This document shows, in pieces, positions 1-64,000 of a stretch of 64,000 bases of DNA. The notes under the pieces were generated by a model. It worked only from the letters and a program-made list of their open reading frames with translations. It was not told the DNA's origin and ran no database searches. The DNA is taken from assembly GCF_028583425.1 (NCBI RefSeq), contig NC_072795.1, forward strand, positions 66,726,001 through 66,790,000, given 5' to 3'. Made by a program: the position numbers and the translations under genes. The DNA is from Eublepharis macularius. Its lineage: Eukaryota > Chordata > Lepidosauria > Squamata > Eublepharidae. Numbering within the stretch: the stretch's first letter is position 1; every line of letters starts with the position of its first letter.

Positions 1-1920
1 CTCACACGTCGGGTAAAAGTATAACACTTGCGATTTCAAGTTGACTCCTGCTGCCTGTTCTCCTCACCATCATTCCACTCCCCAAAACTGGCCAACGTCA
101 CAGCCAAACATGCTTCCCAACTAATCAGAGAATAGAAGGGGAGGGACGCCCGTCGCTTCACATTTCTTTCATGCTAACAACTGGGTTCGTGTGTGCATGT
201 TCCCACATGTGCAGTGCACATCACGTTTCTCAGTTCTCATGCAATTCATTCCTCATAGTCCTCATATGCTCTGGCATAAAAAATCCAGAGCAATAATAAG
301 TCAAAGCACATAAACTCACAAAGTTAGTATAAGGCCTGGAAGGCAGCAATTTGTAAGACAGCCTCACTTCTTTCCTTTGCTTGGCACAGGAGTGCCCAAA
401 AACTCATAGATTTGTGCCAGAGGAAGGCCTAGGAGATTTTTTCCCCTTTCCTCCGGGCATAATAAGCAAATCACACACACCTTACAACAATTCTCTCCCC
501 CCACCCCCATCTCAAGCCTTAAAATCTCAAGCATCACATTACAGAATCTTTCATGCCTCAAGCACAAAGCAAAGACTCCTTTCATAACACATTCAATGAG
601 CAGCTGCTGTCCACTCAGAATCGGCTGCTGGCGACTGCACAGCCCAAACCACAAGCTCTGAAGAACAGCACTGTGACACTCAACAACCTTACAAATATTT
701 GTCATCAAATGCTGTTCCATAAAAAGTACCCTCTTACCCACTTTGTTTCTCACAAGCTTTGGATGCTGAAAAAGGTAAGAGGGATGCTTTTATCTATCTA
801 CCACTTCTGAAAGTCTAGGGGAAAGAAATGCCACAAAAATAACAATGATGCTTTTAAGGCTCCTTGAACCTTACCACCAGCTCCATATTGGGAATAGCAA
901 TGTTCTTCCAAAGGAAGGACAGAAATAAAGCTATGTTCTCCACCCATAAGGACCTTGCCTAAAAGTTTTTTTCCTGACCTACAAATTTCTTTGAATTAAT
1001 GATGACTTTAGAGGAGAAGATTCTAGTTCCATTTCACTGATGAGGCAGCTGAGCCTCAATCATAGCATGGGCATGCCCAAGGAAGACAACCTGCAACAGA
1101 ACCCGGAATAAATACTCCAGTCTCCCCTTAAAATGTTAAGCAAGAAAACTTGAGTTTAACAGTGCACTCCTCAGAATGTTTTCTGGGAGCAAGCCCTACT
1201 TTAAGAGAACTGCGTAGGATTCTGAGGAGGTCTGCTAGGATTGTTTCTAAACCTTTTGCAGTAAACTAACATACTCCTTAACTGCCTTGTGTTCTAGGCT
1301 GAAAAAGCTAACACCAGAAAGAAGGGGGTGTTTGCCCAGGGATGTGTAGCCGTACATGCGTGTGGCACTTGCCATCCCAGGTGCCAAAGCCTCTGCTCCT
1401 GTTCTGTTCTATCACAGCTGGAAACACAAGGGCAGGCATGCAATGTGTGTGCGTGTAAGCAAAGTCTATTAATACTTCTAACCAAGGTTTTTAAGATATC
1501 TGATTGCAGTGGAGCCAGCTTTTCCCTTGTGGTTATCAAATGGAAAGAAAATGTTCTGAAGGGGGGGGGAAGTGGGCTGCCAGGGCATGCTGGGCACTGC
1601 ATGTACTGGAAAGAAGCTCCAGAGGAAGCTTGGGCTTGAGACGAAAAGCAGGAAAAGCTAAAACCGCCTCACCAGTCACTCCCAGTTTCCAGGCCCAGAA
1701 AATATGCTGTTGAAACAGTTCCTCCACATGCCTGACACTTCTTTTCACTCTATGACCCACCTTCTCGGTCAGACTCTTTCTCTCACTATAGCCTGGAACC
1801 TCAGACCCTCTTGCCTCCCAAAACAATCTAATCTTCCTTCTCAGCTCCCCGAGAACCCCGACACCCGAGTCCCTCCATACCTGCCCCGTCCAACTCCCAG
1901 AGTCACCCTGGGCGTCTAAC
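1..1920. other. Non-genic stretch, no recognised feature
   Basis: I see no host exon, RNA gene or clear transposon here. The open frames are short, lack conserved domains and overlap each other on both strands. A short poly-G run sits near 1561-1569. By synteny with other vertebrates the gene left of TWNK should be LZTS2, so this could be an LZTS2 intron, but nothing in the bases proves that. Confidence 0.4.
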
Positions 1921-1927
1921 AAACACT

Positions 1928-2005
1928 GTATGCATCTGATGAAGTGAGCTTTGCTTCAGGAAAGCTTATGCTGGAATCGGAGTCGTTAGTCTTTCAGTCG
2001 CTGCC
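1928..2005 (+). repeat. Decayed copy of hammerhead-like repeat family B
   Basis: The segment matches the repeat seen in better shape at 21957-22330 (minus strand). It keeps CTGATGA at 1936-1942, GAAA at 1960-1963 and the flanking GCAT (1932-1935) / ATGC (1968-1971) pair, followed by a relic of the family phrase 'gttagtctt'. The helix II arms have decayed, so this copy looks inert. Confidence 0.55.
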
Positions 2006-2890
2006 CCGCAGCCTGGCGCAGCTCAAGGGGCCTCGATCCTCAGCCCCGCCTGCGTCTCCAGCCCCTTGCTCTAGTGAACCCCACCCGCCTCCACAACCCC
2101 CCAAGAACTAGCGTTCCAAGGCCCCAGGCCCTACCTGCAGATTGGCAACCCCACCAAGAACCCATCGCCTCTGCTCCACTCGAACAGAGTTGGTTTTATA
2201 TATCCCCCGTTGCCTCACACAACTCTTTCTCGCTTCACTGAGCCCCGAATCCGCCACCCACCTCCCTCCCACGTTTATGCCCCCTCCCCGTCTCTTTACC
2301 CCACGCAAATATCCCCTTCACTCACTCGGCCCCGACATACCAACATCTGTCTCTCCCGGGCGTTTGTTTTCATCCCCCAAATACTCCCTTATTTGTCCCC
2401 CAACCCTGGCTGAACTCAGCCCCCTCAAGCCTCTGTCTCCACTCAGCCCTCCACGTCCCGCCTCAAGTTGACAACCAACCAACCAGCCCCTTGCTCACCC
2501 TCTCCGAGACCAGCACTACGATGCCCCCGCCTCCAGCCACCAGCTCCCATCGCCTGGACCCCACGACTGCAGACCCAGCTCTCCATGCCCAGCCCCAACG
2601 GCAGACTCCGCCCGGCCACCCCCCTAAAGCACCCCGCCCAGCCAGCCGGCCGGCCGGCCAGTCGTGCAGGCGAAGGGACCGCAGGAAGGGGCCAGGCTCG
2701 GGGGAGTCTCGACCGACGGACGCAGTCTGGCCCCAGAGGATCTAACCGGGAGAGGGGAGAGGAAGGGCACCTTTAGGGCCAGGAGTAGTAACCTCCATCC
2801 GATCCCTAGTTCCTTGCTGCCTTTACGGACGGTCATGGGCGATATCATCTGCCTTGGCATGCAGGTCCCCCCCCGACCCCCCCCCCCAGC
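1990..2890. promoter_or_regulatory. GC-rich, CpG-containing interval, candidate promoter
   Basis: This stretch is much richer in G+C and CpG than its AT-rich surroundings. It has dense CpG near 2585-2760, including a run of GGCC units around 2645-2662. On the minus strand a plausible splice donor (CAG|GTAGGG) falls at about 2131-2137. It could be a promoter and non-coding first exon for a minus-strand gene lying to the left. The proline-rich open frames across it are composition artefacts. The promoter role is inference. Confidence 0.35.
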
Positions 2891-3227
2891 CGTTAACATG
2901 ATGATAGTACTTGCTCCAGCCAGACGATCCAATATTGAGTATCATGATCATATCTTAAAAGTTGACAATTATTACTAATCTTTTCTGTTACTTTTTCTTG
3001 AGTTACGACTCCTGTCATTTGAGATGATGAAGAAAGAAAGAAATAGCTGGATTTGAGTGCAGTGGAGCCCTGACTCTCCAAAGCCTATATCCAGAAAATC
3101 CTGTTGGTCTGGTCTCTAAAGGTGCCTCTGCACTCAGATCCTGCTATTCTGCTGCAGACCGACACAGTTACATACCTAAAACTATAAGAGAGGAAAGCAG
3201 CCTAAAATGTAAGTAACTAATCATGTT

Positions 3228-3535
3228 TATTTATTTTCAGAATTTATACCCCGCGTTTCTGCTCTCATCAGAGCAGCCGAAACAGCTATTATGTTATTTT
3301 TACATCATTGTTATTTTTGTATCATTATCTACTGCCTTTCTTCCAAGGAGCTTAGGGCAGGTTATATGGTTTTCACTTCCTCCATTTTATCCTCTCAAAA
3401 ACCCTGTGAGGTAGGTTAGGTTGATAATCAGTGACTGCCCAAGGTCATCTAGTGAGCATCAAGGCTGAATTAGGATTTGTACCCAGATCTCTCCAATCTC
3501 AGTCTAACACCATAACTGTTACACCATGCTGGGTT
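3228..3535 (-). repeat. tRNA-headed CORE/MIR-like SINE
   Basis: Read on the minus strand, it starts with a tRNA-like head ('ggtgtaacagttatggtgtt', with a B-box-like 'gggtacaaatcc'). It continues with the central 'gaccttgggcagtcactg' and 'acctacctcacaggg' phrases found in other copies here (5658-5926, 26090-26350, 35765-35952). The left end carries a LINE-type 3' tail with TTTA repeats. It is diverged and not a functional tRNA gene. Confidence 0.7.
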
Positions 3536-3540
3536 CTCTC

Positions 3541-5477
3541 CTGACATAACAATATTTCTAGGATTCATTCATATGAACAAAGGAAGCTGCTTCTGTGCTT
3601 CTGTAATGAGATCTTCAGGAAGGAGCCAATTTCACATGTATGTTCTACGCACATTTTACGCAGAAGGGTGCGTTCCTCACTTTTCTCTAAACAGAGGATC
3701 ATGTCTACTGAAGTACTGTAAGAATAATGTCTCCAAGTTCTCTTCTGCTCTATTTCCTATGGCGTGGTATCCTGGAAAAGAATGGAGAGGAGAGGAGCCA
3801 ACCTTGTGTTTGGGTAAAAACAAAACAGTTCTGGATGAAGTGTTAGGAACCAAACATAAAAGGAACTTCAGTAATTTCACAGCATATAGTGGCATTGCTC
3901 ATATTTCTGTTCTTTGTTTCCAAAAGAAAGGGGAGTGTGCTTGTTTTGACAGCCTTGACAAATTGTGGCAGCCCACCCACCCACCCACCCCACACACACT
4001 GCAGTTTGCAAATGCGGAAGCAATCCTACGCTGACGAGAAATATTTGACATTGACATGTCAAAAATAAAGACTACTGTAAAGTTATTAATTATATTCTCT
4101 GGAATTTTATGAGATGAGACATTCATACTAAGGGAGGCCCATTACACTCTGTGGAATGGAGTGAAAGAAGGACATCTGGCAACGTATTTGCTAGAGCAAG
4201 GAAATAAACAAAACTCTACAAATGGGAGGCACAGCAGAGCAGTTGAGCTAATTTAAGTTCCTTGAGAGGTGTGTGCAGGCGTAATATTGTGTAATTAATT
4301 AACTATCATTGCCAATGGAATTATCATGTAGGAGCTGTCACAAAGGAGGCATTATTAGGCATTTGCTGCCCAAGAGCATCAAGGTAAGTGGCTTCCTTGT
4401 GTTGCCTGCAAGAGAGGACTTAACTTCCTTTGTTCTCAAGGACAGAGAGCGTAACTCTGTTTTTTCAATCCATTTAATTCCTTTTAAGCACCATGTATTT
4501 TCACTGACTGATTCCCTTTCCCCTATTTTTTGCTGAAGATGCATGCAGCCCATCCAAAATACAGACCGCAGCCATCTATTGAAAAACTGTAGAATCATAA
4601 GACTACTTGTACAACCGGAAGAGGCATGAGCAATTTCTGCACTAGGGTGGAGGGTTGTCTCCATTCCTTCTAGGCCCCTTGTGCCAGAATATGCTGGGAG
4701 GGGAGACCCCTGATGTAGCTCTGTATGTTTGTGTGACAGGCACACACATCAGAAGCTCCCAGGGGTTGCCCAGGAGTAATAGAAGAGGAAAGGGTGTCTG
4801 TCTGGCACAGCACATGGACACGCCTCTTCCTGTTTTGCTGACACAGTGACGTTTTGTTGGGCTTTTTTTAGCAACAGGCCACAATTTACTGACATTTATA
4901 TTCTTTAACACCATACAGCAATCTGTCCATGCAAAGAAATGTATTCACTTAACGAAGTCAAATGTTTCCTCTATCATGCATGCAAGGTAGTTTCTGTGGT
5001 CATGTTGTCTGCCTACTCGTTTTCATTCAAAGCATTAACTGATCCAGTACTAACTTATAAAGATCAAGTTGACACTTGCCCTGTGTGATTAATTACCTAA
5101 ATCACTTGACATTTTGAGACTCTTTGATTAATGATGTATATAACATTCAGAGAAAAGTCAATGTTAAGTTGTTGTGTTTGCATTGTGTATTCCATCCAGA
5201 TGGCTACCTCAAAATTTGCATCAATAGGGTTTCATTGAGCCCTGGCAGAATGTCCCTGCTATAGCTAGGCTTTTGATGCCTTGTTTTGTATCCCTTCCTT
5301 GACTGGTACAGCATTTGAAAACATTTTAGAAAATCCTTAGGCTCATGTTCTTCCTATGTATGCTTATTCAACTGTAGGAGACATAGGAGAAGTGTTTAAT
5401 CTTTTCTCTATCTACCACTTTTATCCAGCAAACCCTCTTACATGCTCCTGCTCTCCAGCCAGACTCATTTCATGTCT
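3541..5477. other. Non-genic stretch with a short simple repeat
   Basis: No exon or named transposon was recognised. The only distinctive item is a (CCCA)n simple repeat at about 3972-3998. The sequence is AT-rich and has only short overlapping open frames. Confidence 0.4.
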
Positions 5478-5640
5478 GAGGTTGCCAACTCTGGGTTGGA
5501 AAATTCCTGGACATCTGAGAGTGGAGCCTGAGGTTGGCAATTAACATGGTCTGGAGTACAGGCAGGCACGGACCAGGAAAAAACCCACAGATGCCTAGTC
5601 CACCCACTAATGGGAGTAGATGTCATGCTGTCTTCCAACG
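5478..5640 (+). mobile_element. Left part of a common 'gttgccaact...' MITE
   Basis: It begins with the terminal phrase 'aggttgccaactctgggttg' and contains 'gtggagcctgaggttggca'. The same family is near complete at 19676-19868 and appears as partial copies at 8127-8263, 33092-33190 and 34283-34402. The ends of full copies are inverted repeats ('gttgcca.../...tggcaac'). Only the left part is present. Confidence 0.5.
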
Positions 5641-5657
5641 TGGTTTTGCGCCACCAG

Positions 5658-5926
5658 ATAACAACAACAACAACAACAACAACAACATTAGATTTATATA
5701 CCATCCTTCAGGACAATTTAATGCCCACTCAGAGCAATTTACAAAGTATGTTACTATTATCCCCACAACATAACACCCTGTGTGGTGGCTGGGGCTGAGA
5801 GAGCTCCAGAGAGCTGTGACTAGCCCAAGGTCACCCACCTGGCTTCAAGTGGAGCAGTGGGGAATCAAACCCGGCTCTCCAGATTAGAGTCCCGCGCTCT
5901 TAACCACTACACCAAACTGTGCTATC
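5658..5926 (-). repeat. Near-complete tRNA-derived SINE with (GTT)n tail
   Basis: On the minus strand it reads from a tRNA-like head ('tggtgtagtggttaagagcg', then the B-box-like 'gggtttgattcccc') through 'gaccttgggctagtcacagc' to 'ggtatataaatctaatgttg' and a (GTT)n tail at 5658-5688. Head, core and tail are in the expected order, and this is the best-preserved member of the family in the window. It was probably mobilised by an L2- or CR1-type LINE (inference from the tail). Confidence 0.8.
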
Positions 5927-5939
5927 ATCTAGTAGGTGG

Positions 5940-6653
5940 AGTTCCAATGGGTGACAATGTCCTGGAAGAGCTGGTGCTCAGGATTCCACCCCCACCCCCC
6001 CACCCCCACTTGATGTGTAGCTGGCAGGAAGACTTAATGCTGTGCGAAAACTGGGCACCAAGACGACGAAAGCTGTCCAACAACTCGCACATTTCCAACA
6101 TTCCCCAGTCAAAGGTTGGTTTGATGGTGCTACCCAGCTCAAGAGTATCTCCCACAACCAGATGCAGCTTGTGTGCCAGGCAGACAATGCCCTCAAGGCA
6201 CATGTCATTCAGGGCTGCCAGCATGTTTCTACCTGCATCCGTGACCATGTAGCCATGGACAGCATCAGCCAGGGGCACCCACTCCCTCACTCCACCCTTG
6301 GCCATGCCGACAATGTTCTTCCTAGTCTGATCCATGTCCGTCTCCCATGCCTGGAGCAGAACCGCTCTGTAGTCTGGTGGCAGGGGTAGGTCCTCCTCCC
6401 AGGGCTAGGAAGTGCTGCCAATTCGTGGGTCAGGAGGAGGATGGGTCAGGAGGAGGATGGAGCTTTAACTACTGAGGGTGGGGCTGGACCAGGAGGATGG
6501 AGTGCAGGCAGGGGCTGCCCCAACAGATTGGGATCTGGAGGAGCTGGATGTTTCTCCAACATCCCCTGATGAACCCTGAGATCTCTCCTCAAAAAGTTTT
6601 AGCAGCTGCTCTCCTTCTGGCAATGCTAAGAGCTTTCCTGTCTCGATCCCCAA
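5940..6653 (-). pseudogene. hAT (ZBED-type) transposase fragment
   Basis: The minus-strand translation holds the hAT core phrases 'VTDAGRNMLAAL' (an invariant-Asp 'VTDxxxN' motif) and 'CLAHKLHLVV' (the 'CxAHxLxL' motif), which in hAT transposases mark the RNase-H-like catalytic fold. Between about 6465 and 6653 there is a Ser-rich segment in another frame. The BED zinc finger and the C-terminal dimerisation domain were not found, so the gene is a broken fragment. It would have cut and pasted the element; no host role is suggested. Confidence 0.65.
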
Positions 6654-7313
6654 AAGTGGATCTGTATAAAGAGGCTCTGCCTCTGAGACCTCCCAGTCCC
6701 CAGTACGACTGGTGCTGGGCTCTGATGGCTATGGCGATGGGCAACGAGGAAAACCTTGGCACTTCTTCCCCCATGACCACCCTTCCTCCTCATTCCAATC
6801 CTCATGGTGTTATAAGAAGAGCCCTCAGCCGAGGAAACCCAATAAGCTTGGTCCCAGAGCCTGACTGCAGCCCTGAAACTTGAGTTGAGGCAGAGCCCTG
6901 TCCCAACACCAAACATGAGAATTTAAAGGGGGGGGGGAGACAAAAGATGAGCCCCAAGCTGAGGAAACCCAATAAGCTTGATCCCAGAGCCTGACTGGAG
7001 CCCTGAGACTGAGTTGAGGCAGAGCCCTGTCCCAACACCAAAAATGAGAATTTAAAGGGGGGGGGAGACAAAAGATGAGCCCTCAGCTGAGGAAACCCAA
7101 TAAGCTTGATCCCAGAGCCTGACTGCAGCCCTGAGACTGAGTTGAGGCAGAGCCCTATTCCAATACCACAAATGAGAATTTAAAGGGGGGAGAGACAAAA
7201 GGTGAGCCCTCAGCTGAGGAAACCCGATAAGCTTGATCCCAGAGCCTGACTGCAGCTCTGAGACTGGGTTGGGGCACAGCCCTAGGCTAGAGCACCGCCC
7301 CACAATCAAAGAA

Positions 7314-7439
7314 TCATGACACTGAGAGATCTCTGTCTTTTGGTGCTACACCTCTGAAGATGCCAGCCACAGCTGCTGGTGAAACGTCAGGAACTACAAT
7401 GCCAAGACCACGGCAATACAGCCCGGAAAACCCACAACA
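7314..7439 (+). mobile_element. Short Penelope-like (PLE) end fragment with 12-bp target duplication
   Basis: This 126-bp insert is flanked by identical 12-bp copies of 'acaatcaaagaa' (7302-7313 and 7440-7451), so it arrived as its own insertion into the minisatellite. It matches the PLE end sequence at 15084-15228 and 53640-53780 and carries a hammerhead-like core at 7354-7388. Confidence 0.8.
7354..7388 (+). ncRNA. Hammerhead-ribozyme-like motif (family A, PLE end)
   Basis: CTGAAGA (7354-7360) matches the CUGANGA box, GAAA at 7381-7384 matches the second box, and GTC at 7386-7388 is a permitted NUH cleavage triplet. Helix II is GCCAGC pairing with GCTGGT, which includes one G-U wobble relative to the copy at 15137. 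Helix I can form from CCT before the core and AGG after it. Helix III is a single C-G pair. One unpaired base lies between the first box and helix II. Activity is untested. Confidence 0.6.
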
Positions 7440-8126
7440 ACAATCAAAGAAGAGTTGAAATAAAAAAGGAGACACAAGAATGAGCCCTCAGCCGAGGAAA
7501 CTCAATAAGCTTGGTCCCAGAGCCTGACTGCAGCTCTGAGACTGGGTTGGGGTACAGCCCTAGGCTAGCCCACCTCCCCATAATCAAGTAAGAATTGAAA
7601 TTTTTAAAAGGAGACACAGGAATGAGGAAATCCAATAAGCTTGCTCCCACCCAGGGCCTTGCTGCCACACAAGCCACAAGCCTCCCCCTTGCGCAATCCA
7701 AAAAATCTGCGACAAGCACTTCCTCTGAACTGGTAACCAGCTGGAAAGTGAAACCACAGCTCATCACTGGGTGGTATATATACTGCTTGCCCTCATAGAG
7801 AAGAATCGGAGCTCTCTGGTTGGTGGTCAGAGCTGCCTATCAAGATTTTCAGGGATAAGATTGGTATGTTCCAAAGGCAACACAAGGTCTGCTGACATCT
7901 CCCTACATTGCCTAGGGAATTGATTACTTGACACTGAGGTGTCTGGTTTTACAGACTAATGGACCAAACAGCTGGCCAAAGTTCATCACATTCATGAAAA
8001 AAGGCATGTCCCACAACCCGCTGGCTCACAAACGCCAAACCGGCCCGGTCCGTGTTAACTTTTGGTCCATTTTTGGCGCCCGAACTTTTAGTCTGTTTTT
8101 GGTCCAAACTTTTGGTGCTCACCTCT

Positions 8127-8263
8127 ACTTTGGAGTATAATGCTATAGAGTCCACCCTCCAAAGCTGCCATTTTTTCAAGGGAACTGATCTCTGTGGTGT
8201 AGATATCAGTTGCATTCTGGGAGATTTCTAGGCCCCACCTGGAGGCTGGCAACCCTATGTGAT
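8127..8263 (+). mobile_element. Right part of the 'gttgccaact...' MITE
   Basis: It contains 'atagagtccaccctcc', 'gggaactgatctctg' and the terminal 'ctggaggctggcaaccct', matching the right half of the element at 19676-19868. The left half is missing. It directly abuts the hAT end at 8130. Confidence 0.55.
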
Positions 8264-8448
8264 AAAGATAACAGACGAAGGAGAGAAGGATTGCTGGAAG
8301 GTGAGAGACAAGGATGTGAGGAAACATCTTCTTGAACGATTATTCCCTGCAAATGCCAACATGGATTTGGGAACCCATATTTTCGTTGTCTCATAATATG
8401 TAGTTCTAGCCTGTGTGGGTGCATGCACACACTTGCATGTGCATGTGT

Positions 8449-8620
8449 GTACACCCCATCAAGTCACAGCTGACTTTTGGCAACCCTTAGTATTTTCAAG
8501 GCAAGAGATGTTCAGAGGTGGTTTGCCATTGCCTACTTCTATGTAGCAATCCTGACCTTGCTTGGTGGTCTCCAATTCAAATACTGCTTTAATTTTCTTG
8601 GAGACTATGCATGCCCTTGT
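8449..8620 (-). repeat. 5S-rRNA-headed SINE with BovB-like tail
   Basis: It reads 'ccatcaagtcacagctgac', 'ttttcaaggcaagagatg' and 'agaggtggtttgcca', then 'ggtggtctccaattcaaata', which on the minus strand matches the 5S rRNA region 'gtacttggatgggagacc'. It is a weaker copy of the SINE at 52405-52600. The 5S-derived promoter part is degraded. Confidence 0.6.
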
Positions 8621-8844
8621 CTGTTTTCCCCACTTAACCCTTCCCTCCGTCATCTTAATATTTTATACAAGGTAGTATGTTCAGATACTTGATCACACCA
8701 CACTGTCTAGGCATCATTTAGATGTGCTTCTGCAATTTAATCTTTTAACATGCATTTTAGATATACACACAAAAGTCAGTTAAATATTTATTTATGAATT
8801 CTTTGTTATATAATTTGTACAGGGAACATTTGTGCAAACCTGGG

Positions 8845-9090
8845 GGCAAGGGCGTAGACTTTCCATTTTCCCGGGGGAGGGGCTGGGGCAGGGCCAGAGG
8901 CACTGCTATATCCGGTCCTTAAAAGAACTGGGGTCCAGTGACATCATAGGGAGGAGCCAATGACATCATAGGGAGGGGCTTCCATTACTACCATCTATGG
9001 AGGTGGGGCCATGTAGGATTTGGGGAGGGGCTCCCCACAAATTTAGGGGGACCCAGGCACCCATCAGGACTCTCCTAACAATTCCCCTGG
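8845..9090. repeat. G-rich repeat segment of unknown class
   Basis: A GC-rich island in AT-rich DNA begins 'gggcgtagactttcc' and contains two near-copies of 'gacatcatagggagg' (about 8940-8980). It looks like a dispersed repeat, but I cannot assign a family. No coding potential was recognised. Confidence 0.3.
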
Positions 9091-10502
9091 GCTGGGCCAA
9101 ACCTAGGAAAAGGTGGGAGTTGGCCAGTGGTTATAGTGCTATCTCAGCAACCTCCCACTGTGTCCTGTTTTTGAAATTCACTTTTAGGATAGTCACTTTA
9201 GAACAAACTAATGGTCACAAATTTGACACTAAGAAAGTCAACACAGAAAAGCCTGTAGGGGAAAATTTGTTAAGTTTTCCTGGACGTTCATTTACAGGAG
9301 TCTTGATTCTGCCTTATTATAAGGGTGACTTAGTACTGAAATTTACTAAATTGTGGCATTGCAGATGCCTTCACTTGGTAAATGTGTGGTTGAAGTTTGA
9401 ACCAGGGCAGAATACAAAACAATTGCTGTGCACTCGATTTCTGAGCAATGTACAGAGTTCAGAGTAGTAGCAATCTCCTTTTTCTCATTTCAAACTCATA
9501 TCCGCTAAGTGAGTACAAGCACATTTTGAGGCAATTCAGAACAGTGGTAGTCACGACCCCAAAGAAAACTCACAGTTATACTACCTAGGATTGTATATAC
9601 TTTGCTTTCTTAGCACACTACTTAAAAACTCCACCTTAAAAACACAGACATTCAGAACACATTATTAACAAAATCACATAATTAAGTGCACATTCCTTGC
9701 CAATGTTCTCTCCAGGCTGCACACAGGGCAAAAGGAAATTTTTAAAACGCTGATCTGCATTTCCCGCCCACCCACCCCGAAATCTTGTTCATGCAGATGG
9801 GCTTTTTCATTGTTTCAGAGAGACAGCACTCAGGCTGCCATTTTAGGAATTGTCCTTTTCGGCAATAGATACCACCTCTCCATTTAAAAATGGAATTGAA
9901 ATTGAAAGAGGAGCTTAGGAGTGGCTGAAGCACCCCCACACACTACCATGAAAAAACTAACTGTTCTCCCACACCCAGCCCCCCCACAAAAAAACAGCAA
10001 GCAGGCAAACAAACAAAGCTATTTCAGCAAGGAAACAAGGTCTACCCCTTCCCAGTGTTCCATTTCCAAAATACAATGTAATGATAAAGTAACTGAAAAG
10101 TAAAATAAAATAGACTCATTTTCCCTATTAAAAGGAACAGAAACTATTCCTTAACAGAGTAGCATTAATTGCAGAGAAAACGTGATAATGGGTAGTTGGA
10201 GCATGCTGGCTGGTGTCAGTGTAAAAGATAAAGAGAAAATAACAAACTTATACTTGCCTTAGTTTTAGAAAAGAAGTAAGAGTTCTTTATTATAGGATTT
10301 CTGTACTTTGTTAGGAAAGTGGAGAGAAAATTCCTATCTACCGATCTATTCCTGAGGAGAAAGTTCTGCGATTAACAATCTATACATCAAAGGATTGTTC
10401 AGGGCAGTAAAGGAGTAAACAGATGCCCTGACCTGTATATCTTTCTAACTCTCTGGTTTCTCCTCTTCTGAAACTTGAAGAAAAGGACAGCATTAGAAGT
10501 GA
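9091..10502. other. Non-genic stretch, nothing recognised
   Basis: AT-rich sequence with no exon, RNA gene or named repeat that I can support. Confidence 0.4.
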
Positions 10503-11870
10503 AGTCTTGTTGTTGTTATGTGCCATCAGATTGCCTCCGACCTATGAGGACCCTATAAATGAAAGACCTCCAAAACATCCTATCAGACTTGCTCAGATCC
10601 TGCAAACTGGAGGATGTGGCTTCTTTGATTGAGTCAAGCCATCTCATTTTAGGTCTTCCTCTTTTCCTACTGCCTTCCACTTTTCCTAGCATTATTGACT
10701 TTTCCAGAGAGTCTTATCTTCTCATGATGTGACCAAAGTACAATAGCCTCAGTTTTGTCATTTTAGCTTCTAGGGAGAATTCAGGCTTGATTTGATCTAG
10801 TATCCACTTTTTTGTCTTTCTGGCTGTCCATGGTATCTGCAAAACTCTCCTCCAGCATCACATTTCAAATTAATCCATTTTCTTCCTGTTAGTTTTCTTC
10901 ACTCTCCAACTTTCACATCCATATATAGTAATGGGGAATATCACAGTTTGGATTATCTTGATGTTGGTTCCCAGAGAGACATCTTTATTTTTAGGGATCT
11001 TCTCTAGCTCCTTCACAGCTGCTCTTCCAAGTCTCAATCTTCTTCTGATTTCTTCATTGTAGTCTCCCTTTTGGTTGAAGATTGAGCCAAGGAATAGAAA
11101 AACTTAGACAATTTCAATTTCCTCATTCTCAACTTTAAAATTGTGTGATTCCTCAGTAGTCATTACTTTTGTCTTCTTGATATTCAGTTGTAATCTTGCT
11201 TTAACGCTTTCTCCTTTAACTTTCATCAGTAGTTGTTTCAAGTCTTCACTATTTTCTGCCAGTAACGTGGTGTCTTCTGCATATCTCAAACTGTTCATGT
11301 TCCTTCTACCAGTTTTCACTCCACCTTCTTCTAGATCTAATTAATCTTTCTTTATGATATGCTCTGCATAGAGGTTGAACAGGTAGGGAGATAATATGAA
11401 TCCTTGTCTGACACCTTTGCCAACTGGAAACCATTCTGTTTCCCCATGTTCTGTCCTGCCAGTAGCCTCTTGTCCAGAGTGCAGGTTGCGCATCAAAACA
11501 ATCAGATGTTATGGCACCCCGATTTCTTTTATCAGCCTCCATAGCTTTTCATGATCCATATAGACAAAAGCTTAGCTGTAATCTATAAAATACAAGCCGA
11601 TGTTCTTCTGAAATTCCCTGATATGTTCCATTAGCCATCGTAAATTTGCAATGTGATCTCTGGTGCCTCTTCCTTTTCTGAATCCATCTTGAAATCTGGC
11701 ATTTCTTGTTCCATATATGGTAAGAGTTTTTGGTTTAGAATTTTGAGCATCACTTTGCTTGCATGGGAAATTAACATGATAGTTCAATAGTTGCTGCTCT
11801 CTTTGGCATCCCCTTTTTGGGGAATTATAATGTAGACTGAGCATTTCCAGTCTGTGGGCCATTGCTTTTT
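10503..11870 (-). mobile_element. BovB/RTE LINE, 3' portion with reverse-transcriptase remnants
   Basis: Minus-strand translations, in order, include an RT palm start ('GFRKGRGTRDHIANLRWLME'), 'GVRQGFILSPYLFNLYAEHI', the active-site region in altered form ('LRYAEDTTLLAEN', where the usual YADD is YAED), then 'GTNIKIIQTVIFPITIYGCE'. The 3' end ('ggcacataaca', 10503-10535) is the typical BovB terminus. There are several in-frame stops and frame changes, so it is dead. BovB is the known driver of Sauria-type SINE tails, two of which occur here. Confidence 0.8.
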
Positions 11871-12159
11871 TTTTAAATGTAAATTGGAGCCAAGCAATTA
11901 TGTTGTAATTATGTCCAACAGAGGTCTTGCAATCTGACTGTTGCTACATTGAATGTGGGTGGAGCCAGCCAGGGTTAAGGCCTAAGCTACTCAGTGTTGG
12001 CCATAGCCATAGGCATTTTAAGGCATTGTATAAATTCTTTTTTATATAAAATTTTATTTTTATAAATATAAGCAGAACAGAGAAAATAAAATAAAAATGA
12101 TAGCACAATTATAATTACATCAAAAGAAAAAGAAATGATAGAGTAAACATATAATAAAC

Positions 12160-12608
12160 AATATAAATAACTCAGGGTTTTTTATATCCAGTATATATCA
12201 ATCCTTGAATGTGTTTAGCATCTGTCAGAAAAGAAAGTATAGTCTCCAGTATTCAGATTTTTGATCCTCCAAGCATCTTCCAATTGTAACATTGCCACAT
12301 AATTAAACACATTTGGGGGGGGGGGTTGCCTTTGGTTTTTTTTCACCTATCATTTTTTTCGATCCATTACCCCATTCATATATCCAAAGATCACTACCTG
12401 CTTGAAAATCAAAAAAGGATTGGAAAACATTTTCATTAAAATTTTCTCTTGCATTGTTTGACGCATATATTGTTGCTACTGTGTAAATCTTGCCTTCCAG
12501 GAGCCTGATTTTCAAAGTCATATATCTTCCGTCAGAGTCTCTTAATTCTTCGGTAGCATTTCTTTGTAAATTGTTTATATAAACTGCAACTCCTTTTAAA
12601 AATCATAA
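12160..12608 (-). mobile_element. L1-type LINE fragment (endonuclease part)
   Basis: The minus strand encodes 'KGVAVYINN', 'GKIYTVATIYASNN', 'FFDFQAGSDLWI' and 'QLEDAWRIKNLNTGDYTFFS'. These resemble the L1 ORF2 apurinic endonuclease, where an 'IYAPN' phrase precedes the 'GGDFN' region and a 'D.WR..' phrase follows. Only a partial endonuclease is left. A poly-G run at 12313-12324 interrupts it. Confidence 0.55.
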
Positions 12609-12754
12609 ATTCTTAATTAACACAGAAATACGTAAGGGCAAAAAACAGGAACAAAGCCCCAAAGAATCATGGAAATTGTAATATAAATAAGAGGGGTGGA
12701 CAGTCCTGTGCTTCATCTGCCATTATAACTGAGTTCTTCATATGAGTTTGTCAT

Positions 12755-12915
12755 TGCTTGCCCCCCTGGCCAAATTCAAGGGGGCTTGAGCCCCTCAGCC
12801 CCCATGTAGTTCACTGGTTGCCCGGGGGGCTCAGCCCCCCCCTGGCCAAATCCGGGGGGGCTCGAGCCCCTCAGCCCCCCTGTAGTTTACACCTATGCCT
12901 GGGGGGGGTGGAAAA
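12755..12915. repeat. Two-unit GC-rich tandem repeat
   Basis: Two copies of a unit containing 'cctggccaaat', 'gggggcttgagcccctcagc' and 'ccctgtagtt' lie at about 12762-12827 and 12838-12897. Each unit holds a small inverted repeat (GGGGCT...AGCCCC). No coding function is seen. Confidence 0.5.
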
Positions 12916-12979
12916 GAGAGGGGGGGAGCAGAAAACACTAGCAACACTATCCTCTAGCCAAAGATGATGACCCATTTAT

Positions 12980-14880
12980 TGTGTTGCAGTGACGTAGATG
13001 GGATATTGTACATTGATAACAGAAAGGTCATTCATATGTTGACTACAGAGTATAAGGGCTTAAGTACCATATAACAGGTAAAATTCATTTGATGATCATG
13101 CAGATAAGATCTGTATCTCTGCACTAGCAGGAGTGCAAAGAAATGTGACCTGAATCAGAGAGGAATGAAGTACACCAATGGTGTATAATTAGTATCTTCT
13201 CTCACTTGATCTTAGTTATTACTAAAAGTATGCTGAAAGTATGGTGCGTCACTAGTAGTAATGACAGTCTTACATGGCCAAATATCACTGGTGATGCTTT
13301 GCAACATCTGTGTTATTTAGCTGTGTATATAAGACCTTTAAACACCACCAGTGAAAAGTACAATTTTCATGCTGAGGATTATCATAATTGTGGAGTAATG
13401 AGAACCATACAGATCTGCATTTGCAGAACACTCTACGAAGACGATCTGCTGAAAGAAAATGTGGAACAAAGACACATTTTAAAATTTCCTCAACAGTTTA
13501 TATAGTGGCTTTATATCGAAATGTGACAATTGATAAACATAAGATCTGTTACAGGTTTTTAATGGCAATCTTTTGCCACTGTAAAAAAATAGATTTTTAA
13601 AAATTCACCAGGCATTGTAATTTTTAAAACTCATGAAGAAACAGATGTTAGGCATTTAAAGGGATTCCTCCCCCCTACACATACATTTCCTCCCTTTTTT
13701 TTTGTAAAGAGTTGTTCTTACTTTTGAAGAAATGAAAACACATTCAGCTGTTCAGGGAAATTTCCCCAAAAGAGACTAGTGGAGGGTTTCATTACAGTCA
13801 ATCTGTTTTGGTTTATTGGGATTACGGAAGAATGGAATACAGTAAAAGCAAGCAAATAAAATAGCTCTCTAGTCTCTCAGATCCAAGCTTATAGAATTGC
13901 CCACAGAAGAAGAATCCTTTCTGCAAACATGTCAGATACAGGCACTGATGCAGCAACAGTCTTATCCCAGGTGTTCAAAGAGAAATACAGTTGAGACAGT
14001 GGTTAAATGACGTCAGATATAATCAATAAGAAACAATCAGAGACGCCAGAGAAACATTTGGTCCAGCTCCAAAGCTGACCATGTTGAAAATCCAGTATTT
14101 GGGTTCATACGCATAAGCATATCAGCTGGTTCAGCTCAGCAACCAAAACAACCACTTCATGAGTCAGCAAGCTGTCTCGTAGAGGATTTCACTTTGGGAG
14201 CACATAAGGTTACAAAAGAGCTTTGGGTGGTTTATATAAAATCAAATGCAATCAAGAAATATGACTCAAAGGAAGAGAATAACTGGGGCTAGGAAATTCT
14301 ATTCCTGACTGTTGTAATGAATAAGCACAACTCCAAGGACACAGAATACAGGAAAGACAAGAACACTTGTACAAGTAAGTAATGTAATCATTACGCACAC
14401 CTCACATCATTGAGGGTTGAGAAGTTCCAAGAGCGGTAGTTATCCAAGACCTAAGTGTGGCTTCAGCCTTCCATCCTGTGCAGTCTTCCAAAAATGAAAT
14501 GGTCCTGGGAGTTTCTATTCAGCCTATCAAGTAAACCCATGTACACATGGGATTCCCCAGTGAGCCAAATACTGCCCAAGAATCGTTTCAGGTCAGGAAA
14601 ATAATGCACAGCACAATCTGAATTAGACACTGTATGTCTGGGAATTGAGGAGAACTCCCAACTCATAGAGACTCTGACCCAATGTGTACTCCATAATATG
14701 TAAAGAGGCCCAATGTGTGCTGGGCATCTTCATTTTTTAAAAAAATATCAAAAGATTGGAAGCTGGAAAAGGAAATGTCCAAAAAGTGTTAAAGAAATGG
14801 TGGTGCATAGTTGTGAGGCTGGGGAGAAATGGTAGGCTTGTTAGTGTCTGACATTGTCATTCTTTTTTCTTTTTAAAAGG
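12980..14880. other. Non-genic stretch, nothing recognised
   Basis: AT-rich DNA without an identifiable exon or transposon. Confidence 0.4.
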
Positions 14881-14981
14881 TAAAGTGAACAATGTATTGT
14901 CGAAGGCTTTCACGGCCGGAGAACGATGGTTGTTGGGGGTTTTCCGGGCTGTATTGCCGTGGTCTTGGCATTGTAGTTCCT

Positions 14982-15016
14982 GACGTTTCGCCAGCAGCTG
15001 TGGCTGGCATCTTCAG
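14982..15016 (-). ncRNA. Hammerhead-ribozyme-like motif (family A), left arm of palindrome
   Basis: This is the exact reverse complement of the motif at 15137-15171, with the same boxes and helices. On any one transcript across both arms, one copy would be sense and the other its complement, so the two would pair with each other instead of folding separately. Confidence 0.55.
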
Positions 15017-15136
15017 AGGTGTAGCACCAAAAGACAGAGATCTCTCAGTGTCACAGTGTGGAAAAGATGTAGGTCATGACCTACATCTTTTCCACACTGT
15101 GACACTGAGAGATCTCTGTCTTTTGGTGCTACACCT

Positions 15137-15171
15137 CTGAAGATGCCAGCCACAGCTGCTGGCGAAACGTC
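15137..15171 (+). ncRNA. Hammerhead-ribozyme-like motif (family A), right arm of palindrome
   Basis: CTGAAGA at 15137-15143; helix II GCCAGC (15145-15150) pairs perfectly with GCTGGC (15158-15163) around a 7-base loop; GAAA at 15164-15167; C15168-G15169 form a one-pair helix III; the cleavage triplet is GTC 15169-15171. CCT (15134-15136) and AGG (15172-15174) can form helix I, and TTGG (15123-15126) with CCAA (15184-15187) extends it beyond an internal loop. The unpaired T15144 is extra relative to the minimal consensus. Confidence 0.6.
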
Positions 15172-15639
15172 AGGAACTACAATGCCAAGACCACGGCAAT
15201 ACAGCCCGGAAAACCCCCAACAACCATCGTAAAGTGAACACTTCTGAACTCAGGTGTCCAAAGAGGATGTACTCAGCTCCTAAAGAAGAAAAATAGCAAT
15301 AACAAGAATAAAAATGTTTCTAAACTTAACAAAATGGTGCAGGTATTGAGAATGAGATCACAAGCACTATCCAATAGGTGCTCATGGTGTACATAATCAT
15401 TTTCAACATGGCAATTGCAAGAGCAATGGATGCACTAGCATGAGAACAAATTGCATTTCCTCGGTGTCAACATATTGTAGCTTGAATGCTTGAGAACTTT
15501 TGTATCCACCACCTGTGAGAAAAATTCAGAATCCATTGAAACAAATAAGTAATAATTCAGCATTTATAGTGCTAAGAACTATTTTAGAGGCCCTGAGGCT
15601 TCAAATAGACACTGATGGGCCCTGGAGTGTGTCTGCGCT

Positions 15640-15815
15640 CTACAGCGGCCCGAATTGGGCCACTGCGGCACAAATGAGCATGCTGAGCCGCCCAGGAGAG
15701 TCCCCTGGGAGGTGCATTCCCCTGCCTTTCCCCCCACTGGCCAGGTAAGCGGAGGCAGAAGTAGAAGGTGGGAGAGGGGATCCCCCACCCCGGGGGGGGG
15801 GGGACCAGCAACACT
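15640..15815. repeat. GC-rich dispersed repeat fragment
   Basis: It shares 'tgggccactg(c/t)gg', 'cccctgcctttgcccc'-like and 'cttacctcgcc'-like phrases with the intronic repeat at 45110-45435, and ends in a poly-G run (about 15791-15803). Family unknown. The short open frames here are not genes. Confidence 0.45.
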
Positions 15816-16866
15816 AAATCCTTCCTAGAAATTTGGCACAGCCACTTAGTTTTTCCTGTTTTTCTCCAGAGAATGTCTTAGGGACAGTTTTGCTGTCCTT
15901 CCTTTGCCTTACTGATCCTCAAGACATCTTGAATATTGCATCACACTTGCATTTTCTTGAAATATATGCCTTAAGGTTGAGAAACTGGTGCCTCCGGAAA
16001 TTAGCAATTTTCTGTTCACCTGTTTAATTATATATCAGCCTGAAACTACCAGACAAATCCATGCAAATATTAATTTCACGTGATTAATTAAACACACTAC
16101 CTCACCCACACGTGGCCTTATGGGGGTGAATACTATGACTTGGAATGTCCAAACTTAGATGAGTTAGTAAAGCTCTGCCAGCAACTTCCCAGATGAATAA
16201 AATCTTCTTAATGCTATATTTCTATTAGTCTTGATCCAGCACTGCTGCAGAAGAGGCTGTCAGGCCTGCTATCCACAGTAATGCCATATTGTTTTCTGAT
16301 GCTCTCTCATTCTGTAGTTTTCCAGTGTTATTTGCCTACAGGTTCACAGAGAGCCAGCTGTGTTCCCAGGAAGGCCTTATCTACCTGGTCTAGACATTGA
16401 CCTTGGAGGAGCTTCCCTCGCCTTCCCAGGCATCTACTGTAGCTGGGCAATGGGGGGGGGGGAGAGTGGAAGGAAGTTCTGATATATTGCAACTTGTAAC
16501 TAACATGTCATTCTCAACAAAGCTTCATGGTCAGCCAGAAGCTTTCATGCCTTTGGATTAATTATGGACACCTGTACTATGAATATAATCTCTCAATAAA
16601 GAACCTTTTGAATCAAGAGACCTTGGATTTCTTGCAGCAAGGGGTGGGAGATGAAATCAGAGTAACTGGAATTCCATAAACTGACAGAGGCATTCGTCTT
16701 GCAGATATTTGCCACTTTTTTGTAAGCACTAGAAATGAAAATGTAGCATTGAGGACTACAGTCAGGCATCCTCTCATACGGAGAGATGCCGTTCCAGACT
16801 ATTTGGAAAATTTGGCTAGAGTAAGGTGCTGCAGCTGTTAACATTGCATGCTGCTGTGCTCACAAT
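15816..16866. other. Non-genic stretch, nothing recognised
   Basis: No exon, RNA gene or assignable repeat. A poly-G run lies near 16453-16462. Confidence 0.4.
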
Positions 16867-17230
16867 TAGAGATGAGCACGAACCGGAAAAAAAAATAACC
16901 ATGCGGTTCATGCCCACGAACTTTCACAAACCTGCTTCTGTTTCGCAAACTGGTTCATTTGGTTTGTGAAAACGTCACATCCAGGTCAGAAAATCATCAC
17001 TTCCAGGCCAGCAGAAGGTCTGCAGGAAGTCCATCCCCTGTTGCCTAGGAAACAGATTGATTGGCACCAGGCTATCTGCAGTCACGAACCAAAAAACGAA
17101 CCAAACAAACCAGCCTAAACTTCATGGCAGTTCGTCAGAAATGGGATCTGATGAACCGCGGTTCATGAACCACGAACTAGCCTGGTTCATGCTCAATTTT
17201 GGTTCGTATTTCGGTTCATGCCCATCTCTA
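16867..17230. mobile_element. Complete non-autonomous hAT element (364 bp) with 8-bp TSD
   Basis: The termini are inverted repeats ('tagagatgagcacgaaccg' at the left; the right end reads the same way on the opposite strand, 'tagagatgggcatgaaccg'). The element is flanked by identical 8-bp duplications 'ctcacaat' (16859-16866, 17231-17238). Terminus and TSD length are diagnostic of hAT. The interior contains 'gttgcctagg', 'gattggc(a)ccagg' and many 'gaacc' words, shared with the larger relative at 30237-31263. It has no coding capacity. Confidence 0.9.
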
Positions 17231-17929
17231 CTCACAATACCCCTGTATTCTTCTACATTGGCTTCCAAATTGTTTTGGGGTGGTTTTGACCTTTGTCATT
17301 CTACATGGTCTAGACCTAGAGTATGAAGAACCAATTCCTCCAGTATGAACCTGTCCATTCACTAAGATGTACAATGGAGGCCCTTCTCCAGGGACCCCTC
17401 TCTTTAGAAGTAAAGTGGGCAGTAACTGCAGAGGTTCAGCCAGCACCTTCTCTGCTTATGCTTGTCAGTTGCATTCAGCTTTTCACTGAGCTGCTGTTTG
17501 TAGTGTTATCCTGGGTTTAAGATTGCTTTAGCTAACGGCCCTTTTGTAGATGTTTTAATCTGCTGCTTACATTATTTTCATTTTATTTTTCATTTACATT
17601 CGGACTACTGTTCTACACTTTGATATCATGTTGTTTTAGTGTAATTTGGGGGGTTAATTATTTTTGTGCAATTTTGATAAATTATATTTTTAAATTCATT
17701 TTCGTAATCCACTGGGAATTGTATGGGAAAGTGAAAAATTCCCATGTTTGAGCTGTACTGTTTATTGTATATCAGTGTGTCCGGATAGGCTTTCAAGCAC
17801 CAGCTTGTTAAACGAATGTGTATGATCTCTTTACAAAAACGATGTGGCTGCAATCCTTTGTGTATCTACTCTGGAATAAGTCTTGAATTCAATTAGGCTT
17901 ACTTCTAAGTAAACCTGTGTGGGATAGAA

Positions 17930-18520
17930 TGCTCTAATGGCTGCCACGGGTTTATCCTCATGGCTGCTGACACCATTTTTAACAGATTTGTAGTATTTGA
18001 ATACAGAGTCACAAGACCCCATCCAGAACAGGAGGGGAGGCAGGCAGCCCTAGGTGTGCAGGCTAGCTGGCCGGCCAGCTTGCCCAGTAGTGTGGCCTTG
18101 CTGCCTTGCTCCAGGTTGTTGAGGGGAGGAGAGGGATTGACCCTCAGTCCTTTGCCTGGCTGCTGCTTCCTCTGCTGGTTGTTCATCTGGCTCCCCCTTC
18201 CCTTCACACTCCAGCTGGTGGGGGACAGCCAGTTGTGCACTCCTGCTCTTTTCCTCCTGTTCTCACCTTTCACAGGAGAAAGGCTGTGACCTGGCCAGTA
18301 GTCTGCATAGCCCAGTGCAGCCATCTTTGTCCTGCTTTCACATGGCTTTATTGGCTGAGTCACCTCCAGGCAAGCTGGCCAGCCAGAAAGCCCACATACC
18401 TACAGATTCCTTGCTTTGTGCCTATTCTTGATGGGGCCTTAAGGCTCTGTGTTAAAAAACTGCAGATCAATTAAAAATGGTGTTAGTGGTCATGAGGATA
18501 AACCCATGGCAACTGTCACA
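17930..18520. mobile_element. Foldback MITE with ~100-bp inverted arms
   Basis: The left arm (about 17942-18040: 'gggtttatcctcatggctgc', 'gacaccattttta', 'ccccatcc') is a diverged inverted copy of the right arm (about 18420-18512: 'gatggggcc', 'taaaaatggtgttagtgg', 'catgaggataaaccc'). The interior is GC-rich with GGCC/CCAGC words. A second member is at 34687-35092. The proline/leucine-rich frames inside are not genes. Confidence 0.65.
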
Positions 18521-19276
18521 TCTAGCTGTGCCTTTAAACAGTTGATATGCAGCTTACATCCTATGCACCTTCCTACCCCTTGTAAAAAGAATTATCAACA
18601 CATTAATATTTTGTTAATCTTTGATGAACCTGGTTTGTAATAACTGGCAATTAGATAATTACACTGAAATAGATTAATAGATTGTGAAATCTCAAAGGAG
18701 ACCCTCTAAAGATTCTGAAGCAGTTTTTCTTAAGTTTGAGAGAAGTTCTAGTTTAATAAACAAAAGCTGTGAGAGGCATCTTAAACATACTTAAATCAAA
18801 TTTGAGAATATTAAATATTACAGAAATAACACCCTACCCAAAACAGCTTCAGACTCAGGGCCCTTTATTGTGTCAGGTCTTCCATTGTCATGGAAAATGT
18901 GGGTCATATTGAATTGTTGGGTTGACATTGGCAGAGTACAGCCATCTTTAAGCCAGCTGCATGGCTTGAACAGTGGCAGGCCATTCAGGAATTCGGGGTA
19001 CTTAGTTTTTATAAGCCCCTTTAACAAACCTGTGTATGTATAAATCTACAACTGAAGCTTTAGCTGGTCCATTGCACAGATTTTAGCCTGCAACTCTATT
19101 TTGAATTTTATCTACCACTGCCTGTTATATTTTTGCCTCAGTCAGTTCTACCTGAAATGTTATATAGTTTGATATCTTTACTTTTATTGAATACCAAACC
19201 TCTTTGCAAATGCTTAGTTCTACTTTTGCAAGTTACTTAGAACTCATGAGATGAACCTGGGGGCCCTTATCATCCT

Positions 19277-19457
19277 GGGCTGTTTTCATGTCTCGGCGTA
19301 GCACTAAACTCACAGAACAAGGGAGTCTTCATGGCGTGATTTCTGATGTCATCGCGCCACGAACACGGAATCATGGTGCAATGACATCAGAAATTGCGTC
19401 ATGAAGATGCCCTCATTCCGTGAGTTTAGCGCTATACCGAGATGTGTGAAAATGGTC
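19277..19457. mobile_element. Palindromic MITE, copy 1
   Basis: The two halves are inverted copies: 'gctgttttcatgtctcgg' at the left answers 'ccgagatgtgtgaaaatggt' at the right, and internal 'tcatggcgtgatttctgatg' answers 'catcagaaattgcgtcatga'. A second copy of the family lies 0.85 kb away at 20312-20517. No open frame of note. Confidence 0.75.
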
Positions 19458-19675
19458 CTGGAGGTCCGCTGAGCTTGGCAAGTTATGTGATTTGTTTTCA
19501 TACAATGTATTGGTTAGATGTGGGTAGGATGAGAGGAGCCCCCACTTGGAATCATTATCTGGGGACCCATGATGGCTCTTGGCAGTCCTACTTGTATGTA
19601 AAGTAAGACTTTCATTACCATTGCCAAGTACCCTGAGGAAGATCCTCTGCTCTTTTAATAGGGATATAAACTCTG

Positions 19676-19868
19676 GATTAGGAAATCCCTGGAGATTTGA
19701 GGGGGTGGAGCCTGAAGAGGGCACAGTTTGTGATGGGGAGGGACATCAGCAGGGTATAATGCCAGAGTTCATCCTCTAAACTTCTCCAGGGGAACTGATC
19801 TCTGTCATCTGGAGAACTGTTGTAATTCTGAGAGATCTTCAGCCACCACCTGGAGGTTGGCAAGCTTA
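19676..19868 (+). mobile_element. Near-complete 'gttgccaact...' MITE
   Basis: It contains 'ccctggagatttgaggg', 'gtggagcctgaagagggc', 'ggggaactgatctctgtc', and ends 'cacctggaggttggcaa'. The ends mirror each other ('ggaaatccctgg'/'cctggaggttggca'). Partial relatives lie at 5478, 8127, 33092 and 34283. Confidence 0.6.
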
Positions 19869-20311
19869 TCTCTTAAACAAGTCCATTTGTTCACTTTGGA
19901 TGCCTCATATGCGTACAACTCCCTCTCAGAAATGTACACAATGTCCCTTGCTTGTCTGCTTTCCAACCCACCTCTTCTGTGAAACCTCAGGCCTAGCAGC
20001 TATTGAAAGTAAACCCAAATGTACTCCATTTATACATTTTAACTTATCCTTAACTCTATCTATCTTTCCTCCCCTTCCCTGGAGAAATTTAAACTGTGAA
20101 CTCCTAAGGTTTCTAAAACACCATGTACATTGATGGTGCTGTAGTGTATATATTAATAATAAGAAAAATTCAGAAAGGGAAGGAAGGCCATCTAGACAAA
20201 TTCCCTGTCCTCAGGCAAAAATTCTGAAACTTTAAAAAACATCCTTGACAAGTATTTGTAGGTCTCACCATCTCCCTGAACTGTATGTTCCATGCTGAAC
20301 TGCCTTGATAA

Positions 20312-20517
20312 GGGCTGTTTTCACATGTTGTTAATGTCATGGAACATCGCGCAACACTCACAGAACACTAGCATCTTTATGGCGTGATTTCTGACATCAT
20401 CACGCCATGAAAATGGAATCTTAACGGGGTGACGTCAGAAATCGAGCCATGAAGACGCCATTGTTCCGTGAGTGATGTGCGATGTTGCGCAACATTAATG
20501 ACGTGTGAAAACGGTCA
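20312..20517. mobile_element. Palindromic MITE, copy 2
   Basis: It starts 'gggctgttttcacatgttgt' and ends with the inverted match 'gacgtgtgaaaacggtc'. Inner arms 'tggcgtgatttctgacatca' and 'tgacgtcagaaatcgagcca' pair. Same family as 19277-19457, with arms differing by several substitutions. Confidence 0.75.
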
Positions 20518-21035
20518 GGGAGGGAATTTCCTCCCTAATGTTGTGCTTTAAAATTACGAAGAACTCTCACAGTCTAAGGGCAGCTTGGTAATGGAATGAG
20601 CTGCCTAATTAAACAAATTAAATGTCACCAAAGACCAATTACAAGTCAGTTAAATAAGAGCCAAACAATAGATTTTTATTGGCCTTTTATATTGTAAGAG
20701 TAAAGAGCTGGGCTACAGGGCCACACATCCAAAAGGGGTGGAGAGAAGGAGGCTGGGATCAAATCATAACTCAGCTCTGAGGGTCAATGAATAGTGTTGG
20801 TAAGTCACTGGCTTGGTTCATATATAATAGCCAGACCATGGGCTGGGCGCTCATGCTCAAACCAAGAGCTTCCATATTCCCTCCCTCTCCTCACCCACTT
20901 GGGTTCTCGCTCTCTCTCCCTTTCTCACTAAACCATACTTTGCTGATATACATGCAGCCCCATCATTTGCTAATCAACCACAGGGAAAGAGGGGAAAGAG
21001 ACAAAGCCTGTAGCACATTCCTAACTGAGATCATT
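20518..21035. other. Non-genic stretch, nothing recognised
   Basis: No exon or repeat that I can name. Confidence 0.35.
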
Positions 21036-21540
21036 ATATTGTCAAAGGCTTTCATGGCCGGAAAACGATGGTGGTTGTGGATTTTCTGGACTGTATAACC
21101 GTGGTCTTGGCATTGTAGTTCCTGACATTCCTTTGATATATGGCAAAAACACTTTTCCTGTGGGAGACTGTTTTTCCTTAGTTGTTTGATTTATCCTTGG
21201 TTTAATCGCTCTTCTGATTTCATTTCTGGAGTAGCCATTTGCTTGAAGTGCGTGGTTTAGATGATTAGTTTCCTCGTTGAGAAAGTGTGGTTCACATATC
21301 CGTCTTGCACGGTCTACTAATGTTTTTATTATGCCTCTTTTCTGTTGAGGGTGGTGATTGGAGTTTTTGTGTAAGTACTGATCCGTGTGAGTTGGTTTCC
21401 TGTAGACCTTGTGATTTAACTGAAAGTTTGCTTTGTGGATGACCAAGGTATCTAGAAATGGAAATTTGCCCTCGATTTCTTTCTCCATGGTGAATTGTAT
21501 GTTCAGGTGGATACAATTCATGGTGAATTGTATGTTCAGA
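21036..21540 (-). mobile_element. Penelope-like element, RT C-terminal part fused to its terminal sequence
   Basis: The minus strand encodes 'MEKEIEGKFPFLDTLV', 'YRKPTHTDQYLH', 'SNHHPQQKRGIIKTLVDRA' and 'GYSRNEIRRAIK', the conserved C-terminal stretch of PLE reverse transcriptases. At 'PYIKG' (about 21129-21146) the reading jumps straight to the PLE terminal sequence ('gtcaggaactacaatgcc' to 'gaaagcctttgacaatata'), skipping the GIY-YIG region. A 31-bp tandem duplication ('ctgaacatacaattcaccatg' phrase) precedes the 'MEKEIEG' start. This is a fragment of a retroelement, not a host gene. Confidence 0.8.
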
Positions 21541-21962
21541 TTTTGCCATATATCAAAGGAATCACTGATCAGATGGGAAAGCTTATGAAAAAGCACAACT
21601 TACAAACAGTATTCAGATCCATCAGAAAAATACAACGGATGCTATGATCAGCAAAAGACAGAAGAGACCCCCTCACCTCTGCAGGAGTATACCGCATACC
21701 CTACAGCTGTGGACAAGTTTACATTGGGACCACACAGCGTAGCATCCAGACAAGAATAAAAGAACATGAAAGACACTGCAGACTTGGCCATCCAGAAACA
21801 TCAGCAGTGGCTGAACATAGCCTAACTCAAACAGGACACAGTATCCTATTCCAGGACACTAAAATACTGGACAACACTTCCAACTACTTCGTCAGATTGC
21901 ACAGGGAAGCCATTGAAATTCATAAGCATAAGCACAATTTCAACAGGAAAGAAGATCCAGAG
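21535..21962 (+). mobile_element. Penelope-like element, GIY-YIG endonuclease part
   Basis: The plus strand begins with the same 'ttttgccatatatcaaagga' found in the inverted neighbour, then encodes 'SIRKIQRML', 'GVYRIPYSCGQVYIGTTQRS' (the GIY-YIG signature as GVY...VYIG, from about 21684), 'TRIKEHERHC' and 'SAVAEHSLTQTGHSILFQDT'. One in-frame stop lies after 'IQRML'. It is cut off at 'HNFNRKE' by the repeat at 21957. In PLEs this domain nicks the target DNA for integration. The 5' part of the element lies inverted on its left. Confidence 0.85.
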
Positions 21963-22330
21963 GAGTTAGCCGTGTTAGTCTGTAGTAGCGAAATCAAAAA
22001 GAGTCCAGTAGCACCTTTAAGACTAACCAATTTTATTGTAGCATAAGCTTTCGAGAATCACAGTTCTCTTCGTCAGATGCATGGAGGGCCAACAGAAACT
22101 GATCAAATATAGAGGAGGAGAGGGGAGGGGGGAGGAGAGGGGAGATGCAAACAACTCCTTTGATACGGAGATGCAAACAGCTCCTTTTGATGTGGGGATC
22201 AGTTTGCTTCTGTAAAGGTTCAAAGAAATTTGCCATGTTAGTCTGTAGCAGCAAAATCAAAAAGAGTCCAGCAGCACCTCCAAGACCAACCAATTCCACT
22301 GTAGCACAAGCCCTCGCAAGAGGGCTCTAT
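21957..22330 (-). repeat. Hammerhead-like repeat family B, two tandem partial units
   Basis: On the minus strand two copies of the unit follow each other. The first (22330-22226) runs 'gctacagtggaattggttgg' to 'ctgctacagactaacatggc'. The second (22225-21957) holds 'ctgatccccacatcaaaagg', a purine-rich tract, the hammerhead-like core (22080-22041), 'gctacaataaaattggttag' and 'actacagactaacacggcta'. The head-to-tail dimer resembles the tandem arrays of ribozyme-bearing retroelements. No protein is encoded. Confidence 0.65.
22041..22080 (-). ncRNA. Hammerhead-ribozyme-like motif (family B)
   Basis: Read on the minus strand: GCAT (22080-22077) pairs with ATGC (22044-22041) as helix I; CTGACGA is 22076-22070; GAGAA (22068-22064) pairs with TTCTC (22057-22053) as helix II with loop CTGTGA; GAAA is 22052-22049; then GCTT (22048-22045) gives a one-pair helix III and a CUU cleavage triplet. 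One unpaired A (22069) sits before helix II, at the same place as the extra base in family A. The primary sequence outside the core is unrelated to family A. Confidence 0.5.
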
Positions 22331-24080
22331 CCATCGATAGAGAGTTCCTCCAGGTTGGAGCCAAGACCCAAAAGGCCCTGGCTCTGGTTGAGGCCAGTCT
22401 AGCCTCCCTGGGGCCTGGGACCACCAGTAGGTTTTTATTAGCTGATCTCAGTACTCTCCAGGGTACATACGGTGAGAGGCGGTCCAATAGGTATGCTGGT
22501 CCCTGTCTGCTAAGGGCTTTAAAGATCAAAACCAAAACCTTGAATCTTATTCGGGAACTCCATGGGAAGCCAGTGCAGCTGCTGCAATATGGGAGTAATA
22601 CACGCCCTATACGGAGCACCAGTGTGCAGCAGCATTCTGGACCCATTGTAATTTCCAGGTCAGACCCAAGGGAAGCCCTGTGTAGAGCAAGTTACAGTAG
22701 TCCAATCTGCAGGTGACCACTGCATGGATCACTGTCATTAGGTCATGGGTTGAAAGGTAGGGGGAAAGCTGCCTGGCCTGCCAAAGGTGGAGAAAGGCAG
22801 ACCAGGCCACTGCCACAATCTGGGTCTCCATTGTCAAGGGGGCATCTAGAGACACCCCCAGACTCCTGACAGCTAGAGCATGCACAAGTAGTGCCCCATC
22901 AAAAGTTGAGAGCCAGATCCTCAGATCCAACAGCCCACAATCCAAGTACAGGATCTCCATCTTCATGGGAATCAGCTTCAATCGACTCTGCTTCACCCAA
23001 CCAGACACAGCCTCCAAAGCTCTAGCCAGGACATCCAGGGCAGAGCCGGGCCAGCTATCCATCATCAGATACAACTGGGTGTCATCCGCATACTGGTGAC
23101 AAACCAGTCCAAAATTTCGTGCCAGCTGAGCAAGGGGGTGCATAAAGAGACTAAATAACAAAGGGGAGAGTATCGTCCTTTGCAGGACACCGCACTCCAA
23201 TGGCCGGTGTGATGATAACTTCTCCCCATATGCCACCCTCTGTCCCTGACCGCAGAGAAAGAGACAAACTGCTGTAAGGCTATCCCTGGTATCCCCACAT
23301 CAGCGAGGCAGTGGGTCAACAGATCGTAGTCGACAGTATTGAATGCTGCTGACAGATCTAACAGCACCAACAGCACCACCCGCCCTGATCTAGTTGCCTA
23401 CGGAGATGGTCTGTGAGGGCAACCAGCACCATCTCCATCCCATGACCTGGACAGGAACCTGACTGGAATGGGTCCAGGACAGAGGAATCCATCAGGAAAA
23501 CCTGCATCACCGCCCACTCAATCACCATGTCCAGAAACAGGAGGTTTGAAACTGAGCGGTAACTGGATGAATCAGTGCTGTCTAAAGATTTTTTTTTTCA
23601 AAAGTGGCTTCACCAAAACTTCCTTTAATGCCCTCGGAAAAGTTCCAGAGCTCAAAGATAGATTAATAATAGCCTCCAACAGGGCCCTCAGCTCATCTGC
23701 GCTGGCTTTTACCAGCCACGAAGGACAGGGGTGCAGGGAGCTTGTGGTGGGCCTCCCCAGCTGCAGAATCCTATCAATTTCTTCCTGGGAGAGTGGACTG
23801 ATCTAAAATAGGACCAGAAGATGGCCAAGGGGCCTCCAGTTCACTCACTGTTTCAACTGTGGCCAGTAGGTCTCGATGGAGTGACAAGATTTTATCTGCA
23901 AAGGAGCTCACAAAAGCCTCACTGCTAATGTTCGAATTATCAATTTGGCGATCTCCCTGGGAGACCAAAGACCAAACTACTTGGAATAATTTTGCTGATG
24001 CCATGAAAAGCTTTAGCTGTCTATTTCCATACATTAACCCTCTTTCAAAAGGATGGGACATTCCACCCCCCATCCCCACC
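22330..24080 (-). mobile_element. L2/CR1-clade LINE with reverse-transcriptase remnants
   Basis: Minus-strand translations, 5' to 3': 'NISSEAFVSSFADKILSLHR', 'VLLDLSAAFNTVDYDLLTH', 'GVLQRTILSPLLFSLFMHPL', 'VCHQYADDTQLY' (RT active site YADD intact), 'VSGWVKQSRLKL', 'HDLMTVIHAVVTCRLDYCN', 'KLQWVQNAAA', and finally 'DRLSPYVP' and 'STRARAF'. The order matches jockey-superfamily RTs. No single frame is open end to end. The downstream end abuts the family B repeat. Confidence 0.85.
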
Positions 24081-24868
24081 CCGCATATGTGTTGGCAATC
24101 CTAAATATAAGAAATACATTCAAAGTCTGAGAAAACCAACCTAACTATAACATCTTTGGGGTTTGCAATTTTTGACTGATATGTTGTCCACCCATTTATC
24201 TCACTGCCTCTTTCCCTCCTCCCTGCCTACATATTAAAGAAACAGTCTGCTTGCCAGAAGAACACATTTATGGTTTCACCAAAATGTAATTACAAACTTT
24301 ATGTGCACATGAAAGGTGTCAAGTTTGGAATGGAATGTGTTGCTCACTAGTCTCTCACTGGAACATTATATAGAAGGGGTTATGTCATTCCTGACTTGAG
24401 GGTATAAACAAGGCAAGTGAAGTTAGCAGTACAAGGTAAGGAGGCAACCTGTAATAATCTGGAATTTGGCAGTTCTGCAAAGGAGGAAATCCAGGCCCAC
24501 AGGCTCTTCAGTGAACTGCAAAATAGACAGCCCGATTTCATCATCTGAACACAAACTGACAAACTCAGACAAACTCAAGCGGTACTTTCCGGCTCAGGTG
24601 GTGAAAATCATGAACATCTCCATTCCTTTAGAGGTGTTTCCCCTTTATTGTTGTGAGGAAACTGCTGTAAATATAAATGGTAATGAATATCTCAAACACA
24701 AAACATATTCTCACAGAGAATGTACATAGTTGGTTGTAAATGCTTGACCGCACAAGACATATCTGCAGCATAAGAGTTCACTATAGAAAAGTACTGTTTT
24801 ATATCAACAGAGAAGTGCCTCTGAACATATGCAGAATGCATTTCCTGACCACTTCGTAATCACACTTA
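24081..24868. other. Non-genic stretch, nothing recognised
   Basis: No supported exon, RNA or transposon. Confidence 0.35.
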
Positions 24869-24957
24869 TACTGCAATTCCCAGCATAGTTACATCCTTCT
24901 AAGCCCATTGTCTTCTACGGATATAGAAGGGTTAACTCTGTTTAGGATTGCAGTGCC
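24869..24957. repeat. Short palindromic element, copy 1
   Basis: The arms 'ctgcaattcc' / 'aggattgcag' and 'acatccttctaagcccat' / 'tatagaagggttaactctg' are inverted relatives. It is one of several ~85-bp copies of the same hairpin in this window (25820-25909, 31592-31674, part at 45767-45810). Confidence 0.6.
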
Positions 24958-25819
24958 AATCTGGAATCTACATGTTAGACAAATTGTTTAGGTTTCAGCC
25001 TTGCACATCTCTTTCAGAAAGAAAGTCCTACTTCTCAAAACCAAACCAGACATGTTTCCCCGTCTCACTACCACCACACTGTCAGAGAATATACCCCCGA
25101 ATCTTCTGCAATGCAAGCAGTCGGAGTATATTTTTTGGACTGGACCCTTCTTTACCTCTAAAAATATTGGGTTGGATCCTGTAGATCTGTTTCCTCTAGC
25201 ATAAGAAGCCTTCTGCTGATGCAGGAAACTCTCTGGCAAAAAAGCTTCTTACACCAGTAGAAGGCTCCTGCGCCAGAGAAAGGTGCTGCTGTTAGCAGAA
25301 TGGATGCATGGGATCCACCCCCCCCCCCAAGAGACCACTTGCATTGCTGTGCAAAGGGGCCGTGAGGGATGCCCCCTTCTGCTTCTGGTCCTGAAAGTTC
25401 TTCCTCCTCTTAGTGATGTTTCAAAATTCATAATGGAAATATATGAAACTCCCTCTCAGGCGTTTGAAAACTGCTTTCAGTATTTTCCTCAGTCTTCTAA
25501 GCAGCTGTATAGAGCCAGGCAGTTCCATCAAGACGTCTGGCACAATGCCCTGTCTCCACTTTCATTGTGCCCAGCCTAACACTCATAATGGAAGAGGCAG
25601 AATGTTTAATTTTTCAACTTAGATCTTCAATATTTAAACAGTGTGCTGCTTTTTTGGGGAATGCTGAGGCAGCGCCAGAGAAAAGAAGGACATGTTATTA
25701 GGCTCCTTTCAGTACCATTGAATCCAGAATGTAAAAACTCATTTGTACAGGGCATGATCAAAGGTAAAGTTATAAAGAGGAATAGTCAAATAAAATGAGC
25801 AAGGAAGTTAGAGCTTAAC

Positions 25820-25909
25820 TGTGCCATCCTAAGCAGAGTTTATACCCTTCTAAGCCCATCGAAGTCAATGTGTCTAGAAGGATGTAACTTACTTTAGGAT
25901 TGCACTGCA
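25820..25909. repeat. Short palindromic element, copy 2
   Basis: 'gccatcctaagcagagttta' at the left mirrors 'aacttactttaggattgcac' at the right, with inner 'cccttctaagcccat' mirrored by 'gtctagaaggatg'. Same family as 24869-24957. Confidence 0.65.
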
Positions 25910-26089
25910 AGTCTCTTAGACTGTATCCCCCCTTCTATGAGGGGATACAACATACATGTCGTTGAAAATACTTCTTGTGTTTCCTGCCCCTCGCATGAAT
26001 ATAAAACCTATACTGACTAGAATGTACATTTGGTTTTGGCTTCTGTTTTCTATTTTATTTTATTAATCCTCTATGGAACTCAGTATAGT

Positions 26090-26350
26090 TCACATAAGGT
26101 TATTCCACTTTATTCTAATATTTTATCTCAGATAGCAGGTGTTGGAGAACTGCTGACAGTCAGAGCAGAAAAGAATACGCCGGGTGGATTTGGCTCAGCG
26201 CAGGGCAGCCTCACATGTCAATTCTGTCCCACAACCCTGTGAAAAGGCTGGGCAGAGAGAGAGAGAGAAACTGACCAGGCCTACCTAGAAAGTGTCATGG
26301 CTGAGCAGGGATTTGATCCATATTGCACATCCAGCTTTCGATCCTCCATT
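26090..26350 (-). repeat. Diverged tRNA-headed SINE
   Basis: Contains 'acaaccctgtgaaaaggctg' and 'catggctgagcagggatttg', the reverse of the core and B-box region of the SINE at 5658-5926, plus a GA-rich run (26252-26269). Highly diverged. Confidence 0.55.
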
Positions 26351-28130
26351 CAAATTCACACCATTATGATGCAATTTTCAGATAACATTTCATATGAGAA
26401 AAAATCTCTCTGCAAGATAACATGGGGGGAGGGTGTCTTAATTCCCGTGGGTCTTTTAAATTTTACGGACAGCAGCAGCACTAACTGTGTGTTGACTGGT
26501 GCAAAAGCCTCTCTGGCACAGAGGAGCCAACAGCCCAGAGAAAGAGGCTACACGTGTTGGCAGCAGAGGCAGACTGGCCATTTAACTGACGGGAAGTTCC
26601 TGGTGGCTGATTGCCCGAGACGTTGCTGGCAGCCAGGAGGAAGCAGAGTCAAACCCCAATAGCCCTGCCAGCACTGCAAAGGCAACTCAGTTCAGATCTA
26701 GCCAGTGACCCCCAACAGTAGGTGTTGGGTCACCTGATGCCTTCCTCTTTTACTGCAGCTGACAGCTATTGGTAGCACCTCCCATTGGCACTATTGTGCG
26801 GGCCAGGTCTGAGCTGAGCGGGCCCTCCCATGCTGATTCATAGCAATGCAAGAGTCTCTCAGCCCCACTGGCTCCAGGACTAATTTCCCAGTCTTCCCTG
26901 AGTTACAGATGGTTTATTTCCTGCTTTAGCCTAATTGTTGAAATGGGGTGCAGCAGCCACCTCTCAAAACTGCAATAATGGGACCTCTTTCTTTCATTAC
27001 AAGTTATTCTTTCTCATTCATTTACTGTTTTTTATTCAATCCACCATCATGGCTTAGTGGAAAATAAGCTCCTTTATGAAATGCACAGCATTTCAGAGAA
27101 GTGGGTTAAAGTGGTTCTAGTGATCCAGATCATGGTTTGATTACCAATTGAAAGAAGTTTAGATTAATTGAAACCAGATGCTTTGTCTGTTAAAGCTAGC
27201 AATGCAAGTGCCCATCACTATCTTGTGGGATGTGTACTTCCTTCCCTGTGCCGCCCCTCTTTGTATTTCCTCTGCCAAAAAGCAATGTTGATGTCTAGGA
27301 TTATAACAATTACAATTAACATGAGTAGGATCTGTCATGGATTTGGAACTTGAGATTCATGTTTACGTTGGCCTATTCTGTGTAGAAAGAATAACACAGC
27401 CCACCCCAGCAAGAATATTATAAGAAAAGATCCATGTCTGAAGAGGAAAGAGCTTAATTATTTTGTCCTTCAATCAAAGGAGCGCAAGAAATCTGTGACA
27501 TCAGGTGAAAGTGAGAGAAAAGGGAAAGCTATAATTAATTTTCCAAGATATTAATGATTAATATAATGAGAGAATGTGATAGAACTTAATTAGTATAATA
27601 AATTAGCATGATTGGGCTGCAAACAGCTAGAGGTGCAGAGCGAGGAAAATGGAATGCTTGGCTCCTGAGTTGATGGGAATTTCAAGAACGTTCTTTTCTT
27701 TGTTTCTGAGGACAGACTTCCAGGTGTCCACATCACTTTGTTTCCAGCTTTGATTAACTATTATTGTTATTATTATTAATATATAATATATATAATAATA
27801 ATAACTATTATTGATCAACTATTATTGATTAACTATTCTAGTGACATTACAAGGAGCTTTCCTTAAAAGGATGTTAATATCTTTTTGGTAAACAATGGTT
27901 GTCTAGCTACTAGTAATATGGGAAATAGTAGAGAAGAACGAACAAATGAAGATATTCTATCCTATCCAGCCACAGTCTTGTATTTTAAACTGTTTTTTAT
28001 GTTTTGTACCTTTTGCTATTCAGTTAAATTGACCACCTGTTTTAGAAAAGTGCTCTTGCTTGGTACCAACTATCTTTCCATGCAAGATGCTTGAGCATTT
28101 GATGATGGCATAATTCCAGAGATTCTTGCA
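26351..28130. other. Non-genic stretch with an AT microsatellite
   Basis: No gene recognised. An AT-rich simple repeat of ATT/ATA words lies at about 27760-27838. It makes the local hydrophobic open frames, which are not genes. Confidence 0.4.
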
Positions 28131-29010
28131 TTATCTACACCCATTTCAGTTTGGTGTCAGGCTACATTTGTAACCAAGACAGCCTGACGAACAATCTGCA
28201 CTGGAAGTTGGACGGAGCAAGTGTATCACGGCTGGTTTGGGTTTTCCTAGCCCCCTCAGAAGCTTTTAATACCATCCACCATTGTATTATTCTAGACCAC
28301 TTTGCTGGGATCGGACTGTGAGGGGCTTCTTTGCAGTGGCTTCTGTCCTTCCTGGAGAGTAGAGGGAGTGCTGAGGGACCACTGCTTTAGCACATGACCT
28401 TTGGCATGTGAGGCACTACTGAATTCAATCTTGTTCCTATGCTGTGAAGCAACTACAGGAAACCAGTGGGTTAGGCTATCTATAGATTTGGTGCTTGGCA
28501 TCCAGACTGAGCTCCCATTTAATCCTCAGAAGATGGTTCTGAACCAGTGTCTGTGATCAACGACAGATTGAATGGGCATAACCAAACTGTGGCTTAATCC
28601 TGACAAGCCAGAGTTGCTGTTGATTGGAAATAAGGCTGATCTGGATGCACACGCCCTTATGACTCAGGCTCATATTTTACCCTAATTTTAAAAATTTTAC
28701 CTCATTGAGCCTTCATTAGTTTCTGGGTGGCAGCAGAGTGCCTTTTACCAGCTTTGACTGGTGTTCCAGATATGCTTTTCCTACATAGAAGGGATCTGGC
28801 AACAGTAACGCATGCACGAGCAGCATCCAAATTAGACTACCAAAACACACTGTTCGTGGGACTGCCACTGAAGAGTGTTTGGAAACTGGTCCAGAAGGAG
28901 GCTGCCAGAACATTAAAAAGAATGGTGTTACCCCCAAAGCAACCCTGGGCTGGGAAACATCTAGCACAACCAGGATACCTTTTGTTAGGGGTGATCTGAT
29001 GTGCTTGTTG
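28130..29010 (+). mobile_element. Degraded L2/CR1-clade LINE fragment
   Basis: The plus strand reads, across frames, 'FLAPSEAFNTIHHCIILDHF' (RT block with the LxxAFDT-like motif), 'SLQWLLSFLESR', 'GHNQTVA', and then 'RDLATVTHARAASKLDYQNT' and 'WKLVQKEAARTLKRM'. Equivalent blocks are in the LINE at 22330-24080. Many stops; an old copy. Confidence 0.65.
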
Positions 29011-29369
29011 TTGCTTATTCCCCAGTTCTATAGGCCATCAAGTTAATTGTAGGTTAGTAATCCTCCAAATTTAGTATTTATTTTGCTCTTTCAATTACCT
29101 GCATTTCCCTGTTTTTCCTTCTGTTATATGTTCAATAACGATTAAAACTCAAGTACTGTCCTCCTCACTGTCTGCTGTTCCAAATCTCTACCTGATGTAT
29201 TACCTATATTTGGGCCCATCCCAGCACAGACTAAAAATCTCTTAACCTGGGAGTCTTGAGGTGCACTGTAAAAGGATGTTCATGTGCACCTCAGCAAGAC
29301 CATCAAAACATGTGACTTCAGTCTTGTACTATCTTTCAAACACTACATAGTCTGGTATCAACAGCCCAA

Positions 29370-29850
29370 TCCTATACAAAGACTTGAAAGAGCAGCCATG
29401 AAGAAAGTAGAAAAGATCCTTAAAGAGAAGGAAGATTCTCTGGGGACCAAGATCAAGATCATTCAAACTATGGTATCCCCCATTACTATGTATGGAAGAG
29501 AAAGTTGGACAATGAAGGAAGCTGACAGGAAGAAGATTGATTCATTTGAAATGTGGTGCTGGAGGAGTTTTGCGGATACCACAGACAGCCCAAAAGACAA
29601 ATATGTGGGTTCTAGATTACATCAAGCCTGAATTCTCCCTGGAAGCTAAAATGACGAAACAGAGGCTTTGGTCACATCATGAGAAGATAAAACTCTGTGG
29701 AAAGTCAATACTGCTAGGAAAAGTTGAAGGCAGTAAGAAAAGAGGAGGACCCAAAGAGACGTTAAAAAACCCACATCCACACCCACAGAGGATCCTGGGA
29801 TTCGTGAATGGTTTGGTCCTATGGATTTAGCAAAAAGAGTAGCAATGTTT
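29370..29850 (+). mobile_element. BovB/RTE LINE fragment, post-RT part
   Basis: The plus strand encodes 'GTKIKIIQTMVSPITMYGRE', 'SWTMKEADRKKIDSFEMWCW' and, in another frame, 'YIKPEFSLEAKM'. These are the standard BovB blocks after the RT domain ('MYGCESWT...FELWCWRR', 'NPEYSLE'). Followed by 'gaggacccaaagagac'. At least one frame change; dead. Confidence 0.75.
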
Positions 29851-30508
29851 CTTAATGACTGTACCTATCCCCCTCAATGGGCCTTAATTGTTAGAAAATG
29901 GCTGTAACCAAACCCCTACCAAGCACCTACCTACCCTTCTCTTAGGTGATTGGAGGGACAACCACATGTCTGTATGAAAAGAAAGAGTGGATTAGATTCC
30001 AAAAGAGAAAAATGAGGTGGGGATGGCCAAATACTGCTAGAAGCTGAAGCACCTTGAGGCCAGTCGCTCGCTTTCGTTCTCTAAGGATCTGATGTGGGGA
30101 AGCTGACCTGCTGCCCCCCAAGGAGGGCCTATTTGCCTTCACCTGTGCTCTACTTTTACTCTGCATTTGTAAATAAAGCAAAAACTACAACAACTTCATA
30201 AAGTTGCCATACTCTTCACATAGCAGTACTTGCAACTAGAGCTGGGCACGGACTGGGAAAACTCCACAGACCACCAGCCTGTGGTCCATCGATTTTCACA
30301 GACCATGAACTTTTCATGGAGCAGCCCGTTTCATGGACTGGTTCATCGGTCCATGGTCCGTCGTTTCTGCACCTCCCCTTTGCACCCAGAGAGCCCAAAC
30401 TCACCGCGAATCTTCAGCAGCCTCTCCTCCAGCCACCCTCTAAGTTTGGTCAATATTGCATTTTGGACGTCCGAATTACACAGACCCCCCCCCCCAAAGT
30501 GGCTGCCC

Positions 30509-30567
30509 CCAGTAGATACTAGGAGTCGCAAATGGAACTACCAGTAGATACTAGGAGTCGCAAATGT
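30509..30567 (+). repeat. Short tandem duplication inside the hAT element
   Basis: The phrase 'ccagtagatactaggagtcg' plus 'caaatg' occurs twice back to back (about 30509-30536 and 30540-30567). Confidence 0.75.
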
Positions 30568-30681
30568 CAATTGACTTGCATTGGCTTGCAGCACCAAAAA
30601 GTTGCAATAAAGCAAAATCAAACAGAAAGGGTAGGGGAAGAGCCCCCCTCACTCACCACACAGACACCTTCCCAGCCATAG

Positions 30682-31091
30682 CCTAGGGAATTAATTCTTG
30701 CTTCTTGCTCACATAGAGAAGAATGGGAGTTCTCTGGTTGGCAGCCAGAGCTGCCTATCAAGGTTTAAAGGGTTAGGATTGGTGTTCCCATGGCTGCAGA
30801 ACATCCATCCCCTCCGTTGCCTAGGGAATTAATTCTTGCTCCTTGCTTGCATAGAGAAGAATGGGAGTTCTCTGGTTGGCAGGCAGAGCTACCTATCAAG
30901 GTTTAAAGAGTTAGGATTGGTGTTTTCATGACTGCAGAACATCCATCCCCTCTGTTGCCTAGGGAATTAATTCTTACTCCTGGCTCACATAGAGAAGAAT
31001 GGGAGCTCTCTGGTTGGCAGCCAGAGCTGCCTATCAAGTTATTAAGGGCTGCAGAAGGTCCTGCGGATGTCCCCTCCATTGCCTAGGGAAT
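30682..31091. repeat. Three-unit tandem array in the hAT element
   Basis: Units start with 'cctagggaattaattctt' at 30682, 30830 and 30958, and a fourth start ('cctagggaattgat') at 31082 closes the array. Spacings are 148, 128 and 124 bp. Each unit contains 'agagaagaatgggag', 'ctctggttggca' and 'gagctgcctatcaag'. The same unit occurs once at about 7795-7925. Confidence 0.85.
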
Positions 31092-31591
31092 TGATAGATC
31101 GGCGCCAGGATGTCTGGACTCACGGACCACGCACTGACGGACTGGCCCAAATGGACCAAAGTTCATGGAAAACGTGAGTCCCATGAACTGCATGTTCACA
31201 AACAACGAACCAGGCCAGACCGTATTAAATTTAGGTCCATTTTCTGGTGCGTGCCCACCTTTACTTGCAACATTCCCCCAGCCATTGTCTTGTAACCACC
31301 AAGGGAACCTACCCCACAGTTTGAAAACATATACTTTGAATTTTATATTATAAACTCCTTCTAACGCATGGTGAGAATGCAGATTGAGCAGATGTGAATC
31401 TAGATGTGCTTGTGTTGCACAATGCTTATGGGTCCTACACAGCTAGCAACTCAGCTCAGATTTGCCATGTAATTAACTGGCCTGGTTTCCAGACCACATC
31501 AACGTATCAGAGAAAGAGCTGCAGCAAATTGATAGGGGACAAGGCAGGGGACATCACAGTAACTAGCAGTTTAGGTAGGAGGAAGAAACTA

Positions 31592-31674
31592 ACAATCCTA
31601 AGCAGTGTTAACACCATTCTAAGCTAATATACTTCAATGGATTTATAAGGATGTAACTCTGGGATTGCAGTGTA
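31592..31674. repeat. Short palindromic element, copy 3
   Basis: 'acaatcctaagcagtgttaa' mirrors 'atgtaactctgggattgcag', with inner 'ttctaagct' and 'ttataagga'. Same family as 25820-25909. Confidence 0.55.
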
Positions 31675-31699
31675 AAAGTGCAACAGGAAGTGCAGATAG

Positions 31700-33090
31700 A
31701 ATAAAAGAACAAGAAAGACAACATGGTGGGTTAGCACAATCAGATTGCTGCTATATAACACCATCAATAGATTCCTGTCCTGCCCCAAGGATTCTTGCTG
31801 TCTCATCTATAGTTCAATGTTGCAGAGAGAATGGAGGGGAGAGACAGGGATAACAAGTCAGCATGTAAGTTGATACAGTAAGTATTGTGACTGGAAATAA
31901 TGATGGGTGAGAGGCTAACCAAGTGTGGAATACCTCTCTTCCTTCAGTTGAGGAAGATCTGAAGGAAGAGAGGTGTTACACTGTAGGCATGCTGGGGAAA
32001 AGTCCAAAGCAAGGAAAACACTCCAAGTGACAAAGGCCAATAGGTCTGGGATTTGGCCAGACACCAGTGCCACAGTCTCCACTGCATCATTGCCACCCAT
32101 AGACTGCTATTTTAAAAGAGCCCTTGGCCTCCTAATCTGACCCCTTGAGCACCTGATTCCCACCTTTTGGGCTTTCAAGTGACAAGTTGTAATGCAATTT
32201 CTTGCTTTCACGAAAGCTGAGCAAAGCAGGTGCAACAAGGGATAGAAGAAAGGTAGAAGGATTATTGAAACTTGATAGCAGTGGAACTGGGCAAAACTTC
32301 ATGGCTTGGACTGAATACTACAGGCTTTGATGGTAACGTAACCAGCAGCATGTGCTGGAAGAAAGGGGGGGAACCAATGCATCAGCTGCCTCTTTGTTGG
32401 TGGCCATTTTTACACTTGGCAGATTGACTTTGCTGGCAAAACTCCTTGCCCAGAACAGCTTCTCATCTCTCATTCACACACTGCCTGCCTCAGCTGCCCC
32501 CCTCTCCCCTTGTGCAGGTTTGGCAAAAGAGGCTTCTCAATCACATAAAGGAAGGGCAACAAGCTTTCCTTTAAACCAGTCTTTCCTTGTAAAACCTTTC
32601 AGTTAGAGATTCAAGAAAGGAGGGTGTGTGAGGCTGACAGACCATGGTGTGGGAACTGGGAATGAGAAAGGGAGAGATAGAAAGGAGAAAGCTAAACCCA
32701 GCTGTTGGGAACATGATCCTGTTCCTAAGCCTCCCTCCTGCTTCTTCCGCTTGCCTGGAGATGAACTGCTACTTACGCAGCTGCCAGTTTTCTGTGAGAA
32801 AGGTCCCATGTCTGTGGCTTGGACAACTGGGCCAAGAGGCAGCTGCTGGCTTCTTCCATTCTCTTTATTTCCCCACTCTAATCTTGCAGTTTCTCAGGGG
32901 GACCGGCAGATAGAGACTCCTGCTCTGCCAAAACAGAATACACAGGAAGTGTGTATTTTGCCCCAGAATTCAAAAATCCATTTCTGGAAATCAATTTAGC
33001 AGAGGGCTTTAACATTAAAAATAGCCTTACAGGCTGGACTAGTTCTGCCAATGAATATTACAGGAAAGTAATTAAATGACTTGGGGGTTA
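31700..33090. other. Non-genic stretch, nothing recognised
   Basis: No exon or assignable repeat. The open frames are short and overlap on both strands. Confidence 0.35.
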
Positions 33091-33091
33091 A

Positions 33092-33190
33092 GTTATTTAG
33101 GGTTGCCAACTCCAGCTTGGGAAATTCCTGAAGATTTGGATGTGGTGTCTGGGGACAACTGAGTTTGAGAAAAGGAGGGGATTCAGCAGG
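33092..33190 (+). mobile_element. Left part of the 'gttgccaact...' MITE
   Basis: 'agggttgccaactccagctt' followed by 'gggaaattcctgaagatttg' matches the family start. The match fades near 'gattcagcagggg'. The missing right part may be the piece at 34283-34402. Confidence 0.55.
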
Positions 33191-34282
33191 GGGATGATTA
33201 GGGGCAGGAGAACTCCCATTGTCCCCCTGCATTGCCTGCTACTACTGAGCACAGCAACAGGACAAAAATTTTTAAAACTCAGCATCACTCATAGAGTGAC
33301 ATCACTTCAAAGGAAAATCCAGAAGTGGTGTCACATAGCTCTAGGAACTGCCAGAAATGCTGTGGTTTTCCAGCATGGAAACATTACTTATGGCCTGTGT
33401 GAGAAGCATCATCATGAAAACACCAGTCGCACCCCCCTATTTTTGCCTAGAAATTTCCTCTCACCACCCAGTTGAATGGTGGTGGGCAACAAGCACAGGG
33501 GTGGGAGGTCTCTGTGTCATTCCCTCATCCTTAAACAACAGAAATAGCACTAGAGGCATTTTAAAATTTCAAAAATAACTAACCAGTTTATTTACTTTAG
33601 AGGGGAAAGGTCAGGGGAAATCAGGGGTTTAAATACCTCAGATATATATCTGAGGTGAAATAAGAACATGCACAGACTTCAGTTCTTACACTCTTTACAG
33701 ATATTTAAAGGCTTCTGTTTTGAGGCTTTGGTTCCCTTGTATTTCCCCAAGCACTCTAGTATACTTTCTTTTAGTATTCCCTTTCTCTTCTGGAGTTAGG
33801 AGTACTGGTACCCCAATCTCCTTCTCTTCACACACCAGTGCATTCCTTCAGTCATTAACTGTCTCTGAAGGTCTCCACAGGCAGTTTCCAACCACAGCTG
33901 ACTGGGTATCTCTTCACTCTCCAGAGCTACCTCCCTGTTTGACTGGGTAGGGAAAATCTCCTCTCCTTTGAAGATTTATTCCCTTTCTTTAGCCCGTTTG
34001 GGAGTCTGCACCTACTTCTCAAACCACCTTGCCAACTTTCCCCAGTTCTCCTGCCAGTGTTAAAACTGCTCTGTTAGGATTCTGTCTTCCAACTCTTCCC
34101 ACTCCATCTCTCTCTGCAAGGACTGAAAACAGACCCTCCTCTTTCCATCTCATGCTACCCAATCAGCTCCCTTAGAGTAACCTGTCACTCAAAGCTCTCT
34201 GATTCTTAACAGCCCTGCAGTTGCATGTGTAGAGCCATTCTAGGCTTTTTAAAATGCAACCCATCATACACTCCTGCTGCCA

Positions 34283-34402
34283 GCAGTCCTCTGAGGCTGT
34301 CATTTCTTCTGGGAAACTGATCTCTTCAGTCTGGAGATCAGTTGTAATTCCAGGAGAACTCCAAGCCCCACTCTGACATTGGTAACCCTGTTTAGGGTGA
34401 AA
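34283..34402 (+). mobile_element. Right part of the 'gttgccaact...' MITE
   Basis: Contains 'gggaaactgatctcttcagt', 'ctggagatcagttgtaattc' and the end 'cattggtaaccct', as in the right half of 19676-19868. Confidence 0.55.
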
Positions 34403-34686
34403 CATCAGGTTTATGGGAGTGATAACTCTTTGGCTGGCCAGTCATAGATAAGAATGAAAGCAAAACAGGTACAAACACTGAGGGAGGGCCTGGTCAAGGT
34501 CTTCTGAAATATTTTGTCTAGTACAACAGGCTGAGACGTATCCGAAGGAGTAACCTGAGCTTATTGGACTCTGTAGACCTGCACTAATTAGACCTTTAGC
34601 AACGCTCCCCTTTGAGGCCTTTAAAACTTGATATAAAGAGACTTCAACAAAAACACTCCATCAGCCCCTATAATAACCATATTGAG

Positions 34687-35092
34687 AGTTAAACTAGATG
34701 TGACAGTGATCATGGTTCCTTCCCACAACCAATGTCACCATTTTTAAAAAGTTGTAGTTCTTTAAAAATTGCCATGAGGCCCCAATCTGGATTGTTTGTG
34801 AAGAGAATAAATGTTGCTGAACTGAACTGGATTGTTTGTGAGGTGCGATAGCCCTAGGAGCTCGTTCCTCTTCATGCGCCTTTTCAGGTGCCAAAACAGC
34901 AATGAAGGGGCTGTTTCGGGACCTGAAAAGGTGAGGTTGGAGGGGGAGGAGAGCTCCTCAGGCTGCCACTCCCCACACATCATCCAGATCAGGGTCTCAT
35001 AAAAAAACTACAACTACTGCTTAAATGCTGATGGTGACCACTGGAAGGATCTGTGGCTGTTATTACATCTAGTTTGGCTCTTAATCCCATTG
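34687..35092. mobile_element. Foldback MITE with ~105-bp inverted arms, second copy
   Basis: The left arm ('gttaaactagatgtgacagt', 'tcaccatttttaaaaagttg', 'gaggccccaatctggat') pairs with the right arm ('atccagatcagggtctcat', 'tgatggtgaccactgg', 'tacatctagtttggctc'). Words such as 'caccattttta' and 'ccatgagg' tie it to 17930-18520. The interior contains a direct repeat 'gaactggattgtttgtgag'-like at about 34785 and 34825. Confidence 0.7.
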
Positions 35093-35764
35093 ATTTCAAC
35101 GTTGATTCTCTTGGAAGTACATCCCCTTGAAAACAATGGTGTTTAGTTCAGATTGAATGTGGTTAGGAACAGCTGACAGGATTCCAATATTCTTTAATCT
35201 AAAGGAAATGCTTTCCATGTTGCTTTTCAGAAATCACATCCATGATGCCAATTTCTTTTTAAGGTTGTAGTCTGACACTTACTTGTTATGGAATAACCCC
35301 ATTGTATTTGGTGGCACTAACTTCTGACTTCAATAAGCTTTTATGTACTTTTGTTCTGCTCCAAGTGCTAATCATAGCTGACACACATCTGGTCTATTGC
35401 AAAATTGGAACTGCTGTAAACTTGAAGAGAAGTTGAACAATTTTGCAAAATAAAGAATGCTCTTCTCTTGCAAGAATTTTAATTGCCAAGTATAGAGTTT
35501 GGAAAAAACCGTTAAATTGTGTTTCTTGCAGGACAATGTCATGAACTGAAATACAACAGCTCAGAGTATAGAAACTATTGTTCAAAATGGAAAAAAGTTG
35601 GCCATTTCTGAAGTCTGCCACATGGCTGAAGTTCAAAGGTATGATCTCCACTGTATCATTGCTCCACTCATCCATGGGCTCCAATATTTAGTGTTGGACT
35701 TCGGTGAACACTTGACTCCTGTCTCTTGATCAAATGTCATAGCTCCACCACTTCTTCACCAGCA

Positions 35765-35952
35765 ATTTGTAATATCAGACTGAAATCTGGGAGACCCAGG
35801 GTCAAATTTCCAAACTTCCATGAAGCTCACCGGGTGACTTGGGCCTCTCTCTCTCAGCCTCACCTACCTCACAGTGACTTATGAGGATAAAATCAGGAGC
35901 CAAGTATGCTCCCACAAGGAGGTCCTTGGAAGAGGGATAAGTAAAAATGCAT
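35765..35952 (+). repeat. CORE/MIR-like SINE, plus strand
   Basis: Reads 'ctgggagacccagggtcaaa', 'catgaagctcaccgggtgac', 'cttgggcctctctctctcag', 'acctacctcacagtgactta', 'gaggataaaat', then 'ccttggaagagggataagta'. This is the family's B-box-to-tail order; the tRNA A-box part is missing. Confidence 0.75.
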
Positions 35953-38300
35953 AGATAGCTTTAGCAGTCAAGTTTATACAGACTCTTACCTATAGAACAG
36001 CAGCATGTCTGAGTTTTCCACCTTGTTTGTTATGTTTTTTTATTTCTAGAAAATAATAATCCCATGATTTAAAACAACAGACTCATGGATATAAGAACTG
36101 TAAAAGCTCCAACTTGATAGTACTGCCCTTGTCAGTGAAACAAACCACCTAATTAACAAGAAAGTTAGCAGGAATACTTAAATCTCTTTGGAATCGAAGG
36201 TATTTAAACAACTTTACTCCTAGTACTCCAGTTTAACAGGTTTACAGATCAAACTGATAGTAGCTAAGGCAATGTGTTTTGGTGAATTAAAGCCTTACTG
36301 GGAACAAACCTCAAGTTTCTGGAGATATTCCCACACCTCCCTGAAGATGTCCAAGAATCTCCATTATTGCCCTCTCTCACCCACTTTTATAACAGAGACT
36401 ATCACATTCTGTGGCCTAGAGGATTCATCATTCCAATGATCATTTCCCCAGGAGTTTCAGCTGAAGATGGGATTAGACTATTTTACCTGATATAAGCAGC
36501 ATTTGCCACAGCTTTACACAAATACAAATTATTTGTACAAAGAATTCCTTTTCCTTACAAATGCAAAGATTCACTTTGGCCACAGCACCCAGGATTCTTG
36601 GGAAGAGAGATTCTGCTGATTGAAACATCCCTTCAACAGCAACTAGCAGCAGCAATGGAAATAGCTGCCAGGCATAGCTCAGCTTCCGATAGTTTCAACT
36701 ATGGGCTCAAAACTCAGTTCCAAGTAAAACCACAGATCAGAGTTCAGTTTTGAAACATGCCTGGAGTTTGGTGGGCGTTTGGATACAGTGTTGTAATTTG
36801 AGGTTTGGACTCCCACCTCTCTTGCTACAAGAGTTTCAGGCTAATTGAAATCAGGGGACTAGGTTATGTTCAAAGGAACAGGCCTGTCCACGGCACAAAC
36901 TTGGTCCTCAGACCCAGTTGAACACAAGCTCTCAGCCAGCTCCAGGCCCTTATTCCTAAACTTGCTTCCAATTCCCATCATATGGTGGCCAAGTCCTTTT
37001 CATCTTGTCCCAATGTTGCCAGCAGCTAAATTAATAAAAGATGTTGGCCAGGTTCCTCCCTTTTCCTTCCGGAGACAGAACACATGGGACTGTTCACCAA
37101 ACCTGCTTTCAGCCTCTATCAAGTCTCCTTTTTGGATCAGTCAGCTCCTGCCAGTGAATAACTTTTAAGCCCTAAAATTGTTAAGGAATGACAGAGATAC
37201 ATGAATTGTTGCATGGTAGTAGAGAACATGGGAAACAATTCACACAGAAAGGTGTGGGGAGAGTTTCTTCTTCACCCATCACATTCTGACTGGGTTCCAC
37301 CCCCAAACATAGTCTCCTGAGACAGATAAGTGTGTATACAACAGTGGTTTTATGCCACTTCAAATACTTAGAGCACCCCACAACTTATTTCCCCGTCATG
37401 ACAGTAAGGCCTGGTGTAAAGGATCCACTAGTGATTCCAGAGATGCAGCAGATGATCTGATTCCAGTTAGAAAAGTCAAGCAGCAAGTTGTCAGACTGTC
37501 CTTGGACTCCAAATATGTTAAACAATACATCCAGTATTTGCCCCAATAGACCTCAGCTGAGGTTAAGCTGCACAACCACATCCCTTGATATTGAAGCAAC
37601 CAGATCAGCAGACAAACTTCAGGAGAATCTATTCAATTTACAAATGGTTTTGTGGACCCAAAAAATTAAAATTTCTCCATACATATCAAGCGATGTCCCA
37701 TTCATGGCAAGCCCAGAGATGTCTAAGAGGTAACAAAACAAATGCATAAAGATGAAATGTCTATTCAAAATGCACTGATCTAGCCCACCTGGGCTATACC
37801 TGGTGGCCATCTCATCAGTCAACATTTAGGTGCTATTCAACACCTACAATGCTCTTCTTTTTTTACATTGGCAATTACATAATTTATCACCCTCAAGTAA
37901 CCCTTGATTTAGCCTTTACATACACACAAAAGGGGCTTTCTGAAGCTGCTGTGTCTCAAAAATTCTCATTGCAATTGTGTGTGACGTGTTTCAACTTTGC
38001 TCGATTACGTGTGACCCACATTTGAACTCTGCTTGATTTTGTGATCCCAAAACTGCTTGGGAGAAGAAAATAGCAATGAAAAGCATTGTTTACAGGAGGA
38101 ACCAAGAGACCATAAGAAGAAAACTTCTCTCATTAGCTGTATCAGTTTGTTTTTAAAGGTTTAAATGCTGCCACAGAAAAGAAGGGGAGAAAACAGTTGA
38201 TGCCAGAACAAGACACATGATCTTTAGTGTGCTTATCAGGATTGTGCATGAATATATGAAGCCATCTTATACCCAGGCAAGACCACCTGTTCATTTAGCT
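35953..38300. other. Non-genic stretch, nothing recognised
   Basis: AT-rich DNA without a supported exon or transposon. Confidence 0.35.
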
Positions 38301-38304
38301 TGGC

Positions 38305-38455
38305 ACTGTTTGCTGGAACTGGCACAGGGTCTCCAATATCTCTGGTTCAGAGGGGTCTTTCTGAAAAGCTGCTACCTGTGGCCCTGGAAATGCCAGGATT
38401 GAACTTTGGACTTTCTACACGCAAAGCCTGTGCTCTACCACTAAACCACAGTCTT
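38305..38455 (-). repeat. tRNA-derived SINE head and body
   Basis: On the minus strand it reads 'gtggtttagtggtagagcac', 'aggctttgcgtgtagaaagt', 'ccaaagttcaatcctggca' (A- and B-box-like, as in an alanine-type tRNA), then 'ggccacaggtagcagctttt' and 'ccagagatattggagaccct'. There is no functional tRNA fold or CCA end, so this is a SINE and not a tRNA gene. Confidence 0.65.
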
Positions 38456-39688
38456 ATAGCCCAAAGACAAAAGAATGCCCTGGGAAGTTATGCAACCTCC
38501 TTCTCTATCAATTTTATAAAAGGAGAGCAGGTGAGTGTTTATCAGGAACAGCTGAAATCACCAAAACCTTAGGCTGGATGACCAAGTTGGTAGCACTAGC
38601 AGTCACTTATATGCTAATGAACTGGCTGCTGCAGTCTCCAGGTTCTGTTACCTGGACCCTGCAGTAACATCAAAAGCTTGGCAGGGCATGGAGGCACTGT
38701 GGGTAAGCATGGAAATCAAAGGAAACAATGGCAAGTGAACCTCTCATTTCAAATTCAGGCAAGTGAAAATCTAACAGAGACTGACCTCTTGTGGACAATA
38801 TAAGGAACATTCATACATGGTATATAAACCTGGAGCTTTTTAAATTTAATAAAACAGACATTCAACAAAATGCCAAGTAACCCTACTTTCTGCACCCCAT
38901 GTAATTGTTCCAAATACAGTTAATGATGAAAGTTTCTCTTCCTGGTAGAAGGTCACACAAAAATCAGTCAATGTTAATGGCTTTAAATTTCAACCTACAA
39001 AAATTCCACATCTCATTAAAACTGAAGAGGCTGAAGCGATGCATTTCAGAGCCTTACAGCCTACCTATTTATCACAAACATTGCTGATAGCAGATTTCAT
39101 ACAGCAGCATTTTCTTCACTGGACAGATTTGTCAGAATCTCAGATTTGCTGCATCTTTTATCAACACTATTCTCCTCAAACAGGAACAGGACCAATTTAT
39201 GGTCTTCTTAAAGTTGCAATGCTTATAATTTGGGGGAAGGGACTTGGGGTAGTTGTTTCAAACTTTTTACTTAAAAGTTTGACAAACCATTAAAGGTTCA
39301 AAAATATTCCCCCTCCCCCATAATACTGCATTATTTCCCTTGTCTGAAACTGAGGGTGGAAAACCACCACCAAGGGAATAGAAGAGATGCTTGTATAAAT
39401 TTAAGTACTATATTTATACAAGGATAAATATACAAGTGCTCAGTTTCAGTGTATATTCCAGGGAAGCCTCTGTTGTTTGGATTTGTTTATTTCCCTTGAC
39501 AGCAGCTTTTCAAAATCCTCTTTAGACCCACAAGAAATGTGGCTTTTCTTTTAGGCGGACCTCACTAGAATTCATACTAGGCTAGATCAGTAAAAAAGCT
39601 GAGCCAGAGACTCAAGGGGAAGGCATTTCAGGGAGATCTCCATTGTGCTAATGATTCAGTCTCACTGATTCAGTTCCAGTTCTGCTAC
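38456..39688. other. Non-genic stretch, nothing recognised
   Basis: No exon or repeat that I can name. Confidence 0.35.
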
Positions 39689-39689
39689 T

Positions 39690-40548
39690 GCAATGGTCAA
39701 TTTAAGACTAAGCCCTGCTGACTCTTCTTATACCTCCTCTTATCTCTCTCAATACCTCCTCTTATACCTCCTCTTATCTCACTGTAGCACCCTGGCTACA
39801 GTGATCCAAGCTACAGTCATCTCTATATTAGACTACTGTAACTCGCTCTACACAGAGCTGATCTGGAAATTACAGTTGGTCCAGAACGCAGCACGATGCA
39901 TCCTCACTGGGCCACCAGTTCAGACGCATATACAACCTGTCCTGTGCCAGCTGCACTGGTTACCAATTGAATTCTGAGTCAAGTTTAAGGTTTTGACTAT
40001 GATGTTCAAAGCCCTAGGACTGGGATCTACATACCTATGGGACCGCCTCTCACCATATGTTCCCCAGAGCACCCTTCATTTGGCCGACCAATATCTTCTG
40101 GTGGTCCCTGGTCTCAAGGAGGTTTGTCTAGCCTCAACCAGGGCCAGGGCCTTTTTGGCCCTGGCAGTGGCCTGGTGGGATTGCTTCTCCATCAAGACTA
40201 GGGCCCTGCAGGGCTTCTTACAGTTCCGCTGGGCCTGTAAGATGGAGATGTTCCACCAGGCCTATGGTAGTAGTTGAGGCTTGGTTGGGTTTCTTGACTG
40301 GCCTCTCTGCTATGGCCTTGGTTTGCTGTTTAGCTGAGACATCTGCAATCTGCCCTCTCTACCCTAATGAATTCCTGATGAGGTGCATTAATGTCACACA
40401 TTGCCACTTGAATTTGGTTTTAATTTTTGTATCTTGTTTTATATTATTGATTTGTATTTATGTTATTCTAATATTATTAATGTTGTTACCTGCCCTGAGC
40501 CTACACGCGGGGAGGACAGGCTAGAAATGCAATAAATTAAATTAAAAT
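39690..40548 (+). mobile_element. L2/CR1-clade LINE 3' end
   Basis: The plus strand encodes 'TLATVIQATVISILDYCNSL', 'LQLVQNAARCILTG', 'HIQPVLCQLHWLPIEF', then 'GSTYLWDRLSPYVPQSTLHL' and 'GLKEVCLASTRARAFLAL', the C-terminal blocks of L2-type ORF2 and the same family as 22330-24080. A 3' end with 'ctgccctgagcc' and a T/A-rich tail 'aataaattaaattaaaa' follows. A CCTCTTAT-rich microduplication is at 39724-39782. Confidence 0.8.
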
Positions 40549-41125
40549 AACTTTCTCTGTTCTTCGAGCTCCTGTCATAACTTTTCTGGTGGCACTGTGA
40601 TACAGGTGTGCCTAAACAAGGACCAAATTGACATCTGGGATCTTTAATTACATCAGCTTGCAAATCTTATCCTGTTTACACATTAATGCAAGAATCACAC
40701 ACAGAATGCAGAAGTTAATTCTCCTCTTGGTGGTGTTTTCCAGTGTAACAGCAGAAAATGGAGAAGCAGCAAGGGCCAACCTAAATAGAACATGCAGGCT
40801 GTTCTTCATACCCACCTGACTATCCTGCAAACTCTTTTCTAAGGCCTGTGCATTCCCTCTCTCCCATCTTATCTTGGGGGAAAGGACCCAAGTCTCATCT
40901 CAAGATTATTGCTTGATAACAGAGGTAACTGAGCTATTCCTGCATCTGATGACAGATTTCGTGCATAGGTTAGCACTTGACTTCAAAGAAAAACAGTTGG
41001 CAAAGGGGCCATAAAATCAGCCTATCTTGGCTTAGTAGAGACAGATTATTGCTGCTGAAATCAGGTGGCAGGCAGTGATATTGCTGGCTTCCATCTCTTC
41101 CTGCATACTATTCTAGTTCACTTCT
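40549..41125. other. TWNK 3' flank or 3' UTR
   Basis: This is the sequence just downstream of the TWNK stop codon on the minus strand. I do not see a strong AATAAA signal on the minus strand close to the stop, so the transcript end is unresolved. Confidence 0.35.
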
Positions 41126-44100
41126 TCAAGGTTTGACAGGTCCATCTAGGGAAGTCTCTGTACTGGGTGGCTGGGACCGCTGCTTCTTTGAACCTCCACC
41201 ACCACCTGCTGGAGCATTCTTAGGGGAAACACTATTTTCAGCTTTAACCTTTTTCAACTTTGCTTTGCCTTTGATGGGGGCAGAAAAAGTAAGGGATGTT
41301 TTGCTGAACTCCAGAGGAAAGATTCCTACATCCCCATCAAAGCGATTCTTGGAAACCTGCAGGTAGCGCTTGCCTGGGCCTGTCACCAGTTTCCTGTCCT
41401 GCAGGATCAACACATTGTCAGCTTCCTGGCTAGCCTGCACAAGAGATACATGAAGGAAAAGTTTATTTCACTACAGCAGAGATCACCTTGTATAGCACTG
41501 AGTCCAAGTTGCAATAATGCAAGGAGCTAGAAGACAGCTGCTAAAAAGCAAATTTAACATGCATACAATGTGAAAAAAGTGATATTCAATGTGCTAGCTA
41601 TTGGGTTTTGCCTGCTAATCCTGCTACACTTTTTCTGGGTTATCCTTTTTTAACAGTTTCTTGCAGTTCCACATACCCACCTCCCAAAAAACGTGGTAAT
41701 TTCCTCATCAACTGGCTCTTCCAGCCATATAGGCACTAAAAACTATTATGCCAGTAATCTGATATGATCAAAACAAGGATATGTCTTTTAAAAACAAGAT
41801 TGTCACAATCAAACCACAATCAAGTACCTTGTATTCCCACTGACTTCAATGGGAGAAAATTAAGTCCACACCAATCTGAAACCGAAGTCCCACTTCCATC
41901 TACAGATGTTTGCTAAAGCACCTGGCAGGTAATCCTTTCCTCCTTCACCATTCTGCCATGGTCTCTGATAGATACTTTAAGCCTAACCAACCTCACAGGG
42001 CTGTTGTGAGGATAAAATTGAGGCTAGGCGAATGATATGTTTTTCTTAGGGGAAAAAAGCAGGGTATGAAGTAAATAAATAAATATGAATTGACTCTGCT
42101 GGCCCAGTTTGATGAGTTAACCAAGTGCCAGATGAAATCATGCTGGGAACTGGCAGCTTCAAAAGGTTATGACAAACAGGTGATGTAACAAACTCTGTTT
42201 CTTACAAATAAAAAAGGTTCCAAACAAGCTGCCAGTACAGCTCTCTAGTGACTGAGACCTATTCACCTTCTTGACAACTGTTACCAATAAGCACTCACCT
42301 TTGCAGACCCAAAAATTGAGGCAGTCTGTAACTCTCTCTCTTCATCTTCCTTCCGAGGGTGAATTACCAGAGTCACATGACAGTTATTGTCTGTGGCAAA
42401 TTTCCGGAAGGCACCCACAATGTAGTCTTGGACAGCAAGCCTGGAATGGCAATTTGGTGGAATAAATGTATCTTGGCGCAATCCTCAGGAAGCCGCTGTT
42501 TTGCATACATTCGCAGGAAAATTAAAATGAGAAGGGGCGATATTTGACATACACATAGAGGACTGGATGTTTACTTGTAAAGAGAACGAAAAATGTTGAT
42601 AGCAATGGTTACAAGCCCATACGGAAATATGCATAATGGGGCCAGCCATAGCTACTGTTTCGAAAGGAACCCCTACACAAAGATCTTAGGCTTAAAAAAA
42701 AACCCTCAAGTTAAAAGCAACATCAGTACATGCACTAATGTCACAAAAACAAAGCCCTGCTGGAGTTCAGCTGGCATATTTGGTTGACAAAGCAGCTATA
42801 ACAGTCTATGAAAATGTGATCACCAAAAAGAAGAGGAGGTCAGCAGCAGGAGGTGACAAGGGGAGGAAAGGAAGAGGCAAGCCAAAGCTTGAAGGAGAGC
42901 TGGTGAAGGAATATTAGAGCTAGGGAAGGAAGGAGAAATGAGATTTCCCCTTGCCCGCAAATCTTCATAGTCACCTCCTTTATAAGAAATATAAGTCTGT
43001 TTACCAACCTTTCCCCTTTATATCTTTATATATAATCACTGGCACCAAGATTACCTAGGGCTGGCGCAATCATAGTTTACAATTAGGTCATATATCTACC
43101 CACCCCTCGACACCCAAACTTTTAGATCATGGAATTTCACCACTCATCTCATCAGTATTGCATTAGCAGTAATTACAGTGAAGGTCAATCAGATTCCCAC
43201 GTAAGCAGAATGTGAATCTTTGCTAGACTTAACAATGGTTAAGTGGGAACATGGGTAGTCTTTGCTACAGTTAATGGATTAGATTCCATGATCTGTCAGC
43301 AGAAGGTGCCAACAGTCATCAGTCTCCCCTGCCTCTCCCTCTCTGTAGCAGCTACTTCTGACCCTGGCAAAGCTGAGATTGTGGGACTCATGCAGATTCA
43401 TACTAACAAGAGCTGGGTGATGAAATCATTCCCTCTTGCCGCTTCCATGACTAGAACTACGATGAGAGATTTTGCACACTTCTCCCTCCCTATGAGAGCC
43501 CCCAACTCACATGGTTAGTACCTCATATGGATCCTAAAATGTTGGGAATAAGCTTTTCCAGGATGGAAATGTCCTCTGGCAGGAAGGGAAATCCAGGAAG
43601 CTAAGGGATCCTTGCATATACCTGGATACAACCCAACCTTACTGCCGATATAATGCTTAATCACAATTAAATCAGCAATTCACACTCTAGAAGAGAGGGA
43701 GTTTGCAAGCTTATGGCCTGCTTCTCATATAGGTTAAGTACTCAGGAGCATTAGGAAGTTTGCAAGCTTATGGCCTGCTTCTCATATAGGTTAAGTACTC
43801 AGGAGCATTATGTCTTCAGTGGTCCTAAGTAAGCATAGTTTGAACTGGGATGTAGTCTGGCATATAAATAATAGGAGATAGTTGAGCTGCATAAGCTATT
43901 GTAATAAGGAAACTGACTAAGCAAAAGAAACAGAGGAGGAACTCAGTGTAAGCAGGGGGAGGAAGCATGAAAGGGGATGGTATACCTGTCCACAGTGAGC
44001 TGCTCCTGGCCCATCATGAACTGGAGGTTGTCAATGATCACATGGGTAATGTCATACATATATACAGCGTGCAGCATGGTGTCTATCACTGTCCTGCAAG

Positions 44101-47100
44101 GAAGAAGATACGCAGCTCAGTAGCACACACTCTTTAACACAGAAGCAAACTTCCTCACTTATGTATTAATCCTCATAATCCTGTACCCTGCAGCAAGGAT
44201 ATGACAGGGCACTGCCCAATTTAACCCATCAGAATGCAACTGTGCCACCCTGCCACCCTCATCCTGCACCCAAGTCAGCATCTGTTTAACTCCCTCAAAA
44301 AGTTCATGGAGAACTGTGCCCAGCTGCAGGATGTTTCTCAATTTTTAAAGCTGCTCAAGATGAGCAATCATGATCACTCTTGTAGCTTCTCCATCACCCT
44401 GCCTCAATGCAGACAGAGACAGAACATGAACCACATGGCTCTTGTTTTGTGTCTCCCAGATTAGCAGCACAAAAAACCTCTTCAGTTATTTTAGTATCCA
44501 CATCAGCTATTACACTAAGAGCCTTCTATCTGCAGGACACTTACACCTTGATCTAAAGTATGCTCATCTATGAATAGTTCCCACAGATTTCTTCCCAGTA
44601 AATATTAACCATGCGGTCTTAACAACGCTGTCAATTAAGACGCCACACACTACATCTTCCACCTCAGCATCAGGAAATTTAACACATAGTGTACAGGAAG
44701 GAAGCTGCCTTTACTTGATATTCTGATGCCCATGGAAAGTCATGAAGTAGACAGAAAGATCTTCAAATTTGTCTGCCCACTCATCATAGTTTTCCAGCTG
44801 CACCTCCAGGTGTCCCATGGCAAACTGGGTAAGCATGATCTTGGCCAAGCGCACATTGTTGATCTCAAAGCTGCCCCACAAAGTATTCACCCCCTGCATA
44901 CAGAGATCCAAGGCATATTCACTGATGAAAGTTGTCTTCCCACTGCCTGTTGGGCCTACACCATAGAGACAAGGGTAAAATCAACAAGTTTAGAAAATAT
45001 TTTCCAATCTACATGACAACTAATTTAACAGTGAGTTTCCATATGGACTGACAGGCACCTTCTTCTGCAGGGTGTTGAATGCATGCATTGTCAGATAGAC
45101 TGCACAACTGGGTAGGGGTGCCAGACCCCCGGTGGGGGCGGGGGATCCCCTGCCTTTGCCCCCACACCTCACTGCCCACTTACCTCGCCAGCCTCAAAAC
45201 AGGCCCAATCCACCACCGCGGTTTGGGCCACTGTGGAGTGCAGGAGTGTTCCTGCGCTCCACAGCAGCTCCCACCGCGAGCCCCTGCAGAACATGGGCGT
45301 GTTTGGGGGGGGGGGGCCTCTGCGTGATGACGTCACTTCCCGCTTCACGTGCGCACACCCCTCAACAAAGAGGTAAGAGCTGGGCCCCGATCCCCCGCTG
45401 GGAGATTGAGGGGGCCTGGCAACCCTACAATTGGGTGTGGCAGGGGTATGTGCATGCCTTGTATGAGCATGTGCATTCTTCGTTTATTCTATTAGGTAAT
45501 TTAAAATGGGCAAAAATGTGCTCGTCAATAAAACATGCAAGATAACCCCCACCAAATAAAGGTTCCCCAACCCAGTTAGAACAATAAAGCAATCATCATA
45601 ATTATAGGCCAAATGGTATTCGGAGGTCACAGCAAACAAACAGTAACACACACAAAAAAACCCCTGAGCCCAGGATCAACAGAATTACTTAGTACCATGG
45701 TCTCATTCCTGTAAACTGCAAACTCAGAACATTCTGAAGTAAATCAAGTATGCAACAAGACTTACTGTGCAATCCTAAGCCCATTGTACATAGGATTGCA
45801 CAATGGGCTTAAACTTGCATGATTCTGCAAAGGACTGGCAATGGTAACAAGATATTCAACGTGTATGTGGTACTGAAAGTTAATTTAGCAATTTCCAACC
45901 AACATCTCAATAAACCATTAGTTGTAGAAGCCTTGTGGATATTATTGGCAGCATACCTTGAGAACTACACATTACAGAGACAATGCAGAAGAATACATTT
46001 ATAACAGGTCACAATTGACAAAGGAGGTGTGGCCTAAAATACCCCAAGTCCAACAGCAGAGGAACTGAACAATGACATACACACTGCATGGCTTGGGGTG
46101 TTTGAAGCACAATACACTTAATCACCTGTGAAGACTGTGAGCTCCCCTTTTCGGTGGCCCTTCAGGAGTTTGTTCATTTCTGGAAAACGAGCCCATTTGA
46201 CCCCAGCCACCTGTTCCACATTGGCCAGCTCTCCAAACACCTCTTCACGCAGTTGGCGAAATGAAATTATGGACTTATGGCCAGCAGGCAGGGCAGCACG
46301 CAAAATCTTGGTGAGGCTTAAACCACGGGAGAAAGCTTCTAGGGGACGGAGTTGCTGGTCACTAGGACGCACCAAAGAACATCGTTTAGGATTCAGTTTG
46401 CGGGCAAAGAGCTTGGCAGCCTCCCAAGCTCGGAGATCCTCCCCCAGCCAAAGTGTAATCCTTTTAAACTGTTCCAAGTAGGGAAGAAGGGCTGGGGGGA
46501 GGCAGGAAATCCCTCGGGGCAAGGCCAGAGTTGGTAGTCCAGTTGCCTGGTGTAGCGCTAAGGCATCCAGCTCCCGTCCAGTCAGGACCACTTCTGTATC
46601 TCTCCGGCTAATCAACGGCAGTCCAAAGAGATTGTAATAAGCTCCTGGCCGGGGCAGAGTGTTTTCCACATGGCATACCATCTCTCCTTTGCATTCAATC
46701 CCCAGAAGCTTTAAGCCTTTTAGACTAGTGCCCCGGGGGCTGAACCATGGGAAGACCAAGGCCCGAGCTGTCCGCAGATAACGCACCCCAAAACGCTTCA
46801 GTGTGGTATCAGACACAATGGAAATGCCAAATGCCGCCTTGGCTTCCTGTGTCTCCTGTTTATCTAGCAGTTCCCAGAGAGGCAAAGCTCTCTCCCAAAT
46901 GTGGTTGGCATCCTCCCCAGCTTTATCCTTTTGCTCATCAGTCTTCAGTAGTTCACTGAGAGCCACACCATTGTGTTTTAACTCAACACTGGCCTGGAAG
47001 TCTTGCCAGTTACCCTCAACCAGTGTGGCTGTGCAGACAAAGCGACCTGTGGTTTTGTCAATAAACAGGCTGTAGCTATGTCGAACTTGCTGCTTCTCCT

Positions 47101-47332
47101 CCACAAAAATGCTGGGTGCGTGAAGACAACTGTAGCCATCATGAAAAGGGATATTTTGCGCCCTCAAGTACTGTCGTATCTCTGTGACTGACACAGGTGG
47201 GATGGGTCCTTCTGGGGATGGAAGCATTTCCTTCTTGTAGTGTCTGCAAGTACGGCTGCTTGCCAGGACCCATCTACCTCCCAAAGACCAACAATTAGAA
47301 AGAATGCGCAAGGAATACACAGGGAACCACAT
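41126..47332 (-). CDS. TWNK: Twinkle mitochondrial DNA helicase, five coding exons
   Basis: Replicative 5'-3' helicase of mtDNA, a ring-shaped SF4 (T7 gp4/DnaB-type) ATPase in mitochondrial nucleoids. Exons on the minus strand are 47332-46126, 44955-44715, 44093-43986, 42440-42299 and 41434-41126. All introns are GT/AG, and the join gives 668 aa (human about 684). Residues 1-~40 are Arg-rich, as in a mitochondrial presequence. Residues ~45-340 are the primase-like N-terminal half, which in animals lacks zinc-binding and primase activity. Walker A is at ~403-411 (G-PTGSGKTT, the first Gly split by intron 1); Walker B is '[11 protein letters not shown]' at ~500-510. '[10 protein letters not shown]' and 'KNRFDGDVG' (arginine-finger region) follow. 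A start 39 bp upstream is open, but 47332 ('[11 protein letters not shown]') aligns with the mammalian start. The gene is head to head with MRPL43. The last ~30 residues are Gly/Lys-rich and variable. Confidence 0.97.
42000..42085 (+). repeat. SINE tail in TWNK intron 4 region
   Basis: 'aacctcacagggctgttgtg', 'aggataaaattgaggc', then 'gaagtaaataaataaatatg' matches the 3' part of the CORE-like SINE. It lies in the TWNK intron between exons at 42299 and 41434, in the opposite orientation to the gene. Confidence 0.6.
43701..43810. repeat. Exact 57-bp tandem duplication in TWNK intron 3
   Basis: The unit beginning 'gtttgcaagcttatggcctg' at 43701 is repeated at 43758, identical for 53 bases before diverging at 43811. 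The lack of substitutions points to a recent local duplication or to polymorphism. Confidence 0.9.
45110..45435. repeat. GC-rich dispersed repeat in TWNK intron 1
   Basis: It begins 'ggtaggggtgccagaccccc' and ends 'gggggcctggcaaccctac', imperfect inverted ends. The interior has 'tttgggccactgtgg', 'atgacgtcacttcccg' and a poly-G run (45305-45317). Its resemblance to 15640-15815 suggests a mobile family. The open frames in it are composition-driven. Confidence 0.5.
45767..45810. repeat. Short inverted repeat, part of the ~85-bp palindrome family
   Basis: 'gtgcaatcctaagcccattg' is mirrored at once by 'taggattgcacaatgggctt'. It is a shortened relative of 25820-25909, located in TWNK intron 1. 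Confidence 0.6.
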
Positions 47333-48252
47333 TTCTTCTACACAAGAGGCAGAAAGGTGCATGCTTTGCATATTTTTTTCAATATGCTATACAAGCTGAG
47401 CCCACCACCTTGACATACAAGCAGTTTCTAATGAATAGCTCCCACAGCCACCACAGCCTGACATAGCTCCATCCCACTTTCCCAGCCATTCCTTTCTCCT
47501 CCTTTACTGAACACTCTCCCGGCTGAGGCGCAACCTCCGATCCTGGTCCTTAAGCATCTTCTCCTCCCCCACCCCCACCCCCACCCCCAGCACCCCAAAC
47601 CAGGACCGTCTCACACAGCGCCCGACCCGTTCTCCGTTCGCAGCACAGGTTTTTCCACGCAAACGCCTGTTAATAAACAGGTCACCTTCCTAGGACCCCC
47701 CGCCCCAAGGCCCTGTCCCTCAGCCCCTCTAGCAAACTGCACCCGCCGAGGCTCAGCCTCTCCCGTGGCCCCCCTACACCGCTTGGCCAGCTCCGCCCAC
47801 GAGTCCTTCTCAATCCCCCACGTGCAGCCGGACAGAGCGCGCCATTGCTTTGACCCGGGAACCACAACAGTGGCACGTCACTTCTGGAGGGGCTAAGTAG
47901 GCGGGGCGACCTGGCATTCAGAAAAGGTAAGAAGAGGGCGGACCCACCGTCAGCGTCCTTAGGAGTATTTATGGTCTAATCCTGAACTTTCTCCCCTATT
48001 TAAATTCTCATGTAAAGCATAAAAGGGGCTTCATCACAGAGACTTAAAACGGCGTTTTGCCGCGCAATAGAGAATTGTAGTTAAGAGCGGCGGTCAATTT
48101 CTAGCGGAAGTTCCGGTTTTGAGGCCTAATCTTTTGCTATCTCTATGGAAACAGCCCTCGCCGGGCGTCTAGCTTCGTGAGGGGCTTCCGGCGTTGTGAC
48201 TGACGGGAGAGGAGGAGTCCGCGGTGATCCTGTTGCCCTTCTGCGGTGTGCC
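47333..48252. promoter_or_regulatory. Shared CpG-rich promoter region between TWNK and MRPL43
   Basis: The two start codons are 920 bp apart and divergent. From about 47520 the sequence is CpG-rich and there is no TATA box at a fixed distance. A palindromic pair of ETS-type sites, CGGAAGTTCCGG, is at 48105-48116, and another, CTTCCGGC, at 48185-48192. ETS-family factor GABP/NRF-2 is known to drive many nuclear genes for mitochondrial proteins. An E-box-like CACGTG is at about 47820-47825 and a CRE-like CACGTCAC at about 47873-47880. Function is inferred from position and motifs. Confidence 0.7.
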
Positions 48253-51200
48253 ATGACCGGCCGAGGGACGCCGAGCCGTTACTTGGCCAGCGTCTTGCGG
48301 AACGGGGTGGGCCGCTACGTGTGTCAGCTCCAGCGCCTCACCCTGACCCTCAGCCGCGACGCGCCGAGCTCGCGGGGCGCGAGGTAAGTAGAGCTGTTTG
48401 GGGGACTCTGGACCTGGCTGGGCAAGTTCGGGTTAGCCGTTTTCTCCTAGCCGAGCCTGCCTCACAGGGTGGTTGTGTCTGAAGGGGGAATTAGCTTATT
48501 CCATCAAAGTGCGCCATCCTCAATTCTGGGGAAGAGTGGGATAGAAATGTGAGGGGGAAAGTGCCCCTACACGTTTAGCCTCTTCCCCCTTTTTAGGTAT
48601 CTCTTCTTAAACAGGACCTTGGCATTGGAAAAGGGGTTCCGAGGCTAAGCCCCGACTCCAGTGGAGCAAACCGCGCTGAAGTGCAGCCTCCCACAGTCCC
48701 AACGGAGCTGGCTCTCCTCTTCATGCTTCGTGCCTAACCGTTTAATAATTCTCAGTAACCTGGTTTTATGTCCATTGTAATCATTAGTCCCGTTTCGTTC
48801 TTATTCCTATAATTTGTTTTTATACTGAACTGTTGTGAGCTATCTTATTTACACCTCTGCACTGATTCATTTCCCCCCTTTTCAGATTCTGAGTAGCTAT
48901 GGCCGTTCATCTAGTAACAGCAGCTTAATGCACCTTTATTCAGAAATTCCCCCCTAGACATCACTAGAATGTCTCACGTGCACATGTGAGATGAGACTGC
49001 CCATCCACTCACCTGCCCCGATTCTAGCTCCTGCAATGTAGTTTCAACTTCTAAATACAATTGTTTTTCTCACCTGAAAACAGTGTTTTGTAGTTCTTTT
49101 GTATGTTCTCCTCATCTGCTTGACTAGCTTAAGCTTAGTTTGTAAAGGGTTGGTTCTAGCAAACTCCAAATATGTTAGATAAATCTGCCTTATAATGAGG
49201 CAGGCCATTGGTCTATTCAGTTCAGCTACTGCTGCTGCTACTGACTAGCAGCAGCTTTCCATGGTCTCAGGCAGGGAGTTATCACATCATCTGGTCTTTT
49301 TAACTGGACCTAGGTCATTTTGCAAGGCCAGTCAGGCTCTACAGCAGAGCTACTCTTGAGTATGGACTTGTTTGATGAGGTAGAAAATAATATTATAATC
49401 ATATCTATGGTCGGGACGCACTGAATTACAGATTATAGTGGCTGAGTTTGTTTGAATTTCCCAAGGAAAATGGTTGCGCAGTGAGTTGTAAAACCTTGGC
49501 CACAGAACATAAGTTTTATGAATGCTGCATCTTCAAATCTATTAAAGTTTGTTAATAGCAAATTAGCTGTGCTGTAGAGATCTAATCTATGGGAACTTCA
49601 ATGAGTCCAGTCAGAATAACGTACTGTATCCTTCCCACTCTGCTAAATGTGGAGTCTTCTTATAGCACAGGGAGACTTTTCTGCTGGAGGAAGAGCCTCT
49701 TCTGCAGGACAGAGTGCCCACCACATCTAGCTGACATGTACAATATAACTCAGTATTATTGTTATGTATGTGTGAGGGTGGTAATTAGGTAATTACAATT
49801 ACAAAATTGTGTTCTGCCTTGTGGAAGAAACACATCACACAATAGTTCTTCAAAAGCATTCAGAGGGGGTCAGTTTAGAATCCTCAAAACTAGGTGGTAC
49901 TGACACATCATTTAGTAAACGGGCAAACTTACTTGCAAGTACAGTTAGTGGAAGCTGCTGAAAATACTCCTCTATCTTACTTTGCTTTACATTTGGCACT
50001 TCCCGGTCATAACAGATGGACCTCCCCCCCCCTCCCCAATTATTGTTGATATATCACCAGGGGCTAGCCTCTACAAAACCAATAAATGAAAATAAAATTC
50101 TATCTAAAATGTAGGACATAACATTAATAAAACTTGTAAAATACAGCTTGTAATAAAGCTTGTAAAATGCAGATTACTAGTAAGTTAAAATGTGGCTCTG
50201 ATAAAACCCCTAGATTTAAAACCCCAATAATAAAATTCTGATAAAATAGCTAGAATAGCTATAAAATTAAACTAAAACCAAAATTCAACAGTTACAGCTT
50301 AGAGATACTGATAGCGTGAAGATGAATAACTAAATAGACAACACAAAATAAACAAGACAACAGATAAAACTAAGAATATTAATGTTTTTGCACCATAAAG
50401 CCTCCAATTAAATTAAATAGAATAAAGTAGATTACTAGAGTAGGTAAAGGTAGTCCCCTGTGCAAGCACTGAGTCATTACTGACCCGTGGAGGGACGTCG
50501 CATCATGACGTTTTCCTGGCAGACTTTTTACGGGGTGGTTTGCCATTGCCTTCCCCAATCATCTACACTTTAAGAATAAGAACTAGAAAAATAAAGGGGG
50601 AGAGAAAAGGAGAGACAAATCTCCCTCCCTCCCAATGACCAATGCCTGGATAAGAGATTAATTAGGCTCTGCATTTTCCAAGCGGGAGGAAAAATCATTC
50701 CAGCCGACCAAGGTCAGCCACTTCAAAAGAAAACTCTACTCTCCTAGGCTGCAACAAACTATACCACACTCCAGAGCGAGAAAAGAAAAAATATCCTAAT
50801 ATAGACTAAACTACAATTAAAACAAATTCGTTCAGAACAGAGCTCATCGCCTGCGTCTGCTGTCTCTCACTGGAAGTGGAGCTCTTCATATTCATAACAC
50901 AATAGTTATGTGAAACACGGGCTTATTTTATGGATGAAGATCTCCATAATTGACAATTATGGTGGATAATTGACAATTTGAGTGGAAATCCTGCTGGCTT
51001 CTTGTGAACACAAATGCAAGCTTGTGCTGAAGAGGAGCTGGTTACTGAAAAATTTTTATTTTTCTCAAAAGCATGAGTTATTCACATGCTTATCCAGAGC
51101 CATGTGGCTTTATTTATGGAATCCCCTTAGCACTCTGCTTCTGGGACATTATAATCTGGTTATTTGTGATATGGGTTTATCTGATAGTGCAGTAAATATG

Positions 51201-53394
51201 GGGGTTGTTACCTTGAGTGAACTGTGTTCCCTTTGTATTGCTGCAATTCAGTGCTTTTATAAGGAATGAGTTAGAACAAGAAATGAAAGTGTATTGGCTT
51301 GAAATGCAGATGTGTGAATAGAGTGGATTAATTAGTGATATGACAATGAAAATTTGTGCTTTGAATTAAGATATGAAATTAGAAACTAATTTTAAATCAT
51401 AGAACCAGTGATTAAAAATTAAATAAGTGATGTCAGCTATTTTATAAAATAAACATTTAATGACTTTACCCACCCTGAATGTAGACAAAATGCATTTTAC
51501 TGAGACCCCTGCAGCTGAAATTCTTACAGTGGTGAAAAACTTTGCATTTACACTGCATCTGTAGCTACAAAACACGTTCATGCTCTTAAATAACGATAGT
51601 GAAACATCAAGTTTCCCAGTGGGTAAATGCATGTTCCAGTTACTTAACATATGCAATGTTATTCAAATCCCTATTCAGGAACAATAGTATGAGATAATTA
51701 ATTAGGCTGAGAGAATAGCAATTTTTCTGCAGCTTTCTAAAAATATTGGGATGCAAATACACTCCAAAAGTGCTGCAGAGGAGCAATTACAAAGACTTCA
51801 CAACTACAGACTAACACAGCTAACTTCCCTGGATCAAAAAGCTTTTGGCAGTGTCTTTCACCAAAGTCTCCTGAGTAGATTTAGCAATCCTTTGATAAAA
51901 GGCCTTCTTATAGATGGGTTACTGGATAAAGAACCAGAAACCATTGATAAGAGTAAACAGTTACTGACATGGAAGATACACTTCTCTATATTGATGCTAT
52001 TTAACTTGCTGACAAACAGTCTAGAGTTAGGGTGGGAAGAGACTTTACCAAGTATATGGATAACAACAAATTATTCAGGATAGTGAAAACTAAAGCATTT
52101 CAAAGAATCTCTCCAAACTTGGTGAATGGGCAAAAAAATGGCAAGTAGTAAATGGCAATGTAAATTGAACATTTGGGCAAAAATATTCTAACTTCATATA
52201 TTCACCAATAGTGTTTGAACTGGCAATAACTAACAAGGAACAAGCTCTTAGGGTCATAGTGGGAAGCTCAGTAAGTTTATCAATGCTGTGTTTGACAATC
52301 ATGAAAAGGGTAAATTCCATTTTAGGAGTGTTAGGAATGATTGGAAATAAAGAGGCCATTATCATAATGTCACCATAATGACAAGGCTGTATAATTAATA
52401 ATAATAAAGTGCCATCAAGTCACAACTGACTTGTGACAGCTCCATGAAGTTATACTTCATGAGATTTTCAAGGCAAGAGATGAGCAGAGGTGGTTTGTCA
52501 TTGCACTTCCCTGCATAGGAACCCTAGTCTTCCTTGGTTGACTTCTATCTAAGTACTGATTATGACTGACCCTGGGTAGCTTCCAAGCACTGCTTTATTC
52601 TTAATTCTATCAGCTTTGGTTTCCTTTTCAGTATAATTTGTTTTTTAATATCCATATGGGGCTTTTTATCTTGTTCTAGAGAGTATGTCGAAGAAAAGGT
52701 GGTGGATTTTGCCAGGCAAAACCCTCAGATTGTATTTTATGTGTGTCCAAAGAAGATCAGGATCCCCACAGTAGTGGCTGAATATTGTGAGTATGAAAAA
52801 CTACTGATTATTAGGAGAGATGTGGTAGAGAATTGTGTGAAATTTATTTGTAATAATGTAGTAGGCATGTGTACTTTCAAGAGCTTCCTTCCTTTTCACA
52901 AAGCACTAGCATTGGATGCATGCACTGTTTGCTAGAAGAATCATATTGTGCAATTGTAAAGTAGACCTTAATTTATAGCATTAATGAATTTAAAAATCAA
53001 GGAGAGAAATTTAAAGATTAATTTTGTTTTACTTTGGACCTCGCCAACAACTAAAAATCTTGGCAGGAATGAGTGATATACAAGTTCCTAGAGAACTGTT
53101 TCTGCTAGATTGAATGAGAGTAGAGTTTTGGTTTCATCCATGTATTCTCTTCTCTTTTGCAAAGTGAATGGGACTGTGGAAGAGAAATTTTTAACCAGCA
53201 AGACATCTGATGAGATTGCAGAGATCATCCACAAGTTGGCCAACCAATCCGGCCTAGAGATCATACGCATCCGAAAACCCTTCCATACAGATAACCCTAG
53301 TATACAAGGCCAGTGGCATCCCTTCACAAACAAGCCTAGTGTGCTCAGCGTGCAAGAAATTGGTCAACAGTGTCTTTCATCCCCACAAAAATAA
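48253..53394 (+). CDS. MRPL43: Mitochondrial large ribosomal subunit protein mL43, three coding exons
   Basis: Structural protein of the 39S mitoribosomal subunit, in the L51/S25/CI-B8 family (thioredoxin-like fold). Exons: 48253-48383, 52680-52786, 53165-53394. Donors GTAAGT and GTGAGT, acceptors TCTAG and CAAAG; phases join to 155 aa. It starts '[20 protein letters not shown]', nearly as in human, and contains '[15 protein letters not shown]', 'TVVAEYLNG' and the highly conserved '[20 protein letters not shown]'. The last ~15 residues ('[16 protein letters not shown]') are variable, as in isoforms of this gene. A poly(A)-signal-like AATAAA overlaps the stop codon (53390-53395). Intron 1 (4.3 kb) holds several repeats. 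Head to head with TWNK and tail to tail with SEMA4G. Confidence 0.96.
50440..50562 (+). repeat. Squamate-type SINE fragment in MRPL43 intron 1
   Basis: Reads 'ggtaaaggtagtcccctgtg', 'caagcactgagtcattactg', 'acccgtggagggacgtcgca', 'ttttacggggtggtttgcca', 'ttgccttccccaatcatcta'. This is the 5' two-thirds of a widespread reptile SINE, truncated before its tRNA-like half. Confidence 0.65.
51790..51835 (+). repeat. Fragment of family B repeat end
   Basis: 'aactacagactaacacagct' followed by 'aacttccctggatc' matches the terminal phrase of the unit at 21957-22225. The hammerhead-like part is absent. Confidence 0.5.
51836..52385 (+). mobile_element. Old LINE remnant (CR1/L2-like RT)
   Basis: Across frames the plus strand reads '[13 protein letters not shown]', '[20 protein letters not shown]', '[20 protein letters not shown]' and '[20 protein letters not shown]'. 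This follows the CR1/L2 RT thumb pattern ('WAxKWQMxFNxxKC', 'ELxxTxxEKDLGVIVD', 'KANxMLGxIxKG'). Very old and full of changes; in MRPL43 intron 1. Confidence 0.5.
52405..52600 (-). repeat. 5S-rRNA-headed SINE with BovB-like tail
   Basis: On the minus strand the head 'cttggaagctacccagggtc' and 'cagtacttagatagaagtc' aligns with the internal-promoter part of 5S rRNA ('cggaagctaagcagggtc', 'gtacttggatgggagacc'). The body has 'ccaaggaagactagggttcc', 'tgacaaaccacctctgctca' and 'cttgccttgaaaatct', and the tail 'gtgacttgatggcac' is BovB-like. It lies 80 bp upstream of MRPL43 exon 2, antisense to it. Not a functional 5S gene. Confidence 0.8.
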
Positions 53395-53604
53395 ATTATG
53401 ATGGTTCAAAATGAATGTGTTGGTTTCTGCTCACTGATTTTTAAGTGGAAATTTGTCTTGGGCCAGGAGTTCAGGTATCTGAACCAAACCCCCTTAATCT
53501 TAAAGTGCTTTCTACTATGCAGCAATGGATAAGGTCTCCTTCCTTAAGGAAACTGGTACTGAAAGGATAAGATCAGTTTGCCAAAACCTGGGAAACTTAC
53601 AGGA

Positions 53605-53785
53605 TGACACCTTCCCGAGTAGATATAAATTACCTGCTAACATTTTCTCCACACTTTGACACAGTGAATTCTGTCTTTTGGTGCAACACCTCTGAAGATG
53701 CCAGTCACAGCTGCTGGCGAAACGTCAGGAACTACAGTGCCAAGACCACAACCATACAGCCCGGAAAATCTACGACTACTTTGGG
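53605..53785 (+). mobile_element. PLE end fragment just downstream of MRPL43
   Basis: 'gagtagatataaattacctg', 'ctaacattttctccacactt', the hammerhead-like core (53692-53726) and 'cagcccggaaaatctacgac' match the PLE end units at 7314 and 14891. It begins about 210 bp after the MRPL43 stop and is in the same orientation, so read-through MRPL43 transcripts could include it. No clear target duplication was found. Confidence 0.75.
53692..53726 (+). ncRNA. Hammerhead-ribozyme-like motif (family A) in the MRPL43 3' flank
   Basis: CTGAAGA 53692-53698; GCCAGT (53700-53705) pairs with GCTGGC (53713-53718) through one U-G wobble; GAAA 53719-53722; one-pair helix III (C53723-G53724); cleavage triplet GTC 53724-53726; CCT/AGG for helix I. 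Relative to 15137 the single helix II change keeps pairing. Confidence 0.6.
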
Positions 53786-54818
53786 TTTGTTCAGATGATC
53801 ATATCTGCACTTCCTCTAAACTCTGTTTAGACAAGGAGAAATCAAATGAAAGTTTTCTAGATAACAGTCCAGTCTCCATTATTTGCATGCAGGGACTTGC
53901 TTCCAGCAGCCTTCACATATGCACCACTGCATCTCTCTATACACAATGTGATACAATTTAAGACAACATTTTCCTGTCTGTTAAGCCTCTGCCATCTCTT
54001 AATGGGAAGCACTAGGGAATCTAAACCAATTAATTAGCAATAGTAGCTAGAAAGGGAAAAAAGGCATTCAACAAATTGGCACAAGTAAATTTCCATTTGG
54101 CTCCTATGAGAGCGGTTGTTCCACATGTATCAGCATGTGGCAGATATATGTCAGTAGCCATTGTTTGAAATGGGATTTTCTTTAGCACCAAAGACCTGAG
54201 AATATGAAACAGCCAAGTCAGGCTACTGGTTTGTCTGGATCAATACGGTCTACTGAATAGGATGTGTGCATGCACAGTCTGTACTGGCCCTTGTATTTAA
54301 GCTATTTTTAACTCAGGATTAATCTTGAAAATTCCTCCATGCAAATCATGTACTTTACTGCCATGTTGTGGCTCTTTCACTAAGGACTAACACCAAAGAG
54401 AAGCTATAGCTCTTCAGTGCAGCTCAAAACTATTAGTTGGGTAGAATGGAACAGTTCTTTTGTTACACAAGCCATTCCCATTGAGTTTTGTTGTGCTTGA
54501 GCTATTCATATTCCATTCATTCCGATTAGACAGGTTGTGGTATTAGTGAACTACAGTTCAAAAGAACTTGTTTTCTAGGAATTTCTCTGAATTTCCACTT
54601 TGTTGTATTGTACTAGCACTAGTAGTACAACTTGCATTTACACAGTATAAGCATTAGTCAACTGTTTGAAGAGAAAACTCTGTCATACATGCCTTGTCCC
54701 AAACTGAGATGCATTTGTGTCTCCCAATGCAACTCTCATCTCAGTTTAAATATATACAAGAGAAATTTGGCTTGCTTTGCTGGGAGGGCTGGCTACTGCT
54801 ATTAAGAAAATTTTGTAT
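53786..54818. other. Non-genic stretch, nothing recognised
   Basis: AT-rich DNA between the PLE fragment and the LTR element, without a supported feature. Confidence 0.4.
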
Positions 54819-54823
54819 TGCAT

Positions 54824-55110
54824 TGTCAGGGATTGCTGTGGCCGCCGCTGGGCGGGGCGCTGGCATGCCTGGCCCTGACATCAAAGGGGTGTCAGGGATA
54901 CTGCAGGACCCTGCTCTGTGGAAGGAGGGACGGTATACATCACCCAGACTTCCTCTCAGTCCACTTGCTGGCCTGCTCAACCTGACCCAGTCCTCCCCCT
55001 TGGTCCCCTCCATCTCCTTCATCCACCTTCCTCCTTGCCTTTTCTTGCTCGCTTGCTCTGCTCCACTCCAACTCCACTCCACCACTCCTACTCAACCCAC
55101 CCCGCCCTCG
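54824..55110 (-). repeat. 3' LTR (shortened) of the Gypsy-type fossil
   Basis: It shares 'gcgctggcatgcctggccct', 'gatactgcaggaccctgctc' and 'gtatacatcacccagact' with the LTR at 56791. The LTR identity gives the element its boundaries and its rough age. Confidence 0.75.
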
Positions 55111-56790
55111 GCTTGAGCCCGCTGCACCCGTTCCCGCAGCTGGCTCATGTACATCTGGACCGGGGGGGGGCAGGGTCACTGGCGCGGTGTCCCCATTGCT
55201 CCGCCAAGCGTGAGAGCAGCCCTCGTGGCTTGCGCCCATACAGTAGTTCGAACGGGCTGAAACCGGTTGAGGCCTGTGGGGTCTCCCGTAGGGTGAATAT
55301 CAGGGCGTCGATATACAGGTCCCACTGGTGGGGCTTGTCGTGCGCCATCTTCAGGGCCTCCTTGATGGTTTGGTTCAGACACTTGGCTAACCCATCCGTC
55401 TGGGGGTGGGTATGTGGAGGTGAACACTTGTTGGATCCCCAAGTTCTGGCACAGTTGGCGCATGGCGGTTGCGTGGAAGGGCTCTCCACGATCAGTCACG
55501 ATCTCCAATGGCAGCCCCACCATCGCAAACAGCCGGGACAATGCACGCAACATCTCCGGGGTCTGTATTGTTTTAAGAGGGATGACCTCAGGGAACCGGG
55601 TGGCATAGTCCACAATTACCAGGGCAAAGCGGAAGCCGCGGGGTATGCATGGCAGTGGGCCTATAAAGTCCATGGCAAACGGTGTCCCTATCATGGGCAT
55701 TGGGGCCAGAGGGGCCCTTAGCAGATGCCGCGCTGCCACCCGCTGGCAGGTGGGGCACAAGGGGCAGTGGGCCTTGACCTCCGCATTCATCGAGGGCCAA
55801 AAGAATCACTCCAGGATCTTAGTTAGTGTCTTGTGGTGCCCCAGGTGCCCTGCCCATACATGCTCATGAGCCAGGCAAAGGACTTCGTCTCGGAAGGACG
55901 CAGGCATCAGCAGTTGCTGGATCTCTCCTTGGCCATTTAGGGCACGGGCCACGCGGATCCACACCTCTCCCTGCTTCTCAATGCAGGGGAGGCGTTGGGC
56001 CCTCTGCTTGTCCTGCACCTGCCCCTCTTCCACAGCCACTGACTTCTGCAGGCATTGCAAGGAGTTGTCAGCCTCTTGGGCGGTGGGGAAGGCAGGGTCT
56101 GAGGACGTGGGCTACGGTGCGCTCAGCGGGGTCGCCTCCTCCAGCCCGCGACTGGGCACCTTGCCCGGGTCATCCTCTCCTTCCTCCTGCAGGGCAGCAG
56201 CCCTCTGCAGGGGAGCCAGCTTGTCCAATGCCGCCCAGAGTAGGCGCGTGAACGCCAGGCCCTCCCATCCCCGCAGCACAGGGTATGGCAGGTCTGGTAC
56301 TTTGGCCACCTCCACCCAGAAGGAGGCTCCCAGGTACTCCAGCGTCACCCATACCAGCGGCCAGTTCTGGGCGTGGCCCGACCTGCATGGAACCATTGCC
56401 CATCAGTGCACTGGCAGCTTGGCGGGGAGGAGGTGCACCCGTACCAACGAAACAGAGCTCCTCGAGTCAAGGAGAGCTGCTAGCTTATGTTGGTTCAGTG
56501 CCACGGAGGCAAACAGGCCGGGCATTCCTTTGCACAACGGGCTGGTGGGCAGAGCAGCTTTCCTGGCTACTGGCAGGCTGTTTGCCCCTCCTGGAAGCTT
56601 CTCCAGCAGCGCAAGTTCTCGGGCTAACTCCACCTGACCTTCCCGGTGTAAAGCTGCCAGCTTCTGCCACAGCACTTCCTGGTGCGCTGCTATCCACTGG
56701 CCCCACTGGGCGAGGTCTCCTGCGGCAGGCGGGATTGCAGCTTGGGACCACGGCGGCAGAACAAAGCTCCCTGTATGGGCCACCAACTTG

Positions 56791-58320
56791 TTAGGGCTTG
56801 CTGCGGCCGCTGCTGGGTGAGGCGCTGGCATGCCTGGCCCTGACGTCAAAGGGGTGTCAAGGATACTGCAGGACCCTGCTCTGTGGAAGGAGGGGTGGTA
56901 TACATCACCCAGACTCCCTCTCAGTCCACTCGCTGGCCTGCTCAACCTGACCCAGAGCCTCGCTACAAGTGACATCTTACACTCGAACGGCACTTGATCA
57001 TTTTCGCAAGTCTTTCTGGGAATTGAAGTCCCTCTCCCCCACCCCTTTTCTTTCTGTTCCTTCCCCTTTCTGTTAGAATGCCTGCCTGAAGAGACGGAGA
57101 AAGCCTCCGATAGCAGCTTTTTCAAATCGTCTTGCTGGGGGGTGGGGGATGCTCTGGAGAAAGCTGACATGTCGGTGAAGTCCTAGTGTCCTTTCAGTGA
57201 TCTTTGGGGGTGGGCAGCTGCAACTTTGCTAATCATCTTGCTGGGGGGGAGATGCTCTGGAGAAAGCTGAGAAAGTCGCAGCTGCCTACCCCCAAAGATC
57301 ATTGAGAGCAGGCTTGTGACTGGAGGAGCGATTTGCAAAAGCAGGCTTTCTCCGTCTCTTCAGGCAGCCATTCTAACAGAGAGAGGAAGGAACAGAAAGA
57401 AAAGGGGTGGGGGAGAGGGACTTCAATTCCCAGAAAGACTTGCGAAAATGATCAAGTGCTGTGTGTGTGTAAGATGTCACTTGTAGCAAGGCTCCCAGTC
57501 TTCCCCCTTGCTCCCCTCCATCTCCTTCATCCACCTTCCTCCTTGTCTTTTCTTGCTCGCTCCACTCTGCCACTCCTACTCAACCCACCCCGCCCTGTGG
57601 GTGGGCTTCCCTTTTATCCCTTCAGTTTAGCCATGCTCCACCTGCCAACCATGCCCTCCTGCTGCCTTCTACCCATGGACCTAGCTGGCCTAGGCAGCTG
57701 CACCTGTGCTTGTTTTGCTGGAAGCACTGAGCTGATCCACCTGTGCCTCATTGGCTGGCTATCCAGCCTCCCTGGCAGAGCTGACGGCTGAAGGCAGGCA
57801 CAGTGGAGCCTCCTTGGCTGGCTGTCCATCTCCTCCCATAGAATGCCTCAGGCAGTTCCACCTGGAGCTGCTTAGCTCCTAGCATCCCCTGGGCTAGGTT
57901 ATTGCTTTCCAGCTCGGCTACAGGCTGGGGCATAGCTTTGAGCTGCTGAGGCTGCTTCTCCTCCCTGGTTGGTAAGGCTTCAGTTTGGCCTGCTGCTAGC
58001 TGCCTGTCCCCGCTGTCTTGGCTCTCTCCATCTGCTCTAGCCCCCTCTGGGTTGCCCCCAGTCTCCCTACATGGCCCTCTGGACTCCCACTGGAGGGTGG
58101 GACTGGCTGGCCTCCACCTGCCCCTTCTAACCCTCTGAGGCTTGGGTGTCTCTTCCCTTCCCCCTGTGGCCGGCTGGGGCTTGGGTGTCTCTTCCCTTCC
58201 CCCTGTGGCTGGCTGGGTCTGGGTCTGGCTGTCTGCTGAGGCAGCTGGGCCACTGTCTCCCGGGGGTCTCCCATCCTCTTCTCCAGGTAAGTCCAGGGGC
58301 TGGGCTGTAGACCCCGGACA
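56791..58320 (-). repeat. 5' LTR of the Gypsy-type fossil, with a nested element
   Basis: On the minus strand it begins TGTCCGGGG at 58320 and ends CCCTAACA at 56791. Net of the nested 538-bp foldback element it is about 1 kb. A TGG-initiated stretch follows its inner end, where a tRNA primer site is expected. GC-rich with a short internal duplication near 58140-58215. Confidence 0.7.
56956..57493. mobile_element. Foldback DNA element (538 bp) nested in the LTR
   Basis: The ends 'agcctcgctacaagtgacat' and, on the other strand, 'agccttgctacaagtgacat' are long inverted repeats. They cover about 180 bp each and include 'gatcattttcgcaagtcttt', 'ctgggaattgaagtccctct' and 'gaagagacggagaaagcct'. 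Direct repeats CCCAG flank it (56951-56955, 57494-57498). The LTR sequence is continuous if it is removed. Superfamily not assigned; the TSD length does not fit hAT. Confidence 0.8.
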
Positions 58321-58325
58321 TGCAT

Positions 58326-59881
58326 GTTTTGATAATTACACATTAAAGCATCTTGATTTCAAGTTCTTTCCAGCAATGAAGTCATCTTCGGTAACATGTT
58401 CCAAACTGTAGCTTCCTAGCTAAAACTAGCAGCAGTTCTTAATTTATTCCACACAGGTTTAAGACTTCATGTGTAACCATAAAGCCTAAAAACTTTAAAC
58501 AAAAAAGGAGGCTAAGATTTTCAGGATGCTACACTTTTCACCCAGTGCTGTTTTTTGCACTTCATATGAAACCCTGAATATCTCAGTGAAATCTATCCTA
58601 GATGGGTCATTTCCCCACTAAGAAAAAATAATGAGGGTCCATTTCCTGCTGGATCACTGTGTGTTATGTTTAGCATGTCATGGCACTTCCGAGCCCCCTT
58701 GAGCGGTCAGCAAGCTATGATGAGAGGATTCACAGTCTTGACAGCCTATCATACAGCAATTGGCAATCTGTCACCTAATGCCACGGAGTTCAGTCTGGAT
58801 TTTTCTACTAGCTTAGTGACTGGAAGCTAAGCTAGTCCGAGACTAAGAGACAAGGCTGGAGGTGCACAGCAATATCTGTCGTTGGGTAACAGCTAATGGA
58901 TGGGCAGTGATGGCATAAGATGCAGTTCCACCAGGCGGTGCTCATGTAGGGGCTGCGTTGAAATAGTTAATACCAGTTGGTGAATCCATGGCTGAGATGA
59001 GCTTCTAGCTCACTGCTCATGCCATTAACTAGTATGCTATGTAGATTAGGTTTAGTCAGTCCTTGAGTCGTGGCCTTGCTTTCCTAAAAGAAAATGTTAC
59101 TTCTAAGCCCTGAGTTAACTATGAGAAATGCAAACTAGTGCTGTCCATGCCTATGCACAACCACCTTCTGGCTCTACAGGGTAGCTCCTCAGAAGTCACC
59201 TGACAGCATCAGTTTCAGATCTCCAGAAACATTTCTGTTGTTTTCCCTTGGAGATTCTGGTGACCTGAATGTTCATGACTCTGCCCTCTGAACACTGGAA
59301 CTTGTCAGTCTTACTCCTGCTTCCAAGGCAACAAAGCAGTCACAATTCCATGCCATACCTGCTGTAGCCTTGGGATTGCTGCATCTCAGAGTAGCCAGAC
59401 CTTACCCAGAATTTCTGGGAAGCTGATTGAACACGGTCTTTTGTCACCAATGTGAAGATGGCCTGTTACCAGACAGAACAGGACCAATAATTCACCCCCA
59501 ACTTACTCCACACCACCCTACTTTCTAGTCTGGCAGCATGATTTCTCCATATAAGCCAATGGCACGTTTTAGGCCTGCCCCTGGAGCTGGACAAACCCAA
59601 CAGATCGGTTTGGCTCTTGTTTTATCGATTATCATCACTTTTATATATAAATATAATTCCCATTTAAATAGATTTCTTTTTTTTACAGCAATTGGAAAAC
59701 GAAACAATCAACGGCAACAAAAAACAACAAAAATAGGAAATGAGAGCGGAGTCTCTGGCGGCTCCGGAGGGCCGCTCCGGAGGTAGTTGCTGAGTCATAA
59801 CACTGGTTCTGTTGGATTGGGAAGGAAGAATCACAGAAGGACTGGAGGAATTAGTTCAGCAAAATGGGCTCCCTGTTTCCC
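58326..59881. other. SEMA4G 3' flank or 3' UTR
   Basis: No repeat or exon recognised. Part of it should be the 3' UTR of the minus-strand semaphorin gene. I could not place its poly(A) signal. Confidence 0.4.
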
Positions 59882-62800
59882 CTACACAGAGCTCTCGTCC
59901 AGCTTTTCTACCAGCTGTGTGTGTTTCCGCTTTTCCAGGATTTTGCTCAGCTCCTCAGTAAAGGAGTTGTAGAGTGGTGAAGTACACGGTTCCTCATTCT
60001 GCCGCAAGAGCATGTAGCTGTTGCCATTCATCTTGCGCAGCATGTTGGGCAAGGTGCTGATGCCATTTGTGAACTCGGCAGGTAGTGGAGGAGGGGGTGG
60101 CGGCGGGACAGGGGGCACCTCCTTCAACGGTGATGTCACAGTGGTAGCTTCCCCAGGGATGATCTGCAGGCAGCCATCAGGGTAGGTATCCAAGTCCTCA
60201 TCCTCCTGCCCTCCTTTGCCTATGCAATTGGAAGATACAGTCTGCAGCTCCACACTGGATGTCTGGGGGACCCCGAGGCTGTATTTGCCCCTGCGCTTCT
60301 GCAAGCAGGAGACATACAGGAGAACCACGCTGAGCACGAGACACAGCCCACCTAGCACTGTGATGACAGCAATGTAAATAAACTTCATATCCCCATATGC
60401 ATAGCTGGCAGCGTGCCAGGATGGCTGGGGCACTGTGGGAAGGAACTGTGGCACCAGCTGCTCAGGCAACACAGTCAGAGCATAGGTGGCCACTAGGGCC
60501 TGAAGACCATTCTCCTTGGCATAGCACTGGTATTCCCCACTGAACTCTAACTGTGTGTCTGTCACCAGCAGCCCATCCACACCCAGGTGGAAGCGTCCTT
60601 GCCCATCCTCCGCCAACACTTCTGTGCCATTCACCAGCCATGTTGCCTGGGCCAGATTGGAGGCCTGTTCACAGGGCAACAGCACATCATCACCGCGTAG
60701 CACAGTCCTATTCTTCTGTGTGGATGTGGCTGCAGGACAAATGAAAACAAAGTTGGCATCAGATGCTGCCTTACTTGAGCTGGAGTGATTCAGAAGTCAG
60801 GATAGAGGATCATTTAATAGTAGGGGAAAATTCTGCTAATTCTCAAACTGAAGGGGGATAGGACAGCCAAGAGCTAAGGGAGAAGGAAATCAAAATATTT
60901 AGTGCCATGAGAATCTCAGTTTCCGTTCACTGCCTGTTCCTCACTGTGTGATGAAAAGACATGGAATGTGAGGGGAGTATCTAGAAAAAGCTCAGCAATC
61001 ATATCTGGGATGGGTACAGCCTTCACTAGTTTGGTTTTCAGTAGGTTCCCAGAACTGTTCCTTATTCTATCTCTCTTCCACAACTATTGCTGCACAGCTC
61101 TAATAGCCCCTAGCCCAATTTCCTACACACTCTGCTCCCTCCTGCCAAATCGTGGTGGAAACAATGCACAACAGAAAAATATTTTAAAAGCAGGAAAAGC
61201 TTGCAATGTAATGAGATACGCGAATTTGTTCATCTGCTTAATTAATTGTGTGCACATAATTGTGTGTTGTGTAATAGCATGCTGGGGCTAAATACATGAC
61301 TTTGAGTCCGGATTTGAGGGAAAAGAGAAGTAGTCTGCTTGCCTTTCTTCTGAGCAAAGGCTGGAAAGAGGTCAACTCTTTGCCTTTGAGTGGCTTATAC
61401 CAGGTGGTCAAGGAAGGGGCAGCATACAAGCCTTACCTTGGGTAGAGTCATTCCAGCAGCCCATGTTGCCATGCAGCACATCCTGGCTCAGTAAAGTTCT
61501 GCCAAAAATAAGTAGGACTCTGTTCAGTTGGGAACGGGGAGCAGCCCAAAGGTGCACAATACGCATTTGATAATGTCTAAAGATACTGATTCTTCATGTG
61601 CAAACCCTTGATATCTCAGGTAGGCCTCAATGCTCATTCCATAAACACACAGCCGAATGCACAATGTATTCTTTACACACTATAGACCTCATTGATACCT
61701 CTTGAGCCATCAGCACAATGAACAGTTTTGCAAATGGTGGTCACGCAACCAGCACACAAATATAAAATGTAGAACTGTTGTTAATCCCTTTAACTGAGAC
61801 TTGGACTTATAGCTTCTTGGTTGTGGTCCTGATCTTAGGGAGACCCAATCTGAGCTCAAGTTGGCTGATGTTTAGAAAGCAGTGTAAGGCTATTTTCATT
61901 GAAATAATTTTTAATGCTGTTTTCTATTAGAGTTTTTAACTCAATGGTGATTTCACAACTTCTGTATGGTGTCCCTACATGGTTCTCCACAGTAGATGAG
62001 TCTATAGAGTACAGTCCTTGTTCCTTCGGGCAATTGGAAGGTTCCCTAGGTGTATCTTATCATCGGCCCTTTGTTATGAATTTGGTCTTAGTTCTATAGA
62101 AACCTGTGCTTGGGTACGTGCATTTAACTTTTGGTTTCATCTATTTTTGAGGCCCCCAAGGGTAGCTTGGTAAGCCTAACCCTCAGGGACTCTCATAAGG
62201 CTCCCTGGCTTCAGCTTTTTGAACACAAGTTCTCTCTTATAAATCTTAGGGTGGAGGATCTCTCTTCTTCCGTAACTCAATGCAAAAAACATGTGGGCAA
62301 TCAGATTTATACCAGAGATAAGGGCTATATTCATTTTGATTCTTTGAGTACATGCTCTCCACTTGCCTTGGGCCTGCTGTCTAAGGGTAAACTTATTTAG
62401 ACTCCTTTGCTAGTCCGAAGTTACGCACTCATGATTCAGTTGCCCCTTTTCAATGGTATTGCTGGGTTGTCTGTTAAGGATCCCTTTTTCAGATCAGTTA
62501 TGCCCCTGCCCCCTCCAGTCAGTCAATTCTCTTGTGTATATATATTCTCTTGCAATGTCCTTATGTATCTCAGTCTAGGCTAAAATGAAGTGTGCCATGC
62601 TTTGGTAAATGGACTATGCTTCCTCTAGCAACATTAGAGCAAAACGTTCAATACTTCTTCAAGGACTCTGACCCTAAAAGTACTTATTTTCTTGCTCGAT
62701 TTCTAGAGGCTGCAGAGATGTGTCGAAGGGAGGTGTTTTTAGATATGGGCTTTATTTACATTTTTCAGTTTTATTGTTCAAGACTTGGTCTAAGAACAGG

Positions 62801-63964
62801 AGGATGAAAATAATAATTTTTAATGCTGTTTTATATGGAGTTTAGGCTTTCTCTGTGGTGGCCCCTACCCTATGGAACGGCCTGCCTGAGGAGGTCAGGA
62901 GAGCCCCCATGCTCCTGGCTTCCCACAAATGATGCAAAACTGAATTATTCAAAAAGGCTTTTTTCTCAGCTAGAAGGGTGATATTGTAGGGAAAGGGGTC
63001 CCAGATGTTTCGCTAATGAGTTAGGAACCATATGCCATTATGTTGCCTTACATATTATCTGTTGCTTTAAATATGTATTCCTATATACTACCCGTGTTTC
63101 ATGTTGTTTAATGCAAGTCCTAGAATTGATTATGTTCTGTTTCAGCAATTCTTCAACCCCATATTGGATCCTTGCTAATACTATGTCTTTGTAAACTTGT
63201 ATTCATTTACCTGATTACATTGTTTATGGAAATGTTCTTGACACTGTATGGAAATGCCTGCCTTGTCCTTGCTACTGATTGTATTAATCTCACACTATGT
63301 AATCCGCCCTGAGTCTCAGTGAAAAAGGCGGAATATAAATGACATAAATAAATATAAATAAATAAATAGCTATGTGGTGCTTTCATGCTGCATATTTTTG
63401 TAATTGATCCATATTTTTTTTCTGTTTGTGTCTTGGTTTTACAGCTGTTGTCATGGTTTTATTTTTGGAATGAAATCTTATTGTTGCAGGTTACCTGAAG
63501 CCCCACCCCACTCCCCCAGATTAGGCAGCATATAAATCTAATAACATTAAACTAGCATTTATGAGAGACAGCCCTAAAATGGTCCAAGCAGACTATGTGG
63601 GAGTCATGCTGGATTCCCTCTTAAGATGAATTGGGAGAGAAGGTGTGGTGCTATGCAAATTCACGGGCCTGGACAGGAAAGGTCTCAGTGCATTAAGGGT
63701 GCCTCAGTAGAGCTTCCATTTCACCAAGGGACAGGGAGCTTCAGTGCTTGACATACCCTCCTGTCCAATTCTCTGCTTTCTGGTCAAACCTTACTGAATG
63801 CTTCCATACCTGTCCAGAATCCCAGCCAATTCTCTGCAGCTCACACCATCCCAGCCACAGTATGGATCTCGGGCCAGGATACAGTCGAAGCAGGAGATGT
63901 ATCGCTCACAGGTGGCTAATGGTAACTGGAGGACCCCACTCTGGGACCCTACATATAGACTCTT
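59882..63964 (-). CDS. SEMA4G: Class-4 semaphorin, last three coding exons (partial, continues past right edge)
   Basis: Transmembrane semaphorin, a cell-surface guidance ligand for plexin-type receptors. Exons on the minus strand are 63964-63810, 61498-61437 and 60729-59882, all with AG acceptors and GT donors. Phases join to 354 aa. The first exon holds the end of the sema domain and the PSI domain ('[14 protein letters not shown]', '[16 protein letters not shown]'). The last holds an Ig-like domain (Cys in 'LLPCEQ' and 'YQCYAK'), a membrane helix ('[20 protein letters not shown]'), a short cytoplasmic tail with a polyproline run ('[13 protein letters not shown]') and a C-terminal ESSV, a PDZ-binding motif. 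SEMA4C has a similar tail, but the tail-to-tail position with MRPL43 next to TWNK identifies SEMA4G. Most of the sema domain and the signal peptide lie outside the window. Confidence 0.9.
61903..62832 (+). mobile_element. LINE fragment with 21-bp target duplication in a SEMA4G intron
   Basis: Identical 21-bp direct repeats 'aataatttttaatgctgttt'+t lie at 61903-61923 and 62812-62832. The DNA between encodes, in pieces, '[17 protein letters not shown]', '[16 protein letters not shown]' and '[20 protein letters not shown]', resembling the C-terminal end of a non-LTR retrotransposon ORF2. Degraded. It sits inside older LINE sequence that resumes at 62833, between SEMA4G exons, antisense to the gene. 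Confidence 0.65.
62833..63372 (+). mobile_element. L2/CR1-type LINE 3' end
   Basis: The plus strand reads '[20 protein letters not shown]' and 'LASHK', a typical L2-clade ORF2 end, then a 3' UTR with 'taatccgccctgagtctcag' and 'aaggcggaatataaatgaca', and a (TAAA)n tail at 63337-63368. It was split by the insertion at 61903-62832. Confidence 0.75.
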
Positions 63965-64000
63965 CTGCAAAAGAGAGCATGGAGAGGAAATGCATTGAAG

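Follow-up and report, generated by a model that had tools for sequence, protein, structure and literature searches.

A perfect palindrome in the Eublepharis macularius genome as the probable product of two-sided priming by a Penelope-like element

How an exactly symmetrical DNA segment came to be inserted into a chromosome is the question raised by a locus on contig NC_072795.1 of Eublepharis macularius (assembly GCF_028583425.1). We analyzed the 64,000-nucleotide stretch from 66,726,001 to 66,790,000 of this contig, hereafter the window, and give positions relative to its first letter. As the initial annotation had reported, positions 14923-15076 and 15077-15230 form a perfect inverted repeat, with arms of 154 nt that are 100% complementary and a spacer of 0 nt; self-comparison of the window returned the corresponding 308-bp self reverse-complement match. 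Chance cannot account for 154 matched pairs. The whole insert, at 14892-15228, is a 337-bp Penelope-like element (PLE) insert (Table 1). The outermost 2 nt of the arms (14923-14924 and 15229-15230) pair only by virtue of the right target duplication, which starts with GT, which leaves 15077-15228 as the element-derived portion of the right arm. A target duplication of 11 bp had been described. The duplication was found, but its length had to be corrected: in a related insert, L048, the arm continues into the ORF and carries C, not T, at ORF +120, so that the tail is best ended at +119 and the duplication in the window is thus 12 bp. Its presence on both sides of the insert bears out the proposal that the palindrome was inserted as a unit.

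Table 1. Features of the palindromic insert and of other PLE copies in the window
Feature	Position	Strand	Remarks
Left target-site duplication GTAAAGTGAACA	14880..14891	.	12 bp
Right target-site duplication GTAAAGTGAACA	15229..15240	.	12 bp
Tail-bearing (T) arm	14892..15076	-	cDNA from ORF +119, antisense on + strand, ends at palindrome centre
Tail	14892..14924	-	33 nt, ORF +87 to +119, missing from other arm
Palindrome centre TCATGA	15074..15079	.	cDNA ends overlap by AT (2 nt); identical junction in L048
No-tail (N) arm	15077..15228	+	pLTR and ORF start, ends at ORF +86
PLE ORF start (MPATAAGETSGTTMPRPRQ...)	15143..15228	+	
Putative hammerhead ribozyme core (CUGAAGA...GAAAC-GUC)	15137..15171	+	Pattern; predicted cut after ORF +29; place as in Anolis PLE (PMC11167929)
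Putative hammerhead core, mirror copy in other arm	14982..15016	-	Mirror coordinates
Related PLE copy, N end only	7317..7445	+	Single-sided, flanked by AATCAAAGAA (by eye)
Older PLE copy (C), inverted parts	21029..21955	.	Tail end and RT part -; GIY-YIG endonuclease part + from 21541
Older PLE copy, no-tail end	53640..53779	+	

Outward from the centre, each arm consists of a PLE pLTR followed by the start of the ORF, with ATG at 15143 (+) and 15010 (-), and the left arm exceeds the right one by 33 nt of PLE sequence. The assignment to PLEs is based on homology to a PLE pLTR and ORF start in an alignment with the Anolis element PAc, on the target-site duplication and on the tail at the 3' end of one of the two inverted pLTRs. 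The PLE ends and their head-to-head order, as proposed by the initial annotation, are supported. A hammerhead in the pLTR is predicted from its core-motif pattern and its PAc-like position. Rfam did not report a hammerhead family in the window, the insert or one arm: the window gave 0 matches at gathering scores, and the insert and the single arm gave sub-gathering matches only, mostly to microRNA hairpins, as a palindrome will give. The predicted folding energy was -326 kcal/mol for a transcript of the whole insert versus -45 for one arm with its tail; by this prediction, the hammerheads would be unlikely to fold in a whole-insert transcript, in which the arms would pair together. A composition scan for coding exons gave none that could be named near the insert. 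The identity of the arms had been taken to imply either a very recent insertion or continuing conversion. This is more than needed, as arms without differences over about 150 nt bound their divergence only at about 0.6-1%.

The palindrome had also been regarded as a rare structure, and in this respect the genome tells otherwise. Searching the whole genome (2.24 Gb) with the palindrome gave 566 first-look candidates, of which 40 were scored in a ranking by similarity to the query. By our tally, these best 40 comprised 27 places matching both arms and 13 matching one arm, the latter apparently picked by the tail end and a similar flank. The places were fetched with their flanks, and the 13 one-arm places and two others were fetched again with longer flanks. 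All 13 one-arm places turned out to be longer PLE inserts in head-to-head arrangement, in which a second end faces outward, and a short non-autonomous RNA as the source, which we had considered, was dropped for this reason. Target duplications lying no more than 8 nt from the arm ends were detected by script at 41 inserts, namely 24 short ones (314-397 bp, the window insert included) and 17 others (174 bp to 7.7 kb), among which were L048, inserts that happened to lie in the fetched DNA and a complicated case of nesting (L052:7246-9631). In 41/41, one end was a T end (+113 to +120) and the other an N end (+80 to +88), and the two orientations on the + strand were found 21 (TN) and 20 (NT) times. 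The duplication measured at least 10 bp in 40/41 inserts (mode 12), the remaining one being 7 bp (L032); as a control, mismatched flank pairs gave duplications of at least 10 bp in 0/1640 cases. A foldback or MITE-type DNA transposon, which would have fixed terminal inverted repeats recognized by a transposase, was rejected on the same set, since the termini differ by the tail in 41/41 inserts and the arms are retroelement sequence.

A second sample was chosen by the no-tail end plus flank. Here, 40 of 153 candidates were scored, and 18 places were taken in table order from the 39 non-window places, L025 being passed over as already in the set and 20 being left; three places running off the fetched end were extended. 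Fourteen of the 18 were T/N, none was N/N and in 4 no partner was found. The duplications of the T/N inserts were found by the script in 11 cases (12-14 bp) and by eye in three (L071/L081, 10 bp; L076/L082, 12 bp; L079/L083, 7-9 bp), and the raw arm ends at 154-158 and 183-188 in unit coordinates correspond, via the duplications, to about +85 to +87 and +114 to +120. Among the four places without a partner, L065 has an 11-bp duplication and L074 a by-eye duplication behind a 12-nt filler; for L064 and L077, a duplication was not found. The search for other inverted-dimer PLE inserts recommended by the initial annotation was thus rewarded: 55 head-to-head inserts with a duplication were dissected across the genome, and 55/55 (41 + 14) have one T and one N end and none has like ends. 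This count refers to one genome and to inserts drawn from capped lists ranked by similarity; it includes L032 and omits L020/L062 (T/T) and L024 (T/N), both without a duplication found. End positions, pairing of ends, duplications and junctions were all read directly from the assembled DNA.

Since missed hairpin adapters can yield perfect palindromes, an assembly or library artefact had to be weighed. A long-read adapter artefact would mirror the flanks too. The flanks of the window insert are unmirrored and carry a duplication, which disfavours such an artefact; moreover, its two arms do not end at the same site, and the assembly contains many comparable inserts in other flanking DNA. We therefore regard the probability of an artefact as negligible.

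The target sites show a symmetric motif. When the 24 short inserts are placed with the T side left, A is found at positions -4, -3 and -2 in 17, 15 and 15 of 24, and T at +2, +3 and +4 in 17, 12 and 12 of 24, the mirror image of the left motif, in flanks that are 65% A+T overall. Because the motif is symmetric, both cuts look like the work of a single enzyme. This is in agreement with the AT-rich cutting of both strands by the Anolis PLE in vitro (PMC11167929).

We thus propose, with a probability of roughly 0.7, that a single PLE integration by two-sided target-primed reverse transcription, with a T and an N start and a head-to-head join, gave rise to the palindrome. The PLE endonuclease would cut the two target strands at sites some 12 bp from each other, which frees a pair of 3' ends, and the RT would extend both on PLE RNA, from a distal start at about ORF +119 (giving the tail) and from a proximal start at about ORF +86 (giving no tail). 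The two outward-facing cDNAs would then be joined head to head via short microhomology or small fillers. In the window insert, both cDNAs would have ended at one common base, sense ATGACC, which is probably the 5' terminus of the RNA, with AT as their overlap; such equal stops would yield a perfect palindrome that lacks the remainder of the ORF. We infer priming by both target strands and a single RNA serving both. Two-sided priming explains the simple rule seen in the genome, namely one tail and one no-tail end, duplications of mostly 12-14 bp and a symmetric motif. Counting against it are single-sided inserts, the T/T insert L020/L062 and the T/N insert L024, both without a duplication found, and the over-frequency of near-equal stops. 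L020/L062 (C4:31063522-31063900) is the sole insert seen with two tail ends and has an 11-nt spacer at its centre. Single-sided inserts exist at window 7317-7445 (N only) and L028:120-200 (T only), with duplications read by eye, and at the N-sampled L065. At L068:1621-1952, the T cDNA seems to be only about 8 nt long (by eye), and so short a tail-side cDNA points to a two-sided origin for some of the inserts that appear single-sided.

The inner ends bear on whether the two cDNAs depend on each other. Their lengths vary both ways, T being longer in L049, L055 and L059 and N in L048, L050, L053, L056, L060 and others, and since they vary freely, neither cDNA need copy the other. In 16 of the 17 other inserts, the junction is an overlap of 1-9 nt (9 inserts) or a filler of 2-22 nt (7 inserts), some of it seemingly copied from beside the junction. 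Near-equal stops (≤20 nt) are found in 5/15 inserts, a number reached in 3 of 100,000 permutations, and in 9/14 N-sampled inserts the stops lie within 2 nt of each other. Such stops are commoner than independent cDNAs should give, and therefore something couples the two: either one RNA was copied twice to its 5' end, or a fold-back cDNA met the other cDNA. We had also considered that a leading RT blocks a trailing one, so that the N cDNA reaches further than the T cDNA; this fitted 12/15 inserts of the first set but 2/9 near-equal N-sampled inserts and was dropped.

Fold-back could in principle do more than shape the inner ends. According to such a scheme, only one strand primes, the cDNA folds over at its 3' end to serve as its own template, and the resulting hairpin is attached to the opposite side. 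The over-representation of equal or near-equal inner ends speaks for it, as do several near-equal centres that by eye can be interpreted as hairpins with loops only a few nt long (L051, L069, L073 and L075) and L072, which seems to hold a short fold-back tract. Nevertheless, fold-back leaves unexplained why the copied arm should invariably terminate at the second RT start, the centre of the window palindrome has no spacer, and self-copying cannot give sequence present in the N arm only in some inserts and the reverse in others. As the sole route, fold-back is contradicted by these unequal inserts of both kinds, and we consider it unlikely; it may contribute to the inner ends and may help to form palindromes. 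Of the origin suggested by the initial annotation, target-primed reverse transcription is retained, and fold-back is kept as a possible source of equal inner ends; alone, it accounts neither for the one-of-each outer ends nor for inserts with a longer no-tail cDNA.

The centres of the palindromes raise a further alternative, in which the palindrome is itself a mobile unit that arose from one founder and spread by recopying of a palindromic RNA, the TCATGA centre being inherited. Indeed, at least 13 copies, including the window one, have this centre in common among the matches listed, which were ranked by likeness to the centre; L018 and L034 have two variants in common in addition to the centre; and L026, L027 and L033 have nearly one asymmetric junction, as L028 and L031 have another. 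Yet the TCATGA copies comprise at least four variant sets, each present on both arms, which would require repeated homogenization of the arms, and sense ATGACC ends are also paired with a different partner end (L026, L027, L028, L031, L033 and L083, the last with a T cDNA spanning the whole unit). Furthermore, a palindromic RNA would lack ORF +120 to +172, and in vitro the Anolis template RNA had to include the initial 172 nt of its ORF (PMC11167929). A source RNA must extend beyond what these inserts contain, a point that also counts against two-sided priming. We find a mobile palindrome quite improbable and prefer two-sided priming, with the ATGACC base as the likely 5' end of the RNA. Also in favour of two-sided priming, the same base was found at pLTR position 141 on both arms in 40/40 inserts tabulated by hand (40 of the 41, L052:7246-9631 being omitted); this agreement is confounded with age, the variant occurring in more diverged copies. 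The arm variants common to L018 and L034 are 16C>T and 42G>A, and L034 has an internal duplication; one of these palindromes possibly descends from the other.

At somewhat less than even odds, two-sided priming could be the standard mode of PLE integration: an asymmetric two-primer reaction in which an RT dimer uses the distal and the proximal start, one on each strand of a staggered cut. If so, head-to-head pLTRs, one-sided tails and palindromes would be normal products rather than accidents, the head-to-head join would accomplish second-strand attachment, and single-sided inserts would represent failures of one side.

Longer copies of the family hold an ORF. In the window, the GIY-YIG part of copy C matched Pfam at E 0.00049 and 20.8 bits, below the cut-off of 22.6, and its RT part had no Pfam match. 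The RT (-) and endonuclease (+) parts of this copy (21029-21955) point away from each other and have about 22 nt of element sequence in common; on its tail side, the sequence jumps from the ORF start, near the predicted site of hammerhead cleavage, to the RT region. For the copy at 53640..53779, a target duplication was not established. The single-sided copy at 7317-7445 seemingly interrupts a tandem array with a 128-bp unit (6814-7587). Two imperfect inverted repeats were also observed, one of about 540 bp at 56955-57494 (72% alike by self-match, ends like CTACAAGTGACATCTTACAC), which resembles a MITE or some other kind of non-autonomous DNA transposon, and one of 152 bp at 19291-19442 (78% alike), with relatives at 20346-20473. 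An integrase core domain (Pfam rve) at 55176-55805 (-) is probably the remnant of an LTR retrotransposon. Twinkle, the mitochondrial helicase, is encoded in the window at 46118-47386, and part of mitochondrial ribosomal protein L43 lies within 52570-52935. When prokaryote and viral contigs were scanned for relatives by exact pattern, 0 matches were obtained, as one would expect of an element from a vertebrate.

Both-strand priming is known from twin-primed LINE-1 inversions, in which both target strands prime and the inverted part normally does not repeat the other part. The inserts described here are similar in the priming we propose but differ in that both parts start at the 3' side of the element and overlap. 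A LINE-1-type twin-primed inversion was accordingly rejected for the window insert, whose arms repeat the same 152 nt instead of adjacent, non-repeated parts.

A close parallel is the PLE of Anolis carolinensis (PAc, Poseidon). According to the 2024 report (PMC11167929), its RT starts in vitro mostly at ORF +111-118 and also at a neighbouring site, the "tail" found in the genome corresponds to the sequence lying between these starts, and the enzyme cuts and extends both target strands. The gecko element probably resembles it in all these respects, and it does so in ORF register and in the place of the putative hammerhead; indeed, the ORF part of the arm aligns without net shift to the printed Anolis template RNA. 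Judged by this alignment, the left end of the window insert is within 1 nt of the first published Anolis start, and the right end falls at a distance of one tail from it, the position expected of the second start. Unlike our analysis of the gecko genome, that study, as far as its accessible part goes, did not pair the two ends of single inserts. A strict pairing of one T with one N end is likewise unstated in the accessible parts of PMC11167929, PMC3846280, PMC8969392 and PMC12910113; older work on Penelope of D. virilis and a 2021 PLE survey may say more.

Penelope elements are already known to have inverted pLTRs, one of which may carry a tail, as well as palindromic junctions (PMC3846280; also mentioned in PMC8969392). 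In PMC3846280, head-to-head arrays with palindromic junctions were ascribed, in a 2013 proposal for rotifer elements, to self-priming on an antisense PLE transcript. By itself, this predicts neither outer ends on two RT starts nor the one-of-each rule, and we consider it very improbable for the gecko inserts, for which two-sided priming offers a common origin of inverted pLTRs, one-sided tails and palindromes. Pen2a of Adineta vaga and others share with our inserts the head-to-head pLTRs, an optional 31-bp tail on one of them, palindromes at inverted junctions and, in the cases quoted in PMC3846280, target duplications of 8-10 bp. They differ in that the cases described mostly hold an ORF or captured DNA, whereas many gecko inserts are ORF-less and some perfectly palindromic, and in that the tail is optional there but present on exactly one end in 55/55 dissected inserts with a duplication here. 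The window insert is thus a variant of the known inverted-pLTR PLE structure.
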